Virus record (IMG/VR): IMGVR_UViG_3300045931_000083
Span: 1 to 40,903 of that record
Length of the DNA: 40,903 bases
Strand: one strand, 5' to 3'
From: a virus
The notes under the pieces were generated by a model. It was given only the letters and a program-made list of their open reading frames with translations. It was not told where the DNA came from and did no database searches. Positions within the stretch are counted from its first letter, which is position 1, and each line of letters begins with the position of its first letter. Both the position numbers and the translations under genes were made by a program. Shown piece by piece: positions 1-40,903 of this stretch.

Positions 1-126
1 TGTTGAGCGCGGTGGCGATATCCTCGAAGCCGGCGTAGGACAGGGCGCCGAGCGGGATCACGTCGCCCAGCTCGACGGCGGTGCCGAGAGATCCTCCCCG
101 GCTGTAATTGGTCACCTGCCAATTGC
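1..126. repeat. direct terminal repeat, left copy
   Basis: These 126 bases are identical to 40764-40889. The minus-strand frame read through position 1 continues in frame at 40763. The repeat therefore looks like the overlap of a circular (or circularly permuted) genome and not like two independent repeats. Because the fibre gene is itself built of related modules, a collapsed internal repeat cannot be wholly excluded. Confidence 0.85.
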
Positions 127-2116
127 CGCTGCCAAGGCTGAACGCCAAGAAGGTGTCATTGGGCAGACAGGCGATATCCGCCGAGCCCGGCAGGATCATC
201 GAAATCGCATTGTAGATCAGGTCAGGCGTGCCATTGAGCCGAACAAACCGGAACACGCCTTCGTCAGCCGTGCCGAAAGAGGTGATGTCAGTGGCGACGC
301 CGCCCAGTTCGATCAGATTGGAATTGACCGCGCCCAGGTCGGTGGTCGCGGCCGCCAGGACCGAGGCGAACTGGTCGAATTGGACCGCGCCGGTCGGCAC
401 GATTTCGTCCAGCGCGGTCGGACTCTCAATCGGCGTCCCGCCCGACCAATCGGCCGTCGTCGAGCTTTCCTTGACGAACAAGACGAACGGCGTGACATCG
501 GTTTGGAGATAGGCAAAGCCTTGCGGCTGGTCATCATACGCTGCCCGCTCAGCCAGCGTTCCCGAGGCGTCGTAATGCAGTCCCGAGCCGCTTGGCCCTT
601 CGGGGCCCCCAGGGCCCTCACCGCCGGTCAGGCCACGCTCGCCTGCGATCGAGATGTACCAGTCATTGTGTGTGCCCGCGCCGATGAACAGGTCGACGGA
701 AATCGTCAGGTTGCCCGTGGCCGGGAAGTATTCCGAGACGGCACCTTCGAGCACCTTGGCCGCATCGTTCGATGCCGCGCGAAGCCGCTGGCCCTTGACC
801 CAGACCCGGTTGAGATCGGTGTCGAACACCGCGAGCCCGGCTTCGATCGGGAGTTCCGTGGTCGACCGTCCGGTAAACGCCTCCACGTCGACCGGCTCGG
901 CGTCGACGCCGTCCGTGCCGGCCGGGCCCGCCGGCCCTTCGGCGCCCGTCGCTCCGTCCGCACCCGGCGCGCCTGGCGGTCCTGACGGTCCTGGGTCGCC
1001 CTGGGCGCCGCGCTCGCCCGCCGTCGAGATGACCCAGGTGTCGCCGGTGCCAACCCCCTTGGCGTAGTCGGCCAGGATGGTCAGGTTGCCGGTCGCTGCC
1101 GAATAGCTCGACACCGGCCCCTCGAGGATCAGCGAGGCGTCCGGTGACGACAGTCTGAGCCGCTGGCCGGTCTGCCAGACCTTGCCGGGCTCGGCGACCA
1201 CTGTCACCGCACCGGCCGCCACCGGCACCGCGGTGGTCGAAGATCCCGACATGGAGGCCGGATCGAACGGCGTGCCCGGAGCGCCGTCGGCGCCGTCTGC
1301 GCCCGGCGTCCCCGGATCGCCTTGATCGCCCTTGCCGCCGGCCTGGAACAGGTCGAGCGCGACGATCTCACCCGCTACCGGCGCGGTGACGCCGGCATTC
1401 TCCCAGACCCCAGGCACTTCGAAGCCGCCGCTGATCGGGATCACGTCCCCGGTCACCCGCCAGGCGACGAAGCCCATGCCGACCGGACGGTAGAGCGTGA
1501 CCACCGCGCGATAGGTCGGGTTGACCGAGTCGTCGAAGCGGTTGATGTACGGCACTCGGCTGTTGCCGAAGGCGTCGGTGTCGTCGATCAAGAGCTTTGT
1601 GGCGAGCGAGGGATCGGCATTGTCGAAGCCGATCTCGCCAGAACCGATCGAGGCTATGTCGGTTGCGGCTGAATAGATCCATTGCGGCGCAGGCGTGATG
1701 CCGTCGGTGCCGTCCACGCCATCGGTGCCATCGGTGCCAGGCGCACCGGCTTCACCCTGGTCACCGGATAGCGCTGCGGTCATGCCGACGATGTCCGCCG
1801 AGGCGAAGCTGACGCCCTGGGCTCTGAAAGCGACCTGGACCGTGCGATGGGTGGCGCTGGCGATGGTCACATCCTCAACGGCAAACTCCACCCAGGATGA
1901 CGGGTCGCTGACTTCCTGGAGCCGCAACAGCGCCTTGATCGGATTGGTCGGCAGCGCCAGCCCGTCCAGCCAGGGCGCGATGTCATTGGCAAAGCGATCG
2001 GCGGTCGACACCGCGATCTGGGTCACATCGGTCCACGGCCCGGCATTGAAGGTGACATTGCCCGCGCCGGGATCGGCCGCGCCGTCGCCACTGTCCAGCC
2101 AATTGAGTTCGATCAT
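1..2116 (-). CDS. modular collagen-like tail fibre, N-terminal 705 codons (runs off the left end)
   Basis: An open frame starts at ATG 2116-2114 (MIELNWLDSGDG) and stays open to position 1. Joined across the end repeat to 40763-39118 it gives about 1,253 residues. After a 115-residue N-terminal domain come four short Gly-X-Y collagen-like stretches near residues 118-140, 260-287, 365-403 and 492-508. Between them lie two related modules of about 100 residues, each with a GQRLR motif and ending in AGERG. Next comes the first of three beta-rich modules containing GVFRFVRL and LPGSADI. Collagen-like segments are common in phage fibres and form trimers. The gene follows the tail-tip protein directly, as host-range fibres usually do, so receptor binding is inferred. 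The receptor is unknown. Confidence 0.85.
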   Translation of the reverse strand, partial: MIELNWLDSGDGAADPGAGNVTFNAGPWTDVTQIAVSTADRFANDIAPWLDGLALPTNPIKALLRLQEVSDPSSWVEFAVEDVTIASATHRTVQVAFRAQGVSFASADIVGMTAALSGDQGEAGAPGTDGTDGVDGTDGITPAPQWIYSAATDIASIGSGEIGFDNADPSLATKLLIDDTDAFGNSRVPYINRFDDSVNPTYRAVVTLYRPVGMGFVAWRVTGDVIPISGGFEVPGVWENAGVTAPVAGEIVALDLFQAGGKGDQGDPGTPGADGADGAPGTPFDPASMSGSSTTAVPVAAGAVTVVAEPGKVWQTGQRLRLSSPDASLILEGPVSSYSAATGNLTILADYAKGVGTGDTWVISTAGERGAQGDPGPSGPPGAPGADGATGAEGPAGPAGTDGVDAEPVDVEAFTGRSTTELPIEAGLAVFDTDLNRVWVKGQRLRAASNDAAKVLEGAVSEYFPATGNLTISVDLFIGAGTHNDWYISIAGERGLTGGEGPGGPEGPSGSGLHYDASGTLAERAAYDDQPQGFAYLQTDVTPFVLFVKESSTTADWSGGTPIESPTALDEIVPTGAVQFDQFASVLAAATTDLGAVNSNLIELGGVATDITSFGTADEGVFRFVRLNGTPDLIYNAISMILPGSADIACLPNDTFLAFSLGSGNWQVTNYSRGGSLGTAVELGDVIPLGALSYAGFEDIATALN

Positions 2117-2131
2117 GGCCGTTGCCTTTCG

Positions 2132-5100
2132 CTATGGAGCGACTCGCAGCGCGACAAGACGGTAATTAGTTACCTCCCGCGCCGACGATTTTGACGACTG
2201 CTTGAGAACATATGTTTGGTTGTCGTTGGTCTGGTCGGTGAGCGCGACGACTTGCGCCGCCCCGTTGATGTCATCGCCCGGTATCAGTTTGTACTTACAG
2301 TTTCCGACCGGCTCGCTGGTCCCGTATTTGACGATGATAACTTCCAAGGTCTGCCCCTTGTCGCATTTGTAGGAAAACGTTCCGATCAGAACGACGCCGC
2401 CCCGTCGCTTAACCGAAACCTGGGCATTGTTCGCCGCAACGGCGCCGCTCATGTACCGGGTCGAAACTTCATTAGATTTGAAATGCTTGGTCTGAATCTT
2501 GTCGGCCTGGACCGTGCCTGAATAAATCTTGTCGGCTTTGATGGCGCCGCTATCGATGTTGGTCGCCTTGATCGTCAGGTCGGCGATCTTGTCGCCGGTC
2601 AGCTTGAGCCCGCCGATGTGCCGGGTTTCGATCGCGAGGCTGGCGAGGTGTGTCGCCTTCACCTCACCGGCCTTGATGTTCTTGGCGTAGATCGAGTCGA
2701 TCGCCATCTTCGACGCGACAATCTCCGCGTCCTGAATCTCGTTCCGGGTGATGGCGAAGTCCTTGATCGCCGCCGTCGTCACCGCGTCGAGGCCGATCTT
2801 TCCCTCGGTGACCGCGCCGGGTCCGAGCTTGTCGGAGGTGACCGCGCCGGGCCCGAGCTTCGAGCCGTTGACCGCGCCGGGGGCGATCTTGGTGCCATCG
2901 ATGATGCCGTTCTGGATCGCGGCGGCGCTCACCGCGCCGACCGCCAGATGGCCGACGGTGATCTGGCCGGCGGCGATCTGCGCCGATTGCAGGACCTGAA
3001 TCGCGGCCCGCTTGATCTTGACGATCCCGCCCTCGATCACGAACGGGAATTGCCGCGTGGTCAGATTGCCGATCGCCACCTGATCGATATCGAGCAGTGC
3101 GCCAGGCACGCCAGCTGAATCGACGAACAGATAAAAGCCCGCCGACTTGTTGGCGTTGGCGCCGGTGCCATAGACCGTGATCCGGTAAAGGTTCTGGAAC
3201 CCGGGCGGCGTCGGCAGCACCTTCTCGGTGATCACCGCGCCGCTGGCGCTGCCGGCATTGATAAGCTCCTGCAGGGCGTCGGCGAACGCCTCGATGAAAA
3301 TCGGCGTCTCTGGCGTGGTCACCGTGATCCAGTTGGTCCACACAAAGTCGCGGGTCGGGACGGCGCTAGCGAAGATCGCCCGCACCACATAGACGATGCC
3401 GCTGGTCAGATTCTTGGTGAGATCGTAGACGCCAGCCTCGGGCGCCGCCATTTCATCCTGGACAATCAGCGGCCCGATCGACGAGCTCATCCGCACTTCG
3501 AATTTGATGGTCTGGACATCGTCGAGATCGGTGCCCGTCCAGGTCAGGTGAATCGCCGGCCGATCGATGCTGGAACCGCCATCGATGATCTTCGGCACCG
3601 CCTTGAAATTGAGGATCGATTGCGGTGGCGCCCGATCGATGATCTGGACGCTGTCGGGCACGTCGACTTCGTCGGTATCCGGCGACCAATCGTAGTCCGA
3701 TGGATCGACTTCCTGAATTCCCACCACCTGGTCGCCGTCATTGCGATCGGCGATCGACTCCACCCGGAACAGCTTGTCGATGTAGCCATTGCGCTCGCTG
3801 GTCCAGGAGACGAAATCGAGCGGCTCGAGGATGTAGGCTTCGGGCGGCAGCACGATCACGTGGCGCCGGAAGCGCCGCGATTCCTTCATGATCGCGCCCG
3901 ATAGCCGCTGCGCCTGGAACTTGTCCCAGACATGGGCGTAGGTCACGTCGGCGACGTTCTCGCGTCCGTCGTCAGCCTCGACATAAGCGGTCTTGCGGCG
4001 CGGCGGCAGCGCCTTTTCCATCCAGCCGTCGCCAGGTGAAATGAAGGTGGCGTCGACGCCGTTGACGGTGTCGTCGAGCGTCGGGAACATCTTGAAATCG
4101 TGCTCATCGGTCATCAACAGCGCGGCGTCGGTGAACGACAGGACCGGGGCGCCGGAGGAGACGTGCGGGCCGACCTTCGGCTTGTAAATCCCGCCGCAAT
4201 CGGCGATCCGGCCGTTGCAGCATTTGAGCAGTTCGGCGATCTCCGCCCCGGCGTCAGTGTCCCACCAGATTTCGGCGCCGCAGCGATACTGGGCATTGGA
4301 CGTGCCGTCACGGTTGGTGACGATGACGTTGCATTCGTTGATCGCGGCAGCCCAGGGCGCGAACGGCAATTGCGCCGGTGAGACGGTTTGCGGGCCGTAG
4401 ACCCATTCGCCGCGATAGCGAATGCCGCGCATTATGTTGTAGATCACCACCATCGGATTGTTGCTGAACTCGTAGGTCGCGGGCTGGTCCCAGCGGTGCG
4501 TCCCGGAGCCGCCGATCGAAGAATCCTTGGTCGGGTTGTAGAGCTTGATCCCGTTCAGCACGAACAGGCATTCCGGCCGGCCACCCTGAAACAGCTTCTC
4601 GGAATAGCGGCTGGTGACCACCGCATAGGCGACGCCGAAGCCGATATGGCGCCCGTCCCAGTCGCGCGGCCCGGTCGGGAATTTCGAGGACAGGTAATCG
4701 TCGGAGCTGGTCTGGTCGCCCATGTGGACCTTGATCCACAAGTAATCGATGCCGTTTTTGCGATATTGCGGCACCGCGAAGCCGCGACCGCTTGAGCCGC
4801 TCTGCCAGGTGATCTTCTCGCCGTTGACGTAGATGTCGAGGACGTTGCTGATCGGCAGGTCGGACAGACGGATGATCTGGACCAGGTAGGCATGGGGCAC
4901 CTTGTTCGTCTCGCCCCAGTGCCGCAGATACACCGCCGAGCCGGCGGTCGCCCATCTCCCGACGATCATCCCGCGCGAGGTTGAATCGCCGACCGTCATC
5001 GTCGCCTGGACGCCGCCCGGCTTGTTGGCGCCGACGCCGAGCAAATCGTCAGGCTTGCCCGCCAGCGCCTTGGAAATGTAGGTCAGGCCGAACCCGGCGG

Positions 5101-5197
5101 CGATCTTGAGCAACGCCGAGCCGATGCCGCCGAAGGTCAGCGCGCCGCCCGTGACCGCGGTGATGATCCCACCGAGTGCTGCACCGACTGGAGGCAC
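2132..5197 (-). CDS. tail tip/host-specificity protein (GTA megatron / J-like)
   Basis: The 1,021-residue protein is the last large baseplate gene before the fibre. It begins with a hydrophobic Gly/Ala-rich stretch (about residues 3-45), like many J/gp15-type tip proteins that enter or sit near the membrane. The middle holds a tail-hub fold and fibronectin-like segments, about residues 530-640, suggested by the pattern of Pro and Trp. From about residue 735 to 930 there is a long run of roughly 10-residue repeats of the type GAVxxxKLGP, then a beta-rich end. Position after the tape measure, Dit-like, hub-like and peptidase-like genes matches RcGTA gp11-gp15 order. Role: terminal tail tip contacting the host. 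Family assignment rests on context and general composition. Confidence 0.8.
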   Translation of the reverse strand: MPPVGAALGGIITAVTGGALTFGGIGSALLKIAAGFGLTYISKALAGKPDDLLGVGANKPGGVQATMTVGDSTSRGMIVGRWATAGSAVYLRHWGETNKVPHAYLVQIIRLSDLPISNVLDIYVNGEKITWQSGSSGRGFAVPQYRKNGIDYLWIKVHMGDQTSSDDYLSSKFPTGPRDWDGRHIGFGVAYAVVTSRYSEKLFQGGRPECLFVLNGIKLYNPTKDSSIGGSGTHRWDQPATYEFSNNPMVVIYNIMRGIRYRGEWVYGPQTVSPAQLPFAPWAAAINECNVIVTNRDGTSNAQYRCGAEIWWDTDAGAEIAELLKCCNGRIADCGGIYKPKVGPHVSSGAPVLSFTDAALLMTDEHDFKMFPTLDDTVNGVDATFISPGDGWMEKALPPRRKTAYVEADDGRENVADVTYAHVWDKFQAQRLSGAIMKESRRFRRHVIVLPPEAYILEPLDFVSWTSERNGYIDKLFRVESIADRNDGDQVVGIQEVDPSDYDWSPDTDEVDVPDSVQIIDRAPPQSILNFKAVPKIIDGGSSIDRPAIHLTWTGTDLDDVQTIKFEVRMSSSIGPLIVQDEMAAPEAGVYDLTKNLTSGIVYVVRAIFASAVPTRDFVWTNWITVTTPETPIFIEAFADALQELINAGSASGAVITEKVLPTPPGFQNLYRITVYGTGANANKSAGFYLFVDSAGVPGALLDIDQVAIGNLTTRQFPFVIEGGIVKIKRAAIQVLQSAQIAAGQITVGHLAVGAVSAAAIQNGIIDGTKIAPGAVNGSKLGPGAVTSDKLGPGAVTEGKIGLDAVTTAAIKDFAITRNEIQDAEIVASKMAIDSIYAKNIKAGEVKATHLASLAIETRHIGGLKLTGDKIADLTIKATNIDSGAIKADKIYSGTVQADKIQTKHFKSNEVSTRYMSGAVAANNAQVSVKRRGGVVLIGTFSYKCDKGQTLEVIIVKYGTSEPVGNCKYKLIPGDDINGAAQVVALTDQTNDNQTYVLKQSSKSSAREVTNYRLVALRVAP
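2778..2897 (-). repeat. four 30-bp tandem repeats inside the tail-tip gene
   Basis: Units start at 2778, 2808, 2838 and 2868. The last three share the core accgcgccggg, and the first is more diverged. Each unit encodes ten residues of the GAVxxxKLGP kind. The period keeps the frame, so copy number could change without breaking the gene. Confidence 0.8.
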
Positions 5198-5198
5198 G

Positions 5199-5627
5199 TC
5201 AATTCTCCCCGATTTCGATCCTGAACGCCCGCGACGCTTCAGTCAGCGACACCAACCCCATCGGACCGCCAGGTGCGAACACCACCAGTTCGGCCCCCAC
5301 CACCGGCGCCACCGCTGCCCGGCGCCGTCGGCTCAGCGGGATCAGCGCCGCGTCGCCGACGATCGCCTGCGACGGGTGGATTTCCTGGAAGTGCTCGGCG
5401 AGAATCGCCGCCGTATCCCGATAGCCGAGCTCCCGGAGCAATTCGAGCGATCGGGTCTGGGTCTGGTAGCGGCCTCGAAACGGCTCCGCCAGGTCGAGCC
5501 CGACCACCGCCTTGATGCAGTCGGCGGTGAGCAGCGCGCAATCGTGCGCACCCCACTCAAACGGATAGGGCCGGTGGGCGGAGATCGCGTCGAAAAAAGC
5601 CGTCCGCCAGTTCGCCAGCCGGTTCAT
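5199..5627 (-). CDS. DUF6950-like / NlpC-P60-like tail peptidase
   Basis: The 142-residue protein has the motif WGAHDCALLTADC near residues 25-37 followed by FRGRY, the pattern of the small tail-associated proteins annotated as DUF6950. These occupy the place of the gp14 cell-wall peptidase in gene transfer agents. The Cys in HDC is the likely nucleophile position if it is an active NlpC/P60-type enzyme. A clear downstream catalytic His motif is not obvious, so activity is uncertain. Its start overlaps the stop of the hub gene by four bases, indicating translational coupling. It probably helps the tail tip cross peptidoglycan. Confidence 0.7.
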   Translation of the reverse strand: MNRLANWRTAFFDAISAHRPYPFEWGAHDCALLTADCIKAVVGLDLAEPFRGRYQTQTRSLELLRELGYRDTAAILAEHFQEIHPSQAIVGDAALIPLSRRRRAAVAPVVGAELVVFAPGGPMGLVSLTEASRAFRIEIGEN

Positions 5628-6298
5628 TGCTTGTCCTTTTTCTTCTTGTTGCGCTGCCGTTGCTCTCTGACCGACAGCGCGCCCCAGGCGACGGTCCAGT
5701 TGGCGACCGCGTTGGTGTATTGATAGAACCGATCGGTGGTCGCCGGGGCGATCGCCCGCGCCTTTTGGGAATCGTCGGAGATCATGTCCGGGTTGGCGCG
5801 GCTCAGTTCGCGCATCTGATTGACGGCGGTGAGTTCGATGACGCCCTGGGCGCCCCGGCGCGGGTCGTTGATGGTGAGGGTATCGACGATCCCGACGAAG
5901 CGAGCCCGCGCCGCCGCGATTGGCGCGCCGGATGCCGGATTGAGCATCAGCCGGTAGACCTGGATCGGCGCCAGGCGCGCATCATAGCCGCGCACCGCGT
6001 TGGCCACCCTGGCGTCGACCCCGCTGAGCCGGATCATAAAGGTCTGCACCGCCAGTTCGGAGGTCGCCACCAGGTCATCGATGGTGAGCAGCGAGCCGGC
6101 GCCGGTGAAGGTGCGGGTGACCGCCGTCCCGGTGAGCGCGTCGATCACTTGCAGGGCGCGGGTTCCCACGTCATCCCAGAAGCCGAACGATGTGGGCGCA
6201 CCGGTATTCCGATCCTTGGCGGTGATCCACACCAGGTTCCGAAAGGCGAGCGCGCGGGCCGCCAGCGCCGCCGTCTCCGCGGCGGTCAACGCCTTCAC
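5624..6298 (-). CDS. baseplate hub-like protein (GTA gp13 position)
   Basis: The start is taken as GTG at 6298, whose GTGA overlaps the stop of the upstream gene. A longer upstream extension would lie inside that gene and looks like out-of-frame sequence. The 224-residue product (begins with KALTAAETAALAARALAFRN after the start) has segments such as LVWITAKDRNTG and GIVDTLTINDPRRG typical of the DUF2163-like hub proteins. It ends in a lysine-rich tail. It lies between Dit-like and peptidase-like genes, exactly where the hub sits in gene transfer agents. Function is inferred from order and weak motif resemblance. Confidence 0.7.
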   Translation of the reverse strand: MKALTAAETAALAARALAFRNLVWITAKDRNTGAPTSFGFWDDVGTRALQVIDALTGTAVTRTFTGAGSLLTIDDLVATSELAVQTFMIRLSGVDARVANAVRGYDARLAPIQVYRLMLNPASGAPIAAARARFVGIVDTLTINDPRRGAQGVIELTAVNQMRELSRANPDMISDDSQKARAIAPATTDRFYQYTNAVANWTVAWGALSVREQRQRNKKKKDKQ

Positions 6299-6933
6299 GG
6301 CAGCACCTGCAGCGCTTCGAACGAGATCGAGCCGAAACGTGGCCCGTCGCTGGTCACCAGACTGCCAGGCACGATCATCATTTCGGCGCTGGGCTTCTCC
6401 AGGGCGACCACCGCGTCGATCCCGGCGCCAGGCCGAATCCGTGGCGTCACCCAAAACTCGGTGGTGACCCCGCTGGCGTTGGCGGTGGTGGTGGTCGGGC
6501 TCCAGATTTGGTGCAGGGCCCGGCCGACCGGCGAGCCGTAGTTGAAGCTCAGATAATCGCCGCGCGTCAGCTTATAGCTGGCCGGCAAGCCCTTGAGGCT
6601 CATCCGCTGCGCGTCGGCATTGAGCGAGTTGATCTTGATGTTGGCCGGGGTGACGATCTTCGCCCCGAGCGGGTCAGCCGCCGGGTATTGTCCGCCGGGA
6701 TCCCAGCCATAGAACGTCGTGCGCTGCATCAGAATGCCGTGCAGGATCGCCTTGAGTGAGCGGGCGGCCAGCCGGGGAAGCTGGGCGCTTTCGAACCGCC
6801 CAGACCACAGGTCAGGCCCCAGCTGCTTGACTCGGATTTGCTGGCCGCGCTCGCCCGCGATTTCATCGCTGACCGCCAAGAAAAAGCTCCAGCCGGTCGG
6901 CGGCAGCGCAGGCATGACGATCGACGAAGCCAT
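6295..6933 (-). CDS. distal tail (Dit)-like protein
   Basis: This 212-residue protein comes directly after the tape measure in transcription order, where the distal tail ring protein (gp12/DUF2460 in gene transfer agents) is expected. It is beta-rich, with segments such as GPDLWSGRFESAQLPRLAAR and a C-terminal part reading ISFEALQVLP. It has no signal peptide or membrane helix. The ATG at 6933 is 11 bases after the tape-measure stop. The family match is not obvious by eye, so the call depends mainly on position. Confidence 0.6.
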   Translation of the reverse strand: MASSIVMPALPPTGWSFFLAVSDEIAGERGQQIRVKQLGPDLWSGRFESAQLPRLAARSLKAILHGILMQRTTFYGWDPGGQYPAADPLGAKIVTPANIKINSLNADAQRMSLKGLPASYKLTRGDYLSFNYGSPVGRALHQIWSPTTTTANASGVTTEFWVTPRIRPGAGIDAVVALEKPSAEMMIVPGSLVTSDGPRFGSISFEALQVLP

Positions 6934-6944
6934 GTCTCACCCCC

Positions 6945-9173
6945 TCATAGCCGCCGGTCCCGGTGCGCGGATCGGACCATGTTGGGAAGCCGCTGCTCGA
7001 TGTCGGCTAGCATCCCGTCGCGCATCCTCCGGATCGCCGCGTCATCGGCATTGCCGGCGATGTTGATATTCGGGGCATAGGTCAATGCCACCGCCCCGCC
7101 GCCACCGCCCGCCCTTGACGCCGGGATCACCTGCATCGGCGAGCGCGGCACGATCAGTTCGTCGCGGTGGACCTTATAGGCATGGCCCGGCCACATCGGC
7201 CCGCCAGCCTGGAGCAAGCCCGCGCCGCCGCCGGCTGGGATATTCGGGAAGATCGACCCGACCAGCATATGGATGCCGCTCTTGATAAGCGACCGGCCGA
7301 GCTCCTCGAGTGCATCGCCCAGCGCCTCGACCGCCGACTTGCCTTCCAGGAGCCCGTCGACAAAGGTGTTAAGAAAGTCCTCCGACATCGAGCGCATTTC
7401 GGCCAGCTTGTCGACCAGCCCGCTCATCGCATCGCTGGTGTCGCTGATGCCGTCTTGCAGATCCCGAAAGCCCGCCCCGCTTTCGAGCATCCCCATCACC
7501 CCCTGCACATAGCCGGGCGTGGTGGTGCCGCCGGGCTGGCCGGTATTCCAGGCGCGAATCGCGCCCTCCAGCCCGTACTGTTCGAGATATTGCCCGACCT
7601 TGAAGCGGGCGATGCGGTCCTGGAGATCGGGGCTGGCGCGGAAAGCGGCGGGCGAGACGGAATAGCCCAGCGCCTCACGGGACCAGGGTCCGATATTGGC
7701 CTGCATGATTTGATAGCGGCCGATCTCGCCCGCCGCCCCGGTGGCCGCGTAAGCTTGCGCCGCCGTCATGCCTCGGGTTTCCCAGGCGCCGATCGCATTG
7801 GTCAGTTCATCGGCCAGCGACCCGGCGATCTTCTTTCCGGCCTTCTCGGCGGCGTCCTCGACCGAATCCTCGTCGATCTCGATCTCCACGTCCGCCTTGA
7901 CCTTGGGCGGCACCGTGGCCATCGGATAGGACGGCAATGGCGAGTAGGACGGCTGCGGCGGCGCGCCGGGGATCGCGGTTTCGCCCCGCGCCCGGCGAAG
8001 CTGAAAATCGACGTAGCTCTCGGCCTGCCGCCGCATCGAGCCCATCTGGTCCATCAGCCCGATCGAGTCGCGAATCTCGGCGTTGAGTTGTGCAATGCGC
8101 TCTTGCAGTCGGGCGATCTCGGCATCGAATCCGGAAAGGTCGAAGGTGGCGTCCTCGGCCGCCAGCCGGTCGCGCTCCTTGCGCAGCAATTCGATTTGCG
8201 CTGTTGTCTCGGCGATCTCTTTTTGGTGCCGCTCCAGAAGGTCGTTGGTGTTCTTAATCGGCTCCTCAAGGCCCAGCTTCTCGGCGGCGCCTTCACCGAA
8301 CATCATGTCGAAAAAGGTGCGAACGTTCGGGTCCTCAATAAATGCCTTGGTGACTGCGCCGAGATCAGTCACGGATTTGCCGAACGACTCGATCGCGGTG
8401 ATCCCCTCGGCGGTGGCGATCGCGGCGTTGCGCTTGAAGGCCGACCAGAATTCTTCGATCTTGTCGTGGGCAGCGGCGAGCTTTTGAATCTGCTCGTCGG
8501 TGGCCTGTCCAAATTTCTCGAATTCCCTCCGCGCTTCCTCAAGCGACCCGCTGGCGAAGGCCTCGCCCAGCCCGGCGGCGCCGCGCCCGAAGGCGAGCGT
8601 GGCAATCGCCGCCCGCTGCGCCTCGTCGGTGGTGCGGCTGAGCAGGTCGGCCATGATTTTCATCTGGGTATTGAGGTCTGGTATCTCGCCGCTCGCCGTG
8701 CGCAGCGCCACGCCTTGCGACTCGAGGAAGTCGGCAAAGGCTCCGCCCTTGGTCGCCGCCGCCACCCAGTTGACTTGCAGCTTTTTCAGGCCGGCGTCTA
8801 ATTCCCCGGCAGAGGCGCCGCCGATCTCAGCCGCCCGCCGGAATAGCTCAAGCTGAGTGGGGAGGATGCCGAGCCGCTTCGACGTGTCGACCAGATCATC
8901 GGCCGCCGCGAGAATCTCCCTGATCCCGCTCACGATCTGCTGAACCCCGATCGCGATCCCGGCCGCGCCGAGCATACCCTTGAGGTTGCCGAACGCTGCG
9001 CCGATCCCCGACCCCGACTTGGCGATCTGGGTGTTCATCGCCTTGAAGCGGTTCTCGATCGCGCGGGTCTGGCGCTGCGCGGTGGCGTTCGCCTTGTTGA
9101 GCGCCTTCTCGAATTGCGTGGTCCGCGCCTCTAGCGAGACGACCAGCTTTTGCAGATCCTGCGTCTCGGCCAT
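6945..9173 (-). CDS. tail tape measure protein with embedded muralytic domain
   Basis: The 742-residue protein begins with a coiled-coil segment (TQFEKALNKANATAQRQTRA). A hydrophobic Gly/Ala/Ile segment follows near residues 55-90, then more coiled coil. About residues 460-550 carry a lysozyme/transglycosylase-like region: GAWETRGM, GEIGRYQIMQANIGPW, then RAWNTGQPGG. This resembles lytic transglycosylase folds (catalytic Glu, then GxYQI) found within tape measures. The C-terminal part is Gly-rich (AGGGGGAV). The protein sets tail length, and the embedded domain probably opens the cell wall during DNA entry. It sits immediately downstream of the frameshifting chaperone pair, the standard arrangement. 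Confidence 0.88.
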   Translation of the reverse strand: MAETQDLQKLVVSLEARTTQFEKALNKANATAQRQTRAIENRFKAMNTQIAKSGSGIGAAFGNLKGMLGAAGIAIGVQQIVSGIREILAAADDLVDTSKRLGILPTQLELFRRAAEIGGASAGELDAGLKKLQVNWVAAATKGGAFADFLESQGVALRTASGEIPDLNTQMKIMADLLSRTTDEAQRAAIATLAFGRGAAGLGEAFASGSLEEARREFEKFGQATDEQIQKLAAAHDKIEEFWSAFKRNAAIATAEGITAIESFGKSVTDLGAVTKAFIEDPNVRTFFDMMFGEGAAEKLGLEEPIKNTNDLLERHQKEIAETTAQIELLRKERDRLAAEDATFDLSGFDAEIARLQERIAQLNAEIRDSIGLMDQMGSMRRQAESYVDFQLRRARGETAIPGAPPQPSYSPLPSYPMATVPPKVKADVEIEIDEDSVEDAAEKAGKKIAGSLADELTNAIGAWETRGMTAAQAYAATGAAGEIGRYQIMQANIGPWSREALGYSVSPAAFRASPDLQDRIARFKVGQYLEQYGLEGAIRAWNTGQPGGTTTPGYVQGVMGMLESGAGFRDLQDGISDTSDAMSGLVDKLAEMRSMSEDFLNTFVDGLLEGKSAVEALGDALEELGRSLIKSGIHMLVGSIFPNIPAGGGAGLLQAGGPMWPGHAYKVHRDELIVPRSPMQVIPASRAGGGGGAVALTYAPNINIAGNADDAAIRRMRDGMLADIEQRLPNMVRSAHRDRRL

Positions 9174-9176
9174 CGG

Positions 9177-9760
9177 TCACCCCAACCGTGCAACCATGTC
9201 ATAGAATTCGTCGGCGCTCGGCGGCTCGGGCTTTTCCTCGACTCCGTTCGCCGTTTTCCAGCCGTCGATCGCCTCGCTGAACTCCCAGAGCGAAAGCTCG
9301 TCGACCTGTCGCGGACTCCAGCCTAGTGCACCGCCCCACCGGTAGAGGCTTCCGATGTGGATGATGCTGTCGCTGCGGTCGCCGTTTCGGCGTCGTCTTT
9401 TTTTTCGGTGGCCTCCTCCGGCGGCCCGTTCAGTGCCTTGAGCAAGATCGCCTGCGCGACCAGCACATTCTCGTTGAGCGGGCGGGCATCGACATATCGC
9501 TTGACCAGCGTCAGCGCCTCGACCGGGGTCTTGCCGCCGCCGATCAGCGCCAGGCGGATCGTCTCGCGCACATCGTTGAGCCGCCACGCGCCCACCGACA
9601 ATCGCAAGACGATCTCGGGCGGGCCGCTGAGCTTGATCGTGCCGTCGAGCCGGTTGGGATCGCCACATTTCTCCTGCAGCTCCGGTATCTGGCCGATCCG
9701 CAGGCTGAACAGGTATCGCCCGTCACCCCAGTCGATTTCGATGTCGGCCGTGCTGCCCAT
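9177..9760 (-). CDS. tail assembly chaperone, -1 frameshift product (GT-like)
   Basis: Codons 1-121 come from the GTA-gp10-like frame. After an A-AAA-AAA slip the ribosome would continue at 9398 in the -1 frame for 73 more residues, giving about 194 residues in total. The extension contains IHIGSLYRWGGALGWSP, DELSLWEFSEAIDGW and SADEFYDMVARLG, the style of the second tail chaperone encoded before tape measures. No plausible ATG, GTG or TTG opens this second frame between the slip site and the conserved segment. Lambda G/GT and many siphophages make the longer chaperone in the same way. The longer product would recruit tail tube subunits to the tape measure. Confidence 0.7.
9323..9760 (-). CDS. 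tail assembly chaperone, short form (GTA-gp10 family)
   Basis: The 145-residue unshifted product starts MGSTADIEIDWGDGRYLF and has RIGQIPELQEKCG, matching the 'gene transfer agent family' small tail proteins (TAC_11/gp10). The last 25 residues are low complexity Ala/Thr/Ser, as expected where the frame only serves as a frameshift by-pass tail. It follows the tail tube gene by eight bases and precedes the tape measure. It should act as the lambda gpG equivalent. Confidence 0.8.
   Translation of the reverse strand: MGSTADIEIDWGDGRYLFSLRIGQIPELQEKCGDPNRLDGTIKLSGPPEIVLRLSVGAWRLNDVRETIRLALIGGGKTPVEALTLVKRYVDARPLNENVLVAQAILLKALNGPPEEATEKKDDAETATAATASSTSEASTGGAVH
9397..9406 (-). promoter_or_regulatory. 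programmed -1 ribosomal slippery site
   Basis: The minus strand reads GAAAAAAAAG (eight A at 9405-9398). Zero-frame codons are GAA-AAA-AAA-GAC (codons 119-122), so the heptamer A-AAA-AAA is correctly phased for a -1 slip. The new frame opens directly into the chaperone-like extension. Confidence 0.7.
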
Positions 9761-9768
9761 CGCTGGCC

Positions 9769-10221
9769 CTATGGCGTGGCGTCAGTCCACGTCCAGGCGC
9801 CATCCGACAGGATGGTGACGTCGATCGTCGCCAGCCCGCCCTGCTCGGCACCGATGCCGAACGCCGAGAGGATCGCGCTCATCGACCAGTATCCGCCGTT
9901 GTTGGCCGACGTGGTGTCGAGCTTGAAGCGGACGTTCTTCTCGAGCCCGCTGTCGAACCATTCGCGCCACTCGTCGAAGCTCTCCATCGCCAGCGTGCCG
10001 GCGCCCGAGATCGTCGCCGACAGCGTCGCCACGACCCGCTCGGTGAACGTCGGCGCATCGGGATTATCGCAATCGGGAACATTGAAGTCGTTCGTGTCCG
10101 CGGCGAATTCGATCCCCTTGGTGGTCAGCGCGCAGGGCGCGACGAACGCCTCGGTCGGCGTCGCGCCGTCGCCGAGCAGGATCAGGACCTTCGAGCCTTT
10201 CAGTGTAGTCGGACGAGCCAT
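9769..10221 (-). CDS. major tail tube protein
   Basis: The 150-residue protein (MARPTTLKGSKVLILLGDG) has the short beta-rich layout of GTA/HK97-type tail tube proteins: N-terminal arm, TTKGIEFAADTNDFNVPDC, LSATISGAGTLAM and a C-terminal TIDVTILSDGAWTWTDATP. Segments of this kind are typical of TTP-like tail tubes. Position immediately before the tail chaperones and after the terminator supports the call. It should form the hexameric rings of a non-contractile tail. Confidence 0.8.
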   Translation of the reverse strand: MARPTTLKGSKVLILLGDGATPTEAFVAPCALTTKGIEFAADTNDFNVPDCDNPDAPTFTERVVATLSATISGAGTLAMESFDEWREWFDSGLEKNVRFKLDTTSANNGGYWSMSAILSAFGIGAEQGGLATIDVTILSDGAWTWTDATP

Positions 10222-10237
10222 TGCGGCCTCCTATGGG

Positions 10238-10651
10238 TTAGAGCGTGACGGCGGTGCGCTGGATGTTGACGATCAGCACCGTCGTCGACTTGGCGAGGCC
10301 GATCAGGCTGACCGTCTCGCCCGTGGTAACGTCGGCCCGCGGGCATATCCCGCCGGCGGTGTCGCCCAGGTAATAGTCGCCGCCGGCGACGATGGTCGCG
10401 CCGATGGTGACCTCGCCGGCGCGTAGCACCGCCAGCGGCTGCCCGTTGCTCGCGCCATGCAACGCGATCCCTCTGGGGATCTTGATCTCGGGCGGCGAGG
10501 CGGCGTTGTTGTCGGCCAGCGCATAGCGTTTGGTCGTCTCGTTGAGATAGACCACCTGGCCCGCCAGGATTGTTGCGCCAGCCGTTCCGCGATCGATGTC
10601 GGCGCCTTCGCCGGCAATCACGTTCCCCGGCGTGATGACAATGTCGACCAT
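10238..10651 (-). CDS. putative capsid cement / DUF2190-like protein
   Basis: The 137-residue beta-rich protein has ILAGQVVYLNETTKRYALAD, IPRGIALHGASNGQPLAVL and GATIVAGGDYYL. This pattern recalls small head decoration or cement proteins (DUF2190-like), which stabilise mature capsids. It lies between the tail terminator and tail tube genes and not next to the capsid gene, so a tail role is also possible. No signal peptide or catalytic motif is visible. Confidence 0.6.
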   Translation of the reverse strand: MVDIVITPGNVIAGEGADIDRGTAGATILAGQVVYLNETTKRYALADNNAASPPEIKIPRGIALHGASNGQPLAVLRAGEVTIGATIVAGGDYYLGDTAGGICPRADVTTGETVSLIGLAKSTTVLIVNIQRTAVTL

Positions 10652-10666
10652 GTTTCTCTTCCTTCC

Positions 10667-11068
10667 CTACGGTGAAGGCTGCGATTGCAGCCGCAGTTGC
10701 AGTCGCGCCCGGCTGGTGATGCCGTCCGGGTCCCGGCTTTCGTCGATCAGTTCCACCACCATCAATTCGAGCTTGTGTCCCGTGATCGCGAGGTCGCCGT
10801 CGTGCAGGCGACCGCGGATCTGGTCGGCGATCTGCTTGACCTCGGGGAAGCCGACGGCGCGCGACCAGCAATCGAGCTGCACCGTGGTTTCGGTGCCGTC
10901 GTAGCAATCGGCCATCACCGGCAGCGATTGGCTCGGCCCGATCGTCACCCGCGGGAACGGGTTCGACGTCGGCACCATGTCAAAGACGTTGTTGCCGGCG
11001 AGCGTTGGGATCGCCTTGATCGCGGCGACCAGCGCGCCCTGGATCGGCAAGGACGGGTTATTGCCCAC
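10667..11068 (-). CDS. tail terminator / DUF3168 family protein
   Basis: The 133-residue product matches the DUF3168 pattern: an N-terminal helix (IQGALVAAIKAI), FPRVTIGPSQSLP, then VQLDCWSRAVGFPEVKQIAD and LQLRLQS at the end. In gene transfer agents this is gp8, the tail terminator that caps the tail tube at the head end. It starts with GTG at 11068, overlapping the end of the gp10-like gene by 11 bases, and is followed by the cement-like gene. Confidence 0.85.
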   Translation of the reverse strand: MGNNPSLPIQGALVAAIKAIPTLAGNNVFDMVPTSNPFPRVTIGPSQSLPVMADCYDGTETTVQLDCWSRAVGFPEVKQIADQIRGRLHDGDLAITGHKLELMVVELIDESRDPDGITSRARLQLRLQSQPSP

Positions 11069-11486
11069 CGGCGGCCACCTTTCTGGCGACCTTCGACATC
11101 GCCCGCTTGTTGGCGGCCATCACCTTCTTGCGCACCGACCGCCAGGCCGGGAAAAAGAACGGCTGCGCTGGGTTGACCGCCGTGCCGAATTCCACCCAGC
11201 GGGCGTAAAATGCGTCCTTGTCGCCGGCGTGGATGGTGATCGAATCCGGTGCCGTCGATCGCGAGCCGACACCGAACGAGCCTTTGGGCGCGGCACCATA
11301 GTTCCAGTCGATCGATCGCTGCAGCGCACCGGTCTTTATCGGCGCGAGCCGCCGCGCCATGTCGACCATCTCCTGCGCGCCGCCCTCGAATGACTTCCGG
11401 ATCGCGGCCTGCGTTGCCTCCGGCATGTCGCGGAGCTTGCGATTGAGCTTGTCGAGGCCTTGGACCCGGGTGCCGGCGATCGCCAT
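11058..11486 (-). CDS. HK97 gp10-like head-tail protein
   Basis: The 142-residue protein contains the hallmark of the HK97-gp10 family: an N-terminal helix (GLDKLNRKLRDMP), then MARRLAPIKTGALQRSI and a C-terminal ARWVEFGTAVNPAQPFFFPA. The family is a head-tail connection or tail completion component. The ATG overlaps the stop of the preceding 57-codon gene (TGATG), so translation is probably coupled. Confidence 0.88.
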   Translation of the reverse strand: MAIAGTRVQGLDKLNRKLRDMPEATQAAIRKSFEGGAQEMVDMARRLAPIKTGALQRSIDWNYGAAPKGSFGVGSRSTAPDSITIHAGDKDAFYARWVEFGTAVNPAQPFFFPAWRSVRKKVMAANKRAMSKVARKVAAGGQ

Positions 11487-11659
11487 CAGCGTGCCTCCCG
11501 CGTCGGCCGGACGGCGACGATCGCAACGCCGCGAGCGATCGCCGCCTCAGCGCAAACCCGCCGCACGAGGATCAGCTGGCCGGCGCGATAGGTGATCGTC
11601 GTCCGGCCGTGGCGCTCCGGCGGGTTGAAGTCGTAGACGGCGAGGAAAAGCACCCACAT
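11486..11659 (-). CDS. small conserved-looking protein in the connector region
   Basis: The ATG at 11659 gives 57 residues (MWVLFLAVYDFNPPERHGR ... RPTREAR). The longer frame upstream would lie in the previous gene and reads as a shadow, so this start is preferred. The product begins with a hydrophobic beta-like stretch and is basic overall. It sits five bases after the head-closure gene and its stop overlaps the ATG of the gp10-like gene. Its function is unknown. Position suggests a structural or assembly role at the neck. Confidence 0.6.
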   Translation of the reverse strand: MWVLFLAVYDFNPPERHGRTTITYRAGQLILVRRVCAEAAIARGVAIVAVRPTREAR

Positions 11660-11664
11660 CGCCG

Positions 11665-12024
11665 CTACCCCGTCGCTACGCCGCTTTCGACGAGCAGATC
11701 GATTAGCGCCCGGCTCCGATCTCCCTCGACGCTCCGGATGTTGAAGGCGTCGCCGCGCTGCAAATCCCGCATCTGCCAGTCGGGTTTGATCTGGCGGGTC
11801 TGCGCGTTGGCCCACACTTGGACGACGAAGGCCTCGGTGCCTTCCAGGCGCCCGGCCATCACCGTCTCCGAGCCGCGGAGAAAGACGAACTTCGCCCGGC
11901 TCTGGAATTGCTCCTGCCAGTCGCCAGCCACGACGTTGCCGAAGCCGTCGTCGATCGCCGCCCGGGTGTCGAAGGCGACCCGCTCGATCATCTGGCCTGC
12001 GCCGAATTTCGCTGGTGCGCTCAT
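11665..12024 (-). CDS. head-closure / head-tail joining protein
   Basis: The ATG at 12024 shares ATGA with the stop of the connector gene. It gives 119 residues: MSAPAKFGAGQMIERVAFDT ... GDAFNIRSVEGDRSRALIDL. The small beta-barrel pattern, with FNIRSVEGDRS-like strands, is that of the SPP1 gp16/HK97 joining family (PF05521 type). The family closes the portal channel and docks the tail. Any extension upstream of 12024 would lie inside the connector gene and is rejected. Confidence 0.82.
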   Translation of the reverse strand: MSAPAKFGAGQMIERVAFDTRAAIDDGFGNVVAGDWQEQFQSRAKFVFLRGSETVMAGRLEGTEAFVVQVWANAQTRQIKPDWQMRDLQRGDAFNIRSVEGDRSRALIDLLVESGVATG

Positions 12025-12563
12025 GCCCGGGGAATCCAGTGGCCGCCCATCAGGTCGTTGAGCCAGAACGGCACCTGATCGATGGCGGTGGCCGAAATCG
12101 ATTCGCGGTTCTCGTAGAGCGCCGCGGTGACGCGGAGGATCACGTCGACGATGCTCGGGTCGATCTTCGAGGCGTCGTCGTAGCCGGCCTGCAGGGTGAT
12201 CACCGCCGCCGCCGGGAACGCCGTGCCGTCGAGCTTGACCAGATAGACCGGCTCGACCGCGGATCGCTGGCGCAGCTCGTATTCGGTCGAGACGTCGACC
12301 GTATCGACGAGCACCGTGAACGATCGCACCGGCTGGACCGGAGTCGGATAGGCCGACCAGCCCAGCTCGAGGATCGGGCTCCAAGCGACCGCCGCGCCGA
12401 AGATCTGCAGGCCGTTGAATTTCTCGAAGTAGGAGATCGCCGAGGCGATCTGGCGGGTGATCTGCGCGTCGTCGTCGGTGAAAGTGATGTGGAGCTGTGC
12501 CTTGGCGAGCGGCAGGAGCGCGGTCGGCAGCGTCGTCCAGTCGGGCGTGAGGACGTAGCTCAT
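12021..12563 (-). CDS. head-tail connector protein (gp6-like)
   Basis: The ATG at 12563 overlaps the stop of the collagen-like gene (ATGA) and yields 180 residues. The features are those of the gp6/gp15-like adaptor: LAKAQLHITFTDDDAQITRQI near residues 20-40, SAISYFEKFNGLQIF, and a C-terminal helix region ILRVTAALYENRESI. These adaptors bind the portal ring from below. The expected neighbour, a portal gene, is one gene away, with a collagen-like protein inserted between them. Confidence 0.85.
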   Translation of the reverse strand: MSYVLTPDWTTLPTALLPLAKAQLHITFTDDDAQITRQIASAISYFEKFNGLQIFGAAVAWSPILELGWSAYPTPVQPVRSFTVLVDTVDVSTEYELRQRSAVEPVYLVKLDGTAFPAAAVITLQAGYDDASKIDPSIVDVILRVTAALYENRESISATAIDQVPFWLNDLMGGHWIPRA

Positions 12564-13393
12564 CCCGCCCGCTCCTGGTCGTAGAGTTCGAACATGCCGC
12601 GCAGATCCGCAGTGAGCGCGCCGCCACCATCGAGCTCGATCACCAGCGTGTAGTCGCGGGCGGTAATCCGCGCGATGCTGACGCCGGGCACTCCTTGCGG
12701 CCCTGGAGGGCCCTCTGGGCCGGGCTTGCCGCGCAGGCCACGCTGCGCGCCGACCTTCCAGCCCGGCCCTGGCAGGGGCCCGGGATCGTCCTTGACCGCG
12801 ATCCACTCGCAGCCGTTATGGGCGACCCGGTCGAGCCTGGAGTAGCGCTCGGCGGAATCGTAGAGGCCGCGCACCTCACCGGTCAGGCCGTCGGCGCCGT
12901 CGCGGCCCGCGAGCGCCACCGGCGTCCAATCGTCGTGCGGTGGCCGCTGGCCCGTGTCCCGTTTCGCGCAAAAAGTTGAGCCGTCGAGGAAGGTCAGCTG
13001 CCCTTGGTAATATACCCTCTCCGTCCACTCCTCGGGAGCATCGAACGTCCCTTTCGGCCCGGGCTCGCCTCGCTCTCCTGCCGGGCCCGGATCTCCGCGC
13101 TCACCTTTTTCGCCGGCTGGACCAGGCGGACCTTCGATCGCCGCGCCGGGCGCTCCGTCTTTGCCATCTGCTCCGTCCTTTCCGTCGACCCCGGCCGCTC
13201 CATCCTTCCCCGCCGGCCCCTGCGGCCCTGGCGGCCCGTCCTGCAGCGTCGCGAGACGCTCGCGGAGCTCAGTCGCGAGCGTCCCGATCTCATTGGAGAG
13301 CGCGCCGAACATCGCGACGAGCGCCTCGCGTTCCTTGCCGAAGCGCTGCCCGAGGCTATAGGCGAGCTGTTCAAGCTGCCTGCGCGTGCTCAT
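12560..13393 (-). CDS. collagen-like protein with two carbohydrate-binding-like segments (head/neck fibre candidate)
   Basis: The ATG at 13393 lies inside the last 23 bases of the portal gene in another frame. The 277-residue product has a coiled-coil-like start (QLEQLAYSLGQRFGKEREAL). A collagen run of Gly-X-Y triplets follows near residues 55-115, then a segment with WTERVYYQGQLTFLDGSTF and DDWTPVALAGRDG. A second segment has YSRLDRVAHNGCEWIAV and PGPGWKVG, then a short collagen run and a beta-rich C-terminus. The two aromatic-rich segments resemble the Y-G-V-x-W-P-W spacing of small chitin/carbohydrate-binding modules. A trimeric head or neck fibre that sticks to glycans is an inference. 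It could also be a collar fibre. Confidence 0.65.
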   Translation of the reverse strand: MSTRRQLEQLAYSLGQRFGKEREALVAMFGALSNEIGTLATELRERLATLQDGPPGPQGPAGKDGAAGVDGKDGADGKDGAPGAAIEGPPGPAGEKGERGDPGPAGERGEPGPKGTFDAPEEWTERVYYQGQLTFLDGSTFCAKRDTGQRPPHDDWTPVALAGRDGADGLTGEVRGLYDSAERYSRLDRVAHNGCEWIAVKDDPGPLPGPGWKVGAQRGLRGKPGPEGPPGPQGVPGVSIARITARDYTLVIELDGGGALTADLRGMFELYDQERAG

Positions 13394-14828
13394 CGACGCC
13401 TCGTTCGAAAAAGGCCGCGAGACTCTTCTCGTCGTCCTCGTTGAGATCCTCCTCCTCATCGCTACCGGCGGCCGGCGGTGCCGCCGGCGGCGACTCGGGC
13501 CCAGGCGTGCTGGGGGGAGGTTTCGCCCACGCCGACAGCGGCACCACCTGTTGCTGGACGCGCGGCTCGTCGCCGTAGGGCGCGGCGGGAAGATCCTCGG
13601 CGGCGCGTGCCTCGTTGGGCGCATAGATGCCGCCCTGGACGCCGCGGGCGAGCGCCTCGATGCGGTCCTTGTAGGCAACCCGGAGCAGCGCGCGGGTATC
13701 GAATTCGACGTACTCGTCAGGCCAACCGCGTAGGCCGAAGAAATGATCGAACCCGACCTCGAGGTGGTTGATCGCGAAGCCGAGCCCGCGGGCCAGCCAA
13801 AACTGCATCAGCGCCTCGGTTGAGGCGAAGGACGCTTTGTCGGTCATGCCGAGGATCGCCGGCGGCACGCCGAACACCATGAAGATCTCGTCCTGGGTGA
13901 GCCGGGCGACGCCGGTCAGCTCCGCATCCTTGGCGGTGACCGAGATCGGCTTGAACTTGAAGCCGTTGGTCAGGATCGGCGGCCCGCCGTCGAGATTGTC
14001 GACACCCTTCCAGGCCTCGTTGAACCGCTTGCGGAGCTCGACCAGTTGCACTGCCTGCAGATTGGCGTCGGTTTCGATCACGCCCGCCGGGCGGTTCATG
14101 TTGCCGAAGACCTGGATGAGCTGGGCGCCGATCGCGCGCTGCGCCGCCACCGCGACGGCGGCATGGCGGGCGGGCGGGATGCCGACCAGCGGCTTGCCCG
14201 GCTCTGGCTCCAGCTTCACGTGAAACACGTCGCGCGCCGGCGCCACGATTGCCGGTCCGCGACCGCCGCGGAGCGAGGCGAACAGGCCGCGGTCACCGTC
14301 GACGATGTCGTTCCCCTGGAGCTCATAGAAGATCTCGCCGGTCCGGCTGATCGTCGGGCGCGACTGTCTCGGATCGAACGGATGGAGCGCCACCACCTCG
14401 AAGCGGTCGTTGCGTTCTGCCAGGGCGTAGGTGTTGCCGTGGCGGTAGAGGTCGCTCGCGAGGTCGAGCAGGAAGTCGGAACGCGACTGGTAGTCGTTCG
14501 GCCGCTTGAGCAGGCGCGACAGCGCCGAGGTCTTCACTCGCTCGCGGCCGCCGTCGTCGAGGCCGCGCCAGTGGTCGCCTGGGCACATTGCGATGGTCTG
14601 GGCATAGGCGGCGATGCACGCCTCGACCACCGCCGCCGAGCCGCCCGGCAGCGGGTCGTAGTCCATCTGCCAGAAATTGAGGTAGCCCCATGGCTCCGGG
14701 AGCCAGCCCTGATTGATGATATGCCAGGGCCCGTCCTTCGGCTCACCCTCGGTGCCCGGGGTTCCGCTCTCGATGCTGCGCGCGACGGTCCGGCCGAGCA
14801 CGCGGCGGATCAGATCCACCGCGGCCAT
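13371..14828 (-). CDS. portal protein (HK97 family)
   Basis: The 485-residue protein fits the HK97/lambda-like portal family. AAVVEACIAAYAQTIAMCPG lies near residue 65, DLASDLYRHGNTYALAERN follows, and then PARDVFHVKLEPEPGKPLVG. The mid region has VFGVPPAILGMTDKASFAS and TEALMQFWLARGL, which are very typical portal motifs. The C-terminus is Pro-rich and acidic (EEEDLNEDDEKS). The portal forms the dodecameric DNA gate. Its last 23 bases overlap the start of the collagen-like gene. Confidence 0.93.
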   Translation of the reverse strand: MAAVDLIRRVLGRTVARSIESGTPGTEGEPKDGPWHIINQGWLPEPWGYLNFWQMDYDPLPGGSAAVVEACIAAYAQTIAMCPGDHWRGLDDGGRERVKTSALSRLLKRPNDYQSRSDFLLDLASDLYRHGNTYALAERNDRFEVVALHPFDPRQSRPTISRTGEIFYELQGNDIVDGDRGLFASLRGGRGPAIVAPARDVFHVKLEPEPGKPLVGIPPARHAAVAVAAQRAIGAQLIQVFGNMNRPAGVIETDANLQAVQLVELRKRFNEAWKGVDNLDGGPPILTNGFKFKPISVTAKDAELTGVARLTQDEIFMVFGVPPAILGMTDKASFASTEALMQFWLARGLGFAINHLEVGFDHFFGLRGWPDEYVEFDTRALLRVAYKDRIEALARGVQGGIYAPNEARAAEDLPAAPYGDEPRVQQQVVPLSAWAKPPPSTPGPESPPAAPPAAGSDEEEDLNEDDEKSLAAFFERGVDEHAQAA

Positions 14829-14831
14829 CGG

Positions 14832-15164
14832 CTACTTCTTCTTGGTCGTCGACGCCGCCTCGCGGGTCGCGTAGGGCTCGCCGGCGTCAGCCTCCATCGC
14901 CCGCGTTTCGGATTTTGGCCCCTTGGCCTTGGGCTTGGCCTCGCCCTCCTCCTCGCCGCGGAGCTTGCGGGCCGCCTTCTCGGCCGCCTCGATCGCGCTC
15001 GCGCGCTCCTCCTCGGTCTGTTCCTTCGGCTCGACAGGCGGTGCGAACGGATCAGTTGCCCAGCCATCAGCAATCGCCCGGTCGGCGTCGGCCGTCGGCA
15101 CGGTCAAGCGCTGCCCGCGGTATGGCCCGAGTGTCGCCTCGATCTGCCTGCTCTCGTCGCTCAT
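14832..15164 (-). CDS. small charged protein between portal and decoration genes
   Basis: The 110-residue protein starts MSDESRQIEATLGPYRGQRL. It has a short folded-looking N-terminus and then a long, highly charged Glu/Lys/Ala-rich tail ending in three lysines. It resembles the small unknowns often found next to the portal in alphaproteobacterial phages. There are no membrane helices or catalytic motifs. It is separated from the portal by three bases. Its function is unknown; a virion or scaffolding accessory role is possible. Confidence 0.6.
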   Translation of the reverse strand: MSDESRQIEATLGPYRGQRLTVPTADADRAIADGWATDPFAPPVEPKEQTEEERASAIEAAEKAARKLRGEEEGEAKPKAKGPKSETRAMEADAGEPYATREAASTTKKK

Positions 15165-15167
15165 CTG

Positions 15168-15674
15168 TCATTCCTCCGTGAACGTGAAATCGACGATGTT
15201 GCTGACCCGCATGTGATTGCGGACGTGAACCGGGACCGTGATCGGCTGGCCCACCAGCTCCGGCTTGATGATCGTGGTGACCCGGGTCGGGTCGACGAAC
15301 GTCGTCCGCTCGTCGCCGCCGTTGAAGACGATGACGCTCGCCTCGGTGAATCCTGAACCGACGACCGCGAGCTCGGCCTCGGGGCCACCGAGCACCATGC
15401 TGTTGGGAACCAGCGAGGCGATGACGACCGGCGCCGGCGGCGAGCCCGACGTCACCCATTCCGACCAGACCGCGCCAGGCTCCGGGAGGGATCGAAACCA
15501 ACCCTGTCCGGTGACCGGGTCGAAGCCGTACTGATAGACCCCGAACTCGCCCGAGCGATGCGTGGAGACGTAGATCCGCGAGGAGGCGTCAGGCCAGGCA
15601 TTGACCGGATCGAAGACCTCCTGGCCGCCGCCCTCGTGCGGATCGTCGGGTACGGTGAAAACGTCCAGGTCCAT
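15168..15674 (-). CDS. putative virion decoration protein with IPT/TIG-like domain
   Basis: The start is taken at ATG 15674 because GAGAGG lies upstream at suitable spacing; ATG 15692 is an alternative. The product has 168 residues. The N-terminal half reads MDLDVFTVPDDPHEGGG ... GWFRSLPEPGAVWSEW. The C-terminal half has the IPT/TIG immunoglobulin-like pattern: LVPNSMVLGGPEAELAVVGS, GFTEASVIVFNG, then VHVRN and a final VDFTFTEE. Ig-like domains often decorate phage capsids and bind cell-surface sugars. Its position between capsid and portal supports a head decoration role, but this is inference. Confidence 0.6.
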   Translation of the reverse strand: MDLDVFTVPDDPHEGGGQEVFDPVNAWPDASSRIYVSTHRSGEFGVYQYGFDPVTGQGWFRSLPEPGAVWSEWVTSGSPPAPVVIASLVPNSMVLGGPEAELAVVGSGFTEASVIVFNGGDERTTFVDPTRVTTIIKPELVGQPITVPVHVRNHMRVSNIVDFTFTEE

Positions 15675-15743
15675 TTGCCCGATCCTCTCCATCCAAACGG
15701 AACCCGCCCCGCCGAGGTGGCGAGACGGGTGAGCGAGCACGCG

Positions 15744-17696
15744 CTACCAGATCACGCTCTGGATGACCTGGACCATGCCGGTACGCCGCATCGTCCAGGT
15801 GACGAACAGCGACAGGCGGATCGCGACGGAGTCGGTCTGGAACAGCGACCGCATCGGCGCCGCCACGACGTTGGGCGAGCCGGCCGTGCCGAGCGCCAGG
15901 GGCGTGGTGTCCTCCTCGTGGAGCGTCGCCTCGTTCGACACCGCGAAGCGCGGCGCGTCGCCGGTGGCGGTGGCGAAGTCGGCGGCATCGACGCCGATCA
16001 CCGTGCCGGCAGGCACCGTCCGGCTGACGATGAAACGGGCGCGGAACTTCTGGCCCGCCTGGTCGACACCCTCGAAGACGAAGTCGCCGGTGGTGGTCTG
16101 GGCGAAGCCGATCCCCATCGCCTGCGCCGGATTGAGGAGGATGGCGATGTCGCGGCCGCCGCCGGCAGCGATGATCGCCGCGACGATCGCCTTGAGGTCG
16201 GCCACCATCGCCGCGGTGGCGGTCGCGGCCGCCGACGCGGTGATCGGCGCCACGCCGTTGAGCAGGCCCGCCGGGCGGGTCGCCGAGGCCGCGACGTTGT
16301 CGATCAGGAAGCCGTCGAGCGCCTCCGCGGTGTCGTCGGCCATCGCCTGCCTGAGCAGGCCCTCGATAGCCGGGATCGAGGACATCGCGATCTCCTCGGT
16401 GAAGGTGGTGATCACCGCCAGCTTGTGCGGCGTCAAGGTCACCTGGCCGAGGCCGATCCGCTTGACCGGCTTCGGCGCGCCCTCGCCTACCCAGGCGCCG
16501 GCCGCCCGCGGCGTCGAGGCCCGCACCGGGATCTTGAGCGATCCGTTGCGGCCAAGGTCGTAGCGGGCGCCCATGCCCGACAGCGGCCCGTAGATCGACT
16601 CCGCGACCAGGCGGTCGAGGAATCCGGCATTGGCGGTCTGGACGAGCTCGGCCGCCCAGCCGGCGACCGTGGTCATCGCCGGGTTGACGGCGGCGCGAAG
16701 TACGACGTTGAACGCCTCGTCGTTGCCGTACATCTCGCGGGCAGCATGATCGAGCGGCACCTGTTGTCCGAACGCGCGGACACCCGCGGCGACGGCGCGG
16801 AACATCAAGTCGCCAGGCTCGAGCTTCTTCTTCGCCAAGGCGAACGGGCGGTCCTTGCCAGGCGGAATGATGGCGACCGACTTGTCGGTGGCCTGATCGG
16901 CGTCGCCCTGGTCGGCCGCTGAGAAGCCGAGCGTCTTCTCCATGCGCTCGAGGCGCTCGAGAGCCGACTTCGTCTCGGGGATCTGCTTGCTGGTGAGCTC
17001 GTCGATCTCGTGGATGTCGTCTTCGCTCGGGTCGTCGATCTTGGACAGCTCGTCGAGCCGGTCGCGGTAGGCGTTCAGTTCTTTCTGCACCGCTTCGATG
17101 CGGCGGGAGAGGGTCGACATGGGACTGCGTCCTCGGGAGGTTGTCGATGCGGTCACGCGGGAAAGCGCCGACGGGCGTGTGAGCTTTTCTGATGCGCTCG
17201 GGCCGAAAAGCTGACGCTGGGCGTCGGCGGTGAGTGGATAGGAACGGCTCACCTGAAGCGCGTTCGGATTGGCGGGGACCGCGACCATCGACGCCTCCAG
17301 CAATTGCTGCTTGAGGAAACGGAACGGTCCGAAATACTTGTCGGCGTCCTCGGTCAGCGGCTCGGATTTGAGCACGCGAAATCCGACCGAAACGGCGCGG
17401 AGCATCTTCTGCTCAAACAGCGCGCGGACCTCGTCGACCAGGCGGCTGGTGCCGGCAGCGGCGAGCACCAGGCGACCAAGCAGGCGGTCGCCGTCGATGC
17501 GGACATTGGTCCAGCGGCCGATCACGGCGTCCTTGTCGTGATTGAACAGCGCGATCGGGTTTTTGCGGAAGTCGGAGAGCTCCCAGCCCGAGGCCATGAT
17601 CACGTCGCCCATGCGGTCGACGCTCTCGTCTGACAGCACATACTCGGCCGGGTCGTCGGCCGACTGGGTGGCGGCGCGGTAGATCACCTCGTGCAT
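15744..17696 (-). CDS. fused prohead protease-major capsid protein (HK97 fold)
   Basis: One open frame of 650 codons joins two normally separate genes. Residues 1-190 are an HK97-type prohead protease: DRMGDVIMASGWELSDF, catalytic His53 in LFNHDK and Ser103 in RAVSVGF. Residues 193-260 are a coiled-coil delta/scaffold segment (RIEAVQKELNAYRDRL). The rest is an HK97-fold capsid, with AMTTVAGWAAELV and the E-loop/A-domain region SLKIPVRASTPRA. An ATG at 17120 (residue 193, MSTLSRR) has CGAGGA nine bases upstream. A 458-residue capsid could therefore be made separately from the same frame. Self-cleavage after assembly is expected. Confidence 0.9.
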   Translation of the reverse strand: MHEVIYRAATQSADDPAEYVLSDESVDRMGDVIMASGWELSDFRKNPIALFNHDKDAVIGRWTNVRIDGDRLLGRLVLAAAGTSRLVDEVRALFEQKMLRAVSVGFRVLKSEPLTEDADKYFGPFRFLKQQLLEASMVAVPANPNALQVSRSYPLTADAQRQLFGPSASEKLTRPSALSRVTASTTSRGRSPMSTLSRRIEAVQKELNAYRDRLDELSKIDDPSEDDIHEIDELTSKQIPETKSALERLERMEKTLGFSAADQGDADQATDKSVAIIPPGKDRPFALAKKKLEPGDLMFRAVAAGVRAFGQQVPLDHAAREMYGNDEAFNVVLRAAVNPAMTTVAGWAAELVQTANAGFLDRLVAESIYGPLSGMGARYDLGRNGSLKIPVRASTPRAAGAWVGEGAPKPVKRIGLGQVTLTPHKLAVITTFTEEIAMSSIPAIEGLLRQAMADDTAEALDGFLIDNVAASATRPAGLLNGVAPITASAAATATAAMVADLKAIVAAIIAAGGGRDIAILLNPAQAMGIGFAQTTTGDFVFEGVDQAGQKFRARFIVSRTVPAGTVIGVDAADFATATGDAPRFAVSNEATLHEEDTTPLALGTAGSPNVVAAPMRSLFQTDSVAIRLSLFVTWTMRRTGMVQVIQSVIW

Positions 17697-17794
17697 CAGC
17701 GGCGATCCGTCTCGTCCTTGCGGTCGGGAGGGTCGGCGCCGCGCTCGGCCTTGCCGGGGCGGTTCCGCGTCGAGGTGTCAGATTGATCGCCCAT
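17696..17794 (-). CDS. possible small gene between terminase and capsid
   Basis: The ATG at 17794 opens a 32-codon frame (MGDQSDTSTRNRPGKAERG ...) whose TGA overlaps the ATG of the protease-capsid gene (TGATG). That coupling is the main reason to list it. The product is short, very charged and probably disordered. Its ribosome-binding site is weak. It may be a translated leader for the capsid gene and not a functional protein. The remaining 110 bases up to the terminase stop hold nothing I can name. Confidence 0.35.
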   Translation of the reverse strand: MGDQSDTSTRNRPGKAERGADPPDRKDETDRR

Positions 17795-17903
17795 CCAGCG
17801 CGCCGAGGTCGCTCGGCCGGATTTACGGGCAGGCTGCCCCACCGTTGCCGGATTGCTGGCGGCACGATATGTCCACAGTCGCAAAAAATCAATATGCAGT
17901 GGT

Positions 17904-19466
17904 TCAGGCGACGATCGCCGCAATATCTAGTGGAGTTTCGGTCTGCAGCTTGAGAGCGGCGACCGCCATGAGCGCCGCCACCGCAACGTCGATGCGGCCG
18001 AATGACTTGGCCTTGGTGAGCTTGCGATTATCGGCCGCGTCGCGCTCGACGACCGCGTTCGAGATGCACCAGCGCATGATCGGATGGCCGCCGTGGACCA
18101 GGCGGCCGGCGATGGCGAGCTCCTCGAAGATGGCGAGCGCCGGGCTCATGTCGCGGAATCCCTGACCAAAGGGCATCATTTCGACGATCACCCCTTCCCG
18201 GGCGAGCGCCTGCTTGAAGACGTCGATGTTCCAGCGGTCGTAGGCGATCCGCTCGATGTCCATTGCCCCGGCGAGCTCGCCCGTCCTGACCGCAAGGAAG
18301 TCGTAGTCGAGCACCTTGCCGGGCACCGTCGTGAAGAAGCCCTCCTTGGCCCAGGCCCCATAGGGCGCGCGGTCGCGCTGACCGCGGGCGAGGAGCGTGT
18401 CCGCCGGCGTCCACACCGTCGGCAACAGATGCACCCGGCTGTCGTCGTCCTCGGCGGCCAGCACCAGCGCCGAGAGGTCGGTGCGCTTGGAAAGGTCGAG
18501 CCCGCCGCAGATCCGGCGGCCTGGCCGGAACAGCTCGACGTTCACCGGCTGCTCGCCGAGCTTCCACACCGCCGGCGACAGGAACGGCGCCATGCGCTGG
18601 ACGCGCTGATTGAGGAGGAGGTTGCGGACCGAATTCTCGTAGGCGGGAAGTCGGCTCGCCTGGTCGATCTGCTGGGCGAGATCCTTCCGAGACCGGATCG
18701 AGCCGAGGCCGGGATTGGCCGCCGCCCAGGCGCCCTCGTCGTCGAGCGCGCAGTCGACCGGCGCGGCGTGGAGGTGGCAGACCGTGTGATGATCTTCGCC
18801 GCGGAGCGCGTCGTCGATCCAGATCGATAGCAGGTCGGCGTCGGTCGGCGCCTGTGTCGAGATGGCGATGAGCAGCGGCGCCTCGTAAGCGCCTTGCGAG
18901 GTGACGATTGCCTCGACGAACGGCGACGTCGGTCCCTCGACCTGGCCGAGCTCGTCGAGGATCGCGACCAGCGGCGACTTGCCGTGCGCCGTCTTCGCCT
19001 CGGCCGACACCGCCTGATACTCGACGTTGCGGACGAGCCCGACCAGCCGCTTCGGCGAGGGGATGATCCGGATCAGCCGCGACAGCTCGGGTGACATCCG
19101 GACCATCTTGGCGGCCAGCGAGAAGATGATCGCCGCCTGGTCCTTGCTCATCGCGCCCGACACGATCTGCGCGTTCCTCACCGACAGCGGCCCGGCAACG
19201 AAGCACAGGAGCAGCGCCGCGATCAGAGCCGTTTTTCCGTTCTTTCTCGCCATCGACAGGATCGCCCGGCGCGTGCCGTAGGGATTGTCGAAGACGTCGT
19301 AGATGAACTTCCGCTGGAACGCCTCGAGCCGCATCGGCTTGCCGACCAGCTTGCCCTCAGGCACCAGGCAATAGGTTTCGATGAAGCCGCAGACCAGATC
19401 GCCAGCCGTCCACTTCTCAGGTGCGATCTTGCGCCAGGAACGTGTCTTTGGGAGGCGTTGCAGCAT
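17904..19466 (-). CDS. terminase large subunit
   Basis: The 520-residue protein has both terminase domains. The ATPase has a Walker A-like motif MARKNGKTA near residues 72-80 and a Walker B LVAILDELG near 166-174. The nuclease has GGLDLSKRTDL, with Asp324 and Asp330 as likely metal ligands, and a late acidic motif in GRIDVAVAAL. The length matches the HK97-type TerL family. It pumps DNA into the prohead and cuts at the end of each genome. The small subunit lies three bases upstream and an HNH gene just before that, a layout common in HK97-like cos phages. Confidence 0.95.
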   Translation of the reverse strand: MLQRLPKTRSWRKIAPEKWTAGDLVCGFIETYCLVPEGKLVGKPMRLEAFQRKFIYDVFDNPYGTRRAILSMARKNGKTALIAALLLCFVAGPLSVRNAQIVSGAMSKDQAAIIFSLAAKMVRMSPELSRLIRIIPSPKRLVGLVRNVEYQAVSAEAKTAHGKSPLVAILDELGQVEGPTSPFVEAIVTSQGAYEAPLLIAISTQAPTDADLLSIWIDDALRGEDHHTVCHLHAAPVDCALDDEGAWAAANPGLGSIRSRKDLAQQIDQASRLPAYENSVRNLLLNQRVQRMAPFLSPAVWKLGEQPVNVELFRPGRRICGGLDLSKRTDLSALVLAAEDDDSRVHLLPTVWTPADTLLARGQRDRAPYGAWAKEGFFTTVPGKVLDYDFLAVRTGELAGAMDIERIAYDRWNIDVFKQALAREGVIVEMMPFGQGFRDMSPALAIFEELAIAGRLVHGGHPIMRWCISNAVVERDAADNRKLTKAKSFGRIDVAVAALMAVAALKLQTETPLDIAAIVA

Positions 19467-19469
19467 CGC

Positions 19470-19961
19470 TCATTGCGGCAGCAATTGCGCCTGCCGTCTG
19501 ACCTCGACCGTTGACCGCCTCGCCGCCGGCGGCGGCATCGCGACCGCAGTCCTCGCCTCCTTCTCGGTCTTGCGCATGCCGCCGACCAGGTGCGGGTGCC
19601 CGGCGTCCGAGGCGGGATGGATGCGGAGATAGACGCCGAGCCACATGGCCCGTCGGCTCAGCCGCAGGACGATCGACGCTCGCGGATTGGCGCGCGGACC
19701 AGCCTTCGACACAAGGATCAGCCCCTCCTCCGAAAGACGCCTCTCCTCCTCGTGTAACTGCCCGATCACGTCGGCCAACTCCCATGCGAACCGGAGGTCA
19801 ACCGCCTGCCACTCGTCGCGACTGCGCCTCAACAGGATCTCATCCCAGATCGGCCTCTGGCGCTCCGAAAGCGGCCACGGCGGCGGCAATGGGTCGGCCA
19901 GGACGTTCTGAAACGCCAGCGCCGCGCCTTCGGTGCTCGAGGCCTTCACCCTACGCGCCAT
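19470..19961 (-). CDS. terminase small subunit (probable)
   Basis: The 163-residue protein lies directly upstream of the large subunit. The N-terminus is disordered, then RQRPIWDEILLRRSRDEWQAVDL leads a helical region (FAWELADVIGQLHEEERRLS). It has SKAGPRANPRASIVLRLSRR in the middle, a pattern common in P27-type small terminases, and a Pro/Arg-rich tail. It should recognise the packaging site and feed DNA to TerL. The exact cos or pac sequence is not identifiable by eye. Confidence 0.75.
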   Translation of the reverse strand: MARRVKASSTEGAALAFQNVLADPLPPPWPLSERQRPIWDEILLRRSRDEWQAVDLRFAWELADVIGQLHEEERRLSEEGLILVSKAGPRANPRASIVLRLSRRAMWLGVYLRIHPASDAGHPHLVGGMRKTEKEARTAVAMPPPAARRSTVEVRRQAQLLPQ

Positions 19962-19965
19962 GGCT

Positions 19966-20448
19966 CTAAAACCTCGCTCTCACGCCGACTTTCCGCCTGA
20001 CATTGCGAAAATTGCCAACTCCCGCGCCGATCCCTGGCGCGCACGTTTTTGGGCGGAATATCCCCCCCCTCCCCGCCTGGCGAGCGGCATCGCGCTTGAG
20101 CTGGGCCGCGAGTATGGGGTCGGTCCGCGGCTTGGCGTTGGTGACCGCGATGGCGGCGGCGTTGTCAGGCTGACGCCAGGGATGGTTCGGATCGAGTGGC
20201 AGGCCGTCGACATCGCAGACGCCGGCGATCGAGCCCTTGTCGTAGGCGGCGGTGAGCCGGTTATGACAGGCATGGCATAGACCTTGGAGGTTGGTCGGGT
20301 CGAGGCGTCGGTGTGGTGCCACCGCCACCGGCACGACGTGGTCGACGTGCTTGGCCGGCTTGCCGCATCCGGTCACGGCGCAGACCGGACGAATGCGGAG
20401 ATGGCGCTTGGCGAGACGGTCCCATTGGTGGTCGTAGGTACCGCTCAT
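19966..20448 (-). CDS. HNH endonuclease next to terminase
   Basis: The 160-residue protein has the zinc-HNH layout: VCAVTGC near residues 22-28, HVDHVVPV near 34-41, then TNLQGLCHACHNRL. HNH nucleases beside terminase genes are needed for cos cleavage in HK97-like phages, so it is probably part of the packaging machine and not a free homing enzyme. The C-terminal third crosses a run of eight G on the coding strand (20062-20069 as C), where the reading frame could slip or be mis-sequenced. The start overlaps the preceding stop (ATGA). Confidence 0.85.
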   Translation of the reverse strand: MSGTYDHQWDRLAKRHLRIRPVCAVTGCGKPAKHVDHVVPVAVAPHRRLDPTNLQGLCHACHNRLTAAYDKGSIAGVCDVDGLPLDPNHPWRQPDNAAAIAVTNAKPRTDPILAAQLKRDAARQAGRGGIFRPKTCAPGIGAGVGNFRNVRRKVGVRARF

Positions 20449-20639
20449 CGCTCGATCTTCTGGCGGATCTCGTCCGCAATGTCCTTGCGGTCGTGCCGAT
20501 CGGCAACCGTCGCACCATCAGCCAGCCCCTGTGCATAGGCAGCGTCGAAGGTGCTGGTCAGCGCCTCGCGCATGCGCCTGATCACTTCCGGCATCATTGC
20601 CTCAACGATCCGATCCGTCTCGCTTTTGCTCACGGTCAA
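20445..20639 (-). CDS. small helical protein upstream of HNH gene
   Basis: A TTG start at 20639 is favoured because TTGA overlaps the stop of the upstream coiled-coil gene. A GTG two codons later is an alternative. The 64-residue product is acidic and helical (DRIVEAMMPEVIRRMREAL), ending DIADEIRQKIER, with no known motif. Its stop overlaps the ATG of the HNH gene. Function is unknown; the tight coupling on both sides argues that it is translated. Confidence 0.6.
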   Translation of the reverse strand: MTVSKSETDRIVEAMMPEVIRRMREALTSTFDAAYAQGLADGATVADRHDRKDIADEIRQKIER

Positions 20640-20809
20640 CCTGTGTCGCCTGCGGGCGCCTCGACCGGGCCAACTAGCGCCTCGTGCACCTTGACCGCCA
20701 GGTCGCTGATCCGGCGGGTGAGCTCGAGGATGCGCTCGGTGATCTCGGCGAGCTCCTCGAGCTTGGCCTCGATCTCGGCGAGCTCGGCGGCATTGGCTTC
20801 CCCGCTCAT
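20636..20809 (-). CDS. 57-residue coiled-coil protein
   Basis: The ATG at 20809 overlaps the stop of the helicase gene (ATGA). The frame reads MSGEANAAELAEIEAKLEE and continues with strong leucine/isoleucine heptads for about 40 residues, ending VEAPAGDTG. It looks like a short leucine-zipper-type protein that would form dimers or trimers. It is coupled at both ends to its neighbours. No function can be assigned. It lies at the junction of the replication and packaging blocks. Confidence 0.65.
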   Translation of the reverse strand: MSGEANAAELAEIEAKLEELAEITERILELTRRISDLAVKVHEALVGPVEAPAGDTG

Positions 20810-22329
20810 GCGGCCACCTCGTCCAGCTCGGGCATCAGCACGTCGAAGCGCGCGGATTCGCGATCGAAGCGGAGCCGCACCGATCCGCGCTCACCGCTTT
20901 CCTCGAAGCGCACCTTGGCGACTCTGATCAGGGCTTCGTCCTCCTCCGGTTTGGGCCGGTCGACGACGACGCCGTGATCGCATTTGTTGAACCAGTGCGC
21001 CGATCCCTCGATGTCGTAGAGGCTCACCGCTCGGTTCTTGCCTTCCTTCGCCACGTCCTTGGTTGGGTGCGCGATCACGATCACGGCGACCTGGTACTGC
21101 TGGGCGAAGCGCTTGATCGAGCGGATCGAACGGCCGATGTAGTCGGTCATGCTCTCGCTGCCCTTACGTGCGTGTTCGACCTCGTTCCATGGGTCGATGA
21201 CGAACAGCCGGATGCCGTCCCTGAGCACGCCGTCGGTGGCCCGGTCGAGGATCCACTCGAGGTCGAAGTCCTCGTCGACACGGCCGGTCGGATCGGCGTC
21301 AATGAACACCAGCATCCGGTCAATCCAGGTGTCGGCCCGATCGATTGCCTGGCGGTCGAGGGCGAGCGGCTTGTGGCGCAGGATGATCCGCCTGAGCTTG
21401 TCACGGAGATGCGGCACCGTCGGCATTTCTGGCGAGAAGATCGCGCACCGCCAGCCATAGCGTTCACCGAGGTTGACGACGAGGTTGAGCGCCCAGGTCG
21501 ACTTGCCGTGACCAGGAATGCCGGTCACCACCATGAATTCGCCAGCGAAGATCCGGAGGTGGCGATCGAGGGTGTCCCAGCCGGTCGAGAAGGTCGGCAC
21601 TGGCGGGAGGTCTGGATATTCCGACAGTCGGTAGAGCCCGCGCACCGGATAGGGCCGCGCGGTGTTGAGGCAATGGGATACCTCGTCCCGGCCGCACCTG
21701 GTGAGGACATCGTTGAGGTCCTTGCAGCCCTCCGGGTAGACCACGAACATGCACCGGGAGGCCGAGAGCCGCCGCACCAGCTCGGCGGCGAGCCGCTGGC
21801 CTGGCGGATCGCCATCGACGGCGATGATGAACCGCTTGACCGCCTTGAGGCGCTCGCGGTTGTTCCACAGGAACTCGAACTTGCCCGCGGCCTCCTTGTC
21901 GGGGTCGATCGGGTCGAGCTCGTCGGGCGCCTTGCCGTCCGGGATCGAGGGCGCGCCGTCAGGCACCGAGACGGTGAGCGGGAATCCGCAGTCGATCGCG
22001 GTGAGCGCATCGATCTCGCCCTCGGTGATGATCAGCGCCATGTGCCCGGCCTCGAGGGCCGGGTCGTCGAGGGCGTCGGAATTCCAGAACGTCCGGCGCC
22101 CACCGGTGCGCTGCCAGAACCGCTTGTCGGGGCCGCGATATTTTTCGTTGACGGTGACGCCGCGCTCGTTGAACGGGAAGACGAGGATCTTGCCGCTGTC
22201 GTTGGGCTCGACGTCGCCGGAGTCGGTCCGCTCAGCGGTAAAAATTCCGAACTTGACGACCGTCTCCTCGTCGATCCCGCGCTTGGCGAACCATCGAGCG
22301 TGCATCGGTCCGAGGCCCTTCGCGCTCAT
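20806..22329 (-). CDS. Toprim-DnaB-type primase-helicase (T7 gp4-like)
   Basis: The 507-residue protein combines two domains. The first is a Toprim domain with Glu103 in ITEGEIDALTA and Asp172/Asp174 in AVDGDPPGQ. The second is a RecA-like hexameric helicase with Walker A TGIPGHGKSTW (269-279), Walker B LFVIDPWNE (375-383) and a later VIVIAHPTKD. The N-terminal zinc ribbon that T7-type primases need is encoded in the preceding gene in another frame. The ATG at 22329 has GGGGAG eight bases upstream, supporting a separate start. It should unwind DNA and synthesise primers at the phage fork. Confidence 0.92.
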   Translation of the reverse strand: MSAKGLGPMHARWFAKRGIDEETVVKFGIFTAERTDSGDVEPNDSGKILVFPFNERGVTVNEKYRGPDKRFWQRTGGRRTFWNSDALDDPALEAGHMALIITEGEIDALTAIDCGFPLTVSVPDGAPSIPDGKAPDELDPIDPDKEAAGKFEFLWNNRERLKAVKRFIIAVDGDPPGQRLAAELVRRLSASRCMFVVYPEGCKDLNDVLTRCGRDEVSHCLNTARPYPVRGLYRLSEYPDLPPVPTFSTGWDTLDRHLRIFAGEFMVVTGIPGHGKSTWALNLVVNLGERYGWRCAIFSPEMPTVPHLRDKLRRIILRHKPLALDRQAIDRADTWIDRMLVFIDADPTGRVDEDFDLEWILDRATDGVLRDGIRLFVIDPWNEVEHARKGSESMTDYIGRSIRSIKRFAQQYQVAVIVIAHPTKDVAKEGKNRAVSLYDIEGSAHWFNKCDHGVVVDRPKPEEDEALIRVAKVRFEESGERGSVRLRFDRESARFDVLMPELDEVAA

Positions 22330-22528
22330 CGAAGAACTCCCCGCCGTGCCAGTCGCAGTGGTGGCAGAACCAGACGACGCCGCGGTGATCGATGCGGACC
22401 GAGAGGCAGCGGAGCCGTTTTTTTCGCCTGAGATGGGAGCATTTCGGGCATGTCGCGAACTGGTTCCCTTCGTTGGTCGATCGGCAGGCGATGCCGTGGT
22501 TTCTGAGGATCTGATCGGCGGTTTTCAC
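22232..22528 (-). CDS. primase zinc-ribbon protein (split N-terminal domain)
   Basis: GTG at 22528 (GTGA overlap with the initiator stop) gives 98 residues. The zinc ribbon is clear: CPKCS near residue 28 and CHHCD near residue 57, separated by RRKKRLRCLSVRI and GVVWF. This is the layout of CHC2/T7-type primase zinc domains, which read the template for primer start sites. The frame runs 98 bases past the start of the Toprim-helicase gene. Its last 30 or so residues are Arg-rich and look non-conserved. It either acts as a separate subunit or is joined to the helicase by a frameshift. Confidence 0.8.
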   Translation of the reverse strand: MKTADQILRNHGIACRSTNEGNQFATCPKCSHLRRKKRLRCLSVRIDHRGVVWFCHHCDWHGGEFFDEREGPRTDARSMVRQARDRRGDGRQVRNFYR

Positions 22529-23184
22529 AGGATGCCGTCCCAGTCGGAGCGGGTCGGCGGGTCCTTGTTGTGGATGGCTCCTCCGATCCACTCGCGCGGA
22601 TTTTGCTTGGTTGACGCGGTTTCGATCGCCGCCCTGGCAAGGGCCACGTTGCCGTCTTTCGCCTTGAGCAGCTTAGCGATCAGGCCACCAGCGTCTTTGC
22701 CGAGCACGGCCTTTCCTCGTCGGAAAAGCTCCTTTTCCTCGGTAGCCGGCGACGCGTCAGCGTCCGAACCGTTAGGTTCGGAATAATCTGCTCTGTCTCT
22801 GTCTCTGTCTCTGGGAACAGTAACCGTTACGGATTTTAGCGTAACGCCGTTACGCTTCCTGTCACGGTAACGGCGCATGCGCTCAGCTGCCGTCGGGTCC
22901 TCAACGTCGGTCTTGAACTGGCGACCGTTCCAGTTATGTGGCTGTAATCCTTCATCTGTTTCGTCGATCAACCCAGCCGCGCGGAGCTTGTCGATCACCT
23001 CCTGAACCTTAGCCTCGGTCAGCCGGAGCTTAAAAGCGATGTCTTTTATTGACGGCAACAGACCATCGTTTGCAGACGAAATGCACCACAGATTGACCAA
23101 ATTCTTAAAAAGTTTTGCAGGAAGTCGCTGCAATTTCGGATCGTTTACGACATCCTCGTATAGCCGGAACCACCGTTCGGTCAC
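22525..23184 (-). CDS. replication initiator / helicase-loader-like protein
   Basis: The 219-residue protein has an N-terminal winged-helix pattern: RWFRLYEDVVNDPKLQRLPA, LWCISSANDGLLPS, then KLRLTEAKVQEVIDKLRAAG. It continues with AAERMRRYRDRKRNGV, a segment very common in phage O-like and DnaD-like replication proteins. A low-complexity stretch (RDRDRDRA) is followed by a C-terminal helical domain ending NPREWIGGAIHNKD. It lies directly upstream of the primase genes. It probably binds the origin, which may lie inside this gene, and loads the helicase. Confidence 0.8.
   Translation of the reverse strand: MTERWFRLYEDVVNDPKLQRLPAKLFKNLVNLWCISSANDGLLPSIKDIAFKLRLTEAKVQEVIDKLRAAGLIDETDEGLQPHNWNGRQFKTDVEDPTAAERMRRYRDRKRNGVTLKSVTVTVPRDRDRDRADYSEPNGSDADASPATEEKELFRRGKAVLGKDAGGLIAKLLKAKDGNVALARAAIETASTKQNPREWIGGAIHNKDPPTRSDWDGIL
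22763..22871. other. candidate replication origin cluster inside the initiator gene
   Basis: Within 110 bases there is a perfect hairpin TCCGAACC-GTTA-GGTTCGGA (22763-22782). A short AT-rich gap follows, then nearly four tandem CTCTGT hexamers (22791-22813), and then five GTAAC/GTTAC pentamers (22820-22871). One pair of pentamers forms CGTAACG-C-CGTTACG (22840-22854). Lambdoid phages carry the origin as iterons inside the O gene, so this is a reasonable origin candidate, though it is read by eye only. Confidence 0.4.
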
Positions 23185-23369
23185 GTTCCCCTCCCCTCGT
23201 GGGTCGCCTCGGGCTTGTCGAGGCAGTTGCGGACCGCCTTCCAGATCACCACGATCGGGTCGGTCATCCCCGACGTCCGGCTGAGAACCCGGAGCTCGAC
23301 CAGCACCTCCTCGAGCGACTCGAGGACGATCTCACGCACCTGGGACCGGGTGAGCGGGGCCTGGCTCAT
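23181..23369 (-). CDS. small early protein upstream of the initiator
   Basis: The 62-residue protein (MSQAPLTRSQVREIVLESLE ...) is predicted helical and acidic at the N-terminus, then VVIWKAVRNCLDKPEATHEG. Its stop overlaps the ATG of the initiator (ATGA) and its start overlaps the upstream gene in the same way. No motif allows a function. Its place in the replication operon suggests an accessory role. Confidence 0.6.
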   Translation of the reverse strand: MSQAPLTRSQVREIVLESLEEVLVELRVLSRTSGMTDPIVVIWKAVRNCLDKPEATHEGRGT

Positions 23370-23623
23370 GCTGCGCTCGCCTCGTCACCAGGGGTAAATT
23401 TAGCCGCCGGACTAAACGACGATAAATTTCTGATTTTCCCACCACGAGCTTCTTCCGCACCGGGCAGATTGCTCAGATCGCAGTGACAGGCGGTGATCTC
23501 GTCTGTTGTCTCATCGACTGGAAGGTCATCCCAGTCGTGGCACCAGTGAGCGGCCTTCCCGGTCAGCACGACCCCGCGCCACTTCATGCAGTCATCGATC
23601 CAGTCTTGGCTCGGCTTTGTCAT
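23366..23623 (-). CDS. small Cys-containing early protein with WDxLPxDET motif
   Basis: The ATG at 23623 follows a strong ribosome-binding site (GGGAGGAGG, about six bases upstream), so this start is chosen over longer frames. The 85-residue product has CMKWRGVVLTGKAAHWCHDW followed by DDLPVDETTDEITACHCDL. The pattern with paired Cys/His and WDxLPxDET is familiar from small phage proteins of unknown role and may bind zinc. It is coupled by ATGA to GcrA upstream. Function is unknown. Confidence 0.65.
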   Translation of the reverse strand: MTKPSQDWIDDCMKWRGVVLTGKAAHWCHDWDDLPVDETTDEITACHCDLSNLPGAEEARGGKIRNLSSFSPAAKFTPGDEASAA

Positions 23624-24180
23624 GCCGCCTCCTCCCGCGGCGTCCAGCCGCCGAGCTCCGGCCGCCGCGGCGCGCTGCCACGCTGATAGGCGATCACGCA
23701 ATGCTCCGGGCAATAGACCCGCGGCTCGTCCGCCGTTGCGCCGCAGAACAGATACGGCTCACCCCGCGGCGGTTCGTTCACCGGCCACCGGCACGCGCCC
23801 GCGCCCAGCTCGAGCAGGCCGACGTTGCGGCGCATCTCGACCGGACGCGTAGACTTTATTCGTACGACGGGCCTCGGCTCGGGCTTGGGCTTGATGCGCT
23901 TGGCGCGCCAGCCGAGCGGGTTGGCGACCCGCTTCGTTATGGAAATGCCCTCGGCCGGGTCGCGCTTCTTCGGCAGCCTGGCGCTCGCCATGTCACCCGT
24001 CCTCGCCTTGCGGAAGCGCACCGGCGTCGGGGCCCTTCCCGGTAGCTTGAGCCGATGCACGCGGCCGATCACGGCGTTCCGGGTGACCCCCTCACCGAGC
24101 TTCTCGGCGATCGCGCTCGCGGGCACACCGTCCGCCCACAGCCGCTTCAGCCACTCGACGCGCTCGTCCGTCCAGATCAT
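23620..24180 (-). CDS. gcrA: GcrA-type cell-cycle transcription regulator
   Basis: The 186-residue protein shows the full GcrA pattern. The N-terminal helix-turn-helix reads WTDERVEWLKRLWADGVPAS then EGVTRNAVIGRVHRLKLPGR. The C-terminal part has CRWPVNEPPRGEP, LFCGA and YCPEHCVIAYQ with conserved Cys/His. In Caulobacter and relatives GcrA works with sigma-70 at promoters carrying CcrM-methylated GANTC sites and controls S-phase genes. A phage copy could redirect host cell-cycle transcription or drive phage genes. It heads the sub-operon 24180-20636, just left of the toxin-antitoxin cassette. Its length is close to cellular GcrA. Confidence 0.92.
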   Translation of the reverse strand: MIWTDERVEWLKRLWADGVPASAIAEKLGEGVTRNAVIGRVHRLKLPGRAPTPVRFRKARTGDMASARLPKKRDPAEGISITKRVANPLGWRAKRIKPKPEPRPVVRIKSTRPVEMRRNVGLLELGAGACRWPVNEPPRGEPYLFCGATADEPRVYCPEHCVIAYQRGSAPRRPELGGWTPREEAA

Positions 24181-24190
24181 GCCGCCCTCC

Positions 24191-24220
24191 TTGAAAGAAG
24201 GGATAAAAGTGCTACATAAT
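24191..24220 (+). promoter_or_regulatory. possible promoter of the BrnT-BrnA-XRE cassette
   Basis: TTGAAA (24191-24196) is followed at 16-18 bases by TACATA/CATAAT (24213-24220), which abuts the BrnT start. If used, transcription would start almost at the coding region, perhaps from the second ATG at 24225. AGAAGGG at 24196-24202 may serve as a distant ribosome-binding site instead. The call is weak. Confidence 0.3.
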
Positions 24221-24488
24221 GAGCATGACGGGACGGATCATCTGGGACGACGGGAACTGGCCGAAATGCGGCAAGCACGGTGTGTCGAAAGCCGAGATCG
24301 GGCATGTGCTGACCGACCCCGCGACCGTCTTTCGTGATGATCCGTACGTCGGCGAGCCGCGCTTTCGCGCCATCGGCACCACGCCCGCAGGTCGGCGCGT
24401 CTTCGTCGTGTTTGCGATGCCCGGCGACGCTTATCGCCCGATCAGCGCCCGCTACATGCACAAGAAGGAATTCGACAGCTATGTCTAG
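24219..24488 (+). CDS. brnT: BrnT-family toxin
   Basis: The 89-residue protein matches BrnT: HGVSKAEIGHVLTDPATVF, then EPRFRAIGTTPAGRRVFVVF and RPISARYMHKKEFDSY at the end. BrnT is a RelE-like ribonuclease toxin that cuts RNA and stops growth. The downstream BrnA-like gene overlaps it by eight bases, the standard order. The cassette lies on the opposite strand to the surrounding early genes, so it looks like an independent insertion ('moron') with its own promoter. It could stabilise the prophage or act in phage exclusion. Those roles are inference. Confidence 0.88.
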   Translation: MSMTGRIIWDDGNWPKCGKHGVSKAEIGHVLTDPATVFRDDPYVGEPRFRAIGTTPAGRRVFVVFAMPGDAYRPISARYMHKKEFDSYV

Positions 24489-24891
24489 GAAATGGCCGAG
24501 TTTCGAGACCAGGGATCTCGACATGGAATCCGACAAGGGCTTCGCTGAGCTCAATCGGCGCTGGGACAAGTACAACCGCGAAATGCAAACCCTGATCGAT
24601 GCCAGGACCGTCCACCAGGACGAAGACGGCTGGTGGGTCGACAACGCGACCGGCAAGCTGATCGGCGAAGACCCGCAGGATGTGCGCCCACTGACGCCCA
24701 AGGATGTCTCTGAATTCATGCCTCGCGCCGAATTCGAAGCCCGCCGCAGGGCGGGCCGGCCACCGCTTGGCGACAAGGCCAGACAGCATGTCTCGCTACG
24801 GCTCGATGCAGAAGTGCTCGCCAAGTTCAAGGCGACGGGCAAGGGTTGGCAGGGCCGCATCAACGAGGCGCTCAGAAAAGCGAAGGTCTGA
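24481..24891 (+). CDS. brnA: BrnA-family antitoxin
   Basis: The ATG at 24481 overlaps the BrnT stop and gives 136 residues, longer than many BrnA proteins. The C-terminal ribbon-helix-helix DNA-binding part is clear: HVSLRLDAEVLAKFKATGKG then WQGRINEALRKAKV. The middle, SEFMPRAEFEARRRAGRPP, also fits BrnA. The N-terminal 60 residues should wrap the toxin. BrnA neutralises BrnT and represses the operon with it. Confidence 0.85.
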   Translation: MSRKWPSFETRDLDMESDKGFAELNRRWDKYNREMQTLIDARTVHQDEDGWWVDNATGKLIGEDPQDVRPLTPKDVSEFMPRAEFEARRRAGRPPLGDKARQHVSLRLDAEVLAKFKATGKGWQGRINEALRKAKV

Positions 24892-24893
24892 AC

Positions 24894-25208
24894 GTGGGAG
24901 AGGCCGTGGAAGACGCCGAGGATCTCGAAGCGATCCGCCTTTTCGAAAAAAGGCTCGCCGCCGGCGAGGAAGAGCTGATCCCGTCCGAGGTCGTCAACAG
25001 GCTCATCGACGGCCCCGAAAGCCGCATGCGCATCTGGCGCGACTACCGCGGCCTGTCCCTCGCCGATCTCGCCGAGCAGACCGGCTTCGGCACCGCCTAT
25101 CTCCACCAGATCGAGACCGGCAAGAAGAATGGCTCTGTCGAGGCGCTGACCAAGATCGCCGCGGCGCTCAAGGTCGACGTCGACGACATCCTGCCGCGCA
25201 AGGAGTGA
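24894..25208 (+). CDS. XRE-family HTH protein, third gene of the toxin-antitoxin cassette
   Basis: The start is taken as GTG 24894, two bases after the BrnA stop, with AAGG upstream; GTG 24906 is an alternative. The 104-residue product has an N-terminal antitoxin-like region (FEKRLAAGEEELIPSEVVNR, LIDGPESRMRIWRDYRG). A lambda-type helix-turn-helix follows: LSLADLAEQTGFGTAYLHQI ETGKKNG. It resembles HigA/HipB-like antitoxins that come with RelE-type toxins, but here it follows a complete BrnTA pair. It may be a second regulator of the cassette or the leftover of another module. It converges on the HNH gene at 25220 with only 11 bases between. Confidence 0.82.
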   Translation: MGEAVEDAEDLEAIRLFEKRLAAGEEELIPSEVVNRLIDGPESRMRIWRDYRGLSLADLAEQTGFGTAYLHQIETGKKNGSVEALTKIAAALKVDVDDILPRKE

Positions 25209-25219
25209 AGCCAGCGTCA

Positions 25220-25816
25220 TCAGGCCGCCTCCTCGCCGAAGAGCCGGAGCTCGCGCGGTGGCACCCGCGCCAGTGTCGCCGCGGCCGCCAACAAGTCGGG
25301 CGGAATGTCGACGTGCTTCCAGTATTTGCGCGCGAGAATCTTGTTCACGGTATTTCGATTGAGTCCGACGACTGCACCGATCTCCGAGCCGATCAGCCCG
25401 CGAGCTCTCATACGAAAGATTTCGATGACCGTGGCCTCGTTAATCTTCGCTTTGTTATGTGCGACGCCAAGTCGATCGCGGCCGTGACGCCGACGGTCGG
25501 TGGCGTTTTCGGAGCCGCTGCCCCAAGCAAGATTGCAGGCTCGATTGTTCGATCTGTCGCCGTCTAGATGCCGGGCTTCATTCCTGCCGGTCGGCGGCGC
25601 TCCGTGGAACGCCTCACACACCAAGCGATGAACGAGAAATCCGACTATTCGACCGTCAATGGTCGTTGAAAAGTGCCAATATCCGTTGCCCGCTGGCGAT
25701 CCCCGCATCACCCGCGGTTTGTGGCCATTGCCCCGCACGACATTGCGCCGGATACGACCTTCCGACGATACCTCGTAACCGGTGAGCCTGGTGATCGCGC
25801 GCCAAATCTCTGTCAT
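25220..25816 (-). CDS. HNH homing-type endonuclease inserted at the end of the resolvase gene
   Basis: The ATG at 25816 overlaps the resolvase stop (ATGA) and gives 198 residues. The N-terminal NUMOD4-like part reads MTEIWRAITRLTGYEVSSEG RIRR. The HNH core is FLVHRLVCEAFHG with ARHLDGDRSNNRACNLAWGS. A helix-turn-helix follows (IGAVVGLNRNTVNKILARKY). The last 20 residues, ATLARVPPRELRLFGEEAA, closely mirror the resolvase C-terminus, TLARTPPNELHLYGEVA. Base composition is lower in GC than neighbouring genes. It is probably a selfish element that entered the 3' end of the resolvase gene. Confidence 0.87.
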   Translation of the reverse strand: MTEIWRAITRLTGYEVSSEGRIRRNVVRGNGHKPRVMRGSPAGNGYWHFSTTIDGRIVGFLVHRLVCEAFHGAPPTGRNEARHLDGDRSNNRACNLAWGSGSENATDRRRHGRDRLGVAHNKAKINEATVIEIFRMRARGLIGSEIGAVVGLNRNTVNKILARKYWKHVDIPPDLLAAAATLARVPPRELRLFGEEAA

Positions 25817-26388
25817 GCTACTTCCCCGTAAAGGTGGAGTTCGTTCGGCGGAGTCCTCGCCAGCGTCACCGATGCAAATGACCAAACGGCGCACGCATCC
25901 GCCCTGTCGTCGTCGTCGACGGTACGCTCGAAGTAGCCGAGCACCTGGCACCGGCGGACGATCGCGGCCTTCCTGGCCGCCCTGCCCTCCGGCTTCGCCG
26001 AGCCGAGGAAATGCTTGGTCACCGTAAAGACGTTGGCGTTTTCGCAACGTACGCCGTGCCCCGAGCACATCGCCTCGACGATGAGATGAAAGCCGACGGT
26101 GCTCGGGATGGACCCCGCCCCGATCTTCAGGAGCGTCGCCAGGGTGAGCGGCGCCTCCTTCACGACCATGAACGGCTTCTGTCTTGGCCATCTGTCCGGA
26201 TCGCGCGGGTCGCCACCAGAGAGCAGCAGATCCATCAGCTTGATCAGGTTGAAGGCCTGCGCGGCGAGGCCGGCGCCGGGCTTGCCGAGCGTGACGGTGT
26301 AGCTCTGCGGGATCGTGCCGGGCACGCCGACGGCGACGCCGAGCTTGCGTCCGACGTCGAGGGCAATGAGGAGCCGATCCCGCTGCAT
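25813..26388 (-). CDS. RuvC-like Holliday junction resolvase
   Basis: The ATG at 26388 gives 191 residues. Acidic residues fit the RuvC/RNase H fold: Asp11 in LLIALDVGRKLGVAVG, Glu78 in FMVVKEAPL and the Asp pair in DDRADACAVW near 161-164. The Lys-rich ARKAAIVRR segment before it is also typical. Such phage resolvases cut branched DNA during replication and packaging. Its last codons are mirrored in the following HNH gene, see findings. It is part of the leftward early operon and follows the GapR-like gene by seven bases. Confidence 0.85.
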   Translation of the reverse strand: MQRDRLLIALDVGRKLGVAVGVPGTIPQSYTVTLGKPGAGLAAQAFNLIKLMDLLLSGGDPRDPDRWPRQKPFMVVKEAPLTLATLLKIGAGSIPSTVGFHLIVEAMCSGHGVRCENANVFTVTKHFLGSAKPEGRAARKAAIVRRCQVLGYFERTVDDDDRADACAVWSFASVTLARTPPNELHLYGEVA

Positions 26389-26395
26389 TTGCGCC

Positions 26396-26752
26396 CTATG
26401 CCGCTTCGCCGAGATCGAGCGCGGCTTGCCCGAGGGGAAGTTCGGCCAGGTCGCCGAGCGCCAGCCGAATCTGGTCGTATGTCTCCCTCTCCTCCTCCTC
26501 AAGCTCCTCGCGGAGATCCTCGATCTTCGCCTCGAGCTTCCGGCGCGCGACGTTCTTCTTGAGGAGCTTCTTCGGGATGCCGGCTTCCTTCGCCTCGTCG
26601 TAGACCTCGGCGATGTTCTGGCGCAGCGACTTGCAGTGCGCCATGTGCTTGCCGGTCGCCGAGGCGATGTCTTCGTCGATCTCCTCGATCCGCGCGACGT
26701 AGTCCTTCACCTCCTCAGGGTCGAATCCGTTTCCTTTGGCTGGCTTGGTCAT
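26396..26752 (-). CDS. GapR-like (DUF2312-like) coiled-coil protein
   Basis: The ATG at 26752 follows GGAGGAAAGGAG, so it is preferred over the ATG seven codons upstream, which lies within that site. The 118-residue product has an N-terminal DPEEVKDYVARIEEIDEDIA and then NIAEVYDEAKEAGIPKKLLK KNVARRKLE. This is the arrangement of the GapR/DUF2312 family: 'ERIE' helix, 'DVYAEAKGNGFD' loop and a basic helix. A C-terminal acidic coiled coil extends beyond it. Cellular GapR binds overtwisted DNA ahead of forks in alphaproteobacteria. The match is suggestive and not full length. Confidence 0.6.
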   Translation of the reverse strand: MTKPAKGNGFDPEEVKDYVARIEEIDEDIASATGKHMAHCKSLRQNIAEVYDEAKEAGIPKKLLKKNVARRKLEAKIEDLREELEEEERETYDQIRLALGDLAELPLGQAALDLGEAA

Positions 26753-27345
26753 GCCGAGCTCCTTTCCTCCCATGAGACACGATGCAGCCCGGCCGGGCCG
26801 CGGTGGTCGCGTTCCCAGACGAACCAGGCGAAGGGCATTCCGGCGTTGAGATTGCGTTTCCCCGCCCAGCCGGCGCGGTGCATCATTGGCAAGCGATTGC
26901 GGAAGACATGCACGCGGGCGAGCATCCCGCCGTCGAGGATCCTGCGCCGCCGCTCGCTCTCGAGGAAGGCGAGCCGGCAGAGCATGACGACCTTCGGCGC
27001 GAGCTCGATCGCGTGTGCGACGAACGCCTCGACGTTCTTGAACGGCGGATTGGTGACGATCGCCTCGGCGCCGAGCGGTAGCTGCCGCTCAAGCAGGAAA
27101 TCCCAACCGGCTTCGTCCTGGTCCGGCGAGTCGTAGTCGACGAGGTCGGTGGCGTAGACCTTCTTCCCGGCGGCGCGGAGCACCCGGACGATCGCGCCCG
27201 GCCCGCAGGCCGGCTCCCAGATCACCTCGGGCAGCGGCTCGACCCGGAGTAGCGCCTCGACGGCGACGGCCGGCGTCTCGTAGAGATCGTCGCGGCGCAC
27301 CTTGAGCGCAGCACGGGCCGAGCCTGTCGCCAGGGTGAGGGTCAA
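26749..27345 (-). CDS. DNA adenine methyltransferase-like protein
   Basis: TTG at 27345 has GGGGAGGG close upstream and a TTGA overlap with an 18-codon frame; GTG 27372 is an alternative start. The 198-residue product has the SAM-binding motif WEPACGPGAIVRVLRAAGKK, the acidic TDLVDYDSP and the catalytic TNPPF. DLYETPAVAVEALL lies near its N-terminus. NPPF with this order is typical of N6-adenine methyltransferases of phage Dam type. It has no obvious partner nuclease. It could protect phage DNA or mark sites for regulation. The recognition sequence cannot be read from the protein. Confidence 0.82.
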   Translation of the reverse strand: MTLTLATGSARAALKVRRDDLYETPAVAVEALLRVEPLPEVIWEPACGPGAIVRVLRAAGKKVYATDLVDYDSPDQDEAGWDFLLERQLPLGAEAIVTNPPFKNVEAFVAHAIELAPKVVMLCRLAFLESERRRRILDGGMLARVHVFRNRLPMMHRAGWAGKRNLNAGMPFAWFVWERDHRGPAGLHRVSWEERSSA

Positions 27346-27398
27346 ATGTCCCTCCCCTCGTCCTCGATCCACGGCGCGAGTCGCAGCGCGAGCCGCAT
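27342..27398 (-). CDS. 18-codon mini-ORF coupling two early genes
   Basis: ATG 27398 has GGAAAG upstream (overlapping the preceding gene's stop). The frame reads MRLALRLAPWIEDEGRDI and ends in TGA, which overlaps the presumed TTG start of the methyltransferase. The neat signals on both sides suggest translation. It may serve only to carry ribosomes to the weak TTG start. Confidence 0.35.
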   Translation of the reverse strand: MRLALRLAPWIEDEGRDI

Positions 27399-27402
27399 GG
27401 GA

Positions 27403-27900
27403 TTACTTTCCATCGGCAATGTCGGTAAGATGTTTGCTCAGGTCACCACCAGCACGGCGGCGCGCCACATCAGCAGCTTTCATTTTGATTTCTGCAGCAG
27501 CGCTTGCCCGAGCCGCATTGCGCATTTTGATTAGCGCGTCTTCGTACAAGTCGTTCACGGTGGCGTATTTGCTATCGACCTTTTCATAGTCCGCATCGTC
27601 CGCCTCTTCCCCGTCATCGGCATCGTCGTACCTTGGCCGTGTCAGATGCTCCGGCACCGTGTACCCATCGATCGAAAACAGATCCGGTCCCTGCTTACGC
27701 GGCTGCTTCTCCCAAGCCCGGTTTGCCGCCTCCATCCAGGCACCCATCATCAGTGCCTCGCCCTTCAGCGGGTCTTTCTTGACGGCGGCCCAAACGTGGT
27801 TTCTGAATCCCTCCCTGCTACCGCCTAGATCTCTTCGGAGATCGAGGTATTGCTGGCGCTGAATGGCAAGAAATTCTGAAATGTTTTCGCCCGTGCTCAT
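27403..27900 (-). CDS. unknown early protein downstream of ParB-like gene
   Basis: The 165-residue protein has a helical N-terminus (MSTGENISEFLAIQRQQYLD LRRDLGG), FRNHVWAAVKKDPLKGEAL, a very acidic middle (DDADDGEEADDADYE) and an Ala/Lys-rich helical C-terminus. No known catalytic motif or membrane segment is visible. The ATG at 27900 overlaps the ParB-like stop, so the two genes are probably translated together and may work together. Codon use is less GC-rich than in the structural genes. Confidence 0.6.
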   Translation of the reverse strand: MSTGENISEFLAIQRQQYLDLRRDLGGSREGFRNHVWAAVKKDPLKGEALMMGAWMEAANRAWEKQPRKQGPDLFSIDGYTVPEHLTRPRYDDADDGEEADDADYEKVDSKYATVNDLYEDALIKMRNAARASAAAEIKMKAADVARRRAGGDLSKHLTDIADGK

Positions 27901-28751
27901 GATTCTCCTTCCCCCTTTAGCTGGGCCAATAAACGCCCGATGTTTCTTGCACCATCGAGGATGTCCGTGCCCGCTGGATCGATGCGCAAACGATCGATAA
28001 TCGCGCTACGGAATTGCTCATCGCCAAGGCGATCGAGCACCTCGCGAGCGAAGTCGGGATTGCTCCACGCCAAGCACCCGCGATAGGCGGACTCCGACAA
28101 TCGCAAGAGGGTTTCGCGCTTGTTCGCTTCAGCGGCGTCGGCTTCAGCCTTGCGCTGAACGAGCGCCGCATAGGCCTCGGTCAACGACATGGGCTCAGGC
28201 ACCAAGTCGGCTAAATCCGGAGCTTCGGTGCGGAGACGTTCGAGTTTGGCCTGATCGGACTGCGCCGCTTGTTCGCTGGCGATGACATCGGCGAGCGCCT
28301 TGTCGAAGGGAATAGCACCAGCAAACACTGCCTCTGCGGTGTCGTAAGAGTGACGCAGAATGCGGCGAGCATCCCGTAATCGCGTCTTCGAAACCTCAAC
28401 AGGTTCTGTTGAGGTTTTGCCACGTCCGCCACGATGGGTTGGGTTTGGATAAGCGAAGGCGTACGCTATGGCGCGCTGACCGGCATTGAGATGCCTGCGC
28501 TCGACATTAGTGGCGAGAATGTACTCGACCACGTCCTCGCCGTTTATTTCTTCGAAGCGCGGTTCAACGCCCGCGATCTCACATGCTTTGAGCCGGTTCC
28601 GTCCGTCGATCAGAACGTCGCCCTTGAGCATGATCGGCTGAAACAGGCCGTTCGTCGCAATGCTCTCCGCGAGTTCGGCGAGCTCGTGCTCCGCCATCAT
28701 CGGAAACCGATCGGCAAGCGGATGAACGGATGTGAAAGGCTTCGCGCTCAC
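27897..28751 (-). CDS. ParB/Srx-domain protein
   Basis: The 284-residue protein starts with a ParB-type N-terminal domain: VHPLADRFPMM, ELAELAESIATNGLFQPIML, then LIDGRNRLKACEIAGVEP. It continues with VVEYILATNVERRHLNAGQR AIAYAF, the usual ParB box II/HTH region. The C-terminal half is helical and Ala/Glu-rich. In phages such proteins act as DNA-binding regulators, nucleases or CTP-dependent clamps; there is no ParA partner here. It sits in the early operon between two unknown genes. Confidence 0.82.
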   Translation of the reverse strand: MSAKPFTSVHPLADRFPMMAEHELAELAESIATNGLFQPIMLKGDVLIDGRNRLKACEIAGVEPRFEEINGEDVVEYILATNVERRHLNAGQRAIAYAFAYPNPTHRGGRGKTSTEPVEVSKTRLRDARRILRHSYDTAEAVFAGAIPFDKALADVIASEQAAQSDQAKLERLRTEAPDLADLVPEPMSLTEAYAALVQRKAEADAAEANKRETLLRLSESAYRGCLAWSNPDFAREVLDRLGDEQFRSAIIDRLRIDPAGTDILDGARNIGRLLAQLKGEGES

Positions 28752-28763
28752 CCGCCCCTCCCC

Positions 28764-29210
28764 TCACTCGGGGTCGGTGAGATCGCCCTCGCCCACTGAA
28801 TGTATTCTGTCGCCCGCGTCCCGTAGGACCTGCTCAATCGCCAGTATCTGTTCGCGATAAAACTCCGGATCGGTCGCGGCATATGTGTCGCGAAGCGAAC
28901 GAAGAGAGGCAAAGGCTGCGTCACGGTTTTTGGCCTCTTCCCGCGCGCGCCGGGCGGCGGCGCTGCGGATTGCATCCATCTCGTTGGACCGCACCATGCG
29001 GGCCTCGGAGTACCAAAGATCCTGAACTCGCCCCGGCGGCAGCGACACGCGAAATGCAGCTCGGTTGATCGCTGCCTTCACGCTGTCACCGACAGGACGG
29101 GGCTCGGCTACGCGACGCAACAAGTCCGCGGCTTCCGCCACGGGCGACACAAACTCAGACACTGGTTTCTCGGACGACTTTCCCGACACCTCGGAATCTC
29201 CCTTCGCCAT
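28764..29210 (-). CDS. unknown early protein upstream of the ParB-like gene
   Basis: The 148-residue protein has a low-complexity N-terminus (MAKGDSEVSGKSSEKPVSEF). A region reading AEAADLLRRVAEPRPVGDSV and AAFRVSLPPGRVQDLWYSEA follows, then a charged helix. The middle resembles the short DNA-binding-like proteins often seen next to phage regulators, but no defined family can be named. It begins about 160 bases after the XRE regulator, the largest gap in this operon. Confidence 0.55.
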   Translation of the reverse strand: MAKGDSEVSGKSSEKPVSEFVSPVAEAADLLRRVAEPRPVGDSVKAAINRAAFRVSLPPGRVQDLWYSEARMVRSNEMDAIRSAAARRAREEAKNRDAAFASLRSLRDTYAATDPEFYREQILAIEQVLRDAGDRIHSVGEGDLTDPE

Positions 29211-29376
29211 GATGGTTGGCGATAGAGGGAGCGCGGTTAGCTCTCAGCGACGCGGCGCCGGGTCCGGCAAGACAGAGGCGCGCGCCACGAATTTCAGACC
29301 CATGCGTGAGCTGCCGCCCACGCCAGGGAGGCCGCCACGGTGATCCGGTCATGCGTTGAACTGTGGCGGCCGTCAT
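29155..29376 (-). CDS. doubtful small ORF after the XRE regulator
   Basis: The ATG at 29376 shares ATGA with the stop of the XRE gene and has GAGG seven bases upstream. The 73-residue frame (MTAATVQRMTGSPWRPPWRG ...) is Arg/Gly/Pro-rich and overlaps the next gene by 55 bases. It resembles no family I know. The interval 29211-29372 otherwise shows nothing clear, so this is either a small coupled gene or untranslated sequence. Confidence 0.28.
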   Translation of the reverse strand: MTAATVQRMTGSPWRPPWRGRQLTHGSEIRGARLCLAGPGAASLRANRAPSIANHHGEGRFRGVGKVVRETSV

Positions 29377-29651
29377 TTGACGGCCTCAGATAACCAATCA
29401 ATCGAGACGCCGAATGTCTCCGCGATGTGCCGCACACTCCCGAGTCGCGGCAACTCTTTGCCGGACTCCCATTTCGAGATCATTCCTTGAGCGACACCAA
29501 TCTTCTGCGCGAACTCGGTCTGCGTGAGGCCGGCGCGCTGCCGTGTGGCCCAAATCCGCATGCCTACGGTCATGAGCGGGAGCACCGGGTGATCCAAACA
29601 CCGCCTTCCCTCGACGTGATCCATTGCCAGGCGATCGAGCGCTTCCATCAT
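29373..29651 (-). CDS. XRE-family helix-turn-helix regulator
   Basis: The 92-residue protein has an N-terminal extension (MMEALDRLAMDHVEGRRCLD) and then a standard lambda-repressor-like HTH. That part reads IWATRQRAGLTQTEFAQKIG VAQGMISKWESGKELP, followed by VRHIAETFGVSIDWLSEAV. It is coupled to the Cro-like gene (ATGA) as the second gene of the leftward operon. A CII-like or secondary repressor role is possible, but the sequence shows only DNA binding. Confidence 0.85.
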   Translation of the reverse strand: MMEALDRLAMDHVEGRRCLDHPVLPLMTVGMRIWATRQRAGLTQTEFAQKIGVAQGMISKWESGKELPRLGSVRHIAETFGVSIDWLSEAVK

Positions 29652-29911
29652 GCGACCTCGCTCCCCTCGGTTGAGGCGCGAGCCGCGGCGTCAATCGGGT
29701 CGAAAAGGTCCGGTCGCATCAGATGCTTGGACACTTCGCCATTAGTCGCTCGGTCAATTGCGACCGCGAGATCGGCTGACACCCGGCCGCCGGCAGCAAC
29801 CCGCTTCTTGGCCTTGTTGATGGCAACCTGCGAATAGCCAGTGGCCGCTCCAAGCTTACTTTCGGAACCGAATAGACTGATCGCAGCGGAAACGGGATTA
29901 GCGTCCATCAT
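29648..29911 (-). CDS. Cro-like / YdaS-like regulator, first gene of the leftward operon
   Basis: The start is ATG 29911 (or 29908), about ten bases after the -10 region, giving 87 residues. The product reads MMDANPVSAAISLFGSESKL then GYSQVAINKAKKR and GRVSADLAVAIDRATNGEVS, the pattern of YdaS/Cro-type small repressors. It is divergent from the CI-like repressor across an operator cluster. This is the classical cro position, so it should oppose the repressor during lytic growth. Confidence 0.8.
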   Translation of the reverse strand: MMDANPVSAAISLFGSESKLGAATGYSQVAINKAKKRVAAGGRVSADLAVAIDRATNGEVSKHLMRPDLFDPIDAAARASTEGSEVA

Positions 29912-29918
29912 ACCGGAG

Positions 29919-29946
29919 AGAAATAACAAAAGTTATTGCTTGTCAA
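29919..29946 (-). promoter_or_regulatory. leftward early promoter
   Basis: On the minus strand TTGACA (29946-29941) is followed by AGCA, then the operator ATAACTTTTGTTAT, so the presumed -10 is TATTTC near 29925-29920. The same layout occurs at 31417-31445 in the other direction. It reads into the Cro-like gene. The -10 is weak and the assignment relies on the shared architecture. Confidence 0.6.
29923..29936. promoter_or_regulatory. repressor operator, spacer site of leftward promoter
   Basis: ATAACAAAAGTTAT is a perfect ATAAC-N4-GTTAT dyad. It occupies the spacer between the -35 and -10 of the leftward early promoter. Binding here would block RNA polymerase. Confidence 0.75.
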
Positions 29947-29959
29947 GTACCAATGTTAT
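29946..29959. promoter_or_regulatory. degenerate repressor operator next to leftward -35
   Basis: AGTACCAATGTTAT has one perfect half-site and one half-site with three of five matches. It lies 23 bases centre to centre from the neighbouring operator, exactly as in the distal cluster. Its -35 overlap matches too. Confidence 0.55.
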
Positions 29960-29984
29960 CGGTATGGGACCGGCCGCGCGGTCT

Positions 29985-29998
29985 ATAACGCCGGTTAT
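29985..29998. promoter_or_regulatory. repressor operator overlapping the repressor start
   Basis: ATAACGCCGGTTAT is a perfect dyad. It overlaps a TATAAC -10-like box (29984-29989) and the repressor start codon (29997-29999), the place of a self-repression site. Confidence 0.7.
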
Positions 29999-30545
29999 GG
30001 ATATGGGTGAACGCATACGAATGGCGCGGAAGGCTCGCGGCCTATCACAGGCCGGGCTGGGGAAGGCTGTCGGTATTTCCCAGCCTGCAGTCCGCAAGAT
30101 TGAGAGCGGGAAGACCGTCCGGTCTCGCTATCTACAGGACGTCGCGGATTACCTAGGGATCGAACATGCCGAGGTGCCGATCGTCGGTTATGTCGGCGCC
30201 GGCGCACAGACACACTTCTTCGCAGATGGCTTAGATCCTTTTGAAACTGTGACAGCGCCGGCTGGCTCTACAAGTCGGACGGTCGCGCTGGAAATACGAG
30301 GCGAGAGCCTTGGGGCATTGTTCGAGCATTGGCTGGTGTTCTACGACGATATTCGCTCGCCGGTGACGAATGACCTTATCGGAAAGCTCTGCGTCGTGGG
30401 ATTAACTGACCAGAGTGTTCTGATCAAACAAATAAAGCGGAGCAAGAGTCACGGGCTTTTCCATCTTTTGTCGCAGACCGAGCCGCCGATTCTCGACGTA
30501 GCTCTGTCCTGGGCCGCCAGGGTCAAGAGCATGGTGCCGAGATGA
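29997..30545 (+). CDS. CI-like S24 phage repressor
   Basis: The start is ATG 29997 (ATG 30003 is next in frame), because upstream codons would lie in the operator region. The 182-residue product has an N-terminal HTH, IRMARKARGLSQAGLGKAVG ISQPAVRKIESGK. A LexA/S24-like domain follows: VPIVGYVGAGAQ, GESLGALFEHW (catalytic Ser in GES) and VLIKQIKRSK (catalytic Lys). Ala-Gly in VGAG is a possible self-cleavage region. It should hold the prophage silent by binding the ATAAC-N4-GTTAT operators and be inactivated in the SOS response. It is divergent from the Cro-like gene. Confidence 0.9.
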   Translation: MDMGERIRMARKARGLSQAGLGKAVGISQPAVRKIESGKTVRSRYLQDVADYLGIEHAEVPIVGYVGAGAQTHFFADGLDPFETVTAPAGSTSRTVALEIRGESLGALFEHWLVFYDDIRSPVTNDLIGKLCVVGLTDQSVLIKQIKRSKSHGLFHLLSQTEPPILDVALSWAARVKSMVPR

Positions 30546-30898
30546 GGATACTTTTCCTCTTCGGCGTGCTCCTAATCCTCGGCGGGATAGCTGCCTTCGG
30601 CGTGGCAAAGAGCGCCATCCACGAAATTCTCGGGACGCTAGGCATCGGCTTCGGACTGCTGATCTGCGGCCTTGGCGTTCTTGCTTCGCGGCTCGAAAGC
30701 AACCTGGAGGAGCTCCAGGCGGTCAAGCGGTCGCTGTTCAAGATCGCTCACCCGGAGGTTCGCTGGCCGCCCTTGTCGCCCAATGCAATCGTTCACGAAG
30801 AGCGCCGGGAAGGCGTGTTGTGGAGGATGCGGGCCGACGGCGCATGGGAATTCAGGAAGCGCGGACGCTGGCAGTCAGCCACGCGGCCAACGCCGTGA
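30542..30898 (+). CDS. two-helix membrane protein coupled to the repressor
   Basis: The ATG at 30542 overlaps the repressor stop (ATGA). The 118-residue protein has two membrane helices, about residues 3-22 (ILFLFGVLLILGGIAAFGVA) and 30-50 (TLGIGFGLLICGLGVLASRL). A cytoplasmic charged tail follows with GVLWRMRADGAWEFRKRGRW. Being co-transcribed with the repressor means it would be made in lysogens. Superinfection exclusion is a common role for such genes, but no family is recognised here. Confidence 0.75.
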   Translation: MRILFLFGVLLILGGIAAFGVAKSAIHEILGTLGIGFGLLICGLGVLASRLESNLEELQAVKRSLFKIAHPEVRWPPLSPNAIVHEERREGVLWRMRADGAWEFRKRGRWQSATRPTP

Positions 30899-30908
30899 GG
30901 ACTTGGCA

Positions 30909-31301
30909 ATGAAGTTCAAGACGCTGACCGGCGGCGGCTTCGACCACAGCACCGGCATCCTAACGCTCCAGGGCACAAATTCTCTCAACAAGCCCGCGAC
31001 TGTGGAACTACCGATATTTGACGCTGGACGGTTTGCAGCCGAGTTGGTCGCTGTGCTGTTCCGCCAGCCGGACAATCGGCCGGCAAAAACCCTGGTGGTC
31101 GACGACGTAGTATTCTCCACACAGGGTTCTGCGGCAGATGGCTATGATCTTACCTTCACCTTCGGCCTCGGCGCTGGCCTGAAGATCTCCTTTTCCCTTT
31201 CAGCGGCGACGCGGTCCCCGGCTCGTGTCGAGGCGATCCAGGCTCACATTGATCAAGCCATTGCAGATATGAAGCGACCCGACGACCCGGTGCTGCAGTA
31301 A
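30909..31301 (+). CDS. unknown lysogeny-operon protein
   Basis: The ATG at 30909 is ten bases after the preceding stop. The 130-residue soluble protein reads MKFKTLTGGGFDHSTGILTL and later LPIFDAGRFAAELVAVLFRQ, with a long beta-rich part and a C-terminal helix. No family can be named. It is the last gene of the repressor operon and is followed by a hairpin terminator. It is probably expressed in the prophage state, so a conversion or exclusion role is possible but unsupported. Confidence 0.7.
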   Translation: MKFKTLTGGGFDHSTGILTLQGTNSLNKPATVELPIFDAGRFAAELVAVLFRQPDNRPAKTLVVDDVVFSTQGSAADGYDLTFTFGLGAGLKISFSLSAATRSPARVEAIQAHIDQAIADMKRPDDPVLQ

Positions 31302-31303
31302 TT

Positions 31304-31335
31304 GACACCGACCAGAGGTCGGGTCCCTTTTCCTT
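31304..31335 (+). terminator. terminator of the repressor operon
   Basis: The stem CCGACC-AGA-GGTCGG (31308-31322), extendable outward to GAC/GTC with one bulged base, is followed by a pyrimidine stretch with TTTT at 31328-31331. It lies just after the TAA at 31299. The U-tract is imperfect, so termination may be partial. Confidence 0.5.
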
Positions 31336-31403
31336 CACCCTCAGAGTCAAGTTCGCCATCCTTGCCTCCTCCGCGGCGACGAAGAATAGCACCGAAAATA
31401 TTT

Positions 31404-31417
31404 ATAACGAAAGTTAT
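31404..31417. promoter_or_regulatory. distal repressor operator abutting the rightward -35
   Basis: ATAACGAAAGTTAT is a perfect dyad. Its final T is the first T of TTGACA of the rightward promoter. Confidence 0.75.
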
Positions 31418-31445
31418 TGACAAACGATAACGTCGGTTATAGCCC
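31417..31445 (+). promoter_or_regulatory. rightward early promoter
   Basis: TTGACA (31417-31422) is followed by AACG, then operator ATAACGTCGGTTAT, giving a -10 near TATAGC (31438-31443). The spacing equals that of the leftward promoter. It drives the block 31553-37202. The -10 is an inference from architecture. Confidence 0.6.
31427..31440. promoter_or_regulatory. distal repressor operator in the rightward promoter spacer
   Basis: ATAACGTCGGTTAT is a perfect dyad, 23 bases centre to centre from the upstream site. It equals the spacing in the proximal cluster. Confidence 0.75.
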
Positions 31446-31452
31446 TTTCGAA

Positions 31453-31527
31453 CGTCATCCCGAGAGACGCCTCCTCGAGTACGGGATGACGACGGTGGGG
31501 CCGGACACCGCCGCATCGTCCGGCCCC
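31453..31527 (+). promoter_or_regulatory. two tandem hairpins in the rightward early leader
   Basis: Stem one is CGTCATCCCG/CGGGATGACG (31453-31462, 31482-31491, 19-base loop). Stem two is GGGGCCGGAC/GTCCGGCCCC (31497-31506, 31518-31527, 11-base loop). Both have ten perfect pairs. No U-tract follows, so they are not typical terminators. The remaining leader to 31552 holds the ribosome-binding site GAAGAAGGAA. Confidence 0.55.
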
Positions 31528-31552
31528 GCCGCCTCCAACCGAAGAAGGAACC

Positions 31553-31903
31553 ATGATGAACACCACTATCAAAACCGTCGGCGGCGCGGCCGCCCTCCTC
31601 CTCGTCCTCACCGCGATCGCCATGAAGGATCGCGGCCAGGCGTCGTCGACCTCGTCGCCGGCGCGCAGCACCAACGAGATCACCCTGACGCGAACGATGA
31701 AGGACGACATCGGCGCCGCGATCCGCGCCCGCGGCTTCCTCTGCCCCGAGCCGCATCTCGCCTGGTTTCAGGGAACAGATGCCTACGGCGACGTGACCCA
31801 GATCTGGTGCGGGCCGGTCGGGACGACGGACGTCTACGACAACGACGGGTTCCGCGTCACGACCCGCACCGACGGCTTCCTCAAGATCGAGCCCTGGGAA
31901 TGA
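31553..31903 (+). CDS. signal-anchored small protein, first gene of the rightward early operon
   Basis: ATG 31553 follows AAGAAGGA. The 116-residue product has an N-terminal hydrophobic segment (VGGAAALLLVLTAIA, residues 9-23) after a short basic start, so it is exported or membrane-anchored. Then come DDIGAAIRARGFLCPEPHLA WF and IWCGPVGTTDVYDNDGFRVT, with two Cys that could pair in the periplasm. No family is recognised. As the first gene after the early promoter it may affect the host envelope at the start of infection. That role is inference. Confidence 0.7.
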   Translation: MMNTTIKTVGGAAALLLVLTAIAMKDRGQASSTSSPARSTNEITLTRTMKDDIGAAIRARGFLCPEPHLAWFQGTDAYGDVTQIWCGPVGTTDVYDNDGFRVTTRTDGFLKIEPWE

Positions 31904-32136
31904 CCGATCCCGAGATCGCTGCCCGCGCCCAGAAGGCGCTCGACGCCGCGGCGGACAAGCTCCGGTCGGCGCCGGCGGCGTCCCGCGACTTCGGCTACGA
32001 CCCGGCCAGCCTCACCCGAGCCGTGGGCGAGCGTGTCCTGTCGCTGTGCGAGCGCCGCCGCGCGATCAAGGCTCACGCCGACGCGCGGGACCGCGTGCTC
32101 GGCTACGACCCGAACGACGGCCCGGAGGCCGCTTGA
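31900..32136 (+). CDS. small early protein
   Basis: ATG 31900 overlaps the preceding stop (ATGA). The 78-residue helical protein reads MTDPEIAARAQKALDAAADK and ERVLSLCERRRAIKAHADAR DRVLGYDP. It is likely a small three-helix protein with no catalytic motif. A comparable YDP repeat occurs twice (FGYDPASL, LGYDPNDG). Function unknown; probably co-translated with its neighbours. Confidence 0.65.
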   Translation: MTDPEIAARAQKALDAAADKLRSAPAASRDFGYDPASLTRAVGERVLSLCERRRAIKAHADARDRVLGYDPNDGPEAA

Positions 32137-32137
32137 G

Positions 32138-33139
32138 ATGGAGCACATCGGAGACGTTGCCGCCCGCGTGGTCGACCGCCTCGATCCGTATTTTTTCTGG
32201 CGCGAGAAACTGGCGGGGCGCGACCCCGACCCAGTGGAACCGCGCACCGATATGCCCTGCGGTTTTTTCCGTTTGAGATCCGGCGAGCCGCTGGCGGTGT
32301 GGATCGCCGGCAACGAGCGCGCTGCGCTCCGTGGCTTCCGCGGCTCCGAGCGGATTATGGCGGTGAAGCATATGGAGGCGATGGCTGAAAACGGTGCCTT
32401 CGGCACCGCCGTCACCGAGGAGCTCTACCGCGCGGCTTTCGACGCCGGCTCCTGGCCCGACGATCCGCCCGACGTCGCCCCGACGATGGGCCACAATCTG
32501 CCGCTCGACGAATACGAGCGGCTCCGGCTCGAGATCGAGGCCGAGGTCGAGACCACCGCGCCGTTCCTGGCCAAGCCGATCCTGACCCAGGAGGACGCCG
32601 ACAAGTGCGCGACCTGGAAACGCCGCGTCGGCCTCCTCGCCAAGCAAGCCGACGAGGCCCGCGAAACGGAAAAGGCGCCGCACCTCGCGGCCAGCCGCGC
32701 CGTCGACGACCGCTGGCGCGCGATGATCGCCGATGCAAAGGACCTGACGTCGCGGCTCGCCAAGCAAGTCGAGGGCTGGCTGCTCAAGCAGAAGCGCGAG
32801 GCCGAGGAGCTCGCCCGCCGCGCCGCCGAGGAGGCCGAGCGGCTGATGCGGGAGGCCCGCGAGAAGGAGGGCGCCGAGCGCGAGGAGCTGATCCGCAAGG
32901 CGCGCGAGGAGGCGAAGGTCGCTGCGGAGCCGGCCCGGCCGATCGCCGGCCGGCCGAACATGCGCGTCTCGCTCCGCAAGAAGGTGCGGGCAAAGATCAC
33001 CGACTACGCGGCGGCGCACCTGGCGCTGCGGGATCACCGGGACATGCGCGAGCTCGTCGAGCAGCTCGCGAATAGGGCCGTGAAGGCGGGCGTCCCGCTC
33101 GCCGGCGTCGAGGCCGAGGAGTACGAGGAGGCGGCCTAA
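32138..33139 (+). CDS. long coiled-coil protein of the recombination block
   Basis: ATG 32138 has GAGG upstream and gives 333 residues. The N-terminal 110 residues look like a small separate domain (MEHIGDVAARVVDRLDPYFF ... MAVKHMEAMAEN). Then TMGHNLPLDEYERLRLEIEA begins a region with a long Ala/Glu/Lys coiled coil (residues 190-260). A C-terminal conserved-looking part follows, VSLRKKVRAKITDYAAAHLA and LANRAVKAGVPLAGVE. This C-terminal style is seen in phage proteins placed before RecT genes. It may be the partner of the annealing protein, but no nuclease motif is visible. Confidence 0.7.
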   Translation: MEHIGDVAARVVDRLDPYFFWREKLAGRDPDPVEPRTDMPCGFFRLRSGEPLAVWIAGNERAALRGFRGSERIMAVKHMEAMAENGAFGTAVTEELYRAAFDAGSWPDDPPDVAPTMGHNLPLDEYERLRLEIEAEVETTAPFLAKPILTQEDADKCATWKRRVGLLAKQADEARETEKAPHLAASRAVDDRWRAMIADAKDLTSRLAKQVEGWLLKQKREAEELARRAAEEAERLMREAREKEGAEREELIRKAREEAKVAAEPARPIAGRPNMRVSLRKKVRAKITDYAAAHLALRDHRDMRELVEQLANRAVKAGVPLAGVEAEEYEEAA

Positions 33140-33313
33140 ATGGATCACTATGAGGTCAGAAGCATCGCTGACGACGCCGCCCGTTCCGCGGTGAGGGAAG
33201 TGCGAGGCGATCTGGAATTCGAGATCCGGCGACTGAGCGATCGCATCGACGATCTCCAGTCCGCCGTTCGGGAAATCAGGGACGCTCTCTACCGCAAGGC
33301 CGACGCGACATGA
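33140..33313 (+). CDS. 57-residue coiled-coil protein before the SSAP genes
   Basis: ATG 33140 follows the TAA of the previous gene with no gap. The frame reads MDHYEVRSIADDAARSAVRE, then a heptad-rich stretch (EIRRLSDRIDDLQSAVREIR), ending DALYRKADAT. Its TGA overlaps the next ATG. It looks like a short dimeric coiled coil. Function unknown. Confidence 0.65.
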   Translation: MDHYEVRSIADDAARSAVREVRGDLEFEIRRLSDRIDDLQSAVREIRDALYRKADAT

Positions 33314-33531
33314 CCGACGAGCCGACGATCACCGTCTCGATGAGCCGCAAGGTCAATCTGGGCAATTTTGAAAGCGCGGATTGCTTTGTCTCGATCGGCG
33401 GCCTCAAGGCTGGCATGACGCCGGAGGAGATCGAGCCCCTCCTCGTCGTTGGCCGCTTCGGTTGGTCCCTCGCGCGGGAAGCCCTCATCGAGCAGATCAA
33501 AATTGCTCGAGGGAAGTGGGAAACCACGTGA
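33310..33531 (+). CDS. small early protein (MSRKVNLGNFES type)
   Basis: The 73-residue protein has ITVSMSRKVNLGNFESADCF VSIGGL, a segment often seen in small proteins of phage recombination and replication blocks. The C-terminal helix reads LAREALIEQIKIARGKW. It is coupled at both ends: ATGA with the previous stop and TGATG with the following nuclease. No biochemical function can be given. It has one Cys. Confidence 0.65.
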   Translation: MTDEPTITVSMSRKVNLGNFESADCFVSIGGLKAGMTPEEIEPLLVVGRFGWSLAREALIEQIKIARGKWETT

Positions 33532-34040
33532 TGCCGGCATTCCGAGATTTGACGGGTCAACGCTTCGGCCGCTTGGTTGTCATCGGCCTGGCGCCCAAGA
33601 AAGGAATTAGGACGAGATGGAACTGCCATTGTGATTGCGGTCAAGATTCTGTTGCGAGTTCCAGTGATCTGAGAACAGGGGACACTAGCAGCTGCGGCTG
33701 CTTGATGCGGCAGCGGGCGCGTGAAGCACACACAGTGCATGGCGATACGACACCACCGCGAACACCGGAATATCGCACTTGGCAAACCATGCTGACTCGC
33801 TGTCGCAATCCCAAACGCCGCGACTTCAAAGACTACGGCGGGCGCGGGATTACGGTTTGTGAACGTTGGGCAGAGAGCTATCAGGCGTTTCTCGCCGACG
33901 TCGGCCGTAGGCCGTCACCAAAGCATTCCATTGATCGCTACCCTGACAACGACGGGAACTATGAGCCCGGCAATGTGCGATGGGCCACACGTTCCGAGCA
34001 GGCAAGGAACCAACGTCCGAGAAGGAGGGCCAGAGAATGA
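33531..34040 (+). CDS. HNH/AP2-like homing endonuclease
   Basis: ATG 33531 overlaps the preceding stop. The 169-residue protein starts DLTGQRFGRLVVIGLAPKKG with a zinc-ribbon-like CHCDCG...CGC region. It then has PEYRTWQTMLTRCRNPKRRD FKDYGGRGI, CERWAESYQAFLADVGRRPS, and SIDRYPDNDGNYEPGNVRWA. This is the known layout of phage HNH homing nucleases with an AP2-like part. Its GC content is lower than the flanking recombination genes. It separates the small early protein from the RecT gene and is probably a recent insertion, though the ATGA couplings have been kept. Confidence 0.85.
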   Translation: MPAFRDLTGQRFGRLVVIGLAPKKGIRTRWNCHCDCGQDSVASSSDLRTGDTSSCGCLMRQRAREAHTVHGDTTPPRTPEYRTWQTMLTRCRNPKRRDFKDYGGRGITVCERWAESYQAFLADVGRRPSPKHSIDRYPDNDGNYEPGNVRWATRSEQARNQRPRRRARE

Positions 34041-35041
34041 GCAACGTCGCCACCGTCGACCGTCCGATCGGGCCGTCGATCACCGCCGCCATGGCCGAGC
34101 GCTATTCGATGGCGCCGGCCGCGTTCGAGCAGACGCTCCGCGCCACGATCATCCCGAAGGACTGCACGAAGGAGCAGTTAGCCGCCTTCCTCGTCGTCGC
34201 CCACGAGTACGGGCTGAACCCGATCCTGAAGGAGATCTACGCCTTCCCCGCCAAGGGCGGCGGCATCCAGCCGGTGGTGTCGATCGACGGCTGGGTGAAG
34301 CTCATGAACTCGCACCCGATGATGGACGGGATCGAATTCGACGACCACCTCGACGACAAGAAGCAGCTCACCGCGATCAGCGCCAAGGTCCACCGCAAGG
34401 ACCGCGCGCACCCGATCGTCGTCACCGAGTATATGGCCGAGTGCCGGCGCGCCACCGATCCGTGGAAGCAATGGCCGCACCGGATGCTCCGTCACAAGGC
34501 GCTGATCCAGGCGGCGCGCTACGCCTTCGGCTACTCGAACATCTTCGACCCGGACGAGGCCGAGAGGATGGGCGCGGACGTGAGCGGGATGCGCGACGTG
34601 TCACCGCCACCAGCCCCGCCGCCGGCGCCGCGGGTGATCGCCGCGACGCGCGACCCCGATCCCGAGATCCTCGGCGTCGAGGAAGATGAGGCACAGGAAC
34701 CCGCTGGGACGCCCGAGACGGTGCCCGAGCCATCCGGCCTCGACGGGCCGGGAAACGTCCCACCGCCCGCCCCTGCCCCGCCGGGAGGCGTTCCCGCGCT
34801 GACCGCCGCCGACAAGAAGACGCTCAAGGCATTTGCGGCGGAGTGCGCCAGCCAGAACACGCCCGAGGCGTTGCGTCGCGTGGTCGGCCGGTTCTGGAGC
34901 GCCAACGATCTCGGCGACGGTGACGATCGGCCGCTTGCCCGTGCCGCCGGAGAGATAAGCGGGGCACACCTCAAACGCACCACGGGCGAGAGCTCGCCGG
35001 CCGACGCCGACCAGGTGGTGAGGAAAGTGCTTCAGGGATGA
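34037..35041 (+). CDS. RecT/Bet-family single-strand annealing protein
   Basis: ATG 34037 has GAAGGAGGG upstream and gives 334 residues. The Bet/RecT core is clear: MAERYSMAPAAFEQTLRATI, IIPKDCTKEQLAAFLVVAHE YGLNPI, IYAFPAKGGGIQPVVSIDGW, then WPHRMLRHKALIQAARYAFG. It is followed by a Pro-rich linker (about residues 195-260) and a C-terminal helical part. The protein anneals complementary single strands in phage recombination. No lambda-Exo-like nuclease gene is recognised beside it; the upstream coiled-coil gene takes that place. Confidence 0.92.
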   Translation: MSNVATVDRPIGPSITAAMAERYSMAPAAFEQTLRATIIPKDCTKEQLAAFLVVAHEYGLNPILKEIYAFPAKGGGIQPVVSIDGWVKLMNSHPMMDGIEFDDHLDDKKQLTAISAKVHRKDRAHPIVVTEYMAECRRATDPWKQWPHRMLRHKALIQAARYAFGYSNIFDPDEAERMGADVSGMRDVSPPPAPPPAPRVIAATRDPDPEILGVEEDEAQEPAGTPETVPEPSGLDGPGNVPPPAPAPPGGVPALTAADKKTLKAFAAECASQNTPEALRRVVGRFWSANDLGDGDDRPLARAAGEISGAHLKRTTGESSPADADQVVRKVLQG

Positions 35042-35229
35042 CAGCCGCCTTCACCGCCAGAGAGAAGATGCAGGCTGCCCAACGCGAGGCTGGCTATCGC
35101 CGGTTCGTCTATCCGAAGCGGGTCGATGCGGGGAAGATGAAGCAGGCCGAAGCCGACCGGCAGATCGCAATCATGGACGAAATCGCGGCGGACTATGGCG
35201 CGCTCGCGGAAAGTGAGCGGTTGCTGTGA
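35038..35229 (+). CDS. small helical early protein
   Basis: ATG 35038 overlaps the RecT stop (ATGA). The 63-residue product reads MTAAFTAREKMQAAQREAGY, then RRFVYPKRVDAGKMKQAEAD RQIAIMDEIAADY. This is a compact pattern seen in small unknown phage proteins near recombination genes. There are no Cys or membrane helices. Function unknown. Confidence 0.65.
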   Translation: MTAAFTAREKMQAAQREAGYRRFVYPKRVDAGKMKQAEADRQIAIMDEIAADYGALAESERLL

Positions 35230-35267
35230 CCTATGCCAAGGGCACCACCGCCACATTGAAGGGTTGA
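35226..35267 (+). pseudogene. 13-codon remnant-like frame
   Basis: GTG 35226 shares GTGA with the preceding stop and opens VTYAKGTTATLKG before TGA. 'YAKGTT' resembles the N-terminus of a phage protein type I associate with this kind of block, so it may be the leftover of a deleted gene. It is too short to be sure. The remaining few bases to 35274 contain the next gene's leader. Confidence 0.25.
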
Positions 35268-35274
35268 GCCGGCC

Positions 35275-35520
35275 ATGACCGCCTACTCGCTCCCGCCCTG
35301 CATCTATCGCGACGCGTCCCTGGAAGCCTATCGCATTGACGCGAAGACCGGCAAGGAAACCCCCGTCACCATCCATCTGTGTGCGTGGCCCGACGCTTAT
35401 CCTGATCGGCTCGTCGACGCTCCCCGCTGGGTGAATCGCGTTATCGGGTCCGGGCTTGCCATCGACCCTGAGCGCGATTGCATCGACTGTCCAGCGCAGA
35501 CGACGAAGGTGCGGCCATGA
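35275..35520 (+). CDS. small Cys-containing early protein
   Basis: The 81-residue protein reads MTAYSLPPCIYRDASLEAYR, then GKETPVTIHLCAWPDAYPDR and a C-terminal DPERDCIDCPAQTTKVRP. Four Cys (one N-terminal, one central, a terminal CxxC) could form a metal site. It does not overlap the upstream frame. Nine codons of a mini-frame at 35517-35546 connect it to the next gene. No family is recognised. Confidence 0.6.
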   Translation: MTAYSLPPCIYRDASLEAYRIDAKTGKETPVTIHLCAWPDAYPDRLVDAPRWVNRVIGSGLAIDPERDCIDCPAQTTKVRP

Positions 35521-35542
35521 CCAGCCCGGAGCAGAGGCGGGG

Positions 35543-35950
35543 ATGACCGGACGGCCGCACAGCCGTGTGCACATGCTTCTGGTGGCCGCCGCTCGGCTTG
35601 AGCAGGACCACGCCAATCCGAAGCTGATCGCGGACCTGCGCGAGGCCGCAAAGAGCGAAACGAAGCGACGCGCCGAAGGTCGGGACTGGAGCGAAGAAGA
35701 CACCAAACGCATTGAGCGCCAGCGGACGATGTTCGCCCAACTACCTGTCTATGCGGCATGCGACCGGCTCAAGGCCGCGATGCAGCAGCGCGTCTATGAC
35801 CTGATGTGGGATGGCGACACGAACGGCGCCGACGCGCTCGCCGAGTTCCTGCCGAGCGTCGATGCCGATGCCGTGTTTGACGCCTGGGAGGCCGACACGA
35901 CGGCTCACGGCGATGTGCCGCGTTCGAAATGGTACGCGGGGGAGATATGA
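35543..35950 (+). CDS. unknown early protein of 135 residues
   Basis: ATG 35543 gives MTGRPHSRVHMLLVAAARLE, then a charged helical region (LIADLREAAKSETKRRAEGR) and MQQRVYDLMWDGDTNGADAL AEFLPS. It is soluble and has no known motif. The first 16 bases of the gene are almost the same as those of the following gene, so both begin MTGRP. This points to a small local duplication or a shared start cassette. Its stop overlaps the next ATG. Confidence 0.6.
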   Translation: MTGRPHSRVHMLLVAAARLEQDHANPKLIADLREAAKSETKRRAEGRDWSEEDTKRIERQRTMFAQLPVYAACDRLKAAMQQRVYDLMWDGDTNGADALAEFLPSVDADAVFDAWEADTTAHGDVPRSKWYAGEI

Positions 35951-36132
35951 CCGGACGCCCGCTCGATCTCACCGCCCGCCAAATCCGCGCCATCGCCAAA
36001 GGCGCGCGGGATGCCGGCTGCGTGGCCGAGGTCGTGATCGGCAAGACCGTCGTCCGCCTTATCCCCGAAGACCGCGCTATCCCCGAAGAGCGGAAACCCG
36101 AGGTTGACGGTCGAAAGGAGATCCGGCTGTGA
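35947..36132 (+). CDS. small protein before the integrase (possible excisionase-type accessory)
   Basis: ATG 35947 overlaps the upstream stop (ATGA). The 61-residue product reads MTGRPLDLTARQIRAIAKGA and AEVVIGKTVVRLIPEDR. This pattern is common in small proteins directly ahead of alphaproteobacterial phage integrases. Size and place fit a recombination directionality factor, but a winged-helix pattern is not obvious. The role is therefore only a suggestion. Its stop overlaps the GTG of the integrase. Confidence 0.6.
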   Translation: MTGRPLDLTARQIRAIAKGARDAGCVAEVVIGKTVVRLIPEDRAIPEERKPEVDGRKEIRL

Positions 36133-37202
36133 CTATGGAGATGCCGCGCAAGCTCCCGCTGTTTGTCTACCGCGAGATCACCCGCCACGGACGCACGGTC
36201 TGGTATTTCCGACGTCGCAGAGGCAGGCGAGTCAGGCTCCCGGACTACGGCAGCGAAGGCTTTGACCATGCCTATCAGGCGGCCTTGACTGGTACAGAAC
36301 CGCCGAGACGGGCCAAGAGCACAGCGGGAAGCCTGCGTTGGCTGATCGACCGCTATCGGGAGACGGCTCAATACCGTTCCCTTTCAACCGCGACACGACG
36401 CCAGCGCGACTACATCTTCGGCGACGTGCTTGACAGCGCCGGCTCCGAAGCATTCCGGGATATCACCCGACGGGACATCCGGACCGCCGTTGAACGCCGT
36501 GAGCACACGCCATCCCAGGCTCGGAACTTCCTCGACGCCATGCGTGGCGTCTTCCGCTGGGCTCTCGACGCCGAGCTGATCGACGCCGATCCGACCGCGA
36601 GCGTAAAGAATCCGCCACGCCCGAAGACCGGCGGCTTCAGGGCTTGGAGCGAGGACGATATTGCGGCGTTCGAGCGCAGATGGCCGGTCGGCACGAGGGA
36701 GCATGTCTGGCTTCATGTTCTGCTCTACACCGGGCTTCGGCGCGGCGACGCCGTGCTTCTCGGCAGACAGCATGTCCGCGGAGGCGTGGCGACGCTGCGG
36801 ACGGAGAAGAATGATACTGAGGTCAACATCCCGATCCTCCCGATCCTCGCCGAGACGCTGGCAGTCGGTCCGACCGGGGATCTGGCGTTCATTGTCGGCG
36901 ACAAGGGCCATCCGATCACCAAGGAAAGCTTCGGTAATGTCTTCAAGAAGGCGTGCGTCGCAGCCGGGTTGATGAATCATAACTCGCACGGGGTGAGGAA
37001 GATCGGCGCGACGCGCGCCGCCGAGGCGGGAGCTACGGTCGCGGAGCTAGAAGCCCTCTTCGGCTGGCATGGCGGCGCGATGGCGAGTCTCTACACCCGG
37101 ACGGCCGACCGCAAGCGCCTGGCGAGACAGGCTGCGGAAAAGATCGGGAACATCTATGGCCCGCACCTTAATCCCAGTGCGGGATCTACAAAGATTAAGT
37201 GA
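36129..37202 (+). CDS. int: tyrosine-recombinase integrase
   Basis: GTG 36129 (GTGA overlap) gives 357 residues; ATG 36135 is an alternative. There is a basic N-terminal arm-type domain (WYFRRRRGRRVRLPDYGSEG), then a core-binding domain near 65-165. The catalytic domain has Arg204 in TGLRRGD, Lys227 in TEKND, His287 and Arg290 in HGVRK, His314 in FGWHGG and Tyr322 in LYTR. All residues for recombination are present. It should join phage attP to a chromosomal attB, probably a tRNA gene 3' end. It is the last gene of the rightward operon, next to attP. Confidence 0.93.
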   Translation: MTMEMPRKLPLFVYREITRHGRTVWYFRRRRGRRVRLPDYGSEGFDHAYQAALTGTEPPRRAKSTAGSLRWLIDRYRETAQYRSLSTATRRQRDYIFGDVLDSAGSEAFRDITRRDIRTAVERREHTPSQARNFLDAMRGVFRWALDAELIDADPTASVKNPPRPKTGGFRAWSEDDIAAFERRWPVGTREHVWLHVLLYTGLRRGDAVLLGRQHVRGGVATLRTEKNDTEVNIPILPILAETLAVGPTGDLAFIVGDKGHPITKESFGNVFKKACVAAGLMNHNSHGVRKIGATRAAEAGATVAELEALFGWHGGAMASLYTRTADRKRLARQAAEKIGNIYGPHLNPSAGSTKIK

Positions 37203-37340
37203 TATAAATCAATGGTATAAAAATGGATTGGTGCGGTCGAGAAGGGTCTCTCAATGCTGTTTTATTATCCGGTTGGCCGCCCGCACCACAAAATCGGTCC
37301 CATTGACGCATAAGGGAAATTTTAGACGGTGCCCGCACCA
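37161..37340. other. attP region with tRNA-Leu-like core and repeated GTGCGG/CCGCAC arms
   Basis: TGGTGCGGTCGAGAAG at 37229-37244 reads like the reverse complement of a tRNA-Leu 3' end (CTTCTCGACCGCACCA), a usual attB for such integrases. Copies of the short motif occur at 37161-37168, 37179-37184, 37229-37236, 37281-37288 and 37334-37340 in both directions. Several may be integrase arm sites. The span 37203-37339 has no gene and is AT-rich by the standard of this genome. Confidence 0.55.
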
Positions 37341-37900
37341 TGAAAGACATCTGGGACCGCTTCGCCTGGCTACTGTTCGCCCTCTGCGCGGTGTTCGTGA
37401 TCCTGATCCTCGCCGGCGTCATCGTGAAGGCCGAGGACAAAGATCCCGACCGGACGGTGCTCTGCGCGATGCTCGCCCGCGAGCTCGTCCGGGTCGAGAT
37501 CGAGACGGCCTCGACCTTCACGCCGGTGATCGTTAGCGAAGTCCTGCATTTCGAACAGGCGCCTGACGCCTCGCTCCGCGAGGTCACGCCCGAGGCGGCC
37601 CTGAAGCGCTACGCCGAGCAGATGAAGGCCTGCGAGGCGATCCCCGATTTCCTTCCATCGCTGCCCAAGGTCGACGCCGCCGGCAATGCGAGCTGGGCCA
37701 GGGCGGTGGTGACACTCGCCACGCGGCTCGACGGCGTCGCCCCGGCCAGCGAAGGACGCGAGGGCTGGGCCGAGGCCTGCGCCGCCGAGTATCGAACGTG
37801 GGATAATGCCACCGGCACGGTGATCCGAAGGGGCAGACCAGAGCGCGTCCGGTGTCCCCTCATTCTTGTCGGTGAAGAATGGATCGTTCCAGATGACTGA
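37340..37900 (+). CDS. membrane-anchored cargo protein beside attP
   Basis: ATG 37340 gives 186 residues. One N-terminal helix (residues 9-29, FAWLLFALCAVFVILILAGV) is followed by a presumably periplasmic domain reading DRTVLCAMLARELVRVEIET and PVIVSEVLHFEQAPDASL. Its second half has AAEYRTWDNATGTVIRRGR. No family is recognised. After integration it would lie at one prophage end, where lysogenic conversion genes often sit. No terminator is visible between it and the convergent endolysin ten bases away. Confidence 0.7.
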   Translation: MKDIWDRFAWLLFALCAVFVILILAGVIVKAEDKDPDRTVLCAMLARELVRVEIETASTFTPVIVSEVLHFEQAPDASLREVTPEAALKRYAEQMKACEAIPDFLPSLPKVDAAGNASWARAVVTLATRLDGVAPASEGREGWAEACAAEYRTWDNATGTVIRRGRPERVRCPLILVGEEWIVPDD

Positions 37901-37909
37901 ATGTCTGGC

Positions 37910-38704
37910 TCAATCCTCTATCTCGAGCAGTTCGCCGTCGGCAAACCACTGGTCGACGGCCCCCCGGGTCTGAGGGCCGGACAGGCCGTCGACCTCGCCG
38001 GGGTAGTAGCCGGCCGCCTTGAGCGAGGCCTGGAACCCCTTGGGCGACAGCGTCGCACCGTCGGGCTCGGGATCCGGTTCGGGCGACGGAGCGGGCTCCA
38101 GCCATGCCGCCTGCAAGGCGGCGAGAAAATCCCGATGATAACCGGCGATAATGTTGCCGATGCTCTGCCCGTTGGCCCAAGATGGCTTGTAGGTCTTGTC
38201 GCCGTTGATGATCTCACGGGCATTGTAGGGATCGTCGCGATCCTCGTTGAAGTAAGTGCCGAGGCAATTGGGCGGCCGGAACCAGCCCTCACGCATGCCG
38301 CGTCCCATCACCCGCGCGGCGATCTCGTGGTCGAGTGCCCTAGATGCATGCCATTCGAGATCGTCCGCGCCAGTCAGCCCGAGCTGGGCTGTCGCCTTGG
38401 CGTAGTTGTCCCTCCACGTCAGTTGGACATAGCCGCGCCCGTAGTAGGTCTGGCCGGTTTCCGGGTCTCGCTTGCCATACGGCTGGCCGCTGCCTTTCCC
38501 GTACTCCTCGATCGGACACATGGTGCTCGCGGTCTCGTGCATCGTCGTCGCGAGCATGTACGAATAGAACCGCAGATCCGGCGAGGTGGCGTATTTCTCA
38601 GCCGCGTCCATCAGGTCGTTCATCCCATCGACCTGTTGCTGTGTGAGTGACCCGCCGAATGGCTTCTCCCGCACATGATCGAAGAAGATTTTCCGATCAA
38701 ACAT
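37910..38704 (-). CDS. endolysin: GH19-type muramidase/chitinase-like domain plus peptidoglycan-binding domain
   Basis: ATG 38704 has GGAGG five bases upstream and gives 264 residues. The catalytic domain reads MFDRKIFFDHVREKPFGGSL, MLATTMHETASTMCPIEEYG KG (Glu57 and Glu66/67 candidate acids), then YYGRGYVQLTWRDNYAKA. These are typical of GH19-like phage lysins. The C-terminal 60 residues, LSPKGFQASLKAAGYYPGEV DGLSGPQT, fit a peptidoglycan-binding domain. There is no signal peptide, so release probably depends on a holin. It degrades the cell wall to free progeny. It lies next to a 30-codon gene and a membrane protein. Confidence 0.92.
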   Translation of the reverse strand: MFDRKIFFDHVREKPFGGSLTQQQVDGMNDLMDAAEKYATSPDLRFYSYMLATTMHETASTMCPIEEYGKGSGQPYGKRDPETGQTYYGRGYVQLTWRDNYAKATAQLGLTGADDLEWHASRALDHEIAARVMGRGMREGWFRPPNCLGTYFNEDRDDPYNAREIINGDKTYKPSWANGQSIGNIIAGYHRDFLAALQAAWLEPAPSPEPDPEPDGATLSPKGFQASLKAAGYYPGEVDGLSGPQTRGAVDQWFADGELLEIED

Positions 38705-38796
38705 CACCACCTCCGTGGTATGGCTTGCCCGTTGGTGCCGACGTAGATGATTGCCGCCTTCAGGCTTTCTAGGAGATAACGGTTTTGGGCCGGCAT
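38704..38796 (-). CDS. 30-residue gene coupled to the endolysin
   Basis: ATG 38796 follows a strong GGAGGAG and opens MPAQNRYLLESLKAAIIYVG, ending GQAIPRRW. Its TGA overlaps the endolysin ATG (TGATG). The product has an amphipathic middle. It may be a tiny lysis accessory or only a coupling peptide. Good signals at both ends argue for real translation. Confidence 0.5.
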   Translation of the reverse strand: MPAQNRYLLESLKAAIIYVGTNGQAIPRRW

Positions 38797-38816
38797 CGGG
38801 TGTTTCTCCTCCGGCT

Positions 38817-39116
38817 TCATTGCCGGTCATCAGGTGGCAACCCGCCGGGCACCTGCGGTTCGCGAGTGAACAGAAGAACCAATCCCCGAAGATAGGCAAT
38901 GTCCTCGCCCTGCCGCTTGATCGTCGCCTCGTTGTCGGTCTGCCGCGCCCTCACCTTGGCAAATTCATCATCAAGATGTGCGAGCCGGTTAGACAGCGAA
39001 ACCCAACCGGCGACGACCGCCCCGCCGAACAGCACGATTTGAGCAAGGTGCGGCCAGCCGAAACCGAGAGGTCCCTTGCCATTGCCATCCATGGCGCGCG
39101 GGTCCCATCCCCCCAT
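38817..39116 (-). CDS. single-helix membrane protein, holin or spanin-like candidate
   Basis: ATG 39116 (ATG 39092 is an alternative) gives 99 residues. The N-terminal part has one membrane helix (HLAQIVLFGGAVVAGWVSLS, about residues 23-42). It is followed by a charged coiled coil (LDDEFAKVRARQTDNEATIK) and a short hydrophobic LRGLVLLF. Size, one helix and place before the endolysin fit a class III-like holin or an Rz-like protein. Which of these it is cannot be told from sequence alone. It starts two bases after the fibre stop. Confidence 0.65.
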   Translation of the reverse strand: MGGWDPRAMDGNGKGPLGFGWPHLAQIVLFGGAVVAGWVSLSNRLAHLDDEFAKVRARQTDNEATIKRQGEDIAYLRGLVLLFTREPQVPGGLPPDDRQ

Positions 39117-39117
39117 T

Positions 39118-40889
39118 TCATCCTGCCTCGAGCGCCTCTACCCGCGCGGTGAGCGACGCGAAGGCCAGCGCCAGCATCTCAGTCGCCAGCCATAGCCGGC
39201 AGAACATTTCACCCTGCGAGAGCTCGTTCTGCCGCCACGTCGCGACGTTCGGCATCCCGGGCAGCGCCCCGTCCGCTTTCATCTTGGCGATGTACTGGGC
39301 CGGCTGGCGCGGGTCGAAACCATCGTCGATCATCCGCTTGAACAACCGAGCCGGGCCATGCTGGCGCGGAATGACCTTTTCCGGAATAGTGACCAATTCG
39401 GTCGCCGGTTCCTCAACCGTGCCAATTATGTCATTGCCATCCTCGGCGTAGACTGGAGTCAGGACAGTCTTTGGCCGCTTGCGGGTGCGCCGCTCCAAAC
39501 GAAGCGTTCCGTTGGGCTGGCGAACCCTAACCAGCTCCTCGACGTCGACCATGATCGGCATCTTTTCGGTATGCTTAGGCTCGACCCAAGACGGAACGCG
39601 GGCGTCCCACTGAGCGACGTCGCTATCGTCAAAAACGCCGGTCTCGACGAACTTCCGGGCCATCGCCATGCAGGTGAGAAGCACGTTGTCGTCGTAGACC
39701 GCGGTCGCGTTGAGCGTACCGAGCCCCTTGAACGCTCCGGTCGGCACGCCGACGCGCACGCCGCCAGTGCCGCCGCCAATCGTCATCTCGTCAGTACCGT
39801 CACAGCCCAGCACCAATTGGCTGCTAGCAACCTCGTTGTTTTGATCGGCGCGGATCGCCAAAGAGCCAGAAGTGCTCGAACCACTAATCTGCCCGTCGGC
39901 ACCGGTATCGGTGTCAGTAAGCCATAAAATTGGGCTGGCGTGGGAGACTGTTAGATTGCCCGTCAGCGTGCCACCGGTTAGCGGCAATGCATTCAGCGAG
40001 GTGCCGTCTCTGCGCTGGTAAAACAGACAATAAACGTTGTCGGCACTATCCTGCACAAAGATTGCCCGGTCGCCTGCAGCAGTGACAATGTTTGCGTCGC
40101 CGGGTAGTAAAAGCGTCGTGGCGTTGTGGACTAGCGTAAGAGAACCGGCAAACCGGAGAAAAGCCCACCGCCCGTTTTTGGGTGTGGCGAAATCAATGTC
40201 CGAGATTGACGTCGTACCGGTGACAACAAAATAACCACCTTCACCAAGATTGAGCGTCGCCGCCGACGCCACGTCGGCGCCGCGCTCCCACAGCGCCGCG
40301 AGTGCGTCCGGCGTCACCGCCTTGGCGGTGTCAGTGCCGGTCAGTACCTCGGTGGTCGAGGCCAGCGCCGGGATCGAGGCGGCGACCGAGCTCAGCGCGG
40401 CGACGGTGGCCTTCTCGGAGGCGAGCTCGGCGATCGCGGCCTGCACGTTGGTCGCCGCCACATCGCCGGTCGCGGTCGAACTGATCTCGGCAGCGGTCAG
40501 CGCAACCACCGTTTTGCCATTGGCCCGCTGGTAGGCGCTGACAATCCAGTTGCCGGCCCCGAGCGACTGGGCGGTGAACATATCGCCGGCCGCGCCGGCG
40601 ATGTTCGCCGCGCCAGGCAGGACCAGCGACGCCGAGTGGTTGATCTGGACGGCATCGCCGAGCCGGATCATTCTGAATACGCCATTATCGGCCGTTCCGA
40701 AGCCGCCAATCGTGGTCGATCCGGTGAACCGCAGCTGGTTAGTGTTGACCGCGCCGAGGTCCATGTTGAGCGCGGTGGCGATATCCTCGAAGCCGGCGTA
40801 GGACAGGGCGCCGAGCGGGATCACGTCGCCCAGCTCGACGGCGGTGCCGAGAGATCCTCCCCGGCTGTAATTGGTCACCTGCCAATTGC
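39118..40889 (-). CDS. modular tail fibre, C-terminal part (continues from the left end of the map)
   Basis: The frame is open from 40889 to the stop at 39118. It follows in frame from the 705 codons at 2116-1, so the C-terminal part adds about 548 residues. It holds the second and third of three related beta modules, marked by GVFRMIRL/LPGAANI and GRWAFLRF/LPGDANI. ETKVL-like helical linkers and LPLTGGTLTGNLTVSH, a common fibre shaft motif, come next. The last 250 residues form a separate domain (WVEPKHTEKMPIMVDVEELV ... MFCRLWLATEMLALAFASLT). It is followed by a membrane protein and the endolysin. The role is adsorption, by position and composition. Confidence 0.85.
40764..40889. repeat. 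direct terminal repeat, right copy
   Basis: It is identical to 1-126. The two copies let the ends be joined so the fibre frame is continuous. Confidence 0.85.
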
Positions 40890-40903
40890 AGCCGGGGAGG
40901 ATC
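40853..40903. repeat. 14-bp foldback at the right end
   Basis: The last 14 bases (AGCCGGGGAGGATC, 40890-40903) are the reverse complement of 40853-40866. They do not match what follows the left copy of the repeat. An assembly or amplification chimera at the contig end is the likely cause. Confidence 0.65.

Follow-up and report, generated by a model that had tools for sequence, protein, structure and literature searches.

The genes considered here occupy positions 25220 to 26388 of an IMG/VR virus record (IMGVR_UViG_3300045931_000083) of 40,903 bases, without Ns, the whole of which we refer to as the window. Both genes are on the minus strand. The first (26388..25813; 191 aa) encodes a RuvC-like resolvase and is complete; it matches phrog_159 (E=1e-4), although only partially, has no match in Pfam, and in an alignment with 11 relatives keeps the catalytic-type invariant residues D11, E78, D159 and D164. 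The second (25816..25220; 198 aa) encodes a putative homing endonuclease, similar to phrog_59 over its full length (E=1.3e-36). Its HNH_3 nuclease domain (25502..25636; PF13392, E=1.6e-10) scores 40.9 bits against a cut-off of 24.8, whereas the NUMOD4 motif (25745..25810; PF07463, E=8.7e-4, 19.9 bits against 23.4) and the helix-turn-helix region (25328..25441; HTH_23, PF13384, E=0.0012) fall below theirs. The resolvase stop and the HNH start overlap (ATGA). A scan with the window resolvase alone found no relatives in viral contigs or phages, and alignment-based scans were needed; the neighboring gene at 27897-28751 gave no relatives.

The two proteins share a tail. The resolvase ends ASVTLARTPPNELHLYGEVA and the HNH protein ends AAATLARVPPRELRLFGEEAA; when the last 20 resolvase codons ('tail1') are aligned with the corresponding 20 near the end of the HNH gene (AAATLARVPPRELRLFGEEA, within 'tail2'), 13 residues are identical, and of the codons 4 are identical, 9 differ synonymously and 7 nonsynonymously. 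Nucleotide identity is 65%, and 11 of the 21 differences are at third positions. This resemblance is not due to chance. When the 2.5 kb downstream of 108 distinct resolvases was searched for a second copy of the tail, the BLOSUM62 score was 66 in the window, 42 at a second locus (L132) that proves to be a true case, and 38 or less everywhere else. In a screen of 98 homing-endonuclease genes the window tail again scored 66, and the next was 35, if matches between parts of endonucleases and one mis-framed ORF (together the high scores of loci L255, L237 and L246) are set aside. A possible second tail (LFGEEQAA) in L025, the locus with the nearest resolvase, scored 32, which is background, and its codons overlap a Shine-Dalgarno-like stretch. 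None of the relatives of the HNH protein that were examined carries the tail—those complete at the C-terminus end near KHV, instead—and no endonuclease examined carries it away from a resolvase.

Which of the tails is the original? Uninvaded relatives of the resolvase have ends such as ASVTLARVPPREIRLFGQERAA (L025, whose resolvase is 58% identical), AAATLARVPPKELVLFNEGAAA (L116, a bacterial genome locus) and ASAHHGRTPPRELRLFGERAG (L031). A profile built from 11 such tails scores tail2 at 46.8 bits and tail1 at 31.3, and tail2 is the closer to every one of the 11. Tail1 departs from the family at the nearly invariant D170 (WSF for WDW). No near-identical uninvaded sibling of the window phage was found, the nearest being the 58% identical resolvase, and no donor for tail1 was found, either; a degenerate DNA pattern for tail2 gave no hits.

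Composition points in the same direction. GC3 and codon adaptation switch twice, from 0.89 and 0.73 in the resolvase body, to 0.61 and 0.41 in codons 164-191 and 0.66 and 0.50 in the HNH body, and then to 0.92 and 0.68-0.76 in the HNH tail; GC3 is 0.61-0.65 for tail1 and 0.90-0.92 for tail2. Codons 168-191 fit the HNH body better than the phage core by 11.3 bits, a value reached by 0 of 2021 windows in eight core genes, although this segment was chosen after the tails had been seen. Tail2, in contrast, scores -4.7 bits and fits the core. So tail1 (25813..25887, codons 168-191 and the stop, with an approximate left border between codons 164 and 172) and the HNH body behave as one imported unit, and tail2 (25220..25285, AAATLARVPPRELRLFGEEAA and the stop) as native sequence, as are the resolvase codons up to about 167. 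Tail1 also holds the start region of the HNH gene (GGGGAAG, then ATG).

Because no close uninvaded sibling of the window phage was found, we looked for the same arrangement elsewhere. In L132, also from IMG/VR, the stop of a related resolvase overlaps the start of an HNH-AP2 gene, whose Pfam matches are below cut-off, and here an uninvaded sibling exists: L142 (resolvase 95% identical, flanks 90–96%). L142 reads ..CAAGCAACC TACGCGCCGAAAT ACCAGTCGATGCCGTTGGGGGAGTTGTTCCGGTGA. The L132 resolvase leaves this sequence after CAAGCAACC for a new tail (YQSRPLGELF against YQSMPLGELF), in which 2 of 10 codons are identical, 7 are changed synonymously and 1 nonsynonymously, whereas the HNH-AP2 gene ends in ACCAGTCGATGCCGTTGGGGGAGTTGTTC, the original end, in the same frame. 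The fused copy is identical to the sibling's original over the readable stretch; a single N (an assembly join) lies inside this second tail, but the fused junction comes before it. The new tail and the endonuclease of L132 also share low GC3 (0.42 and 0.46, against 0.74 for the resolvase body). At another resolvase (L004 7110-7263, on the same contig as L047) a 51-aa AP2-like remnant overlaps the stop (ATGA) and is possibly a decayed endonuclease at the same place, but it has no Pfam match and we do not count it.

A mirror-image version occurs in named phages. When both flanks of 116 endonuclease genes were screened, only Mycobacterium phage McGuire (92) scored higher than the window (66); a score of 55 in L290 looked like low complexity. 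In McGuire, a NUMOD4-HNH_3-HTH gene (gp71), of the same domain architecture as that of the window (where the NUMOD4 and HTH matches are below cut-off), sits near the 5' end of cas4. The original 5' end remains upstream as a stub, with 14 of 17 codons identical to those of uninvaded BeesKnees and the rest synonymous, and a diverged 5' copy, overlapping the HNH 3' end in another frame, restores cas4 (of 17 codons, 6 identical, 9 synonymous and 2 nonsynonymous). McGuire, SarFire and IgnatiusPatJac carry the same 641-nt block (99.7–99.8% identical) with identical borders, while the adjacent 62 nt on the left follow each backbone: those of SarFire are 100% identical to uninvaded Zephyr but 85.5% to McGuire. 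All 15 records with this HNH, representing 13 phages isolated on M. smegmatis, carry the identical 89-nt diverged end, and the two other records found are at most 75% identical to it. A mobile unit made of nuclease plus replacement end predicts exactly this linkage. The nearest 5' end (75%) belongs to gene 63 of Mycobacterium phage Chanagan (PP763602.1; L307 1192-1995), and a lineage of this kind may be the donor. The arrangement is nonetheless rare in the screen, accounting for about 3 of the 116 endonuclease loci, and genome searches for HNH_3 and NUMOD4 added no further case.

We think it likely, then, that the unit from about 25887 to about 25290—tail1 plus the HNH body—is a free-standing homing-endonuclease element that entered the resolvase gene near its 3' end. 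The HNH enzyme is proposed to cut an uninvaded resolvase gene just past the conserved DDxRADA motif; the upstream broken end is extended by copying from a phage that already carries the element, acquiring a diverged but protein-conserving resolvase end and the HNH gene; and the new sequence is then joined to the recipient's remaining 3' end, which becomes the C-terminus of the nuclease, in frame. The resolvase stays whole, the cut site is presumably no longer recognized, and the ATGA overlap keeps the genes coupled. Nuclease activity, protection by tail1 and the repair route are inferred, from what is established for homing endonucleases (PMC2988022); the exact cut site and function of the restored proteins are inferred, too. 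The initial annotation proposed such a homing element, with a recoded end that restores the resolvase and hides the cut site and with the original end left fused to the nuclease, and noted the difference in codon usage between the tails. The codon observation is correct and the interpretation is supported, with the qualification that 'recoded' most likely means a diverged end from another phage lineage, kept by selection on the protein, rather than recoding as such.

ALTERNATIVES. Of the other explanations, all of them unlikely, passive mosaicism survives best. Phages are mosaic, and two with different resolvase ends might have recombined around an HNH gene that happened to lie there and plays no part in its own spread. 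A BrnT/BrnA toxin-antitoxin pair plus an Xre-type regulator lies antisense directly behind the HNH tail (24219-25208, plus strand), and a BrnTA pair also lies antisense at the resolvase stop in L025 (about 4090-4900), so this junction seems to accept such cassettes. Passive recombination remains possible for the window alone, but what speaks against it is recurrence with two endonuclease architectures, in two genes and at both gene ends, the constant borders of the cas4 element in different backbones, and insertion next to conserved catalytic or cysteine-bearing motifs. Scarcely more doubtful is ordinary local duplication, in which the HNH gene entered without a tail and the resolvase's own 3' end was duplicated and then drifted. 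Two tails of 65% identity are what an old duplication could leave, but drift does not explain why the copy on the resolvase took on the codon usage of the HNH body while the fused copy kept that of the phage, nor why in L132 one copy is unchanged over the readable stretch while the other differs at 8 of 10 codons, 7 of them silently, nor why the diverged end in mycobacteriophages is identical in 13 phages and travels with the HNH.

Less likely still, the HNH protein might have gained a resolvase-type C-terminal peptide that binds a replication protein such as the sliding clamp. Of the 108 resolvases, 77 have a hydrophobic residue followed by F in the last 30 residues (LFGE, GGLF, SPLF), which is perhaps reminiscent of clamp-binding motifs. 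The other NUMOD4-HNH relatives examined lack such a tail, however, the foreign codon usage of the resolvase's own end is left unexplained, and the cas4 case adds no peptide to the nuclease in the same frame. An intein or self-splicing intron is very improbable, although such elements carry HNH genes and sit at conserved sites of phage genes: the resolvase frame ends in a stop codon (25813-25815) before the HNH body, which excludes a continuous intein precursor, the resolvase is complete without splicing, and no Rfam family matches 25000-26500 at E<=1, nor L132 or the locus L291 at gathering scores.

The closest precedent is found in fungal mitochondria. In Glomus atp6, atp9, cox2 and nad3, and in Allomyces macrogynus atp6, mobile ORFs (mORFs) for endonucleases are inserted near the 3' end of a conserved gene; a foreign, largely synonymously diverged C-terminus completes the gene, and the native C-terminus lies beyond the endonuclease and matches uninvaded relatives (PMC3630166). 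Those nucleases are LAGLIDADG or GIY-YIG enzymes, and the native end is not expressed in atp6 and cox2. In the window, the nuclease is of the HNH_3 kind, in a virus, and the native end is fused in frame to it; the element works like an mORF but is not filed as one. The free-standing seg and mob genes of T4-type phages also spread with co-conversion of flanking sequence, but they are described as lying between genes and cutting hundreds to thousands of bp away, or as splitting a gene, as mobE does in Aeh1 nrdA (PMC2988022), whereas the element here sits within the gene and carries its own replacement end. In logic only, the arrangement resembles the synthetic home-and-rescue (HomeR) gene drive, an engineered Cas9 system in Drosophila in which a nuclease element inserted in a target gene also preserves the target's function (PMC7968924).

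We found no description of such elements in phages in the literature searched (including PMC2988022 and PMC10448857), but since many subscription papers lay outside that search, this is weak evidence of novelty. It seems probable that phages harbor an unrecognized class of free-standing HNH homing elements, natural home-and-rescue drives that insert inside conserved genes and carry a diverged replacement for the gene end they cut off, the 3' end in resolvases and the 5' end in cas4. Such a class spans two HNH architectures (NUMOD4-HNH and HNH-AP2) and at least two target genes, and would provide a further route by which gene ends move between phage lineages. It may also explain other odd HNH insertions. 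In mycobacteriophage ShiLan, an out-of-frame HNH element lies inside a DNA methylase gene, without splicing, and the first 11 residues of the insert resemble the 11 residues after the insertion site (PMC11855218); the host gene is read through the whole insert, and the authors considered the similarity as a possible intron signature, but it may be the same phenomenon.

Annotation is affected, too, since the original gene end is read as part of a nuclease or as a separate small gene, such as McGuire gp72. In Pseudomonas phage ZY21 (OM140839.1; L121 2501-3594), a related HNH gene directly precedes a RuvC gene with a 4-nt overlap, so HNH genes sit on either side of phage resolvases.
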